Below, one piece after another: positions 1 through 64,000 of a stretch of DNA of 64,000 nt. The stretch is from Algoriella xinjiangensis. GTDB lineage: Bacteria > Bacteroidota > Bacteroidia > Flavobacteriales > Weeksellaceae. The notes under the pieces were generated by a model. That model was not told the origin of the DNA, did no database searches, and worked only from the letters and a program-made list of their open reading frames with translations. Positions within the stretch are counted from its first letter, which is position 1, and each line of letters starts with the position of its first letter. The translations under genes were made by a program, and so were the position numbers. Where the stretch lies: positions 248,001-312,000 of the forward strand of contig NZ_FOUZ01000001.1 in NCBI RefSeq assembly GCF_900115015.1, given 5' to 3'.

Positions 1-484
1 ATAAATCAATCGAAAATTCGTTTGGTTTTGCCATACCATTAGGTACAATTTCGTTATTTACACCAAGACTATTTAGTTCAATCTCTCCCATATTAAAATA
101 GTAGATACTTGCACCTAATGTACTACGTTCATCTTCTCCTAAAAATGTGTAATACGTCGCATTTAATAAGAAAACATCACTTGTTAAAGATGTCATATAT
201 GGTGTATATGAAAAGGCTACTCCCGAATAATCTTTTGCAAATGAATATTTTGCAGCATTCCAGAATTGAGAATAATTATCAGCAGATGTAGCAACACCTT
301 GATCTCCTAAACCTCCTGCACGTGCATCTGGTGAAATTCTTAAGAATGGAGCACCAGTCATTATAGGATTTGGCTCTTTAAGTTCATTCTTCAAAGCACT
401 TTCTGCTTCAGCTTTAGTATCAAATGTTTGAGCATACGAAAAAGCCGATGCTAAAATCAATAAGCTTGCGGTAATTTTTTTCAT
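1..484 (-). CDS. porV: PorV (LptO), T9SS outer-membrane shuttle protein, 3' part outside window
   Basis: The first 161 codons are present and the gene runs off the left edge. The start is the ATG at 484, followed by a short signal peptide (MKKITASLLILASAFSYAQ). The mature part contains the stretch FLRISPDARAGGLGDQGVAT and then a FWNAAKY motif, typical of the PorV/LptO family of 14-strand outer-membrane barrels. PorV binds cargo sorting domains and brings secreted proteins to the PorU sortase. It lies 31 bases downstream of porU on the same strand, so the two probably form an operon, as in Flavobacterium johnsoniae. Family assignment is from motif recognition; only the N-terminal third or so can be judged. 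Confidence 0.92.
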   Translation of the reverse strand, partial: MKKITASLLILASAFSYAQTFDTKAEAESALKNELKEPNPIMTGAPFLRISPDARAGGLGDQGVATSADNYSQFWNAAKYSFAKDYSGVAFSYTPYMTSLTSDVFLLNATYYTFLGEDERSTLGASIYYFNMGEIELNSLGVNNEIVPNGMAKPNEFSIDL

Positions 485-515
485 TCGTTTTATTATTGAT
501 TATATAAATTTATTA

Positions 516-3500
516 TTATTTTAAAATTACAAGTTTTTCTACAGCTGCGGCAGAACCTTTACAAACAGATTCGTCCACACCTTTTACATTCACTTTGTAT
601 ATATAGACACCTTTTCCTATTTTATCTCCAAAATCATCCAAACCATCCCATTCTATCGCATATTTCCCTGTACGATATCCTTCTCGGAAAGGTTCTGCAG
701 AAACGGTTTTACGAACGGTTTTTACTAATTTACCCGAAATTGTAAAAATCTGTACCATTACATCTAACTCAGAATCACAGTTATGTTCGAAATGGAAATA
801 GGTGTTTTTTGTAAATGGATTAGGCCAATTTAACAACTTATCGATGTGTAATTGTCCCGTTCCGTTTTCCATTACTACAAAGTCTAACGCCGCAGTACTA
901 GAATTATTGTTGATGTCCCAAAATTTAAGATTTACGGTATGTTGACCAAGTTCAAGATTTTTTAATTGATACATGACTTGCCCTTTTTGATAATCTTCGA
1001 AATTTTTGTTGACACACGGATTGGCATCACCTCCATCATAATACTCATTCAACACATAAGCATCTTGTACTTTACCATCTATTGTTGCAACAATATCGTG
1101 TCCAATACTTGATCCTGTTGCATTAATTCCCGTATTATCTGTTAAACAACCTACCAAATAAGGCGAACGATCTGTAATTCCACCATCAGCAAAATGTAAA
1201 TTATTCATGTATAATTTTCCTTGCGGACGTTCGTCATCATTTAAACCTTCTGCATTAATTCCTTCAATTTTTACAGTTTTTAATGACGAAGCATCTTTTT
1301 TATTGGTTTCGTCGTAGGCATAAAATTTAATTTTACGATCGCCAGCTTCGTAATTAATATCTTTTGGAACATAAAACTGAATGGTAAATTCGCCATTCTC
1401 TACTTTTCCTGTTCCTTTATAAATTGTTTTATCTTCTGTAACAAACGTTTTATTTACATAATTTGATTCTGATAAAATCTTATTCGTTTCTGGTTTCTCA
1501 AATAAACTAACTGTTATTTTACCTTTAAAACTAGCGTCAATTGTAGCAGAATTTAATTGATTTATATTTCCTTTTATCGTTACAAAATCTAATGCTTGCA
1601 AAGTACCACCAGCTAAAACATCTACATCTTTTTTGGTCTTGATACTTTCTATTATAATATCTTGTTGTGGACGATGAGTAGACAACATAGGATCGCCTAA
1701 AATACTGACACTTTTATTATTAGTATGTGAAGGAGAATAAGTTAATTTCGCAGCATTAAGTGCATGACCGATTGATTGATTTTCTTCACCAGATTTTTTA
1801 AAGAATTCTTTAATTAAATAGGTGTTCATATCATCTCCATAGCCCGTACCAATTGGTCGATTGGTTGTAATCATTGCTAAGGCACCACCATTTGGATTCT
1901 TTAACATTGTTTCTCCTGCCGAATTATATTGTGGTAAATCCCAAATTGTAAAATCACAAGTAACTGTTGTTACAATTGGTAATCGCGAATATGCTGCATT
2001 AAAATTAGAAAGATTTGCTAATTCTTCTGCTGTAATAATACGCTCTTGTGCCCAACTACGTGGTCCACCATGACCATAATACATCAAGAAATTAGAACCT
2101 AATTCGATTCCATTTAATATTGCTTGATTTACGCTTGGATAACGCACACCTGCAGAGGTTGCTTCTGGTTGATGAGCACCCGTATATATTTTATTAACTG
2201 TATAAATTTGATTCTCTGGCTTATTAAATTCTGCATCTAATGCTTTATCAAAATTAGGTGTATTTACATTATTGTCATTATCCGTAACACCAACTATTTT
2301 TGTACGCCAATCGCCATAAGAAGACCCTTTACCTGCAACTTTATCGTAATATGAAATAATTTTATCTACTAAAACTTTTGCTTCTGTTGTATTAGCTGCC
2401 GCAATTCTACCTACGGCTAAATCAAACCAATGCGCATCATAACCATAAATACCATCTACATTATTAGATAACATGACAACATCATTTTTTATCATTGCAA
2501 AATAATCATCTGTTGCAATTGCTCCCTCTATTTTTTCTGAAGGCACGTCGATAAATGTTGGAATAAAAGTTGTAAATTCTTTTACTCTATTTTTTGGATC
2601 ATACGTTGCCGCGCCAAATAATAAACCATATTCTAAATTTGGGTTATTATTATCTTTTAGAAATTTAAAAAAATCTCGAATTGCAATTGGATCTTGTGAA
2701 CCAGACGAAAAATCATTGTAAACTTGATCCGTCGTTACAACACCAACTTCTATATTATCATGTGTTTTTCTGAACTGAGCCAAACGATTTGCTTGTTCTA
2801 TAAACTTTGGATGCGTAACAATAATGTAGTTTAAATTACTTAACGACCGTATATTTTGATTCGGAACTCGGCCTACATAATCAATCGTTGTAAAAGCATT
2901 TTCCTCTTTAAAAGCAACAAATTCATTTGGTAAAATTGTTTGATATTTATACGTCGTTCCTTCTGGTTTTATACTTGATATTTGATGAATATCAGCAACA
3001 TTCCAAACATTTATATTAGATGAATTTTGAAGCGTAAATGCATTAATTCCACTATTTGCAGCCGTTTCTAAAAAACGAAATGTAAACTGCTCATTATTAT
3101 AAACTAAATTATCTTTGAAACGAAGTTGTAAATAGTCTAAAAATCCTAATCCCGACGGATTTGAACCATTTGAGGTAACTGAAATATCAATTGTATTCGA
3201 AGTAAGTGAAATTGGATTATCTACCTCTGTTCTAAAAAATGCAGAACTTCCTAAACTTCCAGTAAAATTTTGTCCATTAATCCCTACAGTAAAACCATTG
3301 CTATTTGCATTTTTACCAACAACAGCATATCTCAAAAAAGCTTCGCCTCCATTTACTACAGAATTCGCTTTAAATGTTTTCTTGAAACCTCCATTTATTC
3401 CTAAGTTATCGCCAACCCAAGTTTGTCCTAAACCATTTAAATTAATCGAATCTTTCTCGTGAAATTGTAAATTATCAAACTGAGAATATGTTTTTACTGC

Positions 3501-4379
3501 ACTTCCAGAAATTGACGATTCACCAACTCTTTTTCCATTTTCGCCTTCATACGATATAAAATAATAGGCAGAATCATCGTAAAGATTATACCTTAATTTT
3601 ATATCTTCTTCTGTTGTTGATGCATCTCTGTACCATTGATGTGGACCTTTTGCATAAAAAATAACATAATCGCTGTTATCAAATTTACCATCTTCGGCAC
3701 CAACAAATTTTATTGGAATTTCGTTTAACGCACCAACTCTATCTTTGGTTGTATTTTCCATCAAACGACCTTCTCCGTTTCCATAAATTTTTAATTTACG
3801 AGGATCAAGATTTGTTGGAATTCCATTTTTAGTAAAAAAATTACGATCTAATTTAAAAACACCATCTTTTGACACTTTTATTTTAAACCATTCTCCTTTT
3901 TCGAGCACACTTTTAGTCGAATTATCAATTAATTTTCGAGTTGTTTCACCCAATTTATTTGATTTTTGAACAATTGAAAAAGATTCAACCTTTAAAATTT
4001 TATTGTTTTGTTTCACGAAAGGCGAAACTTTAACAATCAATTTTTGTTGTCCATTTTTATCGATAATCGAATAAAATGTGTAGCTAATTTGCTCTTTAAT
4101 AGAAGAAGTATCTAATTCGCCCAATTCATTTCCAATCTCGCGATATTGCACGTTCGTAACTTCAGCCTCTCGGTTAGAAGAACTTAACTCTACAATAAAT
4201 TCTGGAAGAAAATAACTTCCAATCGAATAATTTTCTTTGTTCGAAAAGTAAGGAACATTAACTGTTGTACCATTCGTTAAAGAAATTGTTTGATTATTCT
4301 CCCAATTTATTTTGTAAGTTTGACTAAATAAATGAGGAAATTGAAATAAAGCTGCGGCTAAAATAAAATATTTCTTCAT
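516..4379 (-). CDS. porU: PorU, type IX secretion system sortase (C25 gingipain-like cysteine peptidase)
   Basis: A 1287-residue protein with an N-terminal signal peptide (about residues 1-19) and a central C25 peptidase domain. The likely catalytic pair is His770 in MYYGHGGPRSW and Cys808 in VTTVTCDF, spaced as in known PorU proteins. The tail (NWPNPFTKNTYFHFEHN, then a beta-rich end finishing KLVILK) resembles a T9SS sorting domain, which PorU keeps. In this family the enzyme cuts cargo sorting domains at the cell surface and joins the cargo to a lipopolysaccharide-type anchor. It is divergent from gldJ and followed by porV, the standard flavobacterial arrangement. All key residues are present, so it looks functional. 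Confidence 0.95.
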   Translation of the reverse strand: MKKYFILAAALFQFPHLFSQTYKINWENNQTISLTNGTTVNVPYFSNKENYSIGSYFLPEFIVELSSSNREAEVTNVQYREIGNELGELDTSSIKEQISYTFYSIIDKNGQQKLIVKVSPFVKQNNKILKVESFSIVQKSNKLGETTRKLIDNSTKSVLEKGEWFKIKVSKDGVFKLDRNFFTKNGIPTNLDPRKLKIYGNGEGRLMENTTKDRVGALNEIPIKFVGAEDGKFDNSDYVIFYAKGPHQWYRDASTTEEDIKLRYNLYDDSAYYFISYEGENGKRVGESSISGSAVKTYSQFDNLQFHEKDSINLNGLGQTWVGDNLGINGGFKKTFKANSVVNGGEAFLRYAVVGKNANSNGFTVGINGQNFTGSLGSSAFFRTEVDNPISLTSNTIDISVTSNGSNPSGLGFLDYLQLRFKDNLVYNNEQFTFRFLETAANSGINAFTLQNSSNINVWNVADIHQISSIKPEGTTYKYQTILPNEFVAFKEENAFTTIDYVGRVPNQNIRSLSNLNYIIVTHPKFIEQANRLAQFRKTHDNIEVGVVTTDQVYNDFSSGSQDPIAIRDFFKFLKDNNNPNLEYGLLFGAATYDPKNRVKEFTTFIPTFIDVPSEKIEGAIATDDYFAMIKNDVVMLSNNVDGIYGYDAHWFDLAVGRIAAANTTEAKVLVDKIISYYDKVAGKGSSYGDWRTKIVGVTDNDNNVNTPNFDKALDAEFNKPENQIYTVNKIYTGAHQPEATSAGVRYPSVNQAILNGIELGSNFLMYYGHGGPRSWAQERIITAEELANLSNFNAAYSRLPIVTTVTCDFTIWDLPQYNSAGETMLKNPNGGALAMITTNRPIGTGYGDDMNTYLIKEFFKKSGEENQSIGHALNAAKLTYSPSHTNNKSVSILGDPMLSTHRPQQDIIIESIKTKKDVDVLAGGTLQALDFVTIKGNINQLNSATIDASFKGKITVSLFEKPETNKILSESNYVNKTFVTEDKTIYKGTGKVENGEFTIQFYVPKDINYEAGDRKIKFYAYDETNKKDASSLKTVKIEGINAEGLNDDERPQGKLYMNNLHFADGGITDRSPYLVGCLTDNTGINATGSSIGHDIVATIDGKVQDAYVLNEYYDGGDANPCVNKNFEDYQKGQVMYQLKNLELGQHTVNLKFWDINNNSSTAALDFVVMENGTGQLHIDKLLNWPNPFTKNTYFHFEHNCDSELDVMVQIFTISGKLVKTVRKTVSAEPFREGYRTGKYAIEWDGLDDFGDKIGKGVYIYKVNVKGVDESVCKGSAAAVEKLVILK

Positions 4380-4537
4380 GTGAATTAAACGCTATTTTGA
4401 CAAATATATTTTCAATCGTAAAATAAAAAAAACTTTCTCGCGTTAGAGATATGAAATAAAGCATTTTTTCGTTGTAAGATTAATGTCAAATGCTTTTATT
4501 TGCATTAAATTTAATATTTGAAAACCAGAAATATTCT

Positions 4538-6172
4538 ATGAAAATGAATAAAGGACGTATTTTTTCTCTTGCTCTTGCAGCTGTTACTATGAGTGTATTC
4601 ATGGGGTGCGGAAGCAGTTCAGGTAAGAAAAAAGGAGGTGGAACAAAAAATTTCACAAGCCGTACAGGTTGGAAACCAAACGACAGTAAAGGTTGGTTTT
4701 TTTCAGGTAAAAAGAAAGAAAATATCAAGGCTTGGCCTGGTATGGTTTTTATCGAAGGTGGTTCATTTACCATGGGTATAACGAAAGATGATGTATTGCA
4801 CGATTGGAATAATTCTCCTGTTCGTATGCAAGTAAAATCTTTTTTTATCGGAGAAACTGAGGTAACGAACTATGAATATAAGGAATATTTAACTTGGTTA
4901 AAAGTTGTATTTCCTCCAGAAGATACGCAATACAAAGATATCTACAATGGAGCTTTACCAGACGAAACTGTATTTAATAATCAGTTATCTCGTGATGATT
5001 TTTCGACAGAAAATTATTTGTTTTCTCCAGAATTTAGCTACTATCCAGTAGTTGGTATTTCTTGGTTGCAAGCAGTTAATTATACAGATTGGTTAACAGA
5101 CCGCGCAAACGAAAAAGCATTAATAGATAAAGGTATTTTATCAAAAGATTACTATTCTAACGAAGAGTATAATTATGGTAGTAAAACTTTTAGCGCTGAG
5201 CAATATAAATTAGGCGATACGAATGTAAATGAAGCGATTGATTCGACAAAGATTATGAAAGCTAATCAAATCAAATCTCAAAATCAACGTATCTTAAAAG
5301 CTAATCGTGCAACTGGTTCTTTAGAAGTTCAACCTTTCCGTTTGCCAACAGAAGCAGAATGGGAATATGCAGCTTTAGCTTTACCTGGAAATCGTGAGTA
5401 CAACGAATATAAAGGAAAAGAAGTTGCTCAAAATAACTTAAGAACTGTAAAAGGCGCACAAAGAGGTCAATATTTAGATAACTTTAAACAAGGTCGTGGA
5501 GATTATTCTGGTATCGGTGGTTTTGGGAACGATGGTTCTGCAATTACAAGTGATGTAAGAAAATATCCATCTAACGATTTCGGTTTATATGGTATGTTAG
5601 GTAACGTTGCCGAATGGGTTTCTGATGTTTATCGTCCTATTATTGATGAAGAAGCAAACGATTTTAACTACTATCGTGGTAATGTTTTCAAAAAGAATAT
5701 TGACAACGGACAAGGTGGTTTTGAGAAATTTGACGAAACAAATGTTGAATATGATACATTAGACAACGGACGTTTAGTATACAAAGGTTTACCTGGAGCA
5801 TACAAAAAACAAGTTGAGTATGATTTAACAAATTACCGTGATGGTGATACAAATTCTTCTCTTGATCCAAGAGTTGAAGAAGGAAAATCTGCAGATGCTG
5901 CAACAGAAGATATGTACAATGCACCTCAACGTAAATTTAGAGTTGACGAGAAAGGTCGTGTTATTTTAGAAAAAGATACACAAAAACGTACTTCTGATAT
6001 TTCTGATGAAACACGTGTTGTAAAAGGTGGTTCTTGGAAAGATCCTATTTATTGGATTGATGCTGGACAAAGACGTTACTTACACCAAGCACAAGCAACA
6101 AACTGGATTGGTTTCCGTGTAGCACAAGAATACTCTGGTAGTTTCGAATCTAAACGTAAACGTAGAGGATAA
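4538..6172 (+). CDS. gldJ: GldJ, gliding-motility lipoprotein with FGE-sulfatase fold
   Basis: The start is taken at ATG 4538 rather than the upstream in-frame ATG at 4490, because a clear lipoprotein signal (MKMNKGRIFSLALAA, with lipobox ending at Cys24 in MGCGSS) begins there. This gives 544 residues, close to the usual GldJ length. The body carries the SUMF1/FGE-sulfatase pattern: PGMVFIEGGSFTMG near the start, PFRLPTEAEWEYAA in the middle, GLYGMLGNVAEWVSD, and VVKGGSWKDP with WIGFRVAQ at the end. GldJ stabilises GldK and the T9SS machinery in gliding flavobacteria. It is divergent from porU. A sister lipoprotein, GldK, shares this fold, but the synteny with porU-porV and murF favours GldJ. 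Confidence 0.93.
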   Translation: MKMNKGRIFSLALAAVTMSVFMGCGSSSGKKKGGGTKNFTSRTGWKPNDSKGWFFSGKKKENIKAWPGMVFIEGGSFTMGITKDDVLHDWNNSPVRMQVKSFFIGETEVTNYEYKEYLTWLKVVFPPEDTQYKDIYNGALPDETVFNNQLSRDDFSTENYLFSPEFSYYPVVGISWLQAVNYTDWLTDRANEKALIDKGILSKDYYSNEEYNYGSKTFSAEQYKLGDTNVNEAIDSTKIMKANQIKSQNQRILKANRATGSLEVQPFRLPTEAEWEYAALALPGNREYNEYKGKEVAQNNLRTVKGAQRGQYLDNFKQGRGDYSGIGGFGNDGSAITSDVRKYPSNDFGLYGMLGNVAEWVSDVYRPIIDEEANDFNYYRGNVFKKNIDNGQGGFEKFDETNVEYDTLDNGRLVYKGLPGAYKKQVEYDLTNYRDGDTNSSLDPRVEEGKSADAATEDMYNAPQRKFRVDEKGRVILEKDTQKRTSDISDETRVVKGGSWKDPIYWIDAGQRRYLHQAQATNWIGFRVAQEYSGSFESKRKRRG

Positions 6173-6193
6173 TTATCCTTTTCAAAATATAAT

Positions 6194-6229
6194 AAAAAAT
6201 CGCGGTGAAAATTTCATCGCGATTTTTTT
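6194..6229 (+). terminator. Rho-independent terminator after gldJ
   Basis: The arms AATCGCGGTGAAA and TTTCATCGCGATT pair with one G-T wobble, and a run of T follows. It lies about 20 bases after the gldJ stop. Confidence 0.85.
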
Positions 6230-6261
6230 ATGGATTAATATTCTTTATTGTTTTACAATTA

Positions 6262-6789
6262 TTAAGTAATTTTTAAAGACCAATCAATTACATGTTCGTT
6301 TTCGTGTATTTGTATAAAACCAAGCTTCTTCAAAAGATTAATAGATTGCGCATTATCTATAAAACATTTTGCTGTAATTTCTTTTACAATTTCTTGAGAA
6401 AAAGCCCAACGAATTAATTCTCTCGTAGCTTCTTCTGCAAAGCCTTTACCTCTTTCTTCTGTAATAATTCCGTAACCAATATCTATGTTTTGAAATTCAA
6501 AATTATAGCCTTTGTAACCAACATCGCCTATTATTTCTTGTGTATCTTTCTTAATAATCAACCACGATTCAAAACCTGTTACATAATCATTAATAGACAA
6601 ATTCCCTATAATTTTAGGAATTGTATCCATCATATCAAGATCTGGCCAACTTTTTCCACGTTTATAACCTTGCTCATAAAGCAATTCATAATCATTGTAT
6701 AATATATTTTCACAAATATCTTGTGTAAATGGGATAAGAATTAATCGTTCTGTCTCTAATTGATTAATCTCTATTTCTTTTATTTTCAT
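6262..6789 (-). CDS. GNAT family N-acetyltransferase (RimJ/RimL type)
   Basis: A 175-residue protein of the RimJ/RimL-like GNAT class. It opens with ETERLILIPFTQDI, a typical beta-1 strand of this class, and has the acetyl-CoA loop region as GYGIITEERGKGFAEEATRELIRWAF. It ends with the usual NAQSINLLKKLGFIQ segment. Family members transfer an acetyl group from acetyl-CoA to an amine such as a protein N-terminus or a small molecule; the substrate cannot be read from the sequence. It is a single gene converging on gldJ. Confidence 0.85.
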   Translation of the reverse strand: MKIKEIEINQLETERLILIPFTQDICENILYNDYELLYEQGYKRGKSWPDLDMMDTIPKIIGNLSINDYVTGFESWLIIKKDTQEIIGDVGYKGYNFEFQNIDIGYGIITEERGKGFAEEATRELIRWAFSQEIVKEITAKCFIDNAQSINLLKKLGFIQIHENEHVIDWSLKIT

Positions 6790-6957
6790 TTTTTCCTAGC
6801 ACTGATATAAAGCCGACAATGTAGTGATTTTAATATAACACACTTGTATACAAAGATTAATATCATATTGATTTTTTAATTAATTTTAAGGTAATTTTTT
6901 TAGAAGATTCATACTCAAAATACTATTGTTAATTTAAAATTTCGATGCATAATACTT

Positions 6958-6965
6958 TATATTTG
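6958..6965 (+). promoter_or_regulatory. Promoter -7 box (TATATTTG) for murF
   Basis: A perfect match to the Bacteroidota TAnnTTTG box, 32 bases before the murF ATG. No convincing -33 TTG box at the usual spacing was found. Confidence 0.55.
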
Positions 6966-6997
6966 CATACAAATAAATTTATCTATTTTTCAGATTC

Positions 6998-8281
6998 ATG
7001 ACAACAGCAGAACTATTCGAACAATATTTAAAATCGAAAACAGTTACGACGGATACTCGTAATATCTCAAAAGATTGTATCTTTTTTGCTTTAAAAGGTG
7101 CTAATTTTAATGGAAATACATTTGCCCAAGAAGCAATAAATCAAGGTGCGCGTTTAGCAATTGTTGATGAAATAGAATTTGAAAATCAAGCAAATAATAT
7201 ATTTTTGGTTGATGATACGCTAGAAACTTTGCAAGATTTAGCAAAAATGTACCGTAATTATCTCAAAATACCATTTATAGGATTAACAGGATCGAATGGT
7301 AAAACGACAACGAAAGAATTAATTTCGGCAGTTTTGAAAGAAAAATTCAAAACACATTATACATTCGGAAATCTAAATAATCACATTGGTGTTCCGTTAA
7401 CTATTCTTTCAATTCCAGAAAATACGGAAATTGCAGTTATAGAAATGGGCGCAAATCATCAAAAAGAAATCGAATTATTGGCTTCTATTTCTCAACCAGA
7501 TTTTGGATATATTACCAACTTCGGAAAGGCTCATTTAGAAGGTTTTGGTGGATTTGAAGGCGTTATAAAAGGTAAATCTGAATTATATGATTATTTAAAA
7601 TCGGCGAATAAAATAGCTTTTGTTAATGCAAATGATTCTATTCAAGTTGAAAAAACAATAGATATAAAACGAATTACTTTTTCGGATCAAAATAATGCAG
7701 ATTATCAGATTGAATTAATAGAAAATAAGCAAGAATATTTAGCCGTTAAGTACAAAAATTTAGACATTCAATCTCATTTAACGGGAAATTATAATTTCAG
7801 TAATATTTCTTGTGCCATTGCTATTGGAGCACATTTTGGAATTGAAACAGATTTAATCAAACAAGGTATCGAGAATTATTATCCATCAAATAATCGTTCG
7901 CAAATTATAGAAAAAGAAAATTATAAAATTGTGATGGATGCGTACAACGCAAATCCAAGTAGCATGGAAGCTTCGCTGAATAATTTTGCGAAATTTGAAG
8001 GTTCAAAAACAATTATTATTGGAGATATGTTTGAGTTGGGTGACGAAAGTAAAGCCGAACATCAACGTATTTTGGAATTAGCCGAAAGTTTAAATTTTAA
8101 TCAAATTTATATTTTAGGTCATAATTTTAAAGAATCAGAAACAACACATCTAAACGTTGTGAAATTTGATGATCGTCAATCTTTTGAAGAATATTTAAAG
8201 AATAATTCTATAAATTCTCAGAATATTTTAATAAAAGGATCACATGGCATGCGTCTTGATTTATTGGAAACGCTAGTATAA
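6998..8281 (+). CDS. murF: UDP-N-acetylmuramoyl-tripeptide--D-alanyl-D-alanine ligase
   Basis: A 427-residue Mur ligase. The nucleotide loop is GLTGSNGKTTTKELI around residue 100, followed by the family segments GNLNNHIGVPLTIL, VIEMGANHQKEIELL and NFGKAHLEGFGG, and by MDAYNANPSSMEASL in the C-terminal domain. MurF adds D-Ala-D-Ala to the UDP-MurNAc-tripeptide with ATP in the cytoplasm, the last soluble step of peptidoglycan precursor synthesis. The N-terminal region (VTTDTRNISKDCIFFALKG) fits MurF rather than MurC, D or E. A gldJ-murF neighbourhood is common in Flavobacteriia. Confidence 0.95.
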   Translation: MTTAELFEQYLKSKTVTTDTRNISKDCIFFALKGANFNGNTFAQEAINQGARLAIVDEIEFENQANNIFLVDDTLETLQDLAKMYRNYLKIPFIGLTGSNGKTTTKELISAVLKEKFKTHYTFGNLNNHIGVPLTILSIPENTEIAVIEMGANHQKEIELLASISQPDFGYITNFGKAHLEGFGGFEGVIKGKSELYDYLKSANKIAFVNANDSIQVEKTIDIKRITFSDQNNADYQIELIENKQEYLAVKYKNLDIQSHLTGNYNFSNISCAIAIGAHFGIETDLIKQGIENYYPSNNRSQIIEKENYKIVMDAYNANPSSMEASLNNFAKFEGSKTIIIGDMFELGDESKAEHQRILELAESLNFNQIYILGHNFKESETTHLNVVKFDDRQSFEEYLKNNSINSQNILIKGSHGMRLDLLETLV

Positions 8282-8287
8282 ATTATT

Positions 8288-8805
8288 ATGGTAAAAAACC
8301 TTTGTTTAATTGTTTTTTTGATGTTTTTTAGCTTTTCTAACGCACAATCATTGATTGAGTGGAAAAAAGAAACGAAGCTAGATTATATTAATTTTAAGAA
8401 AAAACCAACACAAACTAAAACGCCGCAAGGTTATTTAGATTCAAAACTTGGTTGGCAAATTGCAGAAATGGATGGAGAAATTCCACAATTAAAAGTTTTT
8501 AATCGGTTTGATGAGTCAAATTCTTGGGTTTCTTTTAAACATGAAGGTATTTTACAAGAAATGCAATTACAATTTGATTTATCAGAATTGTATGCGCGCA
8601 AGCTGAGAAAGGATTTTAAAGATTTACAAGCTAAAAAAGTAATGGATAAAGAATCTTATCGTTCAAAATTTATTTTTGAATCAAATACCTTCAAAAAAGA
8701 TTAAGAAAAATTGCGGGAGTTTCATTAAATCAACCTGGGTTATACAAACTTTTAAATAAACAGATTCAAGATTCTTTAGTTATCTATCAGTCTTATAAAG
8801 AATAA
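8288..8805 (+). pseudogene. DUF922-like secreted protein, frameshifted and missing the HExxH-type residues
   Basis: The open frame covers 138 codons (8288-8704) with a signal peptide ending near FSNAQ. An A6 tract at 8693-8698 then leads to a stop. If one more A is assumed, reading continues as RLRKIAGVSLNQPGLYKLLN and ends at a TAA at 8803-8805, giving a natural length. The pattern of an early Trp-Lys segment, a Ser-Trp-Val strand and FDLSELYARKLRK resembles the DUF922 family. There the segment before FDLSELYARK normally carries a His-Glu-x-x-His-type motif; here it is Q-E-M-Q-L-Q-F (residues 90-96), so those residues are lost. It starts 7 bases after murF. Either a decaying gene or a sequencing error in the A tract; the motif loss argues for real decay. 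Confidence 0.6.
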
Positions 8806-8926
8806 CATAAATGGATTTTATCGTGTAATAAAATCCATTTTCATCAATAAAACTTATCATTTAGTAAATTATCTCTAATTATCTTAATCTTTACAATTAA
8901 TTAATATTTACTTTTGTTTTTATATA

Positions 8927-8934
8927 TAAATTTG
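8927..8934 (+). promoter_or_regulatory. Promoter -7 box (TAAATTTG) for the first endonuclease I gene
   Basis: A perfect TAnnTTTG box 21 bases before the ATG at 8955. No clear -33 box at normal spacing. Confidence 0.5.
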
Positions 8935-8954
8935 TAGCCTTTTCAAATTACATT

Positions 8955-10004
8955 ATGAAGCAAATTTCTACAATTTTATTTTTTGCTGCATGCTTTACAG
9001 GGCTTGCGCAACAACCTTATTACAATAGTATTGATCTGAATTTAAAAGGTCAAGATCTAAAAAAGGAGTTAACAACTCTTATTACAACTACGCATAAAAA
9101 GCAACTTACTTATGGTGAAGTTTGGAATGCATTAAAAGTAACAGATTTAGATCCTACAAATTCGACACGTGTTATTCAAATATATGGATACAACAAAAAT
9201 TCGACAACAAGTGATGATGCTTACTACAATTCTGTAAACAATAATGGAGGCGGAACAACACAATGGAACAGAGAGCATACGTATGCAAAATCTTTAGGTT
9301 CTCCAAATTTAGGTGAGGCTGGTCCAGGTGCAGATGCTCATCATTTAAGAGCTTCTAATGTTAAAAGAAACTCTTCGAGAGGAAATTTAAAATTTGCAAC
9401 AGGGTCAGGAACTTCTAAAACTGTTTCGGGCGGATGGTATCCTGGTGACGAATGGAAAGGTGATGTAGCACGAATGATGATGTATATGTATGTAAGATAC
9501 ACTACACGTTGTTTACCTGCAGGTGTTGGTGTTGGTAGTACAAGTCAAACGCCAGATGGTATGATTGATTTATTTTTGAAATGGAATGCAGAAGATCCTG
9601 TTTCTCAAATCGAAATTCAACGAAATGAATATTTAGGAGATTCTACAAAACCATATGCTCAAGGAAATAGAAACCCGTTTATTGATAATCCGTATTTAGC
9701 AACAGTTATTTGGGGAGGTCCAACTGCTGAAAATAAATGGGATAATTTAGGAACTGATGATAATTATATCGAAGTTAAGAACACTATAAAAGCTTACACA
9801 AAAAATAACAGTATTTTAATTGCTTCTACTGATGATTCTGTTACAAGTATTCAAATCTTTAATACATTTGGTCAACTTGTTCGCTCATTTGAAAATACAA
9901 GAAAATTAAAAACAATAGAGTTGCAAAACTTTGAGAAAGGTATTTATATTATAAAAATTAATGGAACTACTTATTCTACAAACAAAAAAGTAATCGTTAA
10001 ATAA
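8955..10004 (+). CDS. Secreted endonuclease I-family nuclease with T9SS sorting domain
   Basis: 349 residues. A signal peptide (MKQISTILFFAACFTGLAQ) precedes an endonuclease I domain with the active-site segment TQWNREHTYAKSLG and the downstream GADAHHLRASNVKRNSSRGN, a His-Asn metal-dependent nuclease pattern. The last 70 or so residues (SVTSIQIFNTFGQLVRSF ... GIYIIKINGTTYSTNKKVIVK in part) form a type A sorting domain ending in a Lys-Val-Ile-Val-Lys tail, so the protein should leave the cell through the T9SS encoded at the left of the window. The likely role is extracellular DNA or RNA breakdown. A paralogue follows 66 bases downstream. Confidence 0.9.
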   Translation: MKQISTILFFAACFTGLAQQPYYNSIDLNLKGQDLKKELTTLITTTHKKQLTYGEVWNALKVTDLDPTNSTRVIQIYGYNKNSTTSDDAYYNSVNNNGGGTTQWNREHTYAKSLGSPNLGEAGPGADAHHLRASNVKRNSSRGNLKFATGSGTSKTVSGGWYPGDEWKGDVARMMMYMYVRYTTRCLPAGVGVGSTSQTPDGMIDLFLKWNAEDPVSQIEIQRNEYLGDSTKPYAQGNRNPFIDNPYLATVIWGGPTAENKWDNLGTDDNYIEVKNTIKAYTKNNSILIASTDDSVTSIQIFNTFGQLVRSFENTRKLKTIELQNFEKGIYIIKINGTTYSTNKKVIVK

Positions 10005-10070
10005 ATAATAAATAGAGAGTTAAGTTATATTTTTTTGTAACTTGATTCTCTTTTTTAAATCAATTACTAT

Positions 10071-11174
10071 ATGAAAAAAATAGTTTTACAAATTAGTTTA
10101 TTTTTGGCAAGTGCAAATCTTTTTGCTCAAGCACCTGCTGGTTATTACAATAATGCTACTAGCGAAGGGTATACCTTAAAAACCCAGTTGTATAATATTA
10201 TTAAAGGTCATACGACAAAATCTTATGACGCATTAAAATCCTTGTACAGACAAACTGATAGCAACAACGGTTTTCAGGATAAGTATTATGAAAAAGATAA
10301 TACGATTTTAGATATCTATTCAGAAAATCCGACAGGAAAAGATCCCTATAATTATACACCTGGTCAAAAAGAATGTGGAAATTATGGTGTTGAAGGAGAT
10401 TGTTATAACCGAGAGCATATTGTACCACAAAGTGTTTTTAAAGAATCTTCTCCTATGGTTTCTGACCCTTTTCATATTTGGCCAACAGATGGTAAAGTAA
10501 ATGGAGTAAGAAGTAATTACCCTCATGGTATGGTTGCTAATCCTACAACAACATCTAAAAATGGATCAAAATTAGGCGCAAATAGCAATACTGGATATTC
10601 AGCTGGATATTCAGGTATAGTTTTCGAGCCAATTGATGAGTTTAAAGGAGATGTTGCACGTGCATATTTTTATTTTGCAACACGTTACCAAGAAAATGGA
10701 ATACAAGGTTGGACTTATGCAATGTTTAACAATACAAAAGACAAAGTTTTTACAGATACTTTTCTTAAAATATTAATGAACTGGCATATAAATGATCCAA
10801 TCTCTCAACGAGAAATAGACATTAATAATTTAGTTTATAATTACCAAGGAAACAGAAATCCTTTTATAGATCACCCGGAGTATGCTGAAAAAGTTTGGGG
10901 TTCTAATTTAGGAACTGATGATTTTGTTTACCAAAAACGTGATGATATAAAAGTTTACAATAAAACAAATCGTTCTGTTGTTGTGAAATTAGAAAACAAT
11001 CAAAAATCAATTCAAAAGATTTCTGTTTTCAATTTAAATGGACAATTAGTTAACGAAGTTCAAAATTCTACACATCAAAAAGAAGTAAATGTAGATTTTA
11101 AAACTCCTGGAGTTTATATCATAAAAGTTGTGGGACCAGAAATGGAAATCAACCGTAAAGTAGTTATCAAATAA
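10071..11174 (+). CDS. Second secreted endonuclease I-family nuclease with T9SS sorting domain
   Basis: 367 residues with a signal peptide ending at LFAQAPAGYY. The nuclease core is CYNREHIVPQSVF followed by DPFHIWPTDGKVNGVRSNYP, which contains the family's Asn-Arg-Glu-His and Asp-x-x-His elements. The end (ISVFNLNGQLVNEV ... PGVYIIKVV) is a type A sorting domain. It is clearly related to the upstream gene in architecture, but the core has diverged: this copy has two cysteines around the active site (KECGNYGVEGDCYNREH) that the first lacks, which could form a disulfide. The pair probably arose by an old tandem duplication. A terminator follows. Confidence 0.9.
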   Translation: MKKIVLQISLFLASANLFAQAPAGYYNNATSEGYTLKTQLYNIIKGHTTKSYDALKSLYRQTDSNNGFQDKYYEKDNTILDIYSENPTGKDPYNYTPGQKECGNYGVEGDCYNREHIVPQSVFKESSPMVSDPFHIWPTDGKVNGVRSNYPHGMVANPTTTSKNGSKLGANSNTGYSAGYSGIVFEPIDEFKGDVARAYFYFATRYQENGIQGWTYAMFNNTKDKVFTDTFLKILMNWHINDPISQREIDINNLVYNYQGNRNPFIDHPEYAEKVWGSNLGTDDFVYQKRDDIKVYNKTNRSVVVKLENNQKSIQKISVFNLNGQLVNEVQNSTHQKEVNVDFKTPGVYIIKVVGPEMEINRKVVIK

Positions 11175-11183
11175 TCAACATAA

Positions 11184-11219
11184 AAAAAACCTTCATTCTT
11201 TATAAATGAAGGTTTTTTT
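11184..11219 (+). terminator. Terminator after the endonuclease pair
   Basis: Arms AAAAAACCTTCATT and AATGAAGGTTTTTT are perfectly complementary and end in a T run, 10 bases after the stop. Confidence 0.88.
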
Positions 11220-11242
11220 ATTTTAGTAATAATAGCAATTCA

Positions 11243-11338
11243 TTAATCATGATTGATATTCTTTTTATAAAACGTCAATCCATATAAAAATAATGGAATT
11301 CCAATTATCACTATTAACAACACAAATAATTTTAACAT
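11243..11338 (-). CDS. Possible 31-residue single-pass membrane micro-protein
   Basis: An ATG-started frame of 31 codons reads MLKLFVLLIVIIGIPLFLYG and then a short basic tail (LTFYKKNINHD). It has one hydrophobic segment of about 20 residues with Lys residues on both sides, as expected for a small inner-membrane protein. It lies alone in the 338-base gap between the terminator of the nuclease pair and the transaldolase terminator. I see no strong promoter box. The composition is much more protein-like than chance AT-rich sequence, but a chance ORF cannot be excluded. Confidence 0.35.
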   Translation of the reverse strand: MLKLFVLLIVIIGIPLFLYGLTFYKKNINHD

Positions 11339-11454
11339 AATATAAAAAATCTTCTACTTTCTAATACTATTTCTAATATACAAATAATATTTTTAAACTA
11401 TCTACTATAAAATTGAATTTTTATTGAATTTTTAATATTTTTAAAATATGTGAT

Positions 11455-11491
11455 AAAAAAAGCCGTAAAACTGATAGTTTAACGGCTTTTA
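11455..11491 (-). terminator. Terminator after the transaldolase gene
   Basis: Arms AAAAGCCGTAAAACT and AGTTTAACGGCTTTT pair with one mismatch. On the minus strand the hairpin is followed by a T run, 22 bases after the stop. Confidence 0.8.
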
Positions 11492-11512
11492 AAATTTTAT
11501 AAAAAATAATCT

Positions 11513-12169
11513 TTATTGATTTCCTTTTGCATAATCAGCTAAAAATTGAGCTAAACCAGAATCAGTTAAAGGATGTTTTAATAATCCTAAAATAGAAGAC
11601 AATGGTCCTGTCATTACATCTGCTCCAATTTTTGCGCAATTTACAATATGCATTGTGTTACGAACTGATGCTGCTAAAATTTCTGTATCGTATAAATAGT
11701 TATCATAAACAAGACGAATTTCGTCGATTAAGTTTAAACCATCTGTCGAAATATCATCTAAACGACCAATAAACGGAGAAACATACGTTGCACCTGCTTT
11801 TGCAGCCAATAAAGCTTGTCCTACAGAAAACACCAATGTTACATTTGTTTTAATTCCTTTTGTAGAAAAATATTTACATGCTTTTATACCATCTTTCGTC
11901 ATCGGAATTTTAACTACGATTTGAGGGTTTAAAGCAGCCAAAGTTTCACCTTCTTTTACCATTCCTTCAAAATCTGTCGCAATTACTTCTGCAGAAACAT
12001 CACCATCAACTAATTCGCAAATTGCTTTATAATGATTGATAATATTTTCTTGTCCTGTAATTCCTTCTTTTGCCATTAAAGATGGATTTGTAGTTACGCC
12101 ATCTAAAACTCCTAGGTCTTGCGCTTCTTTAATGTCAGCTAAATTAGCTGTATCGATAAAAAATTTCAT
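11513..12169 (-). CDS. fsa: Transaldolase, TalC / fructose-6-phosphate aldolase type
   Basis: 218 residues, the short class of transaldolases (about 215-220) rather than the 320-residue TalB class. The start [20 protein letters not shown] and the segment [14 protein letters not shown] are hallmark sequences. The Schiff-base lysine is Lys87 in [10 protein letters not shown], and [20 protein letters not shown] and GRLDDIS follow. In most Bacteroidota this enzyme serves as the transaldolase of the pentose phosphate pathway; fructose-6-phosphate aldolase activity is the alternative. A cytoplasmic enzyme with its own terminator. Confidence 0.9.
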
Positions 12170-12255
12170 TGTTTTTGTTTGTTGAATTGTTTTACAAAAA
12201 TAAGCATTAAATCATAAAAAGTCATTCAAACTCTAAAATAACCTTCTAAATAATT

Positions 12256-13008
12256 TTATACCGCTGTATATCCGCCATCTACCAAATAATAAGCGCCAGT
12301 TATAAATGAAGCTTTGTCCGAACTTAAAAATAAAACCAATTCTGCTACTTCTTCGGGTTGACCTAAACGACCAATTGGATGTTTAGAAACCAACATCTCT
12401 AACTGATCTGCACTCATGTGGTCAGATAACAAAGGCGTCAAAATATAACCTGGACCAACAGCGTTGCAACGAATATTTTTTGGCCCATACTCTGCCCCAA
12501 TATTCTTCGTTAAACCAACAACAGCATGTTTTGCAGACGTATATGCCGAACTAAAAGGCGCAGCTACAGATCCATGAATAGATGCCATATTTACGATAGA
12601 ACCACCGCCATTTTTTTGCATTGCTTGCAATTGATATTTACAACCATAAAAAACACCATTAAAATTGATATCAATTACGTTTTTCCAACCATCTAATGGA
12701 TAATCTTCTGTCAAAGCCGCTGGTCCTCCAATACCTGCATTGTTACATGCAATATCTAATTTTCCATAAACCTCAACCGCTTTATTTACCAAAGCTTCAT
12801 TATCAGTAGGAGAAGAAGTATCTGCTTTGAAAAAAATTGCTTCACCTCCACTCGATTTTATAATATTTACAGTTTCATTCCCACTAACTTCATTTATATC
12901 AGAAACAACTACTTTTGCTCCTTCTTTTGCATAAAGTTCGGCTACAGCTTTTCCTATTCCAGATCCTGCACCAGTTACAATTGCTACTTTATCATTTAAA
13001 ATTCCCAT
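12256..13008 (-). CDS. SDR-family oxidoreductase (glucose 1-dehydrogenase / 3-oxoacyl-reductase like)
   Basis: 250 residues of the classical short-chain dehydrogenase family. Seen are the cofactor loop VTGAGSGIGKAV, the NNAGIGG motif, the catalytic Ser before SSAYTSAKHAVVG with its Tyr-x-x-x-Lys, and the ending SFITGAYYLVDGGYTAV. The Asp after the second strand (VVVSDINE) suggests NAD rather than NADP, by family rules. The substrate cannot be fixed. It lies 86 bases upstream of the transaldolase on the same strand and could share a transcript with it. Confidence 0.88.
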   Translation of the reverse strand: MGILNDKVAIVTGAGSGIGKAVAELYAKEGAKVVVSDINEVSGNETVNIIKSSGGEAIFFKADTSSPTDNEALVNKAVEVYGKLDIACNNAGIGGPAALTEDYPLDGWKNVIDINFNGVFYGCKYQLQAMQKNGGGSIVNMASIHGSVAAPFSSAYTSAKHAVVGLTKNIGAEYGPKNIRCNAVGPGYILTPLLSDHMSADQLEMLVSKHPIGRLGQPEEVAELVLFLSSDKASFITGAYYLVDGGYTAV

Positions 13009-13106
13009 AATATTTTGTTTTAATAAAGTTAAGAATTATAGTTTACACAAATTATCTCTTGAATCATAATAAAATGTAAAATTTCTAATTTTAAATGAAT
13101 AAAATT

Positions 13107-13323
13107 TATCTTTGAGTAAATATTTAAGTTTCATGAAAAATCTTATTGCTACAATTTGACTTCTATACATTATCCATCATCTCAAAAAAATGTATACCAT
13201 GTTGAAGTAATTTCTGAAAAAGGAAATTATAAAACAATTGGTTTTGTAACTACAAATTCAATTAATATTGATTATGAAACGGGAGAAAAAAATTGGACAC
13301 CAACAATCTTTACAAAACAATAA
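13107..13323 (+). pseudogene. Remnant of a small gene with its own promoter box, frameshifted
   Basis: A TATCTTTG box (13107-13114) is followed by ATG 13133 and MKNLIATI, then TGA at 13157. The frame one base earlier (from 13156) is open and reads LTSIHYPSSQKNVYHVEVIS and on through a protein-like stretch, GNYKTIGFVTTNSINIDYET, to a TAA at 13321-13323. The start of a signal peptide joined out of frame to a plausible mature part suggests an internal deletion that removed the rest of the signal peptide. I do not recognise the family. This fills most of the 360-base gap between the SDR and the oligopeptidase. Confidence 0.5.
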
Positions 13324-13341
13324 TCACGCTATAATTTGCAG

Positions 13342-13349
13342 TACATTTG
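13342..13349 (+). promoter_or_regulatory. Promoter -7 box (TACATTTG) for oligopeptidase B
   Basis: A perfect TAnnTTTG box 19 bases before the ATG at 13369, just after the remnant gene. Confidence 0.6.
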
Positions 13350-13368
13350 CAACTTAAAATAAGAAAAA

Positions 13369-15411
13369 ATGCAAGCACCAATTGCTAAAAAAATAGAGAA
13401 AAAATTAGAGAAACACGGAGATATTCGTATTGATAATTATTATTGGTTAAATGATCGTGAAAATCCTGAAGTGATTGATTATTTAACAAAAGAAAACGAG
13501 TATACTGCAGAAATTTTAAAGTCTACAGAAGGTTTACAAGCAAAACTTTTTGATGAAATGAAAGCACGTATAAAAGAAGACGACTCTTCTGTTCCGTATA
13601 AATTGAATGGATTTTGGTATTTAACTGAATTTCAAAAAGGAAAAGAATATCCAATTTATAAACGACGAAAAGAAGATTTATCTTCTGCTGACGAAATCAT
13701 GTTTGATGTTAATAAAATGGCAGAAGGTCATTCGTATTATCAGCTTGGTGGACTTTCTGTTTCAGAAAATAATCAATTGGTTTCTTTTGGAGTTGACAAT
13801 GTTTCACGTCGAATTTATACAATTCAAATCAAAGATTTATCAACGGGAGAAATTTTAGCGGATAAAATAGAAAATACAACTGGTGGTTCTGTTTGGGCTG
13901 CCGATAACAAAACATTATTTTATACTCGAAAAGATGAAACACTTCGTGCGTTTCAAATTTGGAAACATATTTTAGGAACTTCTCAAGAAGATGACACCTT
14001 AGTTTTTGAGGAAACTGATGATACATTTAATGCGTTTGTTTACAAATCAAAATCAAAAAAATATATCATCATCGGATCTTCAAGTAGCGTTTCAGATGAG
14101 TTTAGATATATCCCTTCAAATCAACCAGATGCAGAGTTTAAAATCTTTCAAGAAAGAGAACGTGATTTAGAATATTCAATTGAACATTTTGGTGATTCTT
14201 TTTATATTCAAACCAATAAAGATGATGCATTTAACTACAAGTTAATGAAAACTTCTGTCGAAAAAACAGCTCAAGAAAATTGGGAAGAAGTTATTCCTCA
14301 TCGCGAAGAAACATTTATTGAAGGTTTTGAAATCTTCAAAAATTACTTGGTTATCGAAGAACGCACAAATGGTTTAATTCAACTAAATATCAAAGCTTGG
14401 GATAAATCTGCAGATTATTTCTTACCATTTACCGAAGAAACTTATACTGCAAATGTTGGTACAAATCCTGATTTTGACACCGATATTTTACGTTATTCAT
14501 ATACTTCTTTAACAACACCTTCGTCTGTCATTGATTTTAACATGAATGATAAATCATTCGAAATCAAAAAAGAACAAGTTGTTATTGGTGATTTTGACAA
14601 ATCAAATTATGTTTCAGAACGTATTTGGGCAGAAGCACGTGATGGCGAATTAGTTCCGATCTCAATCGTTCGTAGAAAAGATACTGTTTTATCAGAAAAA
14701 ACACCACTTTTATTATACGCTTACGGATCTTACGGTTATACAATCGAGCCATATTTCAGCTCAATTCGTTTAAGTCTTTTAGACCGTGGATTTGTGTACG
14801 CAATAGCGCATATTCGTGGAGGACAATATCTTGGTCGCGAATGGTACGATGAGGGTAAAATGTTAGAAAAGAAAAATACATTTTTCGATTTTATAGACGC
14901 TGCAAAGCATTTAATCAAAGAAAATTATACTTCTTCTCAACATTTATATGCTATGGGCGGCTCTGCAGGCGGATTGTTGATGGGTGCAGTAATCAATTAT
15001 GAACCAAATTTATTTAATGGTGTTATTGCGCAAGTTCCTTTTGTTGATGTTGTTACGACAATGTTAGACGATACAATTCCGTTGACAACAGGGGAATATG
15101 ATGAATGGGGAAATCCGAACGAAAAAGAATATTACGATTACATCAAATCGTATTCACCTTACGATAATGTAGAAGCTAAAGCTTATCCAAATTTGATGGT
15201 TACAACTGGTTTACACGATTCTCAAGTGCAATATTGGGAACCTGCAAAGTGGGTTGCTAAACTTCGTGAGATAAAAACAGATAATAACATCTTGATTTTA
15301 GAAACCAATATGGAAACTGGTCATGGTGGAGCTTCTGGACGTTTTGAATCTCTAAAAGAAGATGCAAAAGAAGATGCTTTCTTATTTATGCTTGAAGGAA
15401 TTACAGAATAA
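13369..15411 (+). CDS. ptrB: Oligopeptidase B-like S9 prolyl oligopeptidase family protease
   Basis: 680 residues, the normal length for oligopeptidase B. The N-terminal part (RIDNYYWLNDRENPEVIDYL) and the propeller are followed by an alpha/beta-hydrolase domain. The inferred catalytic triad is Ser532 in GGSAGGLLMG, Asp617 in GLHDSQVQYWE and His652 in TGHGGASGRF. ERIWAEARDGELVPISIVRR and YAYGSYGYTIEPYFS are further family segments. The enzyme cuts peptides after basic residues. No signal peptide is seen, so it is probably cytoplasmic. It is transcribed alone and has a terminator. Confidence 0.93.
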   Translation: MQAPIAKKIEKKLEKHGDIRIDNYYWLNDRENPEVIDYLTKENEYTAEILKSTEGLQAKLFDEMKARIKEDDSSVPYKLNGFWYLTEFQKGKEYPIYKRRKEDLSSADEIMFDVNKMAEGHSYYQLGGLSVSENNQLVSFGVDNVSRRIYTIQIKDLSTGEILADKIENTTGGSVWAADNKTLFYTRKDETLRAFQIWKHILGTSQEDDTLVFEETDDTFNAFVYKSKSKKYIIIGSSSSVSDEFRYIPSNQPDAEFKIFQERERDLEYSIEHFGDSFYIQTNKDDAFNYKLMKTSVEKTAQENWEEVIPHREETFIEGFEIFKNYLVIEERTNGLIQLNIKAWDKSADYFLPFTEETYTANVGTNPDFDTDILRYSYTSLTTPSSVIDFNMNDKSFEIKKEQVVIGDFDKSNYVSERIWAEARDGELVPISIVRRKDTVLSEKTPLLLYAYGSYGYTIEPYFSSIRLSLLDRGFVYAIAHIRGGQYLGREWYDEGKMLEKKNTFFDFIDAAKHLIKENYTSSQHLYAMGGSAGGLLMGAVINYEPNLFNGVIAQVPFVDVVTTMLDDTIPLTTGEYDEWGNPNEKEYYDYIKSYSPYDNVEAKAYPNLMVTTGLHDSQVQYWEPAKWVAKLREIKTDNNILILETNMETGHGGASGRFESLKEDAKEDAFLFMLEGITE

Positions 15412-15431
15412 TTCTTAAAATACAATATTAT

Positions 15432-15458
15432 AAAAGCCACTTAAAAAGTGGCTTTTTA
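15432..15458 (+). terminator. Terminator after oligopeptidase B
   Basis: Arms AAAAGCCACTT and AAGTGGCTTTT with a three-base loop and a T-rich tail, about 20 bases after the stop. Confidence 0.85.
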
Positions 15459-15560
15459 TTATTTGATGAATCATTAGCATTCTACTAAATATTATAGTTT
15501 TTAATGAATATAATCGATAATTATTTTATGCATAACCATTTTCTATCATAATAAATATTC

Positions 15561-15655
15561 TGTCATTTCGACAAAGGAGAAATCTAAAACATACGCTGAT
15601 AAAATTCTATTAACTATGAGATTCTTCTTTCCCTTCGCTCTATTCTGAATGACAA
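15561..15655. repeat. Imperfect palindromic intergenic element (TGTCATT...AATGACA ends)
   Basis: The ends TGTCATTTCGAC and CTGAATGACA are inverted, and the inner parts GGAGAAATCT and AGATTCTTCTTTCC also face each other. The whole is about 95 bases, with a higher G+C than the surroundings. I recall similar TGTCATTTCGA...GAAATGACA palindromes dispersed between genes of flavobacterial genomes. Only one copy is seen here, so the repeat status comes from memory of other genomes, not from this window. Confidence 0.5.
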
Positions 15656-15710
15656 ATAAACTTCATATATTCTTTTATTTTAACTAAATTTACAGAAATA
15701 CCAACAAAAA

Positions 15711-17573
15711 TTGACTCCAAAAGACATTCTTTTCAACTATTGGAACTTTTCCGAATTTAAAACGCCGCAAGAAGAAATTATCCAAAGTGTTTTAAACAAA
15801 AAAGATACGTTAGCAATTTTGCCAACTGGTGGTGGAAAATCAATTTGTTATCAAATTCCGGCACTTATTTTAGACGGTTTAACATTGGTCATTTCTCCGT
15901 TGATTGCCTTGATGAAAGATCAAGTTCAAAACCTACAATCAAAAGGAATTCCGACCGCTTATATCACAAATGAACAAGATCAAAATCTTATCGGAAAAAT
16001 TTTAGATGATTGTCAAAACAACAAAATAAAACTTTTGTATGTTTCGCCAGAACGTTTGTTGAGCCGTATTTTTTTAGAGCGTTTAAAGCAAATCAATATA
16101 AGTTTATTGGCTGTTGATGAGGCGCATTGTGTTTCGGAATGGGGTCATGATTTTCGTCCAGCTTATCACAAAATCTCAAAATTACGTGATATTTTTCCTG
16201 AAATTCCAATTTTAGCGTTAACTGCAACTGCAACCGATTTAATCAAAAATGAAATTGTAGAAAAGTTACAGTTAAATTCGCCCGATATTTATAAATCGTC
16301 TTTAAAACGCGATAATTTATCATATAATGTTTATTTGGCGGCTGACAAAAAAAAGGAACTTACTTATTATCTCAAAAAATATCCTGGTTCGAGCATTATT
16401 TTTGTTCGAAATAGAAAACTAACCTACGAAATTTCCAATTTTTTAATTGAAAATGGCTTTGATGCAGATTTTTTTCATGCCAGATTAACAAAGGACGAAA
16501 AAGAATTAAAACAACGCGAATGGACGTTGAGTAATTCGCGAATTATGGTTTCGACAAATGCGTTCGGAATGGGAATTGACAAACCAAATGTTCGTACAGT
16601 TTTTCACATCGATTTACCGTCGAGTATTGAGTCGTATTACCAAGAAGTTGGTCGCGCTGGACGTGATGACAAACAAGCTTTCGGAATTTATTTGTACAAT
16701 CCCGATGATCGCATACAATCCGAAAATATATTTAAAGCCAATTTGCCTTCGCAACAAGATTTTATAAAAATTTCGAATTGTTTATTTAGTCAATTACAGC
16801 TTGCGGAAGGCGAAATTACAGAAATGAATTATCAATTAGATTTACCAAAATTTGCAGATAAATTTGGTTTAAATCTCAAAATGGTTGTTCAATTCTTGGA
16901 TTTTCTGAATACAAAAGAAATCATTCAACAAAAAAATTATACGCAAAATAGTACGCTTCGAATTTTAATTTCGCCACATTCAATCAATCAAAATGAAAAC
17001 CGAATATTTGATTATTTACAACGTCATTATTCGGGCATATATACGCACAACAAAGAAGTTTCGGAAAGCAAAATGACTTTCGATTTACATTTGAGTATTG
17101 GCGATATTCGAAATTCTTTGCACGAATATGCTAAAAATGGAATGATTGATTATTCGGATAGATTTTTAGCGCGATTTAGATTTTTAGTTCCGAGAAATTC
17201 ATCTACTTTCAAAAATAAATTGTGGAAAGATTTTGAAGCAATTCAAATCAATAATTGGAAACGTTTGCAAGCAATGGCGTATTATGCCGAGCAAAATACG
17301 GTTTGTAGAGAGCGTTTATTATTTGGATATTTTAACCAAAAAATGTCCGAAGATTGTCATAAATGCGATGTTTGTATGGCAAAACAATCTTCGAAAAACT
17401 TTAATCCCAATGATTTAATTGAGTATTTGAAAGATGGGCCGAAAACACAAAACGAAATCCTTTCAAAATTCATAAATTTGCCAAAAGCGCAAATCATTAA
17501 CGAATTGCAATATTTGATTGATGAATTGCACATACAGCCTATTGGCTTAAATTCTTATAAAATAACAGATTAA
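15711..17573 (+). CDS. RecQ-family ATP-dependent DNA helicase (short form)
   Basis: 620 residues starting at a TTG codon (15711); no ATG fits better. Helicase motifs in order: LAILPTGGGKSICYQIPA (Walker A), LLAVDEAHCVSEWGHDFRP (DEAH and aromatic loop), ALTATATDLI, ATNAFGMGIDKPNVR-type motif (here STNAFGMGIDKPN), and YYQEVGRAGRDDK. The RecQ C-terminal zinc cysteines are present in VCRERLL and DCHKCDVC. No HRDC domain follows, so this is the shorter of the RecQ forms found in Flavobacteriia. It unwinds DNA in recombination and repair. fmt follows after 4 bases, so the two are co-transcribed. Confidence 0.92.
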   Translation: MTPKDILFNYWNFSEFKTPQEEIIQSVLNKKDTLAILPTGGGKSICYQIPALILDGLTLVISPLIALMKDQVQNLQSKGIPTAYITNEQDQNLIGKILDDCQNNKIKLLYVSPERLLSRIFLERLKQINISLLAVDEAHCVSEWGHDFRPAYHKISKLRDIFPEIPILALTATATDLIKNEIVEKLQLNSPDIYKSSLKRDNLSYNVYLAADKKKELTYYLKKYPGSSIIFVRNRKLTYEISNFLIENGFDADFFHARLTKDEKELKQREWTLSNSRIMVSTNAFGMGIDKPNVRTVFHIDLPSSIESYYQEVGRAGRDDKQAFGIYLYNPDDRIQSENIFKANLPSQQDFIKISNCLFSQLQLAEGEITEMNYQLDLPKFADKFGLNLKMVVQFLDFLNTKEIIQQKNYTQNSTLRILISPHSINQNENRIFDYLQRHYSGIYTHNKEVSESKMTFDLHLSIGDIRNSLHEYAKNGMIDYSDRFLARFRFLVPRNSSTFKNKLWKDFEAIQINNWKRLQAMAYYAEQNTVCRERLLFGYFNQKMSEDCHKCDVCMAKQSSKNFNPNDLIEYLKDGPKTQNEILSKFINLPKAQIINELQYLIDELHIQPIGLNSYKITD

Positions 17574-17577
17574 TATC

Positions 17578-18519
17578 ATGCGAGTAGTCTTTATGGGTAC
17601 GCCAGAGTTTGCTGTGGCGTCTTTAAACGAAATAAATACAAATAGTCATCACGAAATCGTTGGTGTTGTTACAGTTCCAGATAAACCGTCTGGACGTGGG
17701 CAAAAAATGAATCTTTCGGATGTTAAAAAATATGCTATTGAGCACAATTTACCTTTAGCACAACCAGAAAAATTACGTGATGAAGATTTTATAGAAACAT
17801 TAAAAAGCTGGAATGCGGATGTTTTTGTTGTAGTCGCTTTTCGTATGTTGCCACAAAGTGTGTGGTCAATTCCATCTAAAGGAACTTTTAATTTACATGG
17901 TTCATTATTGCCACAATATCGTGGTGCCGCGCCAATTAATTGGGCTGTGATGAATGGTGAAAAAGAAACTGGTGTAACGACTTTTTTAATTGACGAAAAA
18001 ATTGATACCGGAAATATCTTGATTGCAGACAAAGTTACAATAGGAGATAATGATAATGTTGGCGTTATTCATGATCAATTAATGCAAATTGGAGCAAAAT
18101 TGGTTGTAAAAACATTAGATGGTTTAGAAAATGAAACTCTAAAACCTCATCCGCAAGACGAAACAATTGAGCTTAAACATGCGCCTAAAATTTACAAGGA
18201 AGATTGTAAAATTGATTGGAACGATTCTATAGATAAAATTCACAACAAAATTCGTGGATTATCACCCTATCCTTGCGCTTGGACAACGTATGGAAAAGAC
18301 GATAATTATAAAACCTTGAAAATATACAGTGGTTTAAAATCTGATTTAGAGATTGAAGCAACTAATTTTCAATTGATTTTACAAAAAAATAACTTATACG
18401 CAAAATTACCTCAAGGTCTTTATGAAATTCTAGAATTACAACCAGAAGGTAAACGCAGAATGAGTGCAAAGGACTTTATTAATGGACACTTAAATGAAGG
18501 TGATATTTTTGTCAAATAA
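17578..18519 (+). CDS. fmt: Methionyl-tRNA formyltransferase
   Basis: 313 residues. The start VVFMGTPEFAVASL and the loop VPDKPSGRGQKM are typical. The catalytic region is FNLHGSLLPQYRGAAPINWA with GVTTFLIDEKIDTGNIL, giving the Asn-His-Asp set of formyl transferases. The C-terminal domain contains IRGLSPYPCAWT. Fmt formylates the initiator Met-tRNA with 10-formyl-tetrahydrofolate. It begins 4 bases after the recQ-like gene and is followed by the separately transcribed HU gene, an order common in Flavobacteriia. Confidence 0.95.
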   Translation: MRVVFMGTPEFAVASLNEINTNSHHEIVGVVTVPDKPSGRGQKMNLSDVKKYAIEHNLPLAQPEKLRDEDFIETLKSWNADVFVVVAFRMLPQSVWSIPSKGTFNLHGSLLPQYRGAAPINWAVMNGEKETGVTTFLIDEKIDTGNILIADKVTIGDNDNVGVIHDQLMQIGAKLVVKTLDGLENETLKPHPQDETIELKHAPKIYKEDCKIDWNDSIDKIHNKIRGLSPYPCAWTTYGKDDNYKTLKIYSGLKSDLEIEATNFQLILQKNNLYAKLPQGLYEILELQPEGKRRMSAKDFINGHLNEGDIFVK

Positions 18520-18592
18520 ATAATTATTTACTGATTTAAGACATTAAATTCTTAAAATATTCATTTTTTTTTGAAATTTTATGCCTTGAAAC

Positions 18593-18622
18593 TTGCACAA
18601 ATAAAGGTAAAGAGTATATTTG
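18593..18622 (+). promoter_or_regulatory. Promoter of the HU gene (TTG ... 19 bases ... TATATTTG)
   Basis: A TTG at 18593-18595 and a perfect TATATTTG at 18615-18622 are 19 bases apart, the usual Bacteroidota -33/-7 spacing. The ATG is 30 bases downstream. This is the best-formed plus-strand promoter in the window. Confidence 0.72.
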
Positions 18623-18651
18623 TGTATAAATTAATTTAAAAAGTTACAACT

Positions 18652-18930
18652 ATGAACAAATCAGAACTTATTGATGCAATTGCAGCTGACGCTGGAATTT
18701 CTAAAGAAGCAGCAAAAAAAGCCTTAAACTCATTTACAGAAAATGTAACAAAAGCATTAGCTTCTGGGGATAAAGTTGCTTTAGTAGGATTCGGTACTTT
18801 CTCTACATCTGAGAGAGCTGCTAGAACAGGAATCAACCCTCAAACTAAAAAAGAAATCCAAATCGCTGCTAAAACAGTTGCTAAATTTAAAGCAGGATCT
18901 GAATTATCAGGTGCAGTTGATAAAAAATAA
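18652..18930 (+). CDS. hup: HU-family histone-like DNA-binding protein
   Basis: 92 residues, standard HU length. The start [20 protein letters not shown] and the middle [20 protein letters not shown] are diagnostic. The DNA-binding arm is reduced to the form [20 protein letters not shown], ending [15 protein letters not shown], as in other HU proteins. It bends and compacts DNA as a dimer. A strong promoter and a perfect terminator fit a highly expressed monocistronic gene. Confidence 0.95.
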
Positions 18931-18946
18931 TCAATTTGATTGATAT

Positions 18947-18974
18947 AAAAATCCCTCCATTGGAGGGATTTTTT
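18947..18974 (+). terminator. Terminator of the HU gene
   Basis: AAAAATCCCTCCA pairs with TGGAGGGATTTTT with almost no loop, followed by T residues. Confidence 0.9.
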
Positions 18975-19048
18975 TGTTTATGGTTATTTCTACGTTCTTA
19001 GAATGTAATTAGTAATGATTCATTTTACACAATATTATCTAAAAATAA

Positions 19049-19076
19049 CAAGGCTCGAAATAAATTTCGAGCATTG
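19049..19076 (-). terminator. Terminator of the barrel-MFS operon
   Basis: GCTCGAAAT and ATTTCGAGC form a hairpin just after the MFS stop on the minus strand, followed by a moderately T-rich tail. Confidence 0.6.
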
Positions 19077-19081
19077 TTTTA

Positions 19082-20473
19082 TTAATCATTTTTTTCTTCT
19101 TCGGTAAGATCGTTTTTATATGTTTCTGGAATTGTAAAATAATTGACCAGAATTGCAATAAATATCAAAATTAATGGATAAGCCAAACCTACATACGGTG
19201 ACATTGCCGCAGAAACAATAAGAGTCATTTTTATTAATTCGGTAATAAATGTAGTTGCACCACCAATAAATCCGTTCCCCATATTTTGAGCAAATCCCAT
19301 ACTTGTATAACGAATTTTTGTCGGAAAAATCTCTAACATAAATGCACCTAATGGTCCGTACGTTGCAGCACCAGCAATAGAAGTAATTAAACTTATTGCA
19401 ATAATACCAACAACAGCTAAATTAGAAATTGAATGTACTTCTGTTAAACCACCAGGGTTTCCGATTTTCATGTACAAGTAAAATGATAATGGAATTAAGA
19501 TAAAACTCGCTATCATACCTCCTAACATTACTGGTTTACGTCCAATTTTATCACTTAATGCACCAAACCATTGATAAAAAAATGAACTGAATAATGTAGA
19601 ACATAAAATAACAATTAAAACTGTTTCGTAAGGTAAATTAACTGCTCTTTGTAAAAAGAATAATGTTACAAATAACGTTGTTTGCATAATTGTACTTTGT
19701 GCTGCATTTCCTCCAAAAATAGCTTTTAACATCAATTTTACGTTACCTGGTGTTGAAAATGCTTCTTTAACAGGTGATTTTGATGTTTTTCCTTCTTTTT
19801 TTAATTGCTCGAAAATTGGACTTTCATGTAATCGTTGACGAATAAAATAACTTAAAATCACTAAAAATCCACTAAATAAAAATGGAATTCTCCATCCAAA
19901 ACTATTAAACATTTCTTCTGATAAAAATGATTTTGTTAAGAAAACAACTGATAAACATAACAATAAACCAATTGGAACTGTTGCTTGAATAAATCCTGTG
20001 TAAAATCCACGTTTTTTAGCTGGCGCGTGTTCTGCAACATAAATCACTGCACCTGCATATTCGCCACTAATTGCCAAACCTTGCATAATGCGACAAACCA
20101 ATAACAATACGGGAGCGAACCAACCTACGCTTTCGTAAGTTGGAATACAACCAATCATAAAAGTTGCAGCTCCCATCATAATTAAAGATACTAGGAATGA
20201 ATATTTTCTACCGATACGATCTCCGATACTTCCAAAAATTAAAGATCCAATTGGTCTAAACATGAAAGACGAAACCACTACGGCTAATGTTTCTAAGAAA
20301 TGTGACGAACCGTCGTTCGGGAATAGTTGTGTAGATAGTACACTTGCCAAGATAATTGCCAAGAACATATCGTACCATTCAATCAAAGTTCCTACCGACG
20401 AGGCGATAATCACTTGAAATATATTGTTTTTCGCTGGTGTATTTTCAGCAGAAATAGTGTTAACTGTACTCAT
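19082..20473 (-). CDS. MFS transporter, metabolite:proton symporter type (ProP/ShiA/KgtP group)
   Basis: 463 residues with 12 predicted membrane segments. The N-terminal GTLIEWYDMFLAIILAS, the loop FGSIGDRIGRKYSFL and the segment GLAISGEYAGAVIYVAEHAP are the signature of the metabolite:H+ symporter branch of the major facilitator superfamily. ALSDKIGRKPVML is the repeated loop in the second half. These proteins import osmolytes, organic acids or similar compounds with protons. The substrate cannot be read here. It lies 12 bases after an outer-membrane barrel gene, suggesting the pair moves the same solute across both membranes. Confidence 0.85.
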   Translation of the reverse strand: MSTVNTISAENTPAKNNIFQVIIASSVGTLIEWYDMFLAIILASVLSTQLFPNDGSSHFLETLAVVVSSFMFRPIGSLIFGSIGDRIGRKYSFLVSLIMMGAATFMIGCIPTYESVGWFAPVLLLVCRIMQGLAISGEYAGAVIYVAEHAPAKKRGFYTGFIQATVPIGLLLCLSVVFLTKSFLSEEMFNSFGWRIPFLFSGFLVILSYFIRQRLHESPIFEQLKKEGKTSKSPVKEAFSTPGNVKLMLKAIFGGNAAQSTIMQTTLFVTLFFLQRAVNLPYETVLIVILCSTLFSSFFYQWFGALSDKIGRKPVMLGGMIASFILIPLSFYLYMKIGNPGGLTEVHSISNLAVVGIIAISLITSIAGAATYGPLGAFMLEIFPTKIRYTSMGFAQNMGNGFIGGATTFITELIKMTLIVSAAMSPYVGLAYPLILIFIAILVNYFTIPETYKNDLTEEEKND

Positions 20474-20485
20474 TTTTGTGTGATA

Positions 20486-21811
20486 TTAGAAGTTAAATAG
20501 TGTTGTTAAATGAAATCTGTTGTTGTTTGCTAAATACTTATTTTCTGTTCCAGTACCTTTTATAGTTGCATCAGCCCATTGTGCTGTACTTCTATCTATT
20601 TCGAAACGGAATTTTAAAGCTTTGCTAACTGTATAGTCTAATCTCGGAACAATTTTATATAAATAATTAACGGTACGCGTACCTGGTGTTGCAGAAACTG
20701 CACCCCATGTTGTTGTTACACCATAAGATGTTGCTGCAGCTCCTTCTATCGGATTTTTAACACCATTATTTCTAATGTATCCTGCAAAAACTCCTGCCGA
20801 AAATTTTCCTTTCGAATTTTGTTGAATATCAATCCACATACTATGCGTATTCATCGGCTTATACACTTCTACAGATTGTGGTGTTGGTTGATACCCCACA
20901 ATTCCTCCTAATTGTACAAATGACGAAGCATCTTGCATTAAATAACCAGCAACAGTAACTTGTAATGGCTTTGTATTTAATTTAGAATAAGCCATAAATG
21001 ATACATTTTCTACGCGTTCATTCGATTTTATTGGCGGATTTCCTGATACTAATTTTGGTTTAAGATTCTCATATTGTGCAGCAATACCAGCCGTGAAAAT
21101 TTGCGATTTATATTGCAGTTGCAAATGTGCCGCAGGCATTCCACTATTTCTAAAAGGTTCTGTATTTGGCGTAAAATCACGTTGCGAATGTAAAGCCGCA
21201 ATTACTTTAAGTTTATCCGTAAATTTATGCGTTAAACGGACTTGTGGATTTCTATTTAAAGCATAAACAGGCGCTCCTGTACCATAATTTACCACATTAG
21301 GTAAAGCTTCTAAAACCACAAAAGGATGCCAATATTGACCAATTCCTAACTGTGTTTTTTTCCAATCCAACATTACATAAGCGTGTCGTAAACGAAACTC
21401 ATTAATTCCTCCTTCTGTTGCTCCAAAAAATTCTCCTTCTAAAATTCCCGAAGTTTTAGCTCCTAATAATTCTGGTCCTTTTAAGTTAACACCAGCACGA
21501 GAAACAATTGACAACATGTGAAATTTAGAAGCATCATTAATATCTGCCCCATTTACATCTAAATAGCGGTCTTTGGGATAAAGTGTAACCAACGTCTCTC
21601 CTGCTCCAATCATTTGGCGCGTATCCATAAAAATATCATTTCTGATAAATCCGTAGAATTGCACATCTACTTTATCTTTATTTTCTGTAGGCGGAGAAAC
21701 AACTATTGGCTCTTTTATTACTGTTATTGTATCAGCTTTGTTTTGTGCAGAGACAAAGCTATAGCTACATAACAGACCTAAGCAGATCAGTTTTGTTAAA
21801 TTTTTACTCAT
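20486..21811 (-). CDS. Outer-membrane beta-barrel protein (porin-like), partner of the MFS transporter
   Basis: The start is placed at ATG 21811, where a signal peptide begins (MSKNLTKLICLGLLCSYSFVSAQ); the longer frame adds 12 residues without purpose. The mature protein of about 420 residues has alternating strands and ends in Phe (RFHLTTLFNF), the outer-membrane insertion signal. VQFYGFIRNDIFMDTRQ is the first strand, and FRLRHAYVMLDWKKTQLGIGQYWHPF is a porin-like segment. The exact family was not recognised; a DcaP-like porin is one possibility. It is followed after 12 bases by the MFS gene. Confidence 0.75.
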   Translation of the reverse strand: MSKNLTKLICLGLLCSYSFVSAQNKADTITVIKEPIVVSPPTENKDKVDVQFYGFIRNDIFMDTRQMIGAGETLVTLYPKDRYLDVNGADINDASKFHMLSIVSRAGVNLKGPELLGAKTSGILEGEFFGATEGGINEFRLRHAYVMLDWKKTQLGIGQYWHPFVVLEALPNVVNYGTGAPVYALNRNPQVRLTHKFTDKLKVIAALHSQRDFTPNTEPFRNSGMPAAHLQLQYKSQIFTAGIAAQYENLKPKLVSGNPPIKSNERVENVSFMAYSKLNTKPLQVTVAGYLMQDASSFVQLGGIVGYQPTPQSVEVYKPMNTHSMWIDIQQNSKGKFSAGVFAGYIRNNGVKNPIEGAAATSYGVTTTWGAVSATPGTRTVNYLYKIVPRLDYTVSKALKFRFEIDRSTAQWADATIKGTGTENKYLANNNRFHLTTLFNF

Positions 21812-22061
21812 TTTTTTGTGATAATTTTGAATCACTAAAATAGACAAAAGAAAAAAACTAACAAATGTTCGTTATTCATTTTTTAATAAAGTTTTGTTTC
21901 TTTATTAAATCTGCACAAAAAAATAATGATTTTTATCAATCTATCATCAGAACAAATGATTTTTAAGATAAAATTATTGATGTAATAATTTTATTGGTGT
22001 ACTTTTTACACTTAATTGGATTGATTATTTTATAAATTGGGAAGAATGATGATTTTTAAAG

Positions 22062-22140
22062 TAAAAAAATAGAGAGAAGACGTATTATTTCAACAAATGA
22101 GGAGAAATTTATCTTCTCTCTGAGTTTAGTTTTAAAAATG
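22062..22140 (-). ncRNA. Candidate small RNA or leader upstream of the barrel-MFS operon
   Basis: A minus-strand TAAATTTG box (22145-22152) is followed by about 78 bases ending in a perfect 10-bp hairpin, AGAGAGAAGA with TCTTCTCTCT, and then TATTTTTTT. Promoter, short body and terminator fit a small RNA. There is no ATG in it, so it is not a leader peptide. It lies about 250 bases upstream of the barrel gene on the same strand, so it could also be a terminated leader of that operon. Confidence 0.45.
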
Positions 22141-22144
22141 TATG

Positions 22145-22152
22145 CAAATTTA
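22145..22152 (-). promoter_or_regulatory. Promoter -7 box (TAAATTTG) for the candidate small RNA
   Basis: A perfect TAnnTTTG match on the minus strand, about 5 bases before the inferred RNA start. No -33 box at normal spacing. Confidence 0.45.
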
Positions 22153-22393
22153 TTAAAAACAGAATTTTATTCAGAAAATTCAATGATAAGGTTATGTTAA
22201 ATCGCCTAAAACTCGTTTATTTCAAATTTTATTAGATTATTCTTAGTAGTAAAATAAGATTTATGTATATTTATTCAATCAATAACATAAAATACATTTC
22301 ATATTTATCATATTCGGAATTAGACATTGAAATTAAATTCAAAAATTCTTAATATTTTAAGTTTTTTTTTAGAATTAAATTAAATGTTGGTCA

Positions 22394-22401
22394 TATTTTT
22401 G
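22394..22401 (+). promoter_or_regulatory. Promoter -7 box (TATTTTTG) that decides the start of the next gene
   Basis: The box ends 3 bases before an in-frame TTG (22404) and 18 bases before ATG 22419. Transcription would begin at about 22405, so the ATG is the likely start. Confidence 0.5.
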
Positions 22402-22418
22402 CCTTGCAAATAATAACT

Positions 22419-23258
22419 ATGCAAACAAACATTGAAATACACTCGCTAACTAATGTTGATATAAAAGATTTATCGGCATTGTACAACCTTTCGTACCAAA
22501 ATTATTATGTCTCGATTAATTTAACTGAAGAACAGTTTCAGAAAAAATTAATCATGGAAGATATAGATTTAGAATTTTCTGTTGGAGCAACTATTGACGG
22601 AAAATTAATCGGCTTTTTATTGTACGGAATCCGTATGTATGGCGATAAAAAAACGGCATACGTTGGTGGAACCGGTGTTTGTCCAGAAAAACGTGGAAAT
22701 AAAATTACACAACAAATGCTAGATTTTAGTTTTCCGAAACTTAAAAATGAAGGCGTTGATGAAATATTTTTAGAAGTAAATACCAAAAATGACTTTGCAA
22801 TAAATGCTTATGAAGCTTGTGGTTTTGAGAAAACTAGAGTTTTAAACAGCTACAAAGGTGTTCCTGTTTTAGTTGTAAATCCATTGCACGAAATTGTTGC
22901 TTTTGACGATTTGAGCTTAATTACCGGAGAAAATTTTTGGGATATAAAGCCAACTTGGAAAAACGAAATTCAGAGTATAAAAAATATCATTGATAATTGC
23001 CAAATAAATGGAATTTATGAAGATAGAATTTTAGTTGCTTATAAAATTATCAATAAAAATAATACTCGAATTTATCAATTTGGTGTTCATCACGATTACA
23101 GAAATAGATATTTAGCTTCTATTTTATTTAGTGATTTGAAGAATAAAGAAATTAAAATGATAAATGTTGACGATCGTGAAGTTTCGACAAATGATTTTAT
23201 CCAATCTTTGGGATTAGAATTGTACGACAAACAATACGAAATGAAAAAAATATTATAA
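22419..23258 (+). CDS. GNAT family N-acetyltransferase with C-terminal extension
   Basis: 279 residues from ATG 22419. The first half is a GNAT domain: TAYVGGTGVCPEKRGNKITQ is the acetyl-CoA binding region, and EIFLEVNTKNDFAINAYEACGFEK is the following strand and helix. The second half (about residues 145-279, from GVPVLVVNPLH) has no motif I know, but contains a second GNAT-like stretch (YQFGVHHDYRNRYLASILFS), so the protein may be a tandem or degenerate double GNAT. The substrate is unknown. It stands alone, with a terminator shared with tyrS. Confidence 0.8.
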   Translation: MQTNIEIHSLTNVDIKDLSALYNLSYQNYYVSINLTEEQFQKKLIMEDIDLEFSVGATIDGKLIGFLLYGIRMYGDKKTAYVGGTGVCPEKRGNKITQQMLDFSFPKLKNEGVDEIFLEVNTKNDFAINAYEACGFEKTRVLNSYKGVPVLVVNPLHEIVAFDDLSLITGENFWDIKPTWKNEIQSIKNIIDNCQINGIYEDRILVAYKIINKNNTRIYQFGVHHDYRNRYLASILFSDLKNKEIKMINVDDREVSTNDFIQSLGLELYDKQYEMKKIL

Positions 23259-23260
23259 TT

Positions 23261-23288
23261 AAAAGCCTCTTATTTAGAGGCTTTTTTT
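23261..23288. terminator. Terminator between the GNAT gene and tyrS
   Basis: AAAAGCCTCT and AGAGGCTTTTTT form a hairpin with T runs on both sides, serving two converging genes. Confidence 0.85.
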
Positions 23289-23293
23289 ATGTT

Positions 23294-24499
23294 TTAAAAT
23301 TTGATTAACTCAAAAAAATCTCGTTTACCAATTTTTATTTTAGTTCCCGAAACTAATTTTAAATCTTGCAAAGGATCGATTATTTTTTCACTATTAATTT
23401 GAACCGCTCCGCTTTCTATTAATCGACGAACTGCTGTTTTTGATACACTATTTTTCAAATGATGACAAATTTCTAAAACTGTTAAACTTTGATTATTAAA
23501 TATTCCAATATTTACAGCCTCAAAAACTCTATTTTCATCATCTCTTTTCTGAAATTGATTATTAAAAAACTGCTCCGCATCATTCCCTAACTCTACAGAA
23601 TGATATTGTGAGATAATATTTTTAGCGATTAACTTTTTAATATTCATCGGATTTTCACCTTCATCTAATTGTTTTGTCAACGCTTCTTTTTCATCCACAG
23701 AAAAATCTGTTGCCAAAGCAAGATATTCGGTCAATAAATCATCAGGAATAGACATCGTTTTTCCAAACATTTCTGTTGGCTCATCTGTCAATCCGATAAT
23801 ATTATGTAGAGATTTACTCATTTTTTCTTTTCCATCCGTTCCGCGCAACAAAGGCATACACATTACAATTTGTGCGGCATCGCCATTCGTTTCTTGCAAC
23901 TGACGTCCCATTGCACAATTAAACAATTGATCCGTACCCCCCATTTCTATATCCGCTTTTATCTGAACAGAATCAAACGCTTGTAAAATTGGATAAACCA
24001 ACTCGTGCATCGCGATTGGTGTATTTTCAGTAAAACGTTTATTAAAATCATTTCGATGCATTAATTGTGCAACCGTAACTTTAGACAACAACTGTATAAC
24101 TTCTGTAAAAGGTAGTTTATCTAACCAATCAGAATTATAAACAATCTCGGCTTTATTTACATCAATAATTTTAGATAATTGTTTGATATATGTTTCTGCA
24201 TTAGCTTTTACATCAGCTGCATTCAGAGGTTTTCTACTTTTATTTTTACCAGTCGGATCGCCAATTTGAGCGGTAAAACTACCTACCAAAATTACAATTT
24301 GATGTCCTAAATCCTGAAATTGTTTCAATTTTTTAAGAACCACCGCATGTCCCAAATGTAAATCTGGTGCAGTTGGATCAAAACCTAACTTAATTCTTAG
24401 TTTTCGATTTTCTTTTTCGGCTAATTTCAATTTTTCATCTAAACCATTTTCTGGTAAAAAAATTGAAACGTTTTCTTTTAAACTTTCTAAATTCTCCAT
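23294..24499 (-). CDS. tyrS: Tyrosyl-tRNA synthetase
   Basis: 401 residues from ATG 24499; the longer frame would start inside the terminator hairpin upstream. Class I synthetase signatures are HLGH (residues 48-51, in DPTAPDLHLGH) and KMSKS (about residue 226). VGSFTAQIGDPTGKNKSRKP is a bacterial TyrRS segment, and the C-terminal S4 domain ends with SGTKIKIGKRDFFELIKF. It charges tRNA-Tyr. Upstream lies a Tyr-rich leader ORF and an intrinsic terminator, so expression is probably controlled by attenuation in response to Tyr-tRNA supply (described in the leader features). Confidence 0.96.
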   Translation of the reverse strand: MENLESLKENVSIFLPENGLDEKLKLAEKENRKLRIKLGFDPTAPDLHLGHAVVLKKLKQFQDLGHQIVILVGSFTAQIGDPTGKNKSRKPLNAADVKANAETYIKQLSKIIDVNKAEIVYNSDWLDKLPFTEVIQLLSKVTVAQLMHRNDFNKRFTENTPIAMHELVYPILQAFDSVQIKADIEMGGTDQLFNCAMGRQLQETNGDAAQIVMCMPLLRGTDGKEKMSKSLHNIIGLTDEPTEMFGKTMSIPDDLLTEYLALATDFSVDEKEALTKQLDEGENPMNIKKLIAKNIISQYHSVELGNDAEQFFNNQFQKRDDENRVFEAVNIGIFNNQSLTVLEICHHLKNSVSKTAVRRLIESGAVQINSEKIIDPLQDLKLVSGTKIKIGKRDFFELIKF

Positions 24500-24513
24500 T
24501 TTATTTTTATTGT

Positions 24514-24546
24514 ATAAAAAAAGCCCGAGCATTTCTGCCCGGGCTT
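24514..24546 (-). terminator. Attenuator terminator in the tyrS leader
   Basis: On the minus strand AAGCCCGGGCA (24536-24546) pairs with TGCTCGGGCTT (24521-24531) with one C-A mismatch, then seven T follow. It ends about 17 bases before the tyrS ATG. It cannot end an upstream protein gene, because the next gene upstream is divergent. It therefore ends a transcript that starts in the tyrS leader. Confidence 0.85.
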
Positions 24547-24577
24547 GTAAATTATGATGATAATATTGCGTACGTTT

Positions 24578-24673
24578 TTAATACGAAGTATACACATAGT
24601 TTACCCGAGCAAATATTGTACGATAATAAGTGCTAAAAAATGGTAAACGTAATATGTGTTGTAAAAACTTCAT
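24578..24673 (-). CDS. Tyrosine-rich leader peptide of tyrS
   Basis: An ATG-started frame of 31 codons with Tyr at 16, 17, 26, 28 and 31; it begins MKFLQHILRL and ends NYVYTSY before TAA. Five Tyr in 31 residues, four positions from the same codon TAT in the second half, is far above normal. It sits between a TACCTTTG promoter box and the attenuator. Codons 22-24 contain GCTCGGG, which can pair with CCCGGGC of the first terminator arm (one G-U pair), so it could act as an antiterminator when a ribosome waits at Tyr16-Tyr17. The start is only 8 bases after the promoter box, so the mRNA is nearly leaderless. Confidence 0.75.
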   Translation of the reverse strand: MKFLQHILRLPFFSTYYRTIFARVNYVYTSY

Positions 24674-24681
24674 TAGTTATG

Positions 24682-24689
24682 CAAAGGTA
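24682..24689 (-). promoter_or_regulatory. Promoter -7 box (TACCTTTG) of the tyrS leader
   Basis: A perfect TAnnTTTG box on the minus strand, 8 bases before the leader ATG. No convincing -33 TTG at normal spacing. Confidence 0.65.
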
Positions 24690-24851
24690 TCAATTTTTTG
24701 TAATCTATGGTTTTTCTTTCCAAATTTTGTCAAAAATTGTATGTAAAATGAGAAAATTACAGCGTTAGTTAGAAAGATAATTCTAATACATAAACACTAA
24801 AACAACACGAACAATTGATGATTAATGCACATTAAGTTTTTAAAAATCGGT

Positions 24852-24859
24852 TATCTTTG
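24852..24859 (+). promoter_or_regulatory. Promoter -7 box (TATCTTTG) for the TPR-like gene
   Basis: A perfect TAnnTTTG box 32 bases before the ATG at 24892, divergent from the tyrS leader promoter. Confidence 0.6.
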
Positions 24860-24891
24860 TTTGGATTATAACTTTAAACAATTCAATCGAA

Positions 24892-25665
24892 ATGGAATTC
24901 AATGTAACCAATGCTTTAAAGCAATTAAATGCAGATTATTCGGAAGAAAATGCTTCAGAAATCATTGAGAATTTATTATACAATCCTATTGATTTATCGG
25001 ATGAAGATCACGATGAGATTGATCAATTAAATGACAAATTCTTGCGCATTGCTGCTCAAATTTTTGTAGAAGATTTAGCCTATGATTTTAATACTTTGGT
25101 TAATTATTGGGAAGCATTTATTGGGCAATTAAGCGAAGAACAATCTCAAAGTTTATTGAAATTTGCTTTAGAGCAAACAGATGTTGATTTTGTAGAGGAT
25201 TTTATTATTGGTTATCGAAAATTTTACTCGAATCCAAAAGAAAGTATTACATTTTTTAATAAACTTGATGAAGATGAATTATTTGAAATTAAGTTTTTTA
25301 AGGCAAGATGTTACGAAGTTTTAGGTGAAGACGAAAACGCAATTGCGGCTTACAGAAGTTACTTAAGCACTCCTTATTTTAGTGAAGATGAAAATCTAGA
25401 TCAAGCTGCTGTTAATCAATTTTATATCAATCATACAATTGCATCACTGTTGGTTAAATTAAAAAAATACGATGAAGCTTCTACTTATTTTGATCAAATT
25501 TTGAATCACATGAATTTAGAAGAATATTTAGAGAATTTTGATGCAGAAAATGGCGAAGAAGTAAAATCTTTTTTAAATGATTATGTTGAAACTTTAGAGC
25601 AAATTGGTGAAAAAGATAAGGCTAAAGAAGTTTCTGAAAAAATAATGGCAATTTTTTCTAAATAA
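24892..25665 (+). CDS. Acidic TPR-like protein of unknown function
   Basis: 257 residues, strongly acidic and helical, with no signal peptide. The C-terminal half has tetratricopeptide-like repeats: FFKARCYEVLGEDENAIAAY (about residues 135-155), HTIASLLVKLKKYDEASTYF and VETLEQIGEKDKAKEVSEKI, each with the small and large residues placed as in TPR helix pairs. TPR proteins hold partner proteins together; no enzyme motif is visible. I do not recognise a named family. It is transcribed alone and divergent from tyrS. Confidence 0.75.
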   Translation: MEFNVTNALKQLNADYSEENASEIIENLLYNPIDLSDEDHDEIDQLNDKFLRIAAQIFVEDLAYDFNTLVNYWEAFIGQLSEEQSQSLLKFALEQTDVDFVEDFIIGYRKFYSNPKESITFFNKLDEDELFEIKFFKARCYEVLGEDENAIAAYRSYLSTPYFSEDENLDQAAVNQFYINHTIASLLVKLKKYDEASTYFDQILNHMNLEEYLENFDAENGEEVKSFLNDYVETLEQIGEKDKAKEVSEKIMAIFSK

Positions 25666-25811
25666 TACAACATCCGAAAACACATAGTTGTTTTCGTCTG
25701 TAAATACTATAAATAAAAGGTTTTAGGTTTTTATTTGCAACACTATAAATCTAAACTATTATGGCATAAACAAATAAATAGAATTTTATTTATTTAATCG
25801 AGATTAAAATC

Positions 25812-25957
25812 TACCTTTGCACTATAAATAATTTATTCATAGTTGTTGAGGATAATGAAGATTGAATAATGAAGAAGATTATCCTTAAATAATAGAGTTT
25901 TTTTATAGTATTTTTAGGTTGGTTTAAATGGTTCAATGAAGATTGAACCATTTTTTA
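25812..25957 (+). ncRNA. Candidate small RNA 1 (promoter, folded body, terminator)
   Basis: A TACCTTTG box (25812-25819) starts an unannotated transcript of about 130 bases. ACTATAAA near its start can pair with TTTATAGT about 80 bases later, enclosing a hairpin GGATAAT ... ATTATCC. A single-stranded block with TTTTTTATAGTATTTTTAGG and TTGGTT follows, then a terminator AATGGTTCAAT / ATTGAACCATT with TTTTTT. There is no ORF of note. Both neighbouring genes end here, so it is not a leader. A related element lies at 26465-26576. Confidence 0.55.
25926..25957 (+). terminator. Terminator of candidate small RNA 1
   Basis: AAATGGTTCAAT and ATTGAACCATTT pair around GAAG, followed by six T on the plus strand. 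It overlaps the stop of the convergent CWC/DUF5522 gene. Confidence 0.75.
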
Positions 25958-26293
25958 TTTCTTATAACCATAGACGCAATGTCTGCAACCATTTTGGCAA
26001 CATTTGCCTTTTTGATAATGAAAAAATTCTGTAAAAACCCAAAAACCATTCTCAATATAATAATGTATATGCGGCACAAATTCTGAAGGAGTTGTCGGAT
26101 GTTTATATTGTTGATCTAAAACTGCAAAATAATCCAGTTGTTGCAAACAATTATTACACAAACATTTGTACGACGTCTTTTTAAGAAATGTTTTCGTAAC
26201 ATCTTGTAATTGAATTGTGTTACAATCACAATTCTGAATATCATCTACCCTACATTCTAATGCTTGTTGACAGCGCGAACAAGTTTCTTCCAT
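25955..26293 (-). CDS. Cysteine-rich CWC domain / DUF5522 fusion protein
   Basis: 112 residues with 14 cysteines. The N-terminal part (EETCSRCQQALECRVDDIQN, then CDC) matches the cysteine-rich CWC domain, and CLCNNCLQQL may close the site. The C-terminal part YYIENGFWVFTEFFHYQKG and KCCQNGCRHCVYGYKK is the DUF5522 motif. Both domains look like metal-binding knuckles; the function is unknown. In many genomes the two occur as separate small proteins or together. Start at 26293 fits the family. Confidence 0.8.
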   Translation of the reverse strand: MEETCSRCQQALECRVDDIQNCDCNTIQLQDVTKTFLKKTSYKCLCNNCLQQLDYFAVLDQQYKHPTTPSEFVPHIHYYIENGFWVFTEFFHYQKGKCCQNGCRHCVYGYKK

Positions 26294-26464
26294 ATTTTAT
26301 TTTTGATATTTATGATTTTGAAGTTAATGATTTTCTTAAAATTATATTAAATCTAACTTCAAAATATTCTCACAACGTTGATTAATAAATAACTATCAAT
26401 TAATCTTATCAAGTCATCAATCAAAACATTTAGCTTTTATCATTTATAAATCAAAAAGTTATGA

Positions 26465-26576
26465 TCTTTGTAAAAGATAATTAGTTAAGAATATTTCATA
26501 TTCAATTAGTGTTTTTTATAGTAGTTTTGATTGGTTAAATCCTCTGAAATAAATGTATTTCAGAGGATTTATTATT
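26465..26576 (+). ncRNA. Candidate small RNA 2, related to candidate 1
   Basis: The block GTTTTTTATAGTAGTTTTGA and TTGGTTAAAT (26509-26540) matches the same block of candidate 1 with only small gaps. It is followed by a different hairpin, AAATCCTCTGAAAT / ATTTCAGAGGATTT, and a T-rich tail. Upstream is a near-promoter box GATCTTTG (26463-26470, one mismatch) and a GAATAT-TTC-ATATTC hairpin. The 5' parts of the two elements do not match. No ORF is seen. It overlaps the 3' end of brnQ on the other strand. Confidence 0.45.
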
Positions 26577-26578
26577 TT
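26538..26578. terminator. Hairpin at the end of brnQ and candidate small RNA 2
   Basis: A 14-bp stem AAATCCTCTGAAAT / ATTTCAGAGGATTT. The T-rich tail is on the plus side (TATTATTTT), so it suits the plus transcript better than brnQ. Confidence 0.6.
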
Positions 26579-27864
26579 GAACTAAATTTTTCGTAAATCA
26601 ATCCTAAGATAAATCCAATTACAGACGGAACAATCCATCCTAAATCATATTCAAAAAATGGAATCTTATTTAAATTAGTCAAAGTTGCTTCGTCAAAATA
26701 TCCTAATAATTTCAGTAAACCTAATGTTGCAATAACTGTCGAAGCCAATAATGCACCAACATAAGGCGCTTTTGATTTGATTATTTTACCAAAAAGCACA
26801 ATGTAAATAACCAATGTAATAACAATTGGATAAACAAATGCTAATGGTGGATAGGCGAAATTAATGATATCGTCTACGCCTAAAATAGACAATCCGAAAG
26901 AGATTAATGTACAAATAACAACTAAAACAGTGTAGCTTAATTTACCATTTGTTAATTGACTAAAAAATGTACCAACTGCCGATGTTAGCGCGATAGACGT
27001 TGTAAGACAAGCAAAAGCCATACACAATCCAATTGCGACTAAACCATAGTGTCCTAATATATTTCGAGAAATTTCGATTAATAATTCTGCACGTGTAATA
27101 TCTGGATTTGCTTCTCCAGAAGTTGCTCCTAAATAAATCAATCCACCATAAACAAATAACAAACAAGTTGTAGATAAAAGTCCTGAAATAATTACGATTT
27201 GAGATTTACTTTTTGTATCTGTATAGCCTTTATCACGAGCCGCAGTAATAATAATTCCTGCAAAAATAACCGAAGCCAATACATCTAATGTTTGATAACC
27301 TTCTACAAATCCTTTCGAAAAAGACTGCACCATTGTTAAATCTGATGGAAGAAAATCTGCTGTAGGATTTACAATTCCCATCACAATCAATAATGCTAAA
27401 AGGACTAATAAAACTGGTGTTAGATAATTACCAATTACATCTACTACTTTTGATGGTCGAATTGCTAAAACCAACGTAATTGCAAAAAATATAACTGATC
27501 CCCACATTGGATTCAATTCTGGAAAAAATGGCTTAACTCCTACTTCAAAAGTTGTTGCAGCCGTTCGCGGAATTGCAATTAACGGTCCGATACAAATCAT
27601 GATAATTGTACCTAAAATACCTGATAAATATTTGTTGATTCGGTTTCCTAAATCGTTAAAACTATCTCCAGAATAAACAATAGACAAGATTCCTGTAAAT
27701 GGCAATAAAATTCCTGTTAATCCAAATGCAATCATAGCGACTAAGTAATTTGAGCCTACTCCTAAGCCAATTAATGGCGGTAAAAGCAAATTTCCTGCTC
27801 CAAAAAACATTGCAAAAAGTGCAAATCCTAGTGTTAAAACATTTGTAGTCTTCTTGTTATTCAT
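26572..27864 (-). CDS. brnQ: Branched-chain amino acid transport system II carrier protein
   Basis: 430 residues, 12 membrane segments. The N-terminal LTLGFALFAMFFGAGNLLLPP is the signature of the LIVCS family, and IGPLIAIPRTAATTFEVGVKPF follows as usual. These carriers take up Leu, Ile and Val with Na+ or H+. An unusually clear Shine-Dalgarno-like AGGAG lies about 11 bases before the ATG, rare in this phylum. It is monocistronic, with candidate small RNA 2 antisense to its end. Confidence 0.93.
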   Translation of the reverse strand: MNNKKTTNVLTLGFALFAMFFGAGNLLLPPLIGLGVGSNYLVAMIAFGLTGILLPFTGILSIVYSGDSFNDLGNRINKYLSGILGTIIMICIGPLIAIPRTAATTFEVGVKPFFPELNPMWGSVIFFAITLVLAIRPSKVVDVIGNYLTPVLLVLLALLIVMGIVNPTADFLPSDLTMVQSFSKGFVEGYQTLDVLASVIFAGIIITAARDKGYTDTKSKSQIVIISGLLSTTCLLFVYGGLIYLGATSGEANPDITRAELLIEISRNILGHYGLVAIGLCMAFACLTTSIALTSAVGTFFSQLTNGKLSYTVLVVICTLISFGLSILGVDDIINFAYPPLAFVYPIVITLVIYIVLFGKIIKSKAPYVGALLASTVIATLGLLKLLGYFDEATLTNLNKIPFFEYDLGWIVPSVIGFILGLIYEKFSSK

Positions 27865-28062
27865 AAATAATTTTCTCCTAATGTGTATTTAAAAATGGGT
27901 CGCAAATTACTAAAATAGCATTTTACAGCCCTAAACTTAATCGAATTATTCGATACAAACTGCTTATATTTATAAAATTGTCAGTTTTGAATAATAATTT
28001 ATAAATTATCTTGAATTTTATGAATTAGGATTATGAATAGTTTAAAGGTAGATTATAAATCA

Positions 28063-28665
28063 TCAAGATTTAAGTTTATGAATAACATTTCCCAAAATCA
28101 AAATGAATCCTGTAAAACAAATAGCTGTTATCGGAAGATTACACACTAATAATAACACAATTATTAAACTAAAAATTAATATGAATAGTATTGCTATAAA
28201 AATCATAAAATAGCTGGAAAAACTTATTTCATTTTTCCAGTTTTGTTCTCTAAATTCATCATTCATATTTATTGAAAAAAATGATACTACAACATTTACT
28301 ACAATACTGACTATTATAAAGAATCCATATATTTCTGCAAAAGATTCGAAAATAAAAATACTTTCCATCATATAAAGATCAAGCGATAACCCAATCGGAA
28401 TTAAAAACCAAGCAATATTTGTGTAAATAAATATTGTGGTAGAATCAATAGATAAACTACAAAATAAAATATTTAATTTACTTATTTTCAAATAAATACA
28501 TAATCCATGTAAAGTAATTATTAAACCTATTAAATAAATCGAAATAGAGAAAATAAGTTTATTATAATTTCCTAGAACATCTGTTAAGGAAAATGTCATC
28601 AGTAAAATACCGATGACAAAAATTCCTAAAAAAAGATGAACAAGTTTTAGTTTGCTTTGTTCCAT
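28063..28665 (-). CDS. Small multi-pass membrane protein, last gene of the CreD operon
   Basis: 200 residues with about six hydrophobic segments, beginning LKLVHLFLGIFVIGILLMTF. No motif is recognised. The start overlaps the end of creD by 19 bases, so translation is coupled and the two products probably work together. Composition is very rich in Ile, Phe and Leu. Confidence 0.65.
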   Translation of the reverse strand: MEQSKLKLVHLFLGIFVIGILLMTFSLTDVLGNYNKLIFSISIYLIGLIITLHGLCIYLKISKLNILFCSLSIDSTTIFIYTNIAWFLIPIGLSLDLYMMESIFIFESFAEIYGFFIIVSIVVNVVVSFFSINMNDEFREQNWKNEISFSSYFMIFIAILFILIFSLIIVLLLVCNLPITAICFTGFILILGNVIHKLKS

Positions 28666-30056
28666 TCTATATTTTTTGAGTAATACATTAATATTGCAAC
28701 AATAAAGAATAAACCGATACTACCAACTAACAATGCGTGTTCTTTTAATTGTAAAACACTGTAAATAAATGCGTATAAAAGAACTAACATTAAGGTGATT
28801 TTTGAGGTTAAGCTAATTGATTTTAAGAATGAATTGACGAAAAATGTTATCAATAAAATTGTTGCGCCAGACGATATAAAATATGCATAATCAAAGCCAA
28901 TATATTCTGATAATGAAAGTAATAAAACAAAGTTTACACTAATCGCAAAACCAACTAACGCATATTGTACCAAGTGAATATTGAAATGATTTCTGTTTTC
29001 TATAAAAAAGAAAGCAACAAATGTTAAACCAATAAATAAAATTGCATATTTGGTAGAACGATATGTTTTATCGTAATGATCATTCATTTGTAGAAAATTA
29101 ACGCCAAAACTATAATCAGAAAAATTACGTGCATCATTCCAAATTTGTCCTTGCAATGGATTTTGCTGATAAATAGACCATTTTACGTTCGTTTTTCCAT
29201 CTTTAATCGTTGGATCTTCGTTTGGCAAAAAATTTCCATCGTATTTTAAATCCTTCCAATTTGTCGTTAAATCAACTTTTGTATTAATTGCAGACGGAAT
29301 TATATTAAACAATTGAGAACCTTTCATCGAAAAATTAAGCGAAACTTGATTAAAATCAAAGGTTGTCGGATCAATTTTTTGCGACATCACTTGGATTGAT
29401 GAAGTTTTAACTTCTGCTTTTGGTTGCTCTACCGCATATTCGTCATCTGTAGAATTTACAACTTCGGGCGAAACATTATGGATAGTCGACTGATTGTCCA
29501 TAGTTAGCGGATAATTTTTTCCGCCAGAAGTTACAATCAACTTATCTTCGTAACCTTTTGCATCAGAAATACCGAAAATAATTTTAGTCGAAACAATATC
29601 AGCACTTGCAATCTCTGTTTCATTTAAAATTTCCTGAAAATTTTTAAACTTAGATTGTACATTCAATTTTGATGAATACACAACCGCATTATAAATACTT
29701 CTACTTTTTAATTGAGAATCTATCGTTCCTTTTATATTCAATTCATTTGCAGAAATATATGTTTTTTCTTGATTTTTGATTGTTTCTCCTTTTTCATTTT
29801 TTGCATCTTTTAGGTAATTAATTTCTAAAAAAGGACCATAAATTGTCTGACTTCCACTCCATTTATCCGAAATTTCGGTCATTACTTTATTTTTACTTTC
29901 TTGTCTTTCTTCAATTAAATTTAAGATAAATGGTATCGGAATTAATAAGCCTAATACCAAAAGACAGACTAAAAATCCTTTGATCATTGTTTTGTTTTGC
30001 GAATAAACCGAGCTATTTGCTTCGTTTGTTTCATGTTCTTGATAATTGTTTTCCAT
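28647..30056 (-). CDS. creD: CreD-family inner-membrane protein
   Basis: 469 residues. It has an N-terminal membrane segment (about 25-47), a large extracytoplasmic domain including EISDKWSGSQTIYGPFLEI and a later SFGVNFLQMNDHYDKTYRSTKY, and five or so C-terminal membrane helices starting at AILFIGLTFVAFFFIENRNH. This layout and these segments match CreD (Inner membrane protein CreD family). In enterobacteria CreD is controlled by CreBC and affects envelope and beta-lactam responses. Here there is no CreBC; a winged-helix regulator gene lies directly upstream instead, 66 bases away. Confidence 0.88.
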   Translation of the reverse strand: MENNYQEHETNEANSSVYSQNKTMIKGFLVCLLVLGLLIPIPFILNLIEERQESKNKVMTEISDKWSGSQTIYGPFLEINYLKDAKNEKGETIKNQEKTYISANELNIKGTIDSQLKSRSIYNAVVYSSKLNVQSKFKNFQEILNETEIASADIVSTKIIFGISDAKGYEDKLIVTSGGKNYPLTMDNQSTIHNVSPEVVNSTDDEYAVEQPKAEVKTSSIQVMSQKIDPTTFDFNQVSLNFSMKGSQLFNIIPSAINTKVDLTTNWKDLKYDGNFLPNEDPTIKDGKTNVKWSIYQQNPLQGQIWNDARNFSDYSFGVNFLQMNDHYDKTYRSTKYAILFIGLTFVAFFFIENRNHFNIHLVQYALVGFAISVNFVLLLSLSEYIGFDYAYFISSGATILLITFFVNSFLKSISLTSKITLMLVLLYAFIYSVLQLKEHALLVGSIGLFFIVAILMYYSKNIEWNKAN

Positions 30057-30122
30057 AAGGTTGAATTTTAATTTATTATTTTAAAAGCACTTTGTTTTTC
30101 AAAGTGAAAAAGTAAAAAAAAT

Positions 30123-30422
30123 TTACTTCATGTTCTGAATCAATTTTTCTAAATAGTTTAAATGTTCCTGAAAAGCTTGTTTCCCTAAAGCTGTTATTGA
30201 ATAAGTTGTATTTGTTTTACGACCTATAAAACCTTTATGTACAACGATATAATCGTTTTCTTCTAAATTTTTTAGGTGCGATGCTAAGTTACCATCCGTC
30301 AAATCTAAATACTCTTTTAGATCTTTAAATGAAATCTCATCATTCATCACCAAAGCACTCATAATTCCTACACGAATACGATTATCAAAGACTTTGTTTA
30401 ATTTGTTTAGATTAAAATCCAT
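30123..30422 (-). CDS. Winged-helix transcriptional regulator (HTH_27-like)
   Basis: 99 residues. FDNRIRVGIMSALVMNDEIS begins the first helices, FKDLKEYLDLTDGNLASHLK is the helix-turn-helix, and GRKTNTTYSITALGKQAFQE is the wing and last helix. This is the small ArsR/MarR-like class often placed beside CreD or membrane proteins in Bacteroidota. It probably controls its own operon. It lies 9 bases after the upstream membrane gene. Confidence 0.85.
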   Translation of the reverse strand: MDFNLNKLNKVFDNRIRVGIMSALVMNDEISFKDLKEYLDLTDGNLASHLKNLEENDYIVVHKGFIGRKTNTTYSITALGKQAFQEHLNYLEKLIQNMK

Positions 30423-30431
30423 GTTGCAAAA

Positions 30432-31055
30432 TTAAGCTTTGTTATCATATTTACGAATCATAATTATTCCGAAAATAACATGTAGAAGACCAAATCCTAT
30501 GAACCAAAACAATAACCCATTGAATATAAAATAAAAGGCTAAAAGTCCTAAAATTATTTCTAAAAATGCTAAATATTTAATCTCAATAATTGTATCGCGC
30601 TCAACCGTATAAAGGGCTAAACCATAAAACAATAAAGTAGTTGGCGCAACATAGGCAAAACTAAAATTTTTGATAAAAATTAGACTTACCAAACCTCCAA
30701 CAACTAAAACAAATAAAAACTTCTGTAAAATTCTTTTTGTAACTGGACTAATAAATTTTACACCATCATTTGTTGATTTTCTAATCATAAAATAAAAACC
30801 TCCCAAACAAGCAATTATAAACGTAATAATACCTAAAATAAAGAGTTTACAATCTGTTTCATTTGTGATTAAGTCACTTACTTTTCCTCGATAATTTACA
30901 GATTCATTCAAAATAAAAAAATAAGCTACACAAGCCGCAATCATTCCGATAAATCCTACCCATACACCACTCCATCCACTTATACTTGTGAATTTTGAAG
31001 AGCGTTGCATCATTGATTTTATTTCGTTTAAACTTTCAATAGGATTATCGTTCAT
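30432..31055 (-). CDS. Multi-pass membrane protein, first gene of the CreD operon
   Basis: 207 residues with about six membrane segments after a soluble N-terminus (NPIESLNEIKSMMQRSSKFT, then SISGWSGVWVGFIGMIAACV). Proteins with this start, often beside a winged-helix regulator, are common in Bacteroidota, but no function is known to me. With the next three genes it forms a compact operon (31055 to 28063). Confidence 0.7.
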   Translation of the reverse strand: MNDNPIESLNEIKSMMQRSSKFTSISGWSGVWVGFIGMIAACVAYFFILNESVNYRGKVSDLITNETDCKLFILGIITFIIACLGGFYFMIRKSTNDGVKFISPVTKRILQKFLFVLVVGGLVSLIFIKNFSFAYVAPTTLLFYGLALYTVERDTIIEIKYLAFLEIILGLLAFYFIFNGLLFWFIGFGLLHVIFGIIMIRKYDNKA

Positions 31056-31116
31056 AATAAAAGTGCTTTGAAATTCAAAGTTAATGTAAATTTTGATTCA
31101 ACAAAATATTTTTCAC

Positions 31117-31148
31117 AAAAAAAGACAACTTTATAAAGTTGTCTTTTA
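31117..31148 (-). terminator. Terminator after the SDR gene
   Basis: AAAAGACAACTTTA and TAAAGTTGTCTTTT form a perfect stem, with a T run on the minus strand (CTTTTTTTGTG). Confidence 0.88.
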
Positions 31149-31169
31149 AAATTATTATAATATTGATTA

Positions 31170-31889
31170 TTAAGGATTTGTAGACCACAAAGATGCCGAA
31201 GCTAACATTGCGCGTTTATCAAATTTTAAAATATCAACAATTAATTCCGCGAAATCTTCTGGTTGTAATACTTTTTCTGGATCACCATCTGTAATTTTTA
31301 ATACATCTTTTGACATTTCAGATGCAATTGTACTTGGCGTTAAAGTTGTTACACGAATATTCTTTTTACGTAACTCAAACATCATTGATTCTGATAAACC
31401 AATTAATCCTGCTTTTGATGCAGAATAGGCCGATGTTACTGCATTTCCTTTTAAACCAGCAGTTGATGATACATTAATTATATCTCCGCTACCCAACTCT
31501 ACCATTGCCGGTACAACTGCTTTGGATACATAATATGCGCCAAATAAATTAGTTTTTACGATGTCTTCCCAGTCATTTTCTTCCATTTCAAGGAAACCTC
31601 CAAAAGCTGCAATTCCCGCATTGTTAATTAAAATATCAAATGCACCAAAAGATTCAATTAATCGTTCTAATTGCATTTTTACTTCAACTTTTTCGGCAAC
31701 ATTAAATACAGAATAAGTTGCATTAACCCCTAAATTTTTTATTTCTTCTACAGTTTCTTCTAAACTTTTAGAGTTTCTACCTGTAATTGCTACATCAACT
31801 CCTTCTTTTGCTAATGCCAATGCAATAGCTTTTCCTAAACCACGACTTCCGCCAGTAACTAAGGCTTTTTTTCCTTTTATATTTTGCAT
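31170..31889 (-). CDS. SDR-family 3-ketoacyl-(ACP) reductase-like protein
   Basis: 239 residues. VTGGSRGLGKAIALALAKEG is the cofactor site, LINNAGIAAFGG the structural motif, and NVSSTAGLKGNAVTSAYSAS with the Tyr-x-x-x-Lys (YSASK) the active site. It is FabG-like, but lacks the typical FabG ending, so a separate reductase is likely. The short C-terminus (MLASASLWSTNP) matches a flavobacterial subgroup annotated as 3-ketoacyl-ACP reductase. Cytoplasmic; monocistronic with its own terminator. Confidence 0.85.
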   Translation of the reverse strand: MQNIKGKKALVTGGSRGLGKAIALALAKEGVDVAITGRNSKSLEETVEEIKNLGVNATYSVFNVAEKVEVKMQLERLIESFGAFDILINNAGIAAFGGFLEMEENDWEDIVKTNLFGAYYVSKAVVPAMVELGSGDIINVSSTAGLKGNAVTSAYSASKAGLIGLSESMMFELRKKNIRVTTLTPSTIASEMSKDVLKITDGDPEKVLQPEDFAELIVDILKFDKRAMLASASLWSTNP

Positions 31890-32020
31890 AATTGCTTAAA
31901 TTAATGATTAACTAAAAATCTCAATTTTAAATAATTCCTATTTTATAGCGTTAAAAAATGTATTTAATCTATTTTTTTAACATAATTAATAAATATATTT
32001 TTATCTCGATAATTTTTTAA

Positions 32021-32028
32021 TACCTTCG
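32021..32028 (+). promoter_or_regulatory. Possible promoter box (TACCTTCG) for the DUF1294 gene
   Basis: One mismatch to TAnnTTTG, 22 bases before the ATG at 32050. Confidence 0.35.
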
Positions 32029-32049
32029 ATGATAAATTAACATTATTTT

Positions 32050-32322
32050 ATGACAACACTTTTATTCCTTATATTCATACTACTAAATCTCTTTTCTTTT
32101 TTCATCTTCAAGAAAGATAAAATGAATGCTAGAAATGGTAAAAGACGAATTTCTGAATTTTTTTTATGTTTTATTACTTTAATTGGTGGTACAATTGGTT
32201 CTATTTTATCAATGCAAATTTATCATCACAAAACGAAAAAATTATCATTTATTTCTAAAATTCTTGCTATTGTTGTTATCCAATTTATTGTTGTTTGGAG
32301 TCTTATGGACTATGTAAACTAG
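32050..32322 (+). CDS. DUF1294 family small membrane protein
   Basis: 90 residues with three hydrophobic segments. The pattern DKMNARNGKRRISEFFLCFI, a Gly-Gly-x-x-Gly turn (IGGTIGSILSM) and HHKTKKLSF is the DUF1294 signature. The function is unknown. The 3' end overlaps the convergent MFS gene by 4 bases. Confidence 0.85.
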   Translation: MTTLLFLIFILLNLFSFFIFKKDKMNARNGKRRISEFFLCFITLIGGTIGSILSMQIYHHKTKKLSFISKILAIVVIQFIVVWSLMDYVN

Positions 32323-33497
32323 TCTTTTTTATCAAACAAAACATGGCTTAATAAACACAAAGCTGTAAAAAATACACCTACACCTATCACTCCATTCCAT
32401 TGATATTTTCCCCATGCAATTGCGGCTAAAAAAGTACCTAAAGATCCTCCAATAAAATAACTTGTCATATAAACCGTGTTTAAACGATTACTTGCTTTTG
32501 CATTTAAGCTAAAAATAATGGTTTGATTGGATACATGCATCGCTTGTAAGCCTAAATCTATTAAAATTACACCAATTATTAAGCCCCAATAAGTAAAACC
32601 AAATTGGTAGAAAAATCCCCAAGAAATTAACATTGTAATAATCGAATAAAAGATAATTTTAGACGTAGATAAATAGCTATTTGCTTTTCCTACCAAAGCT
32701 GCTGCCAAAGCACCTACAGCGCCTATTAAACCAAATGCACCCGCTATATCACTTGATGCAAAAAATGGTGCTTCTTCTAAATGAAAAACCAATGTTGTCC
32801 AAAATGCACTAAACGCAGCAAAAGCTGTTGCTCCTCGAAATGATGCTAATCTTAATTTTGGTTCGTTTTTAACTAAATCAATAATCGATTTCATCAAACC
32901 TTTGTACGTTCCTTTATAATTAGGTGGAACTTCTGGTAGAAAGAAATAGATAGCAAACCAAAGTATAAACATTAAGATTGTAGCAATCAAATAAACTTCG
33001 CGCCACCCAAAATATTCGCCTATAAATCCACTAAAAACGCGAGAAAGTAATATTCCTACAAGTAAACCGCTCATCACCATACCTACAGCTTGCACTTTCT
33101 TTTCTGGAGCGGCTAATTCTGCTGCCATTGGTACAAAAATTTGTGGAATAACAGATGAAAAACCGATTAAGAAACTAAGCGGAAAAAGCCATGTTACGGA
33201 AGGTGCAAAATACATTCCTAATAATCCGATTATAATAAATACAAAATCGAATAAAATCATTCGTTTTCGTTTTAATAAATCTCCTAACGGAATAATAAAT
33301 AATAAACCAAATGCGTAACCTATTTGTGTTAACATTGCAATGGTAGAAATTTTGCTTTCGGATACATTAAAATCTTTTGCCATTAGCGATAATAATGGTT
33401 GATTGTAGTAATTATTAGCCACAACCAATCCACTACCTACAATCATTATCCATAAAACAATTGGCGATAATTTAGGTTTTTGTAATTCTTTTTCCAT
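32319..33497 (-). CDS. MFS transporter (drug/metabolite efflux-like)
   Basis: 392 residues with 12 membrane segments. NYYNQPLLSLMAKDFNVSES and the loop IPLGDLLKRKRMILFDF are typical of the YnfM/AraJ-like exporter branch. MAAELAAPEKKVQAVGMVMS is the central motif, and NRLNTVYMTSYFIGGSLGTF is usual near the end. The substrate is unknown. It begins 3 bases after the aldo/keto reductase stop, so the two share an operon. Confidence 0.85.
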   Translation of the reverse strand: MEKELQKPKLSPIVLWIMIVGSGLVVANNYYNQPLLSLMAKDFNVSESKISTIAMLTQIGYAFGLLFIIPLGDLLKRKRMILFDFVFIIIGLLGMYFAPSVTWLFPLSFLIGFSSVIPQIFVPMAAELAAPEKKVQAVGMVMSGLLVGILLSRVFSGFIGEYFGWREVYLIATILMFILWFAIYFFLPEVPPNYKGTYKGLMKSIIDLVKNEPKLRLASFRGATAFAAFSAFWTTLVFHLEEAPFFASSDIAGAFGLIGAVGALAAALVGKANSYLSTSKIIFYSIITMLISWGFFYQFGFTYWGLIIGVILIDLGLQAMHVSNQTIIFSLNAKASNRLNTVYMTSYFIGGSLGTFLAAIAWGKYQWNGVIGVGVFFTALCLLSHVLFDKKD

Positions 33498-33500
33498 GAT

Positions 33501-34454
33501 TTAATATTCGCTTGCTTCTGATAAAAGTTTTAAATCGTCGTGAGATAATTGCACATTAACAGCTTCTAAAAATGCATCTAAATGCTTTTCTTTTGTTGCG
33601 CTTGCAATTGGTGCTACAACAGATTTTTGCTCCATTAACCAAGCCAATGAAACGGCTGAATATGAAATTGAATGTCGTGTAGAAATTGTTTCTAAAGCAT
33701 CTAAAATTCGTACTCCTCTCTCGTTTAAGTATTTTTTAATTCCTTCGCCGCGTGTACTTTGTTCCAAATCAGCTTCAGTACGATATTTTCCCGATAAAAA
33801 GCCACTTGCCAAACTGTAATATGGTATTACACCTAACTTAAATTTATCTACAACAGGTTGCAAAAATTCTTCAAAATGCTTGCGGTCATATAAATTATAT
33901 TCAGGCTGCAGAGTTTTATAACCTGGTAAATTAAATAAATCGGCTTTATCTAACGATTCAATTAATCTTTCTGAAGAAAAATTTGAAGCACCAATATAGC
34001 GTACTTTTCCTTCTTTTATTAATTGATTATAAGCAGATAATGTCTCTTCTACAGGAGTTTTCGTATCATCATAATGTGTTTGATACAAATCAATATAATC
34101 TGTATTTAAACGCATTAAAGATTCTTCAACTTCTTTTAAAATGTGAGATTTAGTAGTATTTGGTTTGTCTTGAATAAGATTTCGACCACCAACTTTGGTT
34201 GCCAAAATTATTTTGTCACGTAAATTTCTTGATTTTATCCAATTTCCGATAATTCGTTCCGATTCTGTTCCAACATTTCCTGGAACCCAATACGAATAAT
34301 TGTTTGCAGTATCGATTGCATTAAAACCTCGCGCTACAAAAGCATCTAAAATTCTAAATGACTCTTCCTCATTCAAAGTCCAACCAAAAACATTGCCACC
34401 AAAAATTATTGGCGTAATTTCTATGTCTGTATTTTCTAATTGTACTTTTTTCAT
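33501..34454 (-). CDS. Aldo/keto reductase
   Basis: 317 residues from ATG 34454; the longer frame runs through a terminator-like hairpin and is rejected. Seen are NAIDTANNYSYW (Asp-Tyr active-site pair), KIILATKVGG (catalytic Lys), YIDLYQTHYDDTKTPVEETL, VRYIGASNFSSERLIESLDK and the cofactor segment PIASATKEKHLDAFLEAV. It reduces carbonyls with NADPH; substrate unknown. Co-transcribed with the following MFS gene. Confidence 0.9.
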   Translation of the reverse strand: MKKVQLENTDIEITPIIFGGNVFGWTLNEEESFRILDAFVARGFNAIDTANNYSYWVPGNVGTESERIIGNWIKSRNLRDKIILATKVGGRNLIQDKPNTTKSHILKEVEESLMRLNTDYIDLYQTHYDDTKTPVEETLSAYNQLIKEGKVRYIGASNFSSERLIESLDKADLFNLPGYKTLQPEYNLYDRKHFEEFLQPVVDKFKLGVIPYYSLASGFLSGKYRTEADLEQSTRGEGIKKYLNERGVRILDALETISTRHSISYSAVSLAWLMEQKSVVAPIASATKEKHLDAFLEAVNVQLSHDDLKLLSEASEY

Positions 34455-34463
34455 GTGTAAATA

Positions 34464-34496
34464 TAAAAAAAAAGCTACTTTGCAGTAGCTTTTTTG
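34464..34496 (-). terminator. Terminator-like hairpin 12 bases before the aldo/keto reductase start
   Basis: AAAAAAGCTACT and AGTAGCTTTTTT form a perfect stem; on the minus strand ten T follow and the ATG comes 12 bases later. It either ends the sensor-kinase transcript or is an attenuator (see findings). Confidence 0.8.
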
Positions 34497-34612
34497 TTGT
34501 AAAATTTTTTGACTCACACGTCGAAAAAATGTAACTTTTAGAATACTTATAGTGTCTTCATAGGTTTAGAAAACAAGTATCAAAGTTTAATACTTAGTTT
34601 GAAATCGATATA

Positions 34613-34620
34613 CAAATATA
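34613..34620 (-). promoter_or_regulatory. Promoter -7 box (TATATTTG) between the sensor kinase and the aldo/keto reductase
   Basis: A perfect TAnnTTTG on the minus strand, about 75 bases after the kinase stop and 160 bases before the reductase ATG. It would start a transcript of about 140 bases before the hairpin. Confidence 0.5.
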
Positions 34621-34697
34621 TATGACTTCAATTAATCTATCATTAAAATAGACTTTAGAGTTCGTCAATTATCTTTTTAGAGCAGTGAATTTACTAT

Positions 34698-37600
34698 TTA
34701 AGCAAGTGAATTATTCCAATCCACGTTTAATAACATCGTAACAATTGTTCCATTTTCGTCCGAAAAAATCGAAACATCATCATTTTTATCATTATTTAAC
34801 AAATGTAAACGCGCCATAATAATTTTCAAAGCCTTCGATTCGTGTGTTTTATTTGAATCTATATTTTTTGAAAAGCCTTTACCATTATCTTCAATTTTAA
34901 TGACAAAATATTTTTCTTTATGTGTAACATTTAAAGTAATTGTAGGATTTACATAACTTTGATTAAACGCATGCACAAAGGCATTTTCAACAATTGGTTG
35001 AAGCAACATTGGTGGAATTTTAGTTTTATAAATATCAACTTCATTGGCTATGTCTACTACAAAATTCACTTTATTTTGCCATCTAAAATTTTCAACTTCA
35101 TTATATAACTTAAGAAATTCTATTTCTTCATTTAGACTAATTTCATTCTTCGTTGATAAATTTAGCATTTGACGAATTAAATGAGAAAATCTCCCCAAAC
35201 TATTTATTGCATTATCTACATCATTATCTAAAATATAATATTGTATTGAGTTTAAAACATTGAAAATAAAGTGAGGATTCATCTGCGATTGCAAGGCGAC
35301 CAAACGTGTTTCTGTCAATTTTCGCTCTAATAACAAACGTTGATTTTCTTGCTTATTCTTTTCTTTTAACTGATTTATTTTTAGATTATTAAACTTATTC
35401 AACGTACTAATTTTTATCGAATAATATTTATAGACAATTAATCCTAAAGTTAAAATTGAAAGCAATATAAAATAAATATTTAGATAAAAAGGTGCAGCTA
35501 TTTTTAGCGAAACAAGCTCTACAATTTGCTTATTTCCGTTATTTGTATCGGTAATTTCAAGTTCAATTTTATAAGAACCATGATTTAAATTTCTGAAAAA
35601 TATAAACTCATCGTTAAAAGATTCGCTCCAATTTTCTTGCGGATTTATACGATATCTGTATTTATAATTTAACGGAAAATCTACATTGACAATAGAAAAA
35701 TCAATAAAAATATTGTTCTCATTATTCTTTAATTTCAGATGTCGATCAATCAAATTAAACCATAAAAATTTCTCACGTGAATACTTTTCATCATTCACTT
35801 TAAGGCCTGTAACAATCACCTTTTTAGGCTTATTTTGTTGATGAATTAATTGATTCAGATTTATATCATAATACCCATTTTCAACTCCAAGTGACAATAT
35901 TTTACCATCATAAATTGACGAATGAATGTCTTTGTCTACAAAACCTTGCTCATTATTTATTGTAAACATTCTTTTACCATCAATAATCAGCAAATTTCGG
36001 TTCGTTCCGATTACAATTTTATTCTCAAAAACATCAATTGAACTAATATTTTCTCCACCAATTTTTCGAATATCAATCTCATTTTTCTTAATCAATTTTT
36101 CGCCAACAACATCAAAAACATAAACTTTAGAAAACTCTGTAGCAACCATTAATTGGTTATTTCCTACACATTTTATCATTTTAAGTTTAGTTTCCTTAAA
36201 TTGATTTGTTTGCAAATAAGACGTAAATTTTCCGTTCTCATATTTAAATAATCCATCTAAAGACGAACCAAAAAAAACTGCTTTATCATTTTGACAAATC
36301 GACACCACATCTTTTGGAATATTAATCTGAGAATCGGGATGATTTTTATATTTCAGGTTATACAAATCATCAAAAATTAACATTCCACTGACAGAATTTG
36401 CGACAATAAATTGATTCTTAAAAAATGCAAAATAATAAGGACGAATTGGTAAATATGTTTTAAAATGTCCGTCAAAATCAAGCTCAAATAAACCAATATT
36501 TGTCGAAATCCAAAAAGAAGAATTGTGTTTGATAATTCGTATAAATCGAAGTTCATTTACTTTTAAATCGTAATTAATTTCCTGAAAATCTTTGTTCTTT
36601 TTATTTATAAAATCACTGTATTTTGGTCGATTTTGTTGCATAAAATGATAAAAATCGTCGTTTGAGACATGTTTTTTATAGGTTTCTTCATCTTTAATAT
36701 ACAAACCTAACGGTGAAAGAAAATAATCTAAATTATTGATAGAAATTATCTCGATAACTTTCCGATTATCGATTGTTTTATAATCTAAAAAATGATTTAA
36801 ATGCACTTCAAAAATACCTTTATCCAACGATGACACATAAAGTAAATTATCTGCTGGATTAGAAAAAATTTTGTTAGGATATTCTGAATCAATTTTAAAA
36901 TTCTTTGTTTGATTAAGTAATTTATCACCATTAATCTCGCCTATAATTCCATTTCCAGAAATATAATCATAACCTGCAAATAAAACTGATTGCTGTTTAT
37001 TTGATGCATCACTATCTCTAATCAAAGGAGAATTGAGGAGTTTATATGTTTTTTTATTGGCTAAAAAATCATCAATAGAAATTGAAAAAACACCATCATT
37101 TGATGATAAATAAAGAATATTTTTATCTAAAAAACTATATAAAATTCGGTTATAAGAATTGACTAATTTCAGCTTAGTTTTCGAAACTTCAAAAACACCA
37201 TGATCCATTGTCGCAACATAAATCTTGTTTTTATACTTAAAAAAACAAACCGCTTCTAAGGCTAAATTATTATTTTTTTCGAAAGATGGATTGTATATTT
37301 TTTTTGATTTTGAATCAATTATTGAAATTCCACCTTGCGCTGCAACATACATTAAATCATTATCTAAAAATAATTTACGTACTCTATCCGAAACTAAACC
37401 TTTAGCTAAATTTATTTGTTCAAAATTTTGTCCTGTGAATTTCACAATTCCTTGCCCGTAACTTCCAAGCCAAATATTATGCTCTGAATCTTCGGTAATT
37501 GTCCAGATATTATTGAACTGAATTTTCTCAAAACGTTTCATCATTTTGAAATTTTCCATGTCTTTTACAAAAACACCGAAACGCGTTCCAGCCCAAACAA

Positions 37601-37748
37601 AATTTCGCGAATCTTTGTAAATACTTAGAATTTCATTGGCAGGTAAACCACTCTCATAGGTATATTGTTTTGTGTAAACAAATTGACTAAAAATCAATTG
37701 ATTACAAAACAAAAGAATAAAAACAAGTAGATATTTACGAAACAACAT
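34698..37748 (-). CDS. Beta-propeller sensor histidine kinase, LytS type (Reg_prop / YYY / His_kinase)
   Basis: 1016 residues. A signal peptide is followed by two-component-regulator propeller repeats (for example YTYESGLPANEILSIYKDSR, with FVWAGTRFGVF) over about 700 residues, then a YYY domain (NYKYRYRINPQENWSESFND), one membrane helix (IYFILLSILTLGLIVYKYY), a coiled coil, and a LytS-type kinase domain with His826 in MNPHFIFNVLNSIQYY and an ATP-binding end (ENAFVHAFNQ, IEDNGKGFSKN). The propeller senses an outside signal. It overlaps the LytTR regulator by 14 bases, so the two form a two-component system. Confidence 0.92.
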   Translation of the reverse strand: MLFRKYLLVFILLFCNQLIFSQFVYTKQYTYESGLPANEILSIYKDSRNFVWAGTRFGVFVKDMENFKMMKRFEKIQFNNIWTITEDSEHNIWLGSYGQGIVKFTGQNFEQINLAKGLVSDRVRKLFLDNDLMYVAAQGGISIIDSKSKKIYNPSFEKNNNLALEAVCFFKYKNKIYVATMDHGVFEVSKTKLKLVNSYNRILYSFLDKNILYLSSNDGVFSISIDDFLANKKTYKLLNSPLIRDSDASNKQQSVLFAGYDYISGNGIIGEINGDKLLNQTKNFKIDSEYPNKIFSNPADNLLYVSSLDKGIFEVHLNHFLDYKTIDNRKVIEIISINNLDYFLSPLGLYIKDEETYKKHVSNDDFYHFMQQNRPKYSDFINKKNKDFQEINYDLKVNELRFIRIIKHNSSFWISTNIGLFELDFDGHFKTYLPIRPYYFAFFKNQFIVANSVSGMLIFDDLYNLKYKNHPDSQINIPKDVVSICQNDKAVFFGSSLDGLFKYENGKFTSYLQTNQFKETKLKMIKCVGNNQLMVATEFSKVYVFDVVGEKLIKKNEIDIRKIGGENISSIDVFENKIVIGTNRNLLIIDGKRMFTINNEQGFVDKDIHSSIYDGKILSLGVENGYYDINLNQLIHQQNKPKKVIVTGLKVNDEKYSREKFLWFNLIDRHLKLKNNENNIFIDFSIVNVDFPLNYKYRYRINPQENWSESFNDEFIFFRNLNHGSYKIELEITDTNNGNKQIVELVSLKIAAPFYLNIYFILLSILTLGLIVYKYYSIKISTLNKFNNLKINQLKEKNKQENQRLLLERKLTETRLVALQSQMNPHFIFNVLNSIQYYILDNDVDNAINSLGRFSHLIRQMLNLSTKNEISLNEEIEFLKLYNEVENFRWQNKVNFVVDIANEVDIYKTKIPPMLLQPIVENAFVHAFNQSYVNPTITLNVTHKEKYFVIKIEDNGKGFSKNIDSNKTHESKALKIIMARLHLLNNDKNDDVSIFSDENGTIVTMLLNVDWNNSLA

Positions 37749-38529
37749 TCGCTAAAATTTTATAACCTAAAGTAGTTACTGGCAATGTATTTTCGCCTTC
37801 GTGAGGATTGCAATTCAAAATTAAAACATTGTTGCGTTTATCAAATTTATTCGCAAAATTTATGTTGACTAAATATGAACGATTGATTCTTAAAAAATTA
37901 ATTTGATTAATTAAACCTTCTACTTCTTTCAACGTTTTTGTCACCATAAAAGATGCTGTTTTTGTATAAATTGTACAATAACTATCGTCGGCTTTGCAGT
38001 AAATAATTTCATCAATTTTGAGTACTAAAACCTCTGTAATAGATGGAATAAAGATAATTCCATGTTCTTTTTTTAGTTGATTTTTTAAATCATTATTCGA
38101 AACTTCATCCTCTATTTCTTCAATTTTATCAATTTCATTTATAGACTCTAAAGTTATATTTTGACGTTCTACAAAACGATTCAATAAAATTTTTAAATCA
38201 GAAATTGCAATCGGTTTCATCAAATATCCCAAACATCCCCACTGATTTACAGCTTGTAAAATATAATCGGAATGCGCTGTTGTAAAAATAACATCGAATT
38301 TTATTTCTTCAAAATAATCAAATAACTTAAACCCAAATTCATCTGGCATTTGAATGTCCAAAAAAACAATATCTGGTTTAATTTGTTTGATAATCTCTAC
38401 ACCTTCTTTAACAGAACTCGCAGTATCAATCGATATAAAAAAATCGGTCAAAGCATGTTGAATAATTTTTTTTAACCCTTGTTGAGCAAAATGTTCATCA
38501 TCAATAATAAGTGCTTTGTACGTTTTCAT
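37735..38529 (-). CDS. LytTR-type response regulator
   Basis: 264 residues. The receiver domain holds the acidic pair in IIDDEHFAQQG, phospho-acceptor Asp58 in DIVFLDIQMPD, Thr in DVIFTTAHSDY and Lys in CLGYLMKPIA. The C-terminal LytTR DNA-binding domain has IIYCKADDSYCTIYTKTASF and LRINRSYLVNINFANKFDKR. It is the first gene of the operon with the sensor kinase. The targets are not visible; the adjacent MFS and reductase genes are candidates only by position. Confidence 0.93.
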   Translation of the reverse strand: MKTYKALIIDDEHFAQQGLKKIIQHALTDFFISIDTASSVKEGVEIIKQIKPDIVFLDIQMPDEFGFKLFDYFEEIKFDVIFTTAHSDYILQAVNQWGCLGYLMKPIAISDLKILLNRFVERQNITLESINEIDKIEEIEDEVSNNDLKNQLKKEHGIIFIPSITEVLVLKIDEIIYCKADDSYCTIYTKTASFMVTKTLKEVEGLINQINFLRINRSYLVNINFANKFDKRNNVLILNCNPHEGENTLPVTTLGYKILANVVS

Positions 38530-38545
38530 TTTAAAGTATTTGAAA

Positions 38546-38553
38546 CAAATATA
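38546..38553 (-). promoter_or_regulatory. Promoter -7 box (TATATTTG) of the LytTR/LytS operon
   Basis: A perfect TAnnTTTG 17 bases before the regulator ATG; it directly adjoins the T tract of the preceding operon's terminator. Confidence 0.65.
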
Positions 38554-38595
38554 AAAAGAAAAAGAATGCTCTAAACGAACATCCTTTTTCTTTTT
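38553..38595 (-). terminator. Terminator of the OYE-VOC-MFS operon
   Basis: A 16-bp stem, AAAAAGAAAAAGGATG with CATTCTTTTTCTTTTT and one mismatch, just after the MFS gene. The 3' arm is itself T-rich. Confidence 0.75.
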
Positions 38596-38608
38596 ATATT
38601 CTATTGAA

Positions 38609-39763
38609 TTAAATTCTTTTTGATTTTAATTGTAAAAATACCGCTGCTATAATTGCTCCGACAGAAGCCATTATAAATCCTACCCATAATTGCGAATTGT
38701 AGCCTAATCCTAAAGTGATTGGAATTCCTCCAAGAAAAGCGCCTAATGCATTCCCAACATTAAAACTTGCTTGACCTGCTGCTGCTGCTAAAGTTTCTGA
38801 ACCTTTTCCGTTATTAATTAACATCATTTGAATTGGCGAACCAATTGTAAACGAAATTAAACCTGTAATAAACGACATAATATAAGCCATTGCTGCAATG
38901 TGAGATGTAAAGTAAACAACGATTAAACAAATTGCCATCGACGAAAAAGAGATAACCGCAGCCTTATTTGGCGACATTGTATCTGCTATTTTTCCTCCAA
39001 TAAAATTACCAACAAACATTCCTAAACCAACTAAAGTCATAATAATAGGAATTTTAGATTTTGGTAAATCTGCCACATTTGTCATTAATGGAGAAATGTA
39101 ACTTATCCAAGCAAAAAGTCCTGATGTTCCGATAGAAATCATGACGATTAATACCCAAGCTTCCCATTTCTTGAAAAAGCTTAATTGTTCAGTTAAACTT
39201 CCTTTGTTTAAATTTTTAATATTCGGAATCCATAACGAAATGGCTAACATCGTTATTAATCCAAACGAAGCAATAATACCAAAAGTTAAACGCCACGAGA
39301 ACATTTGCCCTAATTTTGTACCTAACGGAACGCCAACAAGATTGGCGAAAGTAAGTCCCGCAAACATAATAGAAATTGCTTGCGCTTCTTTCCCTTTTTT
39401 AGCCAATTGACTTGCAACTACCGAACCTACACCAAAAAAAGCACCGTGCGGTAAACCAGACATAAAACGAGCAATCATTAACGTAGAATAACTTGGCGCA
39501 ACAACGAAAAGTCCATTGAAGATTGTGAATAAAAGCATGAAAAAGATAAGTACTTTTTTAGGCGGATATTTGCTTGTAGCCATTATTAGCGTTGGTGCGC
39601 CAACCATAACTCCCATCGCATACATGGAAATAAAATTTCCTGCTTTTGGTATTGAAATATGTAAATCTTTTGCAAAATCCTCTAAAACTCCCATCATCGT
39701 AAATTCCGTCATTCCGATGGCTAATCCTCCCATTGCTAAAGCAATCAAACTTTTCTGTATCAT
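38609..39763 (-). CDS. MFS transporter (AraJ-like exporter)
   Basis: 384 residues, 12 membrane segments. The start ALAMGGLAIGMTEFTMMGVL and the motif MSGLPHGAFFGVGSVVASQL are typical of the AraJ/arabinose-efflux branch. The stop of the VOC gene and this ATG are directly adjacent, so it is the third gene of an OYE-VOC-MFS operon. The set suggests removal of reactive or toxic small molecules; the substrate is unknown. Confidence 0.87.
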   Translation of the reverse strand: MIQKSLIALAMGGLAIGMTEFTMMGVLEDFAKDLHISIPKAGNFISMYAMGVMVGAPTLIMATSKYPPKKVLIFFMLLFTIFNGLFVVAPSYSTLMIARFMSGLPHGAFFGVGSVVASQLAKKGKEAQAISIMFAGLTFANLVGVPLGTKLGQMFSWRLTFGIIASFGLITMLAISLWIPNIKNLNKGSLTEQLSFFKKWEAWVLIVMISIGTSGLFAWISYISPLMTNVADLPKSKIPIIMTLVGLGMFVGNFIGGKIADTMSPNKAAVISFSSMAICLIVVYFTSHIAAMAYIMSFITGLISFTIGSPIQMMLINNGKGSETLAAAAGQASFNVGNALGAFLGGIPITLGLGYNSQLWVGFIMASVGAIIAAVFLQLKSKRI

Positions 39764-40156
39764 TTATTCTTCTTCGTATAATTCTATCGGCAAACCGTCT
39801 GGATCTTCAAAAAAAGTAAACTTTTTTAGGCTATATTCATCCACACGAATTGGTTCTATATAAATTCCTTTCGCATTTAACTTTTCTACTTCCTTCTCAA
39901 TATCTTCTACGGCAAAAGCTAAATGACGTAATCCACGGGCTTCTGGACGAGAAACTCTTGTTGGTGGATTAGGAAACGAAAAAAGTTCGATGCAATAATT
40001 TTTTTGCAAAGCTAAATCTAATTTATAAGAATCCCTTTCTTTCCGATAAACTTCTTGAAGAATTTCTAATCCTAAAATTTCTGTATAAAATTCTTTCGAT
40101 TTTTGATAATCCGAGCAAATAATCGCGATATGATGAATTTTTTTTAAGTTTAACAT
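39764..40156 (-). CDS. gloA2: VOC family protein, YaeR / glyoxalase-like
   Basis: 130 residues from ATG 40156; the longer frame would overlap the upstream gene and adds nothing. The start LKKIHHIAIICSDYQKSKEF with its first His ligand, VSRPEARGLRHLAFAVEDIE and the end FFEDPDGLPIELYEE with its Glu ligand show a metal-binding vicinal-oxygen-chelate fold. YaeR-type proteins are close to glyoxalase I; the substrate is not proved. It is the middle gene of the operon. Confidence 0.85.
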   Translation of the reverse strand: MLNLKKIHHIAIICSDYQKSKEFYTEILGLEILQEVYRKERDSYKLDLALQKNYCIELFSFPNPPTRVSRPEARGLRHLAFAVEDIEKEVEKLNAKGIYIEPIRVDEYSLKKFTFFEDPDGLPIELYEEE

Positions 40157-40160
40157 CTTT

Positions 40161-41240
40161 TTATTTGTAATGATTATTTTTTGCACGTTCGTATTGTGGT
40201 AACCATTTTAGATCATCTCCTAAAACTTTAGCCGCATCTAGTACAAAATATGGATTACGTAATAATTCTCTTCCTAACAAAATTAAATCTGCTTCGTTAT
40301 TTTGTAAAATTTCTTCAGCTTGTTTTGCTTCAAAAATCAATCCTACAGCTCCAGTAATAATGTTTACTTCATTCTTAATTGCATTTGCAAACGGAACCTG
40401 ATAATTTTTTTTCACTTCGATTTGTTGATAATCCACTGCTCCACCCGAAGAACAATCAATCACATCAACTCCTTTTGATTTTAAAATTTTAGAAAGTTCT
40501 ACAGTTTGAGCAATATCCCAACCGTTTTCTGCCCAATCCGAAGCGGATAAACGAACCCAAAGCGATTGCGTTGTCATATATTTCTTCATTTCATCGACAA
40601 TTTCAAGAACAAAACGAATTCTATTTTCAAAACTACCACCATATTCATCTGTTCGATTATTAATTAATGGAGATAAAAATTGATGAACCAAATAACCATG
40701 CGCGCCATGAATTTCTATAATTTCATAACCAGCTTTTAAAGCTCGTTCTGTAGCTTTACCAAATTCAACAATTACTGCTTTTATCTCTGTTGTAGTAAGC
40801 TGATGTGGCGCTTCATCTCCATCTATAAATGGTTGATTTGTACTAGAAACAGTTTTCCATCCGTTTGGTTCTGTCGATTTTATTTGATCTTTACCAACCC
40901 AAGGTTTTTGTGTACTTGCTTTACGACCTGCGTGTGCCAATTGAATTCCTGGTACGCAATTGTATTTTTTAATTTCGGTTGTTAATTTTTGATAAGACGC
41001 AATATGTTCATCTTTCCAAATTCCTAAATCTTCTGCAGAAATACGACCTTCTGGCACAACTGCCGTTGCTTCTTGTATAATTGCGGCAACATTACCAACT
41101 GCACGAGAAATATAATGTGTAAAATGCCATGCTAATGGAAAACCATCTTCTGAAGAATATTGGCACATTGGCGACATAATTAGTCTATTTTTAAGCGTAA
41201 TTGTGTCGTTTATTTGTATTGATTCGAATAACTTACTCAT
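40161..41240 (-). CDS. namA: Old-yellow-enzyme NADH:flavin oxidoreductase (YqjM/NamA type)
   Basis: 359 residues. RLIMSPMCQYSSEDGFPLAW includes the Cys typical of the YqjM class, and QLAHAGRKAST, EIHGAHGYLVHQFLSPLINN, RTDEYGGSFENRIRFVLEIV and VRLSASDW follow in order. The FMN site near the end is ITGAVGLI ... LGRELLRNPYFV. Such enzymes reduce activated C=C bonds with NADPH and help detoxify electrophiles. First gene of the OYE-VOC-MFS operon. Confidence 0.92.
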   Translation of the reverse strand: MSKLFESIQINDTITLKNRLIMSPMCQYSSEDGFPLAWHFTHYISRAVGNVAAIIQEATAVVPEGRISAEDLGIWKDEHIASYQKLTTEIKKYNCVPGIQLAHAGRKASTQKPWVGKDQIKSTEPNGWKTVSSTNQPFIDGDEAPHQLTTTEIKAVIVEFGKATERALKAGYEIIEIHGAHGYLVHQFLSPLINNRTDEYGGSFENRIRFVLEIVDEMKKYMTTQSLWVRLSASDWAENGWDIAQTVELSKILKSKGVDVIDCSSGGAVDYQQIEVKKNYQVPFANAIKNEVNIITGAVGLIFEAKQAEEILQNNEADLILLGRELLRNPYFVLDAAKVLGDDLKWLPQYERAKNNHYK

Positions 41241-41420
41241 CGTTTTATTTTTATTGAAGTTATAAAATTAAGGGATTTATTGAATACTGACAAAAAACAT
41301 ACATTTAAAAAAATCTAATAATCAGCTTAATATCATGATAAATAGTTAAGCATCAGAATAAAATTCAATAAATCTTTCATTGTTTCTACCATTGTTCGTA
41401 ATTTTACAAAAAAGTGAATT

Positions 41421-42755
41421 TTGGAAAAGAAAAAGATTGTCATTTTAGGTGCTGGATTTGCCGGACTAAAATTAGCCCGTAAATTAAATAATAACCCACA
41501 CTTTTCTGTTACACTTATTGACCGCTATAATTACCACCAATTTCAACCTTTATTTTATCAGGTTGCAACAGCTGCAATTAACGCAAGTGATATATCTTTC
41601 CCGATACGTAAAGTATTTCAGGAAAGTAAAAATATCAGTGTTCGTTTGGCTGAAGTAACTAAAATTAATAAAGAAAAAAACGAAGTTGAAACCACAATCG
41701 GTGATTTTTCTTATGATTATTTGGTTGTTTCGATGGGATGTACCACAAATTTCTTCGGAAACAAACAAATTGAGGAATTATCATTCCCAATGAAATCGAC
41801 AAATGAAGCGTTAACGCTTAAAAATCGATTACTTACAAATTTCGAGAGTGCATATTCTGCAGAATCTCCCGAAGAAATGGAAGAAATAATGAATATTGTA
41901 GTTGTAGGTGGAGGACCAACAGGAGTTGAGCTTTCAGGTGCAATTGCGCAAATGAAAAAATTTATTCTTCCGAAAGATTATCCAGATTTAGATTTCTCTA
42001 AATTGAATATTTATTTGATTGAAGGAAGTCCAAATTTATTAGGACCAATGTCAGATTTAGCGCATAAAAAATCGTTTGAGTATTTATCAAACATGGGCGT
42101 TAATATTTGGACAGAAGGTCGCGTTGTTGATTATGACGGAAAAACAATTTCGTTGGCTGATGGACGCACAGTAAAAACACGTAACCTAATTTGGGCTGCT
42201 GGTGTTACAGGAAATGTACCTGACGGAGCTGTTACAAAAGAGGAATTGCAACGTGGAAATCGTATGAAAGTAGATCGTACGAGCAAAATAATTGGTACCA
42301 ATAACATTTATGCAATTGGTGATATTGCATCTATGGAAACACCAAAATATCCGAACGGACATCCGCAGTTGGCACGTGTTGCAGGAGATCAAGCTGAACA
42401 TTTGGCAAAGAACTTCGATAAAATTGCGCAAGGATTTTCGGACGATAAATTGAGTTTATTTGAGTACAGCGATCCTGGATCTATGGCAACTGTTGGTAAA
42501 CGAAAAGCTGTTGTTGATTTACCTAAGTTTTCGTTTTCTGGACGTTTAGCTTGGTTTACTTGGATGTTTTTACACTTGATGTTAATTTTAACTGTTCGTA
42601 ACAAAGTGGCTATTTTCTTTAACTGGGCGCATACTTATTTTACAAATGACTCGTCATTGCGTATTATTGTTCGACCAACTAAAAAAGATTTTAGATTTAA
42701 TTTAAAACAGTATCGTCGTTTTCCTAAAAACCGCGATAAAGAAATTGAAGCATAA
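41421..42755 (+). CDS. ndh: Type II NADH dehydrogenase (NAD(P)/FAD-dependent oxidoreductase)
   Basis: 444 residues starting at TTG 41421. The FAD loop is VILGAGFAGLKLARKL and the NADH loop is VVVGGGPTGVELSGAIAQ. LIWAAGVTGNVPDG and NNIYAIGDIASMETPKYPNG are the second FAD-binding region, and a hydrophobic segment near the end (LAWFTWMFLHLMLILTVRN) fits membrane attachment. It passes electrons from NADH to quinone without pumping protons. It is monocistronic with a strong terminator. Confidence 0.93.
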   Translation: MEKKKIVILGAGFAGLKLARKLNNNPHFSVTLIDRYNYHQFQPLFYQVATAAINASDISFPIRKVFQESKNISVRLAEVTKINKEKNEVETTIGDFSYDYLVVSMGCTTNFFGNKQIEELSFPMKSTNEALTLKNRLLTNFESAYSAESPEEMEEIMNIVVVGGGPTGVELSGAIAQMKKFILPKDYPDLDFSKLNIYLIEGSPNLLGPMSDLAHKKSFEYLSNMGVNIWTEGRVVDYDGKTISLADGRTVKTRNLIWAAGVTGNVPDGAVTKEELQRGNRMKVDRTSKIIGTNNIYAIGDIASMETPKYPNGHPQLARVAGDQAEHLAKNFDKIAQGFSDDKLSLFEYSDPGSMATVGKRKAVVDLPKFSFSGRLAWFTWMFLHLMLILTVRNKVAIFFNWAHTYFTNDSSLRIIVRPTKKDFRFNLKQYRRFPKNRDKEIEA

Positions 42756-42770
42756 ATTTATATTTCATAA

Positions 42771-42808
42771 AACAAAAAACGCGCAACAATTGTTGCGCGT
42801 TTTTTGTT
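42771..42808. terminator. Bidirectional terminator between ndh and a lipoprotein gene
   Basis: A perfect palindrome centred at 42789: CGCGCAACAATTGTTGCGCG with A and T runs outside, useful for both converging genes. Confidence 0.92.
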
Positions 42809-42821
42809 TATATAATTTGTG

Positions 42822-43475
42822 TTATTTTTGTTTTCTCATCTCACTTCTTGATGTTGAAAAACGTTTTGTAGTATTAGTTGCTTTACTTGAAATTGATGAT
42901 TTAGATGATTTGTTTGAGAAAGAATAATAATCAAAAAAGCCATTAAAATCTCCATATAAAGCATTTCCACTTATATCTCTTAAAGAGAAACGAGAATTTA
43001 ATAAACTTCTATTATAATAATCAAAATAGTTTTCTAAGTATATATTTCCCGATTGAAATTGATTATTATAAACTTCTAAAGAACCTGAACCTGTTATTGG
43101 AACATAATTATCCATTGTTGGATTTTCAAAATATTCTATATAACTAATTCTTCTGCCTGAATTACTTGTATCATAAGTTCCATTAAATAATAATCCGTTT
43201 TTTTGAAATATCTCTAAAAATAAATAAGAACCGTTTAATTTCCCGTATTGCGGTACAACATTTTGAGAAAGTTCTACAGTATAATAAATACCTCCATCAG
43301 CAAGTTCAGAATCAGTAATAACTGCATTACGCAAAGGAAATGTCTTACCTAAATAAGTAACTTGACCTGTATTTATAATATCTGGAACTTCTATATATCC
43401 ATCATCATCATTAACACATGACGTAAGCGATAGAGATGCAATTGCTAGCATCATCAAAAATATAATCTTTTTCAT
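42822..43475 (-). CDS. Lipoprotein of unknown function
   Basis: 217 residues. The lipobox is in MLAIASLSLTSCVNDDDGYI, and the acidic residues after the Cys are the surface-export type seen in Bacteroidota lipoproteins. The middle is beta-rich (YLGKTFPLRNAVITDSELAD, with YYTVELSQN). The tail is rich in Ser, Lys and Thr (SNKSSKSSISSKATNTTKRF), low-complexity and positive. No family recognised. Confidence 0.75.
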   Translation of the reverse strand: MKKIIFLMMLAIASLSLTSCVNDDDGYIEVPDIINTGQVTYLGKTFPLRNAVITDSELADGGIYYTVELSQNVVPQYGKLNGSYLFLEIFQKNGLLFNGTYDTSNSGRRISYIEYFENPTMDNYVPITGSGSLEVYNNQFQSGNIYLENYFDYYNRSLLNSRFSLRDISGNALYGDFNGFFDYYSFSNKSSKSSISSKATNTTKRFSTSRSEMRKQK

Positions 43476-43553
43476 TTTCTAAAATTTATTATTCATTTAT
43501 TCTATTTTACCAATTACAAATAGCGTGCTAAAAAATTAATGCATGATATTTTT

Positions 43554-43588
43554 TCATAAAAAAAGTGTTACAAAATTTGCAACACTTT
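43554..43588 (-). terminator. Terminator after the zinc-ribbon-family gene
   Basis: AAAGTGTTACAAA and TTTGCAACACTTT pair with one mismatch, followed by seven T on the minus strand. Confidence 0.8.
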
Positions 43589-43616
43589 AATTATAAATAT
43601 GATAAATTTTTATTTT

Positions 43617-44402
43617 TTATCCTTTAATCACATATTCCATCTTTTCTTGTTCCTCTAAAGCAAGCTCTAAATCAACCAAGATACGACCAGAATGCTCATC
43701 CGTAATAATTTTTTTACGTTGTGCAATATCCATTTGTCTTTGTGGTGGAATTGTAAAGAATGATCCTGCAGAAGCTCCACGCTCTACAGCAACAACAGCT
43801 AAACCGTTTTTTACAGAGTTTCTGATACGAGTATAAGCTTCTAATAATCTTTGTTCGATTTTTGCAGAATAATCTACAGATAATTTTAACAAAGTACTTT
43901 CTTCTTTCTCAGTATCTTTTACAATTGTATCCAACTCGGCTTGTTTATGACCTAAATGATCTTTCATAGAAGCTAATTTCGTATTGAACTCTTCTATTTG
44001 AGAATTTTTTTGTTGAATTTTAATTGTAAACTCACGAATACGTTTTTCAGCCAACTCGATTTCCAAACCTTGATATTCAACTTCTTTAGCTAAAGCGTCA
44101 AACTCTCTGTTGTTACGTACGTTATCTTGTTGTTTTGTATATTTTTTTATTAAAGCTTCAGCATTTTTAATTGCTTCTTTCTTTAATTTAATATCTTCAT
44201 CCAAACCTTTTGTTTCGTCAACAACTTTTTGGATTCTCGTTTCCATTTGCGCAACATCGTCGCTTAAATCATCAACTTCTAAAGGTAATTCACCTCTTGT
44301 GTTTCTGATTTCATCTAAACGTGAATCAATTAATTGTAAGTCGTATAATGCGCGAAGTTTTTCTTCAACGCTCATTTCTTTGATATTTTTTGTTTCAGAC
44401 AT
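43617..44402 (-). CDS. C4-type zinc-ribbon family coiled-coil protein lacking its cysteines
   Basis: 261 residues from ATG 44402. A long coiled coil (about residues 30-180) is followed by the family's C-terminal end, but where members such as CT398 carry two Cys-x-x-Cys pairs this one has SAGSFFTIPPQRQMDIAQRK and then ITDEHSGRILVD. The PPQ and GRIL landmarks remain while all cysteines are gone. The protein therefore probably does not bind zinc. It lies 2 bases after the Nif3-like gene, the usual partner in this family. Confidence 0.85.
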   Translation of the reverse strand: MSETKNIKEMSVEEKLRALYDLQLIDSRLDEIRNTRGELPLEVDDLSDDVAQMETRIQKVVDETKGLDEDIKLKKEAIKNAEALIKKYTKQQDNVRNNREFDALAKEVEYQGLEIELAEKRIREFTIKIQQKNSQIEEFNTKLASMKDHLGHKQAELDTIVKDTEKEESTLLKLSVDYSAKIEQRLLEAYTRIRNSVKNGLAVVAVERGASAGSFFTIPPQRQMDIAQRKKIITDEHSGRILVDLELALEEQEKMEYVIKG

Positions 44403-44404
44403 AG

Positions 44405-45502
44405 TTAACAATAATTAACAGGATTGGTATTAATTCCAGAATTAAAGACCACAAAATTAGTAAAATTTTCTTTAAGATACGTAGTTATTAAGTTTTTTGT
44501 AAACTGTTCTGATTCAAAATGTCCAATATCGGCCAAAACTATCTTATTTTCAGCGGAAAAGAAATCGTGATATTTTAAATCAGCCGTAATATAAATGTCC
44601 GCTCCAGCTGCAATTGCATTTTTTATAGCAAAAGCACCAGAACCTCCAAGCACAGCAACTTTCTTAATTTTTTTATTTAATAGATTAGAATGACGAATAA
44701 CGGGCGTATTCATTTGTTGTTTTAGATAAGTAAAAAATTCAATTTCACTCATTGCTTCATCTAATTCGCCTATCATTCCAATTCCTACATATTGATTTTT
44801 ATTTGTCAATGAAATCACAGAATAAGCAACTTCTTCGTACGGATGCGACGCAAACAAAGCCGCCATAATATCAGCTTCTGCATGTTGTGGCATAATCACC
44901 TCTATTCGGGTTTCGGTTACAGTTTCTAATTTTCCAATTTCTCCAATAAAAGGATTTGCACCATCTATTGGTCTAAAATTACCTTTACCAGAAACTTCAA
45001 AACCACATGAATCATAGTTTCCTATTTTTCCTGCACCAGCTTCGTACAGTGCATTTTTAACAGCTTCTGCGTTTTCTGTTGGTGCATAGGTAATCAATTG
45101 CTTGATTGTATTTGCTTTGGGAATTAAAATTTTTGTTTGATTTAATTTTAATTGTTCCGAAATCTGGAAATTTACACCGATTTTCGAATTGTCTAATGCT
45201 GTATGTGTTGCATAAATATTAATTCCATTTTTGATGGCTAACATTACCGCTTTTTCAACATACGTTTTTCCGTTCAGTTTTTTTAATCCAGAAAAAATAA
45301 TTGGATGAAAACTAACAATCAAATTACACTTTTTTTCTATCGCTTCTTCCACAACTTCTGGCGTTGTATCCAATGCAACTAAAATTCCTGTAACCTCATC
45401 ATTATAATCTCCAACTAAAAGTCCTACATTATCAAAATCCTCTGCATACGCCAAAGGCGCTATATTTTCCATTGCCGAAGCAACATCTTTTACTTTGATC
45501 AT
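44405..45502 (-). CDS. Nif3-like dinuclear metal centre protein (YbgI/YqfO family)
   Basis: 365 residues: two Nif3 domains with an inserted PII-like/CutA-like domain, the YqfO form. Metal-binding segments are IVSFHPIIFSGLKKL, YATHTALDNSKIGVN and IGHFESEQFTKNL. These proteins form hexameric toroids; often named GTP cyclohydrolase I type 2 homologues, but the activity is unproved. Between the GNAT gene (no gap) and the zinc-ribbon-family gene (2 bases), so one operon. Confidence 0.92.
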   Translation of the reverse strand: MIKVKDVASAMENIAPLAYAEDFDNVGLLVGDYNDEVTGILVALDTTPEVVEEAIEKKCNLIVSFHPIIFSGLKKLNGKTYVEKAVMLAIKNGINIYATHTALDNSKIGVNFQISEQLKLNQTKILIPKANTIKQLITYAPTENAEAVKNALYEAGAGKIGNYDSCGFEVSGKGNFRPIDGANPFIGEIGKLETVTETRIEVIMPQHAEADIMAALFASHPYEEVAYSVISLTNKNQYVGIGMIGELDEAMSEIEFFTYLKQQMNTPVIRHSNLLNKKIKKVAVLGGSGAFAIKNAIAAGADIYITADLKYHDFFSAENKIVLADIGHFESEQFTKNLITTYLKENFTNFVVFNSGINTNPVNYC

Positions 45503-45988
45503 TTATTGTTTCATTTTCAATTTTTCGGTTGGTAAATCATTCTCAACTCCCTTCCAATATGATTCAAAATTAAACTTTTCTAACAATTTTCGCGATGCAA
45601 TATTATCAGGATCAATCACGGCAATTATTTCATGAGTCGGAAAATTTGCTTTTGCATTCGCAATCAATCGATCACAAATTATTGTTCCAATTCCTTTTCT
45701 CCAAAATTCTTTTTTAATCAGATAACCAATTTCCAAAGAGTTTTCTAAATGATTATTGTAAACAATTTTACAATCGCCCAAAAAAGCATCTTTTTTATCA
45801 TAAACTTTAAAGTAACCCAATTTTTCGTGAACTGAACTTTTTTCTAAAATCGACGTAAATTTATGATTGGCTTGTTCCTCTCCCAAACCTTTTCCCGAAA
45901 TATATTTCATTTGTTCATCATCCTGAACAAGTTTAAAATACTCGTTAAAATCTGTGGGATTATATTTCTCTAACCGAATTTTTATCAT
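45503..45988 (-). CDS. GNAT family N-acetyltransferase
   Basis: 161 residues. LEIGYLIKKEFWRKGIGTII is the acetyl-CoA region, and AVIDPDNIASRKLLEKFNFE the last strand and helix of the RimJ-like group. The start overlaps the end of the kinase gene by 29 bases. The substrate is unknown; being joined to an amino-sugar salvage cluster, it might act on a sugar, but this is a guess. Confidence 0.83.
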   Translation of the reverse strand: MIKIRLEKYNPTDFNEYFKLVQDDEQMKYISGKGLGEEQANHKFTSILEKSSVHEKLGYFKVYDKKDAFLGDCKIVYNNHLENSLEIGYLIKKEFWRKGIGTIICDRLIANAKANFPTHEIIAVIDPDNIASRKLLEKFNFESYWKGVENDLPTEKLKMKQ

Positions 45989-46991
45989 GAAAATTTGTAA
46001 TTGCTTTTAATAAATTGATCTGATTTATTGTACGATTTAGATTTTGTTTTGGATAAGAAATTGAATAATATACATCATTATTTAAATAATCTGCCAAAAA
46101 CCTAACCGCCTGAATATAAATCACAATATACGCAACAAAATCCATATTTTCGATTTCTACGTCAGACAAATCATTTTTTAAATGCTCTAAAAAACCTTTT
46201 TTAACCGCTTGATAATAAGTCGGCTCAAATGCATTTTCGCCATCTGGATCATCTTCTACTTTTAAATTAGCGTATGTACGAATCATGTCTCCAAAATCGC
46301 ACAAAATATTACCAGGCATTATTGTATCCCAATCTATAACTGCGATTGCTTGCGAATGTTTATCATTATCAAATAAGAAATTACTGATTTTTGCATCAGC
46401 ATGAACCACACGTTTCGGAAAATCTATTTCTAAATAACGTTTTACTTGATTAAGATTATCTAAAATATAATTTACCTCGTTTTTCGTTTCTTGCAAACGT
46501 TCTTCTGAAGCGTTTTCTAACGCAGAATTAAAATCTTTGATGCGTTTTGCATAATCTAAAAATCCATCAATTGACGGTTCTATTTCATCAATATTTATAT
46601 CGATAAGATTTGCATGAAATTCACTAATTGTTTTTGCAGCTTCGTATGCTTGTTCGGCAGATTCTACTTTTTCAAAACAAATAGAATTTGGAATAAAAGA
46701 GGTTAAACGCCATGTTTCGCCATTTTCTATCACCAATAAATTTTGATGTAAATCGGGAACAATTTCTATAATTGAACGTGGGTATTTTTTTGTTTTTAAA
46801 TGAGTTGAAACCAAATCAATATTAGACGAAATAACTTCGGGCTTTGGAAAAACCTTTGTATTAATTTTCTGTAAAATATATTTTTTGCCTTGATTATCTA
46901 ACTCAAAAGTCGAATTTATCCAACCAGAAGTAATTGGTTTAATACGAATATCATCACTATTTGTAAAATAATGTTTTAGAATATTTTCCAT
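45960..46991 (-). CDS. Phosphotransferase of the N-acetylhexosamine 1-kinase-like (NahK / 'MdsC') group
   Basis: 343 residues with the aminoglycoside-phosphotransferase fold. RVVHADAKISNFLFDNDKHS is the catalytic loop (His-x-Asp ... Asn) and AVIDWDTIMPGNILCDFGDM the metal-binding Asp segment. The N-terminal KPITSGWINSTFELDNQGKK and YILQKINTKVF fit the group that includes Bifidobacterium NahK, often misnamed mucin-desulfating sulfatase in Bacteroidota. It would make N-acetylhexosamine 1-phosphate. It lies 3 bases after the nucleotidyltransferase and downstream of the GH109 gene. Confidence 0.8.
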   Translation of the reverse strand: MENILKHYFTNSDDIRIKPITSGWINSTFELDNQGKKYILQKINTKVFPKPEVISSNIDLVSTHLKTKKYPRSIIEIVPDLHQNLLVIENGETWRLTSFIPNSICFEKVESAEQAYEAAKTISEFHANLIDINIDEIEPSIDGFLDYAKRIKDFNSALENASEERLQETKNEVNYILDNLNQVKRYLEIDFPKRVVHADAKISNFLFDNDKHSQAIAVIDWDTIMPGNILCDFGDMIRTYANLKVEDDPDGENAFEPTYYQAVKKGFLEHLKNDLSDVEIENMDFVAYIVIYIQAVRFLADYLNNDVYYSISYPKQNLNRTINQINLLKAITNFHDKNSVREI

Positions 46992-46994
46992 ATT

Positions 46995-49296
<2,302 letters not shown>

Positions 49297-49360
49297 CTAA
49301 GTATTAAAGACTGCAAAATATTAAAAAACTTTATAAAAGTCTATTTTTAATTCTTAAAAA

Positions 49361-50239
49361 TTAAAACGTTTTAGGCGCATCTTTAGGAAATACTATAATA
49401 AACTCTGTAGTAGAAAAATTTTCTTCTTTTGGCTTCACAATAGAAAGTTTTTCGTCAGCTCCTTCCAAAATTTCTATGACAGCAATTTTCAAGTTTGGGT
49501 TAGATTTCTTCAAAAACCAATAAATTCCTCCATAATTCTTTGAATGATAATCGCCATTGTAATGTATAAATAGATTATCAGCTTTATAATGTTGCAAAAT
49601 CGTTTCGGACATCGTAGCATCTTTCAAAGCTTGAGCCGCAACAAATTGTTTCGCTTTTATACCTGCATGATCGCCCATCATTTTTATCATTTCTGGATAA
49701 CCAGGCGCATCATAATCAATTTCTAAAGGTAATTTTGCAATCAATTTTTTGTTTTCTGTAGAAATAGTGTCCAAACTTGACAATCCATTTTTAGAAACAT
49801 ACGACGCAAATTTACGTGTAACATTAGTTGCTACAAATTCTACTTTTTTATCTTTCGCAAAATCGACCAAAGGCTTATAATCAGTTGCATAATTCTGCCA
49901 TAATTTTGTTGCTGCCTGAAATTCTTTATCAGTAGTTTTCCCTGACAAATAGTTATTTAAATCAGTTTGCTGATGACGTTCAAACATTTCTGCACCAAGT
50001 GTCAAATTACCATTTTTCTTTTCATACAACGCTTTTGTAAGCTGTAATTGCAACCAATGGTTAACCGCATTATTGTGATATTCACCAAATAAGACAATAT
50101 CGTAATTAGAAAGTTCGTTAATCATTTTATGAAACGTCGCTTTCTTTTCTTTTTTATTATAAATTTGATAAGTTTTAAGGTCTTGCGCATTCGCGAAAAT
50201 TGAGCTTATAAACAAGAAAGCATAAATAATTTTTTTCAT
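49361..50239 (-). CDS. ChaN-like (DUF399/Tiki fold) secreted protein
   Basis: 292 residues with a signal peptide ending FANAQ. VLFGEYHNNAVNHWLQLQLT holds the family's Gly-Glu-x-His motif, GAEMFERHQQTDLNNYLSGK follows, and IHYNGDYHSKNYGGIYWFLK has the second His set. ChaN proteins bind haem or are metal-dependent hydrolases of the Tiki type; the role here is unknown. It lies 88 bases upstream of the GH109 gene on the same strand and might belong to its operon. Confidence 0.85.
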   Translation of the reverse strand: MKKIIYAFLFISSIFANAQDLKTYQIYNKKEKKATFHKMINELSNYDIVLFGEYHNNAVNHWLQLQLTKALYEKKNGNLTLGAEMFERHQQTDLNNYLSGKTTDKEFQAATKLWQNYATDYKPLVDFAKDKKVEFVATNVTRKFASYVSKNGLSSLDTISTENKKLIAKLPLEIDYDAPGYPEMIKMMGDHAGIKAKQFVAAQALKDATMSETILQHYKADNLFIHYNGDYHSKNYGGIYWFLKKSNPNLKIAVIEILEGADEKLSIVKPKEENFSTTEFIIVFPKDAPKTF

Positions 50240-50318
50240 TTTTGTTATTTAAATTAATTCTAAATTGTAACAAATTAACAAAAATCTCTACGAATAATAA
50301 AAATAAAATTCAACTACT

Positions 50319-51218
50319 ATGAATAAAGTTCTTGAAATTCATCAACTAACCAAACGATTTGGCAGTTTTACTGCTGTAAATAACATCAGTTTTTCGGTAG
50401 AAAAAGGAAATGTTTATGGATTATTAGGCCCTAATGGAAGTGGAAAATCGACTACATTAGGAATGATTTTAAACGCAATTAACCCAACAGCCGGAAGCTG
50501 GAAATGGTTTGACCAAAATCCAGATAATAATTCGTTAAAACGAATTGGCGCAATTATAGAAAGTCCAAAATTTTATCCTTATTTATCTGCGCAAAAAAAC
50601 CTAGAAATTGTAGCGGATATCAAAGAAGCTAGTCATACAAAGATTGATGAAAAGCTAGAATTGGTTGGATTAATTTCTCGTAAAAAAGATAAATTTCAGC
50701 ATTTTTCTTTGGGTATGAAACAACGTTTGGCAATTGCTGCGGCGTTATTAAATGATCCTGAGGTATTGATTTTGGACGAACCTACAAATGGTTTAGATCC
50801 GCAAGGAATTATTCAAATCAGAGAATTGATTATTAAGATTGCAGAACAAGGAACAACCATTATTTTAGCAAGTCATTTATTAGACGAAGTAGAAAAAGTT
50901 TGTTCGCATGTTGTGGTTCTTAATCAAGGAAAAATGTTGTACGCAGGCTCTGTAGATCAGATGAATTCTAGCTTTGGTAGTATTGTTGTTTCGGCTGCAA
51001 ATATGGAAACTTTAGAATATACGCTTAAAACATTGCCTTTTATTTCGAAAGTTACACACGAAAATTCAAAATTATTAGCTGTTTTAACGGAAGAAAAAGA
51101 TCCAGCAGATATCAATAAAATTCTTTTTGAACACGGTATTGTCGTTAATCATTTGGTTAAACGAAAAGAATCTTTAGAGCATCAATTTTTCCAATTAATT
51201 CAAAATCAAAACAACTAA
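50319..51218 (+). CDS. ABC transporter ATP-binding protein
   Basis: 299 residues. Walker A is LLGPNGSGKSTTLGMILNAI, the signature is FSLGMKQRLAIAAALLNDPE, Walker B is VLILDEPTNGLDPQG, and the switch His is in ILASHLLDEVEKVC. The C-terminal extension is usual for bacitracin- or lantibiotic-type exporters. The permease gene follows after 1 base. The substrate is unknown. Confidence 0.93.
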   Translation: MNKVLEIHQLTKRFGSFTAVNNISFSVEKGNVYGLLGPNGSGKSTTLGMILNAINPTAGSWKWFDQNPDNNSLKRIGAIIESPKFYPYLSAQKNLEIVADIKEASHTKIDEKLELVGLISRKKDKFQHFSLGMKQRLAIAAALLNDPEVLILDEPTNGLDPQGIIQIRELIIKIAEQGTTIILASHLLDEVEKVCSHVVVLNQGKMLYAGSVDQMNSSFGSIVVSAANMETLEYTLKTLPFISKVTHENSKLLAVLTEEKDPADINKILFEHGIVVNHLVKRKESLEHQFFQLIQNQNN

Positions 51219-51219
51219 T

Positions 51220-52050
51220 ATGAAAAGATTATTTAACATCGAGTGGAATAAAATGTTCTACAACACGGGAACACGAATTTTTATCATTTTGTACTTTGTG
51301 ATGATTATTTTGATGGGAATTACATTGCCTAGTATTAAACCAAATATGAGCGGACAAGTTGTCGATTTCATCAAATTTGGTGCGTTAGAATTTCCTGTAA
51401 TTTGGCATAATATAGCTTGGTTAGTCGGTTTCGGTAAATTCTTTTTAGCTATTATTGTCATTAATAATATCTCTAACGAATATTCGTTTGGGACGTTTAA
51501 ACAAAATACAATTGATGGCTTATCTAAAACAGAATTTTTTGGAACAAAATTATTAATGAACCTTATTCTGACTTTATTTTCTACATTTTTGGTCGCTGCA
51601 ATCGTATTAAGTTTAGGCGCAACTTTTAATGATAAATTTGATGTTCTTAACGGAATACAATTTTTAGGAGGTTATTTTATCGAAATCTTTGCATACGTAG
51701 TATTCGCTATGTTTTTAACTTTTTTATTAAAGAAAAGTACATTTGCTATTTTATCTTTAATTGTTTTAAATATTGGAGAATCAATCTTAAAAGCAGTCGA
51801 ATATTTTGTTAGATTTGGTAAAAATGAACCAATAAATTTAGAAAAAACTACTTTTTACACTAACTTTTTACCATTAAATTCAAATTCAAAAATAGTTGAT
51901 TATCCACCAATCAGCATTACAAAGCTAATGACAACGGGAAAATTATTTGATACATCAAATGTGCAATGGGAATATTTAGCCATTAATGTTTTTTACATCA
52001 TTTTATTTTTAGCATTATCATTATTTATCATCAAGAAAAGGGATTTATAA
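51220..52050 (+). CDS. ABC transporter permease
   Basis: 276 residues with six membrane segments, of the ABC-2-like class: IEWNKMFYNTGTRIFIILYF at the start, a segment ISNEYSFGTFKQNTIDGLSK after the second helix, and a last helix followed by IIKKRDL. It pairs with the ATP-binding protein 1 base upstream. The segment NEYSFGTFKQN ('E-x-x-x-G-T') is shared with permeases such as those for bacitracin immunity. Confidence 0.9.
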   Translation: MKRLFNIEWNKMFYNTGTRIFIILYFVMIILMGITLPSIKPNMSGQVVDFIKFGALEFPVIWHNIAWLVGFGKFFLAIIVINNISNEYSFGTFKQNTIDGLSKTEFFGTKLLMNLILTLFSTFLVAAIVLSLGATFNDKFDVLNGIQFLGGYFIEIFAYVVFAMFLTFLLKKSTFAILSLIVLNIGESILKAVEYFVRFGKNEPINLEKTTFYTNFLPLNSNSKIVDYPPISITKLMTTGKLFDTSNVQWEYLAINVFYIILFLALSLFIIKKRDL

Positions 52051-52075
52051 AACATACTTTTAAAATCATTCCTAT

Positions 52076-52103
52076 AAAAGCCTCGCAAATTGTGAGGCTT
52101 TTA
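52076..52103 (+). terminator. Terminator after the ABC transporter
   Basis: AAAAGCCTCGCAA and TTGTGAGGCTTTT form a stem with one mismatch, about 25 bases after the permease stop. Confidence 0.85.
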
Positions 52104-52220
52104 TATTTCAACGCAATTTATTCGTCAAATAATCTGCGATAATTCATTTATTATGTAAATTTTAGCAGAATTCTACGTTTTTATTCGTCAGAAATAGATC
52201 ATTTAATAAACTTGTTTTTT

Positions 52221-52228
52221 TATCTTTG
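52221..52228 (+). promoter_or_regulatory. Promoter -7 box (TATCTTTG) for nrnA
   Basis: A perfect TAnnTTTG only 5 bases before the first ATG (52234) and 11 before the second (52240). The mRNA would be leaderless or nearly so. Confidence 0.65.
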
Positions 52229-52233
52229 CAGTT

Positions 52234-53259
52234 ATGCAAATGACAAATTTCGAAGAGCTAAAAGGGCTTTTAAAATCAGCACCAAAGAAAATTGCTATCC
52301 TTCCGCACAAAAATCCGGACGGCGATGCAATTGGATCTACATTGGCTATGTTTCATTATCTAAACAAATTAGGACATTCTTGTAACATTGTTTCGCCAAA
52401 TGATTTTCCTAAATTCTTAAAATGGATGCCATCGGCAAAAGAGATCGTTATTGCAGACTACAAGCCAAAAGTTGCAGAAGCAATCATACATCAAGCCGAA
52501 TTAATTTTTATTTTAGATTTTAATACGGTGAAACGAATTGACGATTTAGGAAACTGGGTTGAACGTTCTAAAGCACCAAAAATATTAATCGATCATCACC
52601 GCGAACCAGATACATTTGATTTTATGTATTCGGATATAGAGATGCCCGCAACATGCCAAATGGTTTACAATTTTATTGAAGCCATGGACAATTTAGATTT
52701 AATTGACAAAGGCATTGCCGAGTGTATTTATACGGGTATAATGACTGATACAGGAGGTTTCCGATTCAGAAACACATCATCAGACACGCATCGTATTGTA
52801 GCAGAATTAATTGATAAAGGTGTAGAAGTTGACAAAGTAACCTCTTACGTTAACGATTCGCAAACACAAGGTCGATTAAAATTATTATCTTTAACGTTAA
52901 ATAATCTTACATTTTTACCCGAATATCGTACAGCTTTCATGTTTCTAAAACGTGAAGATTTATTAACAAACGGTTTTCAGAAAGGTGATACCGAAGGTTT
53001 TGTAAATTATGGTTTAAGTGTAGAAAATTTTATCTTTTCAGTTATTTTTATTGAGGACACACATCATAATTTCATAAAAATCTCGTTACGTTCTAAAGGT
53101 GATTTTGATGTCAACGAATTCTCTCGCAAATATTTTAATGGCGGTGGTCATATCAATGCTGCAGGAGGTCGTTCGGACTTAAATATGGAAGAAACAATTG
53201 CTTATTTCCAATCATTATTGCCAGCGTATCAAGAAAAATTGACTAATATCGTCATCTAA
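52234..53259 (+). CDS. nrnA: DHH-family phosphoesterase, NrnA-like (nanoRNase / pAp phosphatase)
   Basis: 341 residues. The DHH domain has AILPHKNPDGDAIGSTLAMF (Asp-Gly-Asp), FILDFNTVKRI, ILIDHHREPDTFDFMYSD (Asp-His-His) and TGIMTDTGGFRF. The DHHA1 domain ends with FNGGGHINAAGGRSDLNME, the Gly-Gly-Gly-His motif. These enzymes degrade short RNA fragments and 3'-phosphoadenosine 5'-phosphate. The start may be the second ATG at 52240. The stop directly adjoins the gldI start, an order kept in gliding flavobacteria. Confidence 0.92.
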   Translation: MQMTNFEELKGLLKSAPKKIAILPHKNPDGDAIGSTLAMFHYLNKLGHSCNIVSPNDFPKFLKWMPSAKEIVIADYKPKVAEAIIHQAELIFILDFNTVKRIDDLGNWVERSKAPKILIDHHREPDTFDFMYSDIEMPATCQMVYNFIEAMDNLDLIDKGIAECIYTGIMTDTGGFRFRNTSSDTHRIVAELIDKGVEVDKVTSYVNDSQTQGRLKLLSLTLNNLTFLPEYRTAFMFLKREDLLTNGFQKGDTEGFVNYGLSVENFIFSVIFIEDTHHNFIKISLRSKGDFDVNEFSRKYFNGGGHINAAGGRSDLNMEETIAYFQSLLPAYQEKLTNIVI

Positions 53260-53787
53260 ATGAAAAAAATTGCCTTAGTTGCCTTCGTAGTATTTGCTTT
53301 ATCAAGCTGCGACAAAAAAGTTGTTCAATATCCCATTTCATATTCAAATGATGATTTTATGAAACGCTCTCAAGAACGTGGTAAGCTTCTGCATCAAGAA
53401 GAATTACAATGGTTTGATGAGTACATGAAAACGTCTGACCAAAAATTTGTGAAAACAAGTTCTGGTTTTTGGATTTCTAATTCGGGAGAAAAAACACCAC
53501 AAACAGCCAACAAAGGAGATTATATTGAATTTGAATACCAAGTAACTGATTTAAAAAACAATATAATTTACTCGTTTCAAGAAAACGGTGTGAAAAAAGC
53601 TATTTTAGGTAAAGTTGATTTAGCGCGAGGTTTACACGCTGGTTTACAATTGATACCAGAAGGTGAAACCGCTAAATTATTATTACCTTCATTTTTAGGT
53701 TATGGCGGCTATGGTGACGAAGGAAAAATTGGTCCTGATGAACCAATCATTATGGACGTAAAAGTTATAAAAATTAAAAAACACTAA
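53260..53787 (+). CDS. gldI: GldI-like lipoprotein FKBP-type prolyl isomerase
   Basis: 175 residues. A lipoprotein signal ends at Cys18 in VVFALSSCDKKV. After a helical linker (KRSQERGKLLHQEELQWFDE) comes an FKBP domain: GDYIEFEYQVTDLKNNIIYS, GLHAGLQLIPEGETAKLLLP and SFLGYGGYGDEGKIGPDEPI. It matches GldI of F. johnsoniae in length, lipid anchor and position between the DHH gene and another PPIase. GldI helps fold envelope proteins needed for gliding and T9SS function. Confidence 0.87.
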   Translation: MKKIALVAFVVFALSSCDKKVVQYPISYSNDDFMKRSQERGKLLHQEELQWFDEYMKTSDQKFVKTSSGFWISNSGEKTPQTANKGDYIEFEYQVTDLKNNIIYSFQENGVKKAILGKVDLARGLHAGLQLIPEGETAKLLLPSFLGYGGYGDEGKIGPDEPIIMDVKVIKIKKH

Positions 53788-53813
53788 TTTGTATATACAC
53801 GACTGTAAAAGAA

Positions 53814-54890
53814 ATGAAAAAACTATTATTAATCTTAACTGTCATTACTACTTTAGTTAGTTGTGGCGTTAAAATTCCAAAATCGATGAGCAAAGAAGAA
53901 TTTAAAAATTTAGAAGACGGATTGTACGCAAAAATGACAACAAATCATGGTGCAATGACAATCAAATTATACGAAGAACAAGCACCTATGACGGTTGCTA
54001 ACTTTGTTGGATTAGCAGAAGGTACAAAAGAAAATAAAGCAAAAAAGAAAGGTGAGCCTTTTTATGATGGAATTGTTTTTCACCGTGTAATTAAAGATTT
54101 CATGATACAAGGTGGAGATCCAGACGGAATTGGAACTGGTGGACCTGGTTATGATTTTGAAGACGAATTTGACGCAACTTTAAAACACGATCAAAAAGGT
54201 GTTTTATCTATGGCAAATTCTGGACCTGGAACTAATGGTTCTCAATTCTTTATTACAGAAGTACCAACGCCTTGGTTAGACGGTCGTCACACAATTTTTG
54301 GACAAGTTGTTGAAGGTTTAGATGTTGTAGATTCTATCTCAAATGTAGAAAAAACTCCAAGCGATAAACCTGTAGTTCCTGTAATTATAGAGAAAGTAGA
54401 AATCGCTCGTAAAGGTGATCATTACAAAAAATATGATGGTGCTGAGGCTTTTGAAGCTGCAAAAGCAAATCATTCTAAAAAACAAGCTGAAGCTGAAGCA
54501 AAAGTAAAAGCTGAAAAAGATGCTGAAATTGCTCGTCAAAAAGAATTAGAAGCAAAAGCATTAACAACTCCTTCTGGATTAAAATATGTAGTTTTAGAAG
54601 AAGGTAAAGGTGCAAAACCTGTTCAAGGAGACGACATCAAAGTACATTATACTTTACGTTTAAACGATGGTGAAAAATTAGATTCTTCTTATGACAGAAA
54701 CCAACCATTAGACGCAACAGTTGGTGTAACTGGATTAATCCAAGGATGGATGGAAGCTTTGACTATGTTTAACAGAGGTTCTAAAGTTTTCTTAATCATT
54801 CCTTCAGATTTAGGTTACGGACCAAGAGGTGCAAGCGGTGTAATTCCACCAAACGCAACTTTATATTTTGATATGGAAGTTTTAGACTAA
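53814..54890 (+). CDS. Cyclophilin-FKBP fusion prolyl isomerase lipoprotein
   Basis: 358 residues. The lipobox Cys is in LTVITTLVSCGVKIPK. The first domain is a cyclophilin (AKMTTNHGAMTIKLYEEQAP, FHRVIKDFMIQGGDPDGIG, GTNGSQFFITEVPTPWLDGR). A charged, Ala/Lys/Glu-rich helical linker (about residues 205-250) leads to an FKBP domain (TTPSGLKYVVLEEGKGAKPV, PSDLGYGPRGASGVIPPNAT). Two unrelated isomerases are joined in one envelope protein. It follows gldI by 26 bases and likely shares its operon. Confidence 0.92.
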   Translation: MKKLLLILTVITTLVSCGVKIPKSMSKEEFKNLEDGLYAKMTTNHGAMTIKLYEEQAPMTVANFVGLAEGTKENKAKKKGEPFYDGIVFHRVIKDFMIQGGDPDGIGTGGPGYDFEDEFDATLKHDQKGVLSMANSGPGTNGSQFFITEVPTPWLDGRHTIFGQVVEGLDVVDSISNVEKTPSDKPVVPVIIEKVEIARKGDHYKKYDGAEAFEAAKANHSKKQAEAEAKVKAEKDAEIARQKELEAKALTTPSGLKYVVLEEGKGAKPVQGDDIKVHYTLRLNDGEKLDSSYDRNQPLDATVGVTGLIQGWMEALTMFNRGSKVFLIIPSDLGYGPRGASGVIPPNATLYFDMEVLD

Positions 54891-54911
54891 AATATTATTT
54901 CATAATAAATT

Positions 54912-54941
54912 AAAAAAACCACTCAATTGAGTGGTTTTTTT
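54912..54941. terminator. Terminator after the fusion isomerase
   Basis: AAAAAAACCACTCAA and TTGAGTGGTTTTTTT form a perfect stem with A and T runs on both sides, so it can serve both converging transcripts. Confidence 0.92.
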
Positions 54942-54944
54942 GTT

Positions 54945-55181
54945 CTATTTTTCTTTTACAGCAACCGCTTTGTCGTCGTTTTCTGTTTCAAGTTTCTTTT
55001 CATATTTTTTCATGATATAGTCGGCTGCAAGCGAAACTGCAATTCCACCAATAATACCATATATCGATCTTTTTCCTAAAAACTTAGCAACTGTAACTCC
55101 TGTAGTTGCCGCAGTTGTTAAAAGACCTATTTTCGAACCTTTTTCGCGTTGGCTTTTTGATAATGCATCTAAAATTTTCAT
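54945..55181 (-). CDS. Small protein with one or two membrane segments, unknown function
   Basis: 78 residues. Glycine- and alanine-rich hydrophobic stretches GLLTTAATTGVTVAKFLG and IYGIIGGIAVSLAADYIM are followed by a charged tail (KKYEKKLETENDDKAVAVKE). The start MKILDALSKSQREKGSK is typical of small flavobacterial membrane proteins with unknown roles. The ending close to the terminator and a distinct codon pattern support a real gene. Confidence 0.6.
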   Translation of the reverse strand: MKILDALSKSQREKGSKIGLLTTAATTGVTVAKFLGKRSIYGIIGGIAVSLAADYIMKKYEKKLETENDDKAVAVKEK

Positions 55182-55242
55182 AGTTTATAAGTTTATGATT
55201 TCTAGATATTATGCAATTATTAATCCAAACTAAAATAATCAA

Positions 55243-55587
55243 CTATTTTATAAACGCTTCTACCAATTCTTTTGGTCGACCAACTACTCCACTCTTTTCA
55301 TCTAAAACAACAGGACGTTGTATCAACTTCGGAAATTCTACCATAGCATCCAAAACTTCTTCTTCAGACAATTCTTTACCTTTAAAATTAGTTTTCCATT
55401 CTTCTTCATTTGTTCTGATAAGCTCTATTGGTTTTAATTTAAGCTTTGATAAAACGGTTTGAAGTTCTATTTTCGTCAAAGGTTCTTTCAAATATTCTCT
55501 CACTTCAAATTCTTTTCCAGAATCTTCTAAAACTTTTATTGCTTCTCTACTTTTTCCGCAACGCGAATTATGTAAAATCGTGTACAT
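55243..55587 (-). CDS. arsC: ArsC/Spx-family arsenate reductase-like protein
   Basis: 114 residues. The thioredoxin-fold active site is LHNSRCGKSREAIKVLEDSG with Cys10 and the ArsC-type Cys-Gly-Lys-Ser; LIRTNEEEWK and IQRPVVLDEKSGVVGRPKEL are family segments (Arg-Pro-Val-Val and Gly-Arg-Pro). It would reduce arsenate with glutaredoxin, or be a YfgD-like relative. No ars genes are nearby, so the physiological role is uncertain. Confidence 0.88.
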   Translation of the reverse strand: MYTILHNSRCGKSREAIKVLEDSGKEFEVREYLKEPLTKIELQTVLSKLKLKPIELIRTNEEEWKTNFKGKELSEEEVLDAMVEFPKLIQRPVVLDEKSGVVGRPKELVEAFIK

Positions 55588-55625
55588 ATCTGTTATTTTT
55601 AGTAAATTTATTAAAATTTGAAATC

Positions 55626-56027
55626 ATGAAAAAGTTATTCCTCTTAATATGCATCCCAATATTATTTTTGGCGTGTATAACAAACCAAACAACTTCTGTT
55701 CCTAATAAAGACGATAACTCGTTAAAATTTGAACCAAATGAGGAGGGCGATTATGATATTGTCGTTTTTGATCCTGATTATGAAGTCTATCTTAGAACAA
55801 CTGCTCCACCAAAATCATATTATTCGAAAGAATATTATGAATCGCAAAACAGACGATATGTGACAATTTGGAATCAGCGACACATGATGCCGATGGCTTA
55901 TAATCCAGATTTATATGCTGTAAGCATTGATTTGGATCCGAATATTGACTATGGTTTAGATTTTGAATATAAATTATTTAATTTCTTTCGCTTTATTGAA
56001 CATAAATATCGTGTCAGAATTAGATAA
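55626..56027 (+). CDS. Small lipoprotein, DUF6146-like
   Basis: 133 residues from ATG 55626; the longer frame crosses the divergent arsC gene and is rejected. The lipobox Cys is in LICIPILFLACITNQ. The mature part EEGDYDIVVFDPDYEVYLRT, RYVTIWNQRHMMPMAYNPDL and DPNIDYGLDFEYKLFNFFRF resembles the flavobacterial DUF6146 lipoproteins as I recall them. Function unknown. Confidence 0.75.
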   Translation: MKKLFLLICIPILFLACITNQTTSVPNKDDNSLKFEPNEEGDYDIVVFDPDYEVYLRTTAPPKSYYSKEYYESQNRRYVTIWNQRHMMPMAYNPDLYAVSIDLDPNIDYGLDFEYKLFNFFRFIEHKYRVRIR

Positions 56028-56034
56028 TATCGTT

Positions 56035-56042
56035 TATTTTTG
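56035..56042 (+). promoter_or_regulatory. Promoter -7 box (TATTTTTG) that decides the start of the next gene
   Basis: The box overlaps an in-frame TTG (56040) and lies 18 bases before ATG 56061, so the ATG is the likely start. Confidence 0.5.
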
Positions 56043-56060
56043 CAAGTCAATTTTAGAAAG

Positions 56061-56459
56061 ATGAACGAATACTCAACAGAAATATATAATCAAATAATTG
56101 AAACTTTTCCTGATTTAGAAGGTCAAAACGAATCAAATAATAATTTATTAAAATTTCATCTCGAAAATGAATATAAATCTACATTTGGCGATTTATACAT
56201 CGAAACATCCGAAGATGATAAAATTTGGGTGCGTGCCAATTCTCCTTTTACAACGTATGAGGTAGATTCTACAGAAGAACTTTTTTATATTTTAGAAGGT
56301 TTGATGTACAACGAATTATTTTGGGTAATTAGCTACGAAGGCGATGATTGGGATGATACATTTTTGATTTTGAAAGACCAAGAAATTAAAATAGAGGAAG
56401 GAATTACATACCATATACTTTCGTGGAATGGTAAAAATGATCAAACAATAAAACCGTAA
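56061..56459 (+). CDS. Small acidic protein of unknown function
   Basis: 132 residues from ATG 56061. No signal peptide. Two-layer-looking composition: KFHLENEYKSTFGDLYIETS, then EDDKIWVRANSPFTTYEVDS and LFWVISYEGDDWDDTFLILK. It is strongly acidic. No family recognised. Possibly an intracellular binding protein; no enzyme motif is visible. Confidence 0.65.
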   Translation: MNEYSTEIYNQIIETFPDLEGQNESNNNLLKFHLENEYKSTFGDLYIETSEDDKIWVRANSPFTTYEVDSTEELFYILEGLMYNELFWVISYEGDDWDDTFLILKDQEIKIEEGITYHILSWNGKNDQTIKP

Positions 56460-56491
56460 AATCTCATATATCCCAAAAACTTCAAATTTTA

Positions 56492-56499
56492 TACATTTG
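56492..56499 (+). promoter_or_regulatory. Promoter -7 box (TACATTTG) for prfB
   Basis: A perfect TAnnTTTG ending 5 bases before the prfB ATG, which implies a leaderless or nearly leaderless mRNA. Confidence 0.65.
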
Positions 56500-56504
56500 C
56501 AATT

Positions 56505-57605
56505 ATGTTTAACAACGAATTACTAAAAGATATCCAAAAACGTACGCAAGCTTTGCATGAATATTTGGAAATCGAACAAAAAGAAATCGAAGTCCAAAAT
56601 GAAGAAGAAATTGCTGCTTCGCCAGAATTTTGGAACAATCCAAAAGAAGCAGAAAATTTCATGAAAGTTTTACGCGGAAAAAAGAAATGGATTGATGCTT
56701 ATCAAACTATTGCAAATGCCGTAAATGATATTGAAGTTTTAGTAGAATTTAACCGCGAAGGCGATGTTTCTGATGCCGAAGTACAAGAACAATACGATAT
56801 TGTTGCAAAACTATTGGAAGATATCGAGTTCAAAAACATGCTTTCAGAAGAAGGAGATAATCTTGGCGCTGTTTTACAAATTACGGCTGGTGCCGGTGGT
56901 ACAGAATCGTGCGACTGGGCAAGTATGTTGATGCGTATGTATTTGATGTGGGCAGAAAAAAATGGCTACAAAGTAAAAGAGTTAAACTATCAAGCTGGTG
57001 ATGTTGCAGGTGTAAAAACGGTAACTTTAGAAATTGAAGGCGAATTTGCTTTCGGTTATTTAAAAGGCGAAAATGGTGTACATCGTTTGGTTCGTATTTC
57101 GCCATTTGATAGCAATGCGAAACGACACACAAGTTTTGTTTCCGTTTATGTTTCGCCTATTGTTGATGATACAATAGAAATTGACATTAATCCGGCTGAT
57201 ATAGAATTACAAACTTCTCGTTCTGGAGGTGCCGGTGGTCAAAATGTAAATAAAGTAGAAACTAAAGTTCAGTTAACACATAAACCTACAGGAATTATGG
57301 TGGTTTGTCAAATTGAGCGTTCGCAATTAGGAAACCGCGAGCGTGCAATGGAAATGTTGAAATCTGAATTATATAAAATAGAGTTAGACAAAAAAATGGC
57401 TGCTCGAAACGAAATTGAAGCTGGTAAGATGAAAATCGAATGGGGTTCTCAAATTCGAAATTACGTCATGCATCCATACAAATTAGTGAAAGATGTACGT
57501 ACAGGTCACGAAACTGGAAATGTAGATGCAGTGATGAATGGTGAAATCGATGATTTCTTAAAAGCTTTCTTGATGTTGATGGGACAAAAAGAAACATCAA
57601 AATAA
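56505..57605 (+). CDS. prfB: Peptide chain release factor 2, without the programmed frameshift
   Basis: 366 residues in one continuous frame. The Ser-Pro-Phe anticodon-like motif is in [20 protein letters not shown] and the catalytic Gly-Gly-Gln in [20 protein letters not shown], so it recognises UGA and UAA. Where many bacteria have an in-frame UGA after codon 25 (Arg-Gly-Tyr-Leu region), this gene reads [11 protein letters not shown] straight through, so autoregulation by frameshifting is absent. trkA follows 23 bases later. Confidence 0.95.
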
Positions 57606-57628
57606 ATTTCACATTTAAAATTTCTTAA

Positions 57629-58996
57629 ATGAAAATCATTATCGGAGGTGCTGGTGAAGTAGGATTTCACTTAGCAAAATTACTATCTAATGAGATGAAT
57701 GATATCGTCATTATGGATATGGATAAAGAAAAATTAGCCATGATCGAAAACTCATTAGATGTAATGGCTTATCGCGGTGATATCACGTCTTTCAAAGCAT
57801 TGAGAGAAGTTGGGGTTGACGAAGCAGATATGTTTATTTCTGTTACTCATCTTCAAAATACAAATATTACCAGCGCTTCTATCGCCAAAGATTTGGGTGC
57901 AAAACGTACTTTAGCACGTATTTCTAATCCCGAATTTTTGCACAAAGAAAATCAACTTTGGGTACAAGGAATGGGGATTGATGCCTTAATCAGTCCCGAA
58001 AAATTAGCCGCCGACGAAATTTATTCGTTGGTACAACAATCTGCTTTTAATGCGATGCATCCTTTCGCAAATGGTCAGTTGTTTATGGTTGGAACTGTTT
58101 TGGACAAAGATTGCAAAATTTTGGACAAAAAGTACAAAGACATGTACATTACAGCAAAAGGTGGCGACGAAAATCTTTTGATTCCAATTGCGATTATTCG
58201 AAGTAATGAGCGTGGCGAATACAAAACAATTATTCCCGAACCTGATACTGATTTTAGAATAGATGATCACGTTTATTTTATCGTAAAAAAATCTGGAATC
58301 TTAGAAATTTATAAAATTTTAGGTAAAAAACAAGAGTATTTTAAAAATGTAATTGTTTTGGGCGGAGGAAGTATTGGTGTAAAAACGTCTAAACTTCTTA
58401 AAGAAAATAAACACAATGTAAAACTGTTAGAAATCAATCGAAATAAAGCATTTGATTTAGCAGACGAATTAAATAACATATTGATTATTAACGGTGACGG
58501 GCGTGATGGTGAGCTATTAACAGAAGAAGGTATTTCTGATTCTGACGCATTTATTGCCGTTACAGGAAGTTCGGAAACCAACATTATGTCATGTCTTTTG
58601 GCAAAATCAAAAGGTGTTAAAAAAACGATTGCTTTAGTCGAAAATATCGACTATATTCATCTAAGCCACGAAGTTGGAATTAATGCTTTTATCAATAAAA
58701 AATTGTTAACTGCAGATAGTATTTTCCGATATATTCGTCAAGGCTCTGTGATTGATGTAACTGGAATTTCTGATTTAGACGCCGAAGTTTTAGAGTTCAA
58801 AATTCACGAAGATTCAGAAATTGCCTACAAAAATGTTCATGATTTTCCGTTCAAAAATGGAGCAATTATCGCAGGAATTGTTCGTAGAAATGATGGTTTT
58901 ATACCAACTAAAGATTTTGTTATCGAACCAAATGACCATGTTGTGGTTTTCAGTCAAGCCAATTTAATTCCAAAAGTGACAAAATATTTTAAATAA
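57629..58996 (+). CDS. trkA: Trk potassium uptake regulatory protein TrkA
   Basis: 455 residues: two RCK_N/RCK_C pairs. The first NAD loop is IIGGAGEVGFHLAKLLSNEM and the second VIVLGGGSIGVKTSKLLKEN, each followed by an acidic strand end (VIMDMDKEK; LLEINRNK). It is the cytoplasmic gating ring of the Trk K+ system and binds NAD(H)/ATP. The stop overlaps the trkH start (TAATG), so the two are co-translated. Confidence 0.95.
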   Translation: MKIIIGGAGEVGFHLAKLLSNEMNDIVIMDMDKEKLAMIENSLDVMAYRGDITSFKALREVGVDEADMFISVTHLQNTNITSASIAKDLGAKRTLARISNPEFLHKENQLWVQGMGIDALISPEKLAADEIYSLVQQSAFNAMHPFANGQLFMVGTVLDKDCKILDKKYKDMYITAKGGDENLLIPIAIIRSNERGEYKTIIPEPDTDFRIDDHVYFIVKKSGILEIYKILGKKQEYFKNVIVLGGGSIGVKTSKLLKENKHNVKLLEINRNKAFDLADELNNILIINGDGRDGELLTEEGISDSDAFIAVTGSSETNIMSCLLAKSKGVKKTIALVENIDYIHLSHEVGINAFINKKLLTADSIFRYIRQGSVIDVTGISDLDAEVLEFKIHEDSEIAYKNVHDFPFKNGAIIAGIVRRNDGFIPTKDFVIEPNDHVVVFSQANLIPKVTKYFK

Positions 58997-60537
58997 TGAA
59001 ATCATTAAACATCAAAGTAATTCTTAACCTTTCGGGTGTTTTATTATTACTAAATGCGCTGTTCATGTTTATCGCAACATGCGTTAGCATTTATTTTGAT
59101 GATCACCTAACCTACCCTTTTCTGCTTTCAGGATTTTTGGTGGGATTTGGAGGTTTTGCAATGATGTTTTTAACACGTGACAGACGCAAAGATATCAACA
59201 AACGCGAAGGTTATATCGTTGTTTGTGTAGGTTGGCTCTTCTTGATTTTGTCTGGATGTTTGCCTTATGTAACTTCACTTTTTTTTCTACCAAATGATCA
59301 TATAATTGCAGAAAATTTTAGTGTCGTCAACATTATTTATGAAACCGTTTCGGGTTATACAGCCACGGGAACGTCTATTTATGATGATGTAGAAAGTCTG
59401 CCAAAAAGTATTTTGTTTTGGCGAAGTACAACCAATTGGATTGGTGGTATGGGAATTATCGTTTTGACAATTGCTATTTTACCGTTTTTAGGAATTGGTG
59501 GACGACAACTTTTTATGGCCGAAGCGCCCGGAATTTATACCGATAAAATACATCCTAGAATCACAGAAACTGCAAAAAATCTTTGGTTGGTTTACCTTGG
59601 TTTGACTGCTTTTTTTGCCGCTCTTTTATATTTTGGAGGAATGAATCTTTTTGATGCTGCAAACCATTCTATGAGTGTTATTGCAACGGCAGGTTTTTCT
59701 ACTAAAAATGAGGGAATTATGTATTGGAATAACAATGTTTTTATTCAATATGTACTAATTGTGATGATGTTTTTGGGCGGAACAAACTTTGCTTTAATTT
59801 ATTTAATGATTAAAGGTCAGTTCAAAAAAATATGGAAAAACGAAGAATTTAGATGGTGGGTTGGCTTAATTGCAGTAACCACAATTATTGTTTTTTTCGC
59901 ACTATTTTACATTGTTTATCCAACATATTCTACCGAAACATATTCGTGGTTTAACTTCGAACATTCATTCCGAAGTTCACTATTTCACGTTGTTTCAATC
60001 GCTTCTACAACAGCTTTAGCAATGGAAGATTATACAAGTTGGTTAAGTATTACAACACTCATCTTTTTCTCCTTATTTTTCATCGGAGGTTCGGCTGGTT
60101 CTACATCTGGAGGAATTACCGTAATTCGCCATGTCATTTTATTAAAAAATAGTTGGGTTGAGTTTAAACGTATTTTACATCCAAATGCAATAATCCCAGT
60201 TCGTTATAACAATCGTTCACTCAATCAATCTATTGTATTCCATGTCATGGCATTTTTTGTCATGTTTATGTTTACGTGGATTGCCAGTTCTATTTTATTC
60301 GCAATGTTGAATTATGGGATAACTATGAGTTTTCAAAACATCTTGACATCGCTTACTATAACCGCATCTACACTAGGAAATGTTGGACCAGGAATCGGAG
60401 AATACGGACCAGGATCGTCAATGAATTCCTTATCAGATGGCGCAAAATTATTGTGTTGTTTTTTAATGATTTTGGGTAGATTAGAATTATTTACAATCTT
60501 AATTTTATTTACACCAGCTTTCTGGAAAAATACTTAA
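58996..60537 (+). CDS. trkH: Trk potassium transporter membrane subunit TrkH
   Basis: 513 residues with about ten membrane segments and four selectivity-loop regions such as YETVSGYTATGTSIYDDVES, STTNWIGGMGIIVLTIAILP, MSVIATAGFSTKNEGIMYWN and GGSAGSTSGGITVIRHVILL, and LTITASTLGNVGPGIGEYGP near the end. It is the K+ pore working with TrkA. Its stop shares TTAA with the convergent glycosyltransferase stop. Confidence 0.95.
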   Translation: MKSLNIKVILNLSGVLLLLNALFMFIATCVSIYFDDHLTYPFLLSGFLVGFGGFAMMFLTRDRRKDINKREGYIVVCVGWLFLILSGCLPYVTSLFFLPNDHIIAENFSVVNIIYETVSGYTATGTSIYDDVESLPKSILFWRSTTNWIGGMGIIVLTIAILPFLGIGGRQLFMAEAPGIYTDKIHPRITETAKNLWLVYLGLTAFFAALLYFGGMNLFDAANHSMSVIATAGFSTKNEGIMYWNNNVFIQYVLIVMMFLGGTNFALIYLMIKGQFKKIWKNEEFRWWVGLIAVTTIIVFFALFYIVYPTYSTETYSWFNFEHSFRSSLFHVVSIASTTALAMEDYTSWLSITTLIFFSLFFIGGSAGSTSGGITVIRHVILLKNSWVEFKRILHPNAIIPVRYNNRSLNQSIVFHVMAFFVMFMFTWIASSILFAMLNYGITMSFQNILTSLTITASTLGNVGPGIGEYGPGSSMNSLSDGAKLLCCFLMILGRLELFTILILFTPAFWKNT

Positions 60538-61508
60538 ACACTATGTTGAGTCATCAAATGTGATATTATTTCTTCTGCTTGATCAGGAAAATATTTGTGA
60601 ATTATCTTGCTCGAATCAACCCATTTTTGAATTTTTTCACGACTCAAATCGTACGAATAATCAACACCAATATTCTTTAAAGCCTCGCAATTACACATTT
60701 GCTCGTATTGCCCTTTTATTGGAATCACAAATAACTTTTTCTCTAAATAAATAGATTCAGCAGGCAATTCAAAACCTGCACCACATAAAACGCCTTTGCA
60801 ATTTGCTAAAGTTTGTGTAAATAAATCTTCGTCTATAGGAAAAATTTCTACATTAAACTGAGTTGTTTTTGTTTTTACAAAAGGAGAAAAAACTTTCCAA
60901 TTTGATTCTTTTACAGATGATAAACATTCTATAATTTCGTTTGGATGAAAACTTGGTAAATAAACCAAATAAAATTCTTCTTGTTTTGTATCTAATTCAC
61001 GAATTTTATCACGAATAATTGGTAAAAAAATTGAATCATTATATGTTTCAAAATGAAAACCATAATGAGTTGTTGTTGGCGCATAATATTTAATTATTTT
61101 CTCTCCAATTTTATTTTTCACTTTGGGAGTTTCATCAAATAAAAGTGATGCTTGATGACTTAAACCAATAATTTTTTTCTTCTTTTTTTTAGCTGAATGC
61201 GCAGTTATTGGCTCAAAATCATTGATAATTACATCATAATCATCAATCGGAAAATGGTTAACTTCATTCAGAAAAGATTTAAAACTATTGTGTTTAATAA
61301 TCTTTTTATAAGAAATTTTACCGAGTTGATTATAAAATAAAGACAAACCTTGCCTTTGTTTTACATCATAATTATCTAGTTTTAATTGTGAGTTAGATCC
61401 ACTCATAAACACATCTAATTCACCATAATTTTCAAGAATTGGCAACATTTTTTGCGCACGAGCCAAATGCCCATTACCCGTTCCTTGCAAAGCGTATAAA
61501 ATCTTCAT
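60534..61508 (-). CDS. GT-B fold glycosyltransferase-like protein
   Basis: 324 residues. ILYALQGTGNGHLARAQKML at the start is the MurG/UGT-like glycine loop, and GVLCGAGFELPAESIYLEKK with the following PIKGQYEQMCNCEAL is the nucleotide-sugar end. IGLSHQASLLFDETP is also typical of this flavobacterial family. The product is unknown, but it lies directly next to the LpxH-like gene, with 0 bases between, which suggests lipid or envelope glycan work. Confidence 0.83.
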   Translation of the reverse strand: MKILYALQGTGNGHLARAQKMLPILENYGELDVFMSGSNSQLKLDNYDVKQRQGLSLFYNQLGKISYKKIIKHNSFKSFLNEVNHFPIDDYDVIINDFEPITAHSAKKKKKKIIGLSHQASLLFDETPKVKNKIGEKIIKYYAPTTTHYGFHFETYNDSIFLPIIRDKIRELDTKQEEFYLVYLPSFHPNEIIECLSSVKESNWKVFSPFVKTKTTQFNVEIFPIDEDLFTQTLANCKGVLCGAGFELPAESIYLEKKLFVIPIKGQYEQMCNCEALKNIGVDYSYDLSREKIQKWVDSSKIIHKYFPDQAEEIISHLMTQHSV

Positions 61509-62333
61509 TTACTTATTATTTAAAATTGAAATAATCAATTCATCAAGTGAATAATTAAACTCAACTTCCTCTAAATTCTGCATTAATTCTTTTTTATGAT
61601 CTTCAAAATAAAAAATTGTCCATTGATTATTCTCAAATTCTAAAGCCGAAAGATTTTCTATCCAATCGCCCGAATTCATATAAATACAATTTCCTTTTTC
61701 TGTCTTTACTTTTCGCAATTGTGGTTGATGAATATGTCCGCAAACAACATAATCGTACTGATTTTCTATGGCTAATTCGGCAGCAGTTTGTTCGAAATCA
61801 TTAATATGTTTAACTGCTTTTTTAACTGAATTTTTAATCTTTTTTGAAAGCGAATACTTCTCTTTTCCAAAAAATTCTAATCCTAAATTAATAATATGAT
61901 TGAATTGAATTAAACGATCGTATCCCCAACCGCCAAGTTTCGCAACCCATTTGGAATGTTGTATAGAAGCATCAAACACATCTCCATGAAAAATCCACGC
62001 TACTTTATCAACTTGTTTCAACATATATTTGTCTGTCAACAAAATGTTTCCAAAACTCATTGTTTTGAATTTTCGTAGTAATTCGTCATGATTTCCTGTA
62101 ATATAAATAATTGGAATTCCTTGCTCCGAAAGATTTAATAAATAACTAATTACCTGAAGATGTGCTTCTGGAAAATAACTTTTCTTAAAATTCCAAATAT
62201 CAACAATATCACCATTCAAAATAATTTTTTTGGGATTGATAGATTGTAGATAAGCCAACAATTCTTGTGCTTTACAACCATAAGTTCCTAAGTGAACATC
62301 CGAAATAATTACAACATCAAGATTACGTCTCAT
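61509..62333 (-). CDS. UDP-2,3-diacylglucosamine diphosphatase-like metallophosphoesterase (LpxH type)
   Basis: 274 residues of the calcineurin-like fold: VVIISDVHLGTYG, KIILNGDIVDIWNF, IYITGNHDELLRKF, AWIFHGDVFDASIQHSKWVA and VVCGHIHQPQLRKV give the complete set of metal ligands. LpxH hydrolyses UDP-2,3-diacylglucosamine in lipid A synthesis. Many Bacteroidota carry several paralogues, so the exact substrate is not certain. Start 62333, before the glycosyltransferase. Confidence 0.87.
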   Translation of the reverse strand: MRRNLDVVIISDVHLGTYGCKAQELLAYLQSINPKKIILNGDIVDIWNFKKSYFPEAHLQVISYLLNLSEQGIPIIYITGNHDELLRKFKTMSFGNILLTDKYMLKQVDKVAWIFHGDVFDASIQHSKWVAKLGGWGYDRLIQFNHIINLGLEFFGKEKYSLSKKIKNSVKKAVKHINDFEQTAAELAIENQYDYVVCGHIHQPQLRKVKTEKGNCIYMNSGDWIENLSALEFENNQWTIFYFEDHKKELMQNLEEVEFNYSLDELIISILNNK

Positions 62334-62374
62334 TGATTTTTATTTAAATTTCGGTATCAAATATTACTTAAACA

Positions 62375-62407
62375 TTGTCTAAATCTTATGAAATCTTTAT
62401 AAATTTG
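62375..62407 (+). promoter_or_regulatory. Promoter of the HMA-domain gene (TTG ... TAAATTTG)
   Basis: TTG at 62375-62377 and a perfect TAAATTTG at 62400-62407, 22 bases apart, near the upper end of the usual spacing. The ATG lies 18 bases further. Confidence 0.6.
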
Positions 62408-62425
62408 AGTCTAAATTGTAAAATT

Positions 62426-62638
62426 ATGTCAGAATTAAAATTCAAAACAAATATAAATTGTGATAGTTGTATCAAATCTGTTAAACCATTTTTGGACGAA
62501 GTTGTTGGTGAAGATAACTGGAAGGTTGATACAAGTGACGAGAAAAAGATTTTAACTGTAACAACGACTGAAGATGAAGATGATGTTGTAGAAGCGGTTA
62601 CTGATGCTGGATTTAAAATTCAGAAATTAGATAATTAA
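62426..62638 (+). CDS. Heavy-metal-associated (HMA) domain protein, CopZ-like
   Basis: 70 residues from ATG 62426; the longer frame begins inside the promoter. KFKTNINCDSCIKSVKPFLD contains the metal site Cys-x-x-Cys, and the fold ends VVEAVTDAGFKIQKLDN. It is probably a soluble metallochaperone for Cu(I) or a related metal. No P-type ATPase or metal regulator is nearby. The linker DEDD is unusually acidic. Confidence 0.88.
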   Translation: MSELKFKTNINCDSCIKSVKPFLDEVVGEDNWKVDTSDEKKILTVTTTEDEDDVVEAVTDAGFKIQKLDN

Positions 62639-62639
62639 T

Positions 62640-62672
62640 AAAAAAAGCGATTCAAAATTGAATCGCTTTTTT
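62640..62672 (+). terminator. Terminator after the HMA gene; copy 1 of a duplicated hairpin
   Basis: AAAAAAGCGATTCAA and TTGAATCGCTTTTTT form a perfect stem. The same hairpin appears at 63620-63653. Confidence 0.9.
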
Positions 62673-62694
62673 GTTATTATTAAGAATATTAAAA

Positions 62695-63468
62695 TTATTT
62701 CTTAACTACTTTTTGAGTTGCAGTTTTACCGTTTGTAGTTGTTTTAACTACATAAGTTCCTTTAGTTAAAGAAGAAACATTTACGTTTTGAACTCCATTA
62801 ACTTCAAAAGATTTTACCAATTGTCCGTTCATGTTATAAACTTCTACAGTTGATTTTTCTTTAACAGAAAATAATGCATCGTTATTCCAAATTGTACTGA
62901 ATACAGCTTTAGAAGCATTTAAATCATCTAAACCTAATGAATTTGCAGTCCAAATTACATTATCTACTGTAAATTGTTTATTACCAGCTACAGTTCCACC
63001 TGCATAAGAAATTTTAACTTTTACTGCACCAGCCTTTTTAACTGAAGTTGTTGAAGTAAATACTGTTGTTTGTGCTCCTGATCCTTCTCCAAATGGAGCA
63101 ATTGCATTTACTTGTACACCATCTACATAAACAGCAATAGTTCTTATGCTACCTCCTGTAAATGCTTTTCTATAAGAAAATGTAAATTCACCAACTCCAT
63201 TAGGAATAGTAAATTCAACTGAACTTGGTTCATCTGATCTTCTTAGCATAATTCCTTTTGAATTTTGAATAGAAGAATCATCAGGAGTTCCTAAACCTTC
63301 ATTTCTCGATTGTACAAAACTTACATTAACACCAGCTGTTTCTCCTGCAAAAGAACCATCTGCATAACTAGTAGTTAAAACTGATTGTTTTTCAAAAGAT
63401 TCAGAACCTTGTGCAAAAGATAAAGTTGAAAAAGCAGCAACAGCTACTAAAGAATAGAATTTTTTCAT
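62695..63468 (-). CDS. Secreted protein with T9SS type A sorting domain
   Basis: 257 residues from ATG 63468, where a signal peptide begins (MKKFYSLVAVAAFSTLSFAQ); the 25-residue longer frame is rejected. The middle is a beta-sandwich-like domain (VEFTIPNGVGEFTFSYRKAF, VYVDGVQVNAIAPFGEGSGA, GGTVAGNKQFTVDNVIWTAN), perhaps carbohydrate-binding. The end (STVEVYNMNGQLVKSFEVNG with GTYVVKTTTNGKTATQKVVK) is a clear type A sorting domain. Function unknown. Similar terminators flank it on both sides. Confidence 0.87.
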   Translation of the reverse strand: MKKFYSLVAVAAFSTLSFAQGSESFEKQSVLTTSYADGSFAGETAGVNVSFVQSRNEGLGTPDDSSIQNSKGIMLRRSDEPSSVEFTIPNGVGEFTFSYRKAFTGGSIRTIAVYVDGVQVNAIAPFGEGSGAQTTVFTSTTSVKKAGAVKVKISYAGGTVAGNKQFTVDNVIWTANSLGLDDLNASKAVFSTIWNNDALFSVKEKSTVEVYNMNGQLVKSFEVNGVQNVNVSSLTKGTYVVKTTTNGKTATQKVVKK

Positions 63469-63619
63469 ATTTATATTTTTAAATTTATTAATAACAAATA
63501 TAGGATTAAAATTTAATTTTATAAAACATTTTAAACTCCGCAAAATTATTTAACCATTTATTAATCTTGGACATAACTGCTAAAAAACACAAACACAATA
63601 ATAGATATACATTATTCAC

Positions 63620-63653
63620 AAAAAAAGCGATTCAAAATTGAATCGCTTTTTTT
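63620..63653 (-). terminator. Terminator before lpd end; copy 2 of the duplicated hairpin
   Basis: The 20-base core GCGATTCAAAATTGAATCGC is identical to the hairpin at 62640-62672. It sits 28 bases after the lpd stop; A and T runs occur on both sides. Confidence 0.9.
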
Positions 63654-63680
63654 GTTATTCTTTATAATTAATTCTATTTC

Positions 63681-64000
63681 TTAAATATGAATTGCATGAC
63701 CATAAGCATCTTCTACAGCCTCCATAATAGCTTCTGCCATTGTTGGGTGTGCATGTACAGATTTCATAATTTCGTGTCCTGTCGTTTCTAATTTACGTGC
63801 TACAACTGCTTCTGCAATCATTTCTGTAACACCATCACCAATCATGTGACAACCTAACCATTCACCATATTTAGCATCAAATACAACTTTTACAAATCCA
63901 TCAGCAGCTCCGTTTGCAACAGCTTTACCGTTTGCAGAGAAAGGAAATTTACCAACTTTTACTTCGTAACCTGCTTCTTTTGCTTTTGCTTCTGTTAAAC
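63681..64000 (-). CDS. lpd: Dihydrolipoyl dehydrogenase, C-terminal 106 codons only
   Basis: Only the dimerisation domain is in the window, read from the right edge: EVKVGKFPFSANGKAVANGA, GWVKVV-type strand (here GFVKVVFDAKYGEWLGCHMI), then AEAVVARKLETTGHEIMKSV and HAHPTMAEAIMEAVEDAYGH, ending AIHI. The His-Pro-Thr-x-x-Glu is the active-site dyad. E3 of the pyruvate, 2-oxoglutarate or branched-chain dehydrogenase complexes. The FAD and NAD domains lie outside. Confidence 0.93.
   Translation of the reverse strand, partial: LTEAKAKEAGYEVKVGKFPFSANGKAVANGAADGFVKVVFDAKYGEWLGCHMIGDGVTEMIAEAVVARKLETTGHEIMKSVHAHPTMAEAIMEAVEDAYGHAIHI

Follow-up and report, generated by a model that had tools for sequence, protein, structure and literature searches.

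In a 64,000-nucleotide stretch of the Algoriella xinjiangensis genome (the window), a gene encoding a tyrosyl-tRNA synthetase (TyrRS) is preceded by a short open reading frame with Tyr codons and by an intrinsic terminator. Based on the comparison of homologous loci, this leader is very probably a ribosome-mediated attenuator that would sense a shortage of charged Tyr-tRNA and switch on the gene behind it, which encodes an accessory TyrRS. The parts of the element, their conservation, its mutually exclusive pairings and a constraint on the amino acid sequence of the leader peptide can all be read from the sequences. Control of tyrS by the supply of Tyr-tRNA had already been suggested in a first-pass annotation of the window, and it is the best-supported reading of our data: two adjacent Tyr codons are invariant in 52 of 52 aligned leaders and the antiterminator pairing is present in 97 of 97.

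Leader layout and association with an accessory tyrS gene

The features of the locus are:

24682 to 24689, minus strand: promoter box TACCTTTG of the Bacteroidota –7 type, 8 nt 5′ of the leader ATG (24673)
24578 to 24673, minus strand: leader ORF of 31 codons, MKFLQHILRLPFFSTYYRTIFARVNYVYTSY, with Tyr at codons 16, 17, 26, 28 and 31
24623 to 24670, minus strand: codons 2–17, stretch constrained at the amino acid level (MKxLNxILRLPFFSxYY), as judged by pN/pS
24653 to 24658, minus strand: CACATA, 5′ arm of P0 in the protector hairpin, partner at 24598–24593
24642 to 24648, minus strand: GTTTACC, 5′ arm of P1 (region 1), from duplex test, minimum free energy (MFE) folds and alignment
24631 to 24634, minus strand: AGCA, 5′ arm of P2, partner TGCT at 24611–24608
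24623 to 24628, minus strand: control codons Tyr16–Tyr17 (TAT TAT), both Tyr in 52 of 52 leaders
24604 to 24610, minus strand: GCTCGGG in codons 22–24, antiterminator strand (region 2), also within P2 and P1
24593 to 24605, minus strand: GGTAAAC and TATGTG, 3′ arms of P1 and P0, from folds and alignment
24537 to 24543, minus strand: CCCGGGC (region 3), 5′ arm of the terminator and partner of the antiterminator, complementary to GCTCGGG at 24610–24604
24516 to 24546, minus strand: intrinsic terminator of 11 bp with a loop of 4 and seven T, the hairpin itself at 24546–24521
23294 to 24499, minus strand: accessory tyrosyl-tRNA synthetase with HLGH and KMSKS, ATG at 24499

The first-pass annotation had described the box, its spacing of 8 to the ATG, the 31-codon frame with five Tyr codons and the hairpin with seven T, all of which were confirmed base for base. 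The same holds for the complementarity of GCUCGGG in codons 22–24 (24610–24604) to CCCGGGC of the first terminator arm (24543–24537). The leader stop codon is followed after 31 bases by the terminator hairpin, and the T run ends at 24516, 16 bases before the ATG of tyrS.

Transcription usually starts a few bases after a –7 box. Of 95 distinct regions upstream of the leader, 84 have a box resembling TAnnTTTG at a distance of 5–12 nt from the start codon, compared with 20 of 791 control windows, which overlap each other and were taken downstream. From this position we infer that the leader mRNA starts at most a few bases from the ATG, so that the ORF would be nearly leaderless. For Flavobacterium psychrophilum, the main text of one study gives 5.5% of the examined mRNAs as leaderless (PMC9723704).

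The first-pass annotation had correctly called the gene a TyrRS gene, and its accessory nature had gone unnoticed. The genome of A. xinjiangensis carries two TyrRS genes, the products of which are only ∼30% identical to each other, and the one in the window is the second, accessory TyrRS beside a housekeeping enzyme that lacks the leader: in the region upstream of the housekeeping gene (L166), neither leader nor terminator was found on reading. The solved structures nearest to the window TyrRS are 6bqy, 1h3e (which we take to be the Thermus thermophilus enzyme) and 6byq; those nearest to the other TyrRS are 6n0w, 6hb5 and 2ts1 (presumably that of Geobacillus stearothermophilus).

The association between leader and gene is close. 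A Tyr pair, GYTCGG and a terminator are found upstream of tyrS in 113 of 115 fetched loci, among which some species occur twice and 97 leader sequences are distinct; a terminator is present at each of the 113 leader loci. One miss is the A. xinjiangensis housekeeping TyrRS locus (L002). The other is L025, which on reading carries the same leader with GTG instead of ATG as start codon. A homologous leader precedes the gene in all 80 named relatives (79 with ATG, and L025 with GTG), which are the best 80 of 165 confirmed related stretches and share 69–81% identity. They comprise 78 Flavobacteriales (58 Weeksellaceae and 20 Flavobacteriaceae) and one Sphingobacterium and one Rufibacter, i.e. one case each from Sphingobacteriales and Cytophagales.

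A family sample of 197 genomes gave a corresponding picture. TyrRS genes of the window type occur in 44 of them (E of 1.2e-175 or better), and two TyrRS matches are given for all 44 carriers, with the place of the second known only among the matches listed. A DNA pattern for LPFFSxYY matched 42 of the 197 genomes, in 40 cases directly upstream of the accessory tyrS. The four carriers lacking a match (G044, G049, G064, G162) show the leader on reading. The two matches among the 153 genomes without the gene (G010, G165) lie elsewhere and outside any leader frame and are not leaders; a reversed control pattern also matched occasional genomes. A pattern for LRLPFF only was unspecific, with matches in 241 of 386 genomes and controls of similar size. 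In G049 (L146), where the other parts of the element are retained, the leader has just one Tyr codon (SEYLLP), as if the Tyr pair had been lost naturally.

In an order-level sample, the gene was found in 22 of 395 genomes, all from two genera of the window's family. Outside the Weeksellaceae the accessory tyrS is patchy, the cases in Flavobacterium and other genera coming from the search for named relatives only. A gene tree, made with a quick method, without outgroup and with many open forks, placed one Chryseobacterium (L065) apart from the others and together with Sphingobacterium, and Gelidibacter in three places; these placements suggest transfer between genera with the leader attached. 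None of the 13–14 largest clusters of flanking ORFs was common across genera. Since each is confined to one genus, the accessory tyrS looks like a stand-alone unit of leader plus gene. Among 113 PLSDB records with a match, no plasmid copy above 60% identity was found. A TyrRS type with 44–48% identity occurs elsewhere in the phylum; among the matches listed, none of the 14 upstream regions that were read contains the leader, 13 are without a terminator and one (L164) has a single weak hairpin. Upstream of one such gene, 47% identical (L158, in G405), an ORF with GTG start, MKSCERTIIFYNRILTTKYYYHVSTAK, contains Tyr-Tyr-Tyr, overlaps the tyrS start and is followed by no terminator; it may be due to chance or represent another design.

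Constraint on the Tyr codons and on the leader peptide

Codons and peptide were compared in 52 aligned leaders less than 90% identical to each other. The first-pass annotation had listed five Tyr codons and named a lack of their conservation as a result that would speak against its reading. Conservation is seen for the pair Tyr16–Tyr17, found in all 52 leaders and extended by Tyr18 in 18 of them, and it is lacking for Tyr26, Tyr28 and Tyr31, which are present in only 6, 7 and 4 leaders, respectively. A difficulty raised by that annotation, that a ribosome stalled at Tyr26 or Tyr28 would cover GCUCGGG, is removed, because these codons are not conserved. Codon 16 (24628–24626) is TAT in all 52 leaders, whereas codon 17 is split between TAT (30 leaders) and TAC (22); the fixed TAT at codon 16 possibly reflects RNA pairing or an effect on decoding.

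Conservation extends upstream of the Tyr pair. The residues K2, L4, N5, I7, L8, R9, L10, P11, F12, F13 and S14 are found in 43 to 52 of the 52 leaders, encoded by varying codons. The pN/pS ratios, which are pairwise, non-independent and hence descriptive, are 0.18 for codons 2–17 and 0.09 for codons 7–14, and 0.96 and 1.13 for codons 18–22 and 25–27. At codons 2, 4, 5, 8, 12, 13 and 14, which belong neither to the P1 arm nor to the Tyr pair, the ratio is 0.07; it is 0.58 at codons 3, 6 and 15. As judged from these comparisons, selection acts at the amino acid level on the chain MKxLNxILRLPFFSxYY and ceases after Tyr17. In this respect the constrained peptide resembles an arrest peptide, hinting that it may help to stall the ribosome.

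Leaders of his and trp genes from the same family served as controls. Among 60 genomes, 28 have hisG and all have trpE-like genes, the latter never scoring above the family model's curated cut-off; 30 trpE-like loci were fetched. A leader with a run of His codons (HH) precedes 26 of the 28 hisG genes, and one with a run of Trp codons (WW) 26 of the 30 trpE-like genes. Terminators were detected at these loci, though not at each of them. Like the Tyr leader, these attenuators consist of a short ORF with control codons followed by a terminator, but their runs of up to six His or three Trp codons come after residues with little conservation (amino acid identity 0.15–0.16 and 0.28–0.36), whereas the Tyr leader has only two to three consecutive Tyr codons after a conserved chain (0.73–0.85). 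For the four residues before the run, pN/pS is 0.86 in his, 0.51 in trp and 0.17 in tyr leaders, at amino acid identities of 0.16, 0.36 and 0.73. The ratios for six residues are 1.03, 0.69 and 0.20, a comparison limited to the 13 his and 25 trp leaders of sufficient length (out of 26 each). A cross-genus subset of 19 Tyr leaders gave 0.19–0.20. Judged by these sequences, attenuators based on codon runs are ordinary in Weeksellaceae, and the Tyr leader is set apart by its conserved chain. The trp leaders may be under a weak peptide constraint of their own. The contrast suggests that attenuator peptides can be selected for their sequence and not for control codons alone.

Two leaders of the control type were observed in the genome of A. 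xinjiangensis itself, both on the reverse strand. Upstream of hisG (L202), a His leader, MFTNQLHHHHHHTCTQASR, near position 1313 of the reverse complement is followed by a terminator, and the same arrangement is seen upstream of the trpE-like gene (L231), with the Trp leader MKTLFTNNWWWFIEQQNVGS near 1077 of the reverse complement. Many trp leaders of the family share an Asn ahead of the Trp run, perhaps reflecting a weaker peptide constraint.

An amino acid constraint that reaches up to Tyr17 and not beyond, and that his leaders lack and trp leaders show weakly, would also fit a ligand-dependent arrest peptide, in which ILRLPFFSxYY halts the ribosome when a small molecule such as an antibiotic is present and the Tyr residues are merely part of the chain. 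We consider this quite unlikely: the gene behind the leader encodes the synthetase for Tyr-tRNA, both invariant codons are Tyr codons with a third one added in 18 of 52 leaders, and no ligand is known.

Alternative RNA structures and the position of the ribosome

The 164-nt leader folds with –41 kcal/mol, compared with a mean of –22.5 kcal/mol for shuffled sequences (z = –5.95), and none of 200 shuffles was as stable. Conservation of the GCUCGGG/CCCGGGC pairing in relatives, which had been named as a check of the attenuator, was found in 97 of 97 leaders: six of the seven pairs are kept in all of them and the seventh in 72. One pair is UA in 63 leaders and CG in 34, a compensatory exchange that amounts to only two changes on the gene tree and therefore too few for a sign test. 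The covariation score of the antiterminator in the 52 aligned leaders was reached by none of 500 shuffles. GYTCGG starts at nucleotide 64, 65 or 67 of the ORF, and its codon frame is 0 or 1 depending on the species. Since the motif is kept despite the differing frame, the constraint lies on the RNA and is not a by-product of the peptide. The competing terminator is paired in 97.9% of cells (52 leaders), and four of its pairs are changed on both sides in some sequence.

The first-pass annotation had suspected that further segments take part in the folding. Such segments exist in the form of a long hairpin within the leader-coding region, composed of P0, P1 and P2, that can hold GCUCGGG. In the window, this protector hairpin takes up most of the leader ORF and carries the Tyr codons close to its tip. 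Of the P2 cells, 97.2% are paired (97 leaders), and of the P1 cells 83.8%, the latter in an alignment that misaligns arms of the GGA type. Duplexes of P1 arms from the same leader have a mean energy of –9.6 kcal/mol, compared with –8.2 kcal/mol for swapped arms (0 of 1000 permutations), and at least four P1 pairs appear in 42 of 52 MFE folds. Compared with synonymous recodings of codons 8–11, the natural P1 has a median rank of 6% and a mean rank of 24% (52 leaders); for five of the 52 leaders, more than 80% of the recodings pair as well as the real P1. P0 is paired in 84.8% of cells in the 34 leaders with GCUCGG (C-type), where one pair changes from A-U to G-C, and in 47.9% in the 63 leaders with GUUCGG (T-type). 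The partner of GUUCGGG in several T-type folds is a CCG or CCCG stretch close by. RNAalifold applied to the alignment returned the terminator only; support for the other helices comes from predefined structures, folds of individual leaders and duplex tests.

We then modeled how a ribosome on the leader would shift these pairings, assuming that it covers 13 nt on the 5′ side and 15 nt on the 3′ side of the first P-site base and cutting the RNA before the second terminator arm. Without a ribosome, the mean probability of the antiterminator in the 52 leaders is 0.51. It rises to 0.99 and 0.91 with Tyr16 and Tyr17 in the A site and drops to 0.15 at codon 19 and 0.00 at codons 22 and 26, with 0.37 at the stop codon. 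The model thus agrees with the earlier proposal that a pause at Tyr16–17 would free GCUCGGG and onward translation would cover it. Blocking codon 10, codon 13 or the first 29 nt gave 0.82, 0.78 and 0.70, respectively, and a downstream control block 0.47. Because early blocks also raise antitermination, Tyr16–17 is about the last permissive position and not the sole one. In the free state, the ensemble of the truncated RNA favors the antiterminator in 26 of 52 leaders, including that of the window, for which the predicted probability is 0.95. Here the off state must depend either on a moving ribosome covering GCUCGGG or on earlier formation of the hairpin, and for A. xinjiangensis this value is the weakest point of the model.

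The ORF could conceivably act just by being translated, through coupling, RNA protection or delivery of ribosomes, without any sensing of amino acids. This is very unlikely, since the invariant Tyr16–17 lie at about the last position that leaves GYUCGG free and all 97 leaders retain the mutually exclusive pairings.

A T-box riboswitch that reads uncharged tRNA-Tyr, as at tyrS and tyrZ of Firmicutes, would regulate the same class of gene by the same logic, yet the leader is filled by an ORF under amino acid selection, and we give a T box next to no chance. Neither a T box nor another Rfam element matched the window at the gathering threshold. The T box was also absent among 17 Rfam matches up to E = 1 in seven loci, where the matches overlapping the leader were below gathering, with a best E of 0.0011.

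Proposed mechanism and comparison with known systems

For an attenuator that responds to charged Tyr-tRNA, we infer the following course of events, from the start of transcription through stalling and read-through to the physiological signal and the help of the nascent chain. Transcription would begin just 5′ of the leader ATG. With ample Tyr-tRNA, the ribosome would pass Tyr16–17 and cover GCUCGGG or let the P0/P1/P2 hairpin refold; with GCUCGGG covered or held in this way, the terminator would form before tyrS. With Tyr-tRNA in short supply, the ribosome would wait at Tyr16–17, keeping the 5′ half of the hairpin open and leaving GCUCGGG just free, which would then pair with the first terminator arm so that polymerase reads through into tyrS. 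The conserved nascent chain MKxLNxILRLPFFSx probably makes a pause at only two Tyr codons effective. In this way, a failing housekeeping enzyme would lead to induction of the accessory synthetase.

Going one step further, the leader might be a hybrid sensor, with an arrest chain tuned to stop at the two Tyr codons only if incoming Tyr-tRNA is lacking or of poor quality (uncharged, or carrying a Tyr analogue such as D-Tyr), switching on a horizontally spread TyrRS that is more selective or resistant to inhibitors. We regard this extension as tentative and rather doubtful. If true, it would join a codon-run attenuator and an arrest peptide in one element. If the accessory TyrRS were resistant to inhibitors or D-Tyr, this would make the leader an inducible switch for resistance or quality control.

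The closest known logic, by analogy, is that of an auxiliary TrpRS of Streptomyces, which is reportedly under ribosome-mediated attenuation. There as here, a second synthetase exists beside a housekeeping one and is preceded by a leader-peptide attenuator with codons for its own amino acid. The Streptomyces case concerns Trp in Actinobacteria and the present one Tyr in Bacteroidota; here, moreover, the residues preceding the control codons are shared across genera and orders, and a role in resistance is only a possibility. Comparable by analogy is also tyrZ of Bacillus subtilis, said to be under control of a T box and MarR. Both are accessory TyrRS genes controlled via the charging of tRNA-Tyr, but at tyrZ the T-box RNA reads the tRNA, whereas here the translating ribosome would do so; the likeness drawn here concerns their regulation. 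Attenuation of amino acid and aminoacyl-tRNA operons is reportedly treated by Lopatovskaya et al. 2010, who may predict related cases.

The TyrZ enzyme of B. subtilis is described, in the part of the source considered here, as highly selective for L-Tyr (PMC9437257). Candidate attenuators have been proposed for trpS and leuS of Streptomyces and for pheST of gamma-proteobacteria, which likewise combine a leader peptide containing codons of the cognate amino acid with a terminator before a synthetase gene; no tyrS case is found among them in the sections of that study covered here (PMC1262725). Within the same phylum, leader-peptide attenuators have been proposed in F. psychrophilum for amino acid biosynthesis operons, and structured 5′ regions at aminoacyl-tRNA synthetase genes are mentioned as well; the attenuators described in the main text include no tyrS leader (PMC9723704). 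Leader-peptide attenuation as such has thus been proposed for a flavobacterium before, and what appears to be new is an amino acid constraint that ends at the control codons. The close link of an accessory tyrS to such a leader, as a Tyr case in Bacteroidota, also appears to be new: among the papers listed by our literature searches, none concerned a Tyr leader of tyrS in this phylum. The element would provide a concrete case of Tyr-dependent peptide attenuation in a phylum with little-studied RNA regulation.

Two further observations concern other elements. In a Weeksella locus (L058), a TPP riboswitch (RF00059, above gathering) lies upstream of the accessory tyrS on the opposite strand, at 1113–1217 (minus strand). 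Bidirectional terminators are likely at 42779–42800, 18950–18970 and 6200–6222 of the window, where inverted repeats are accompanied by T runs on either strand.
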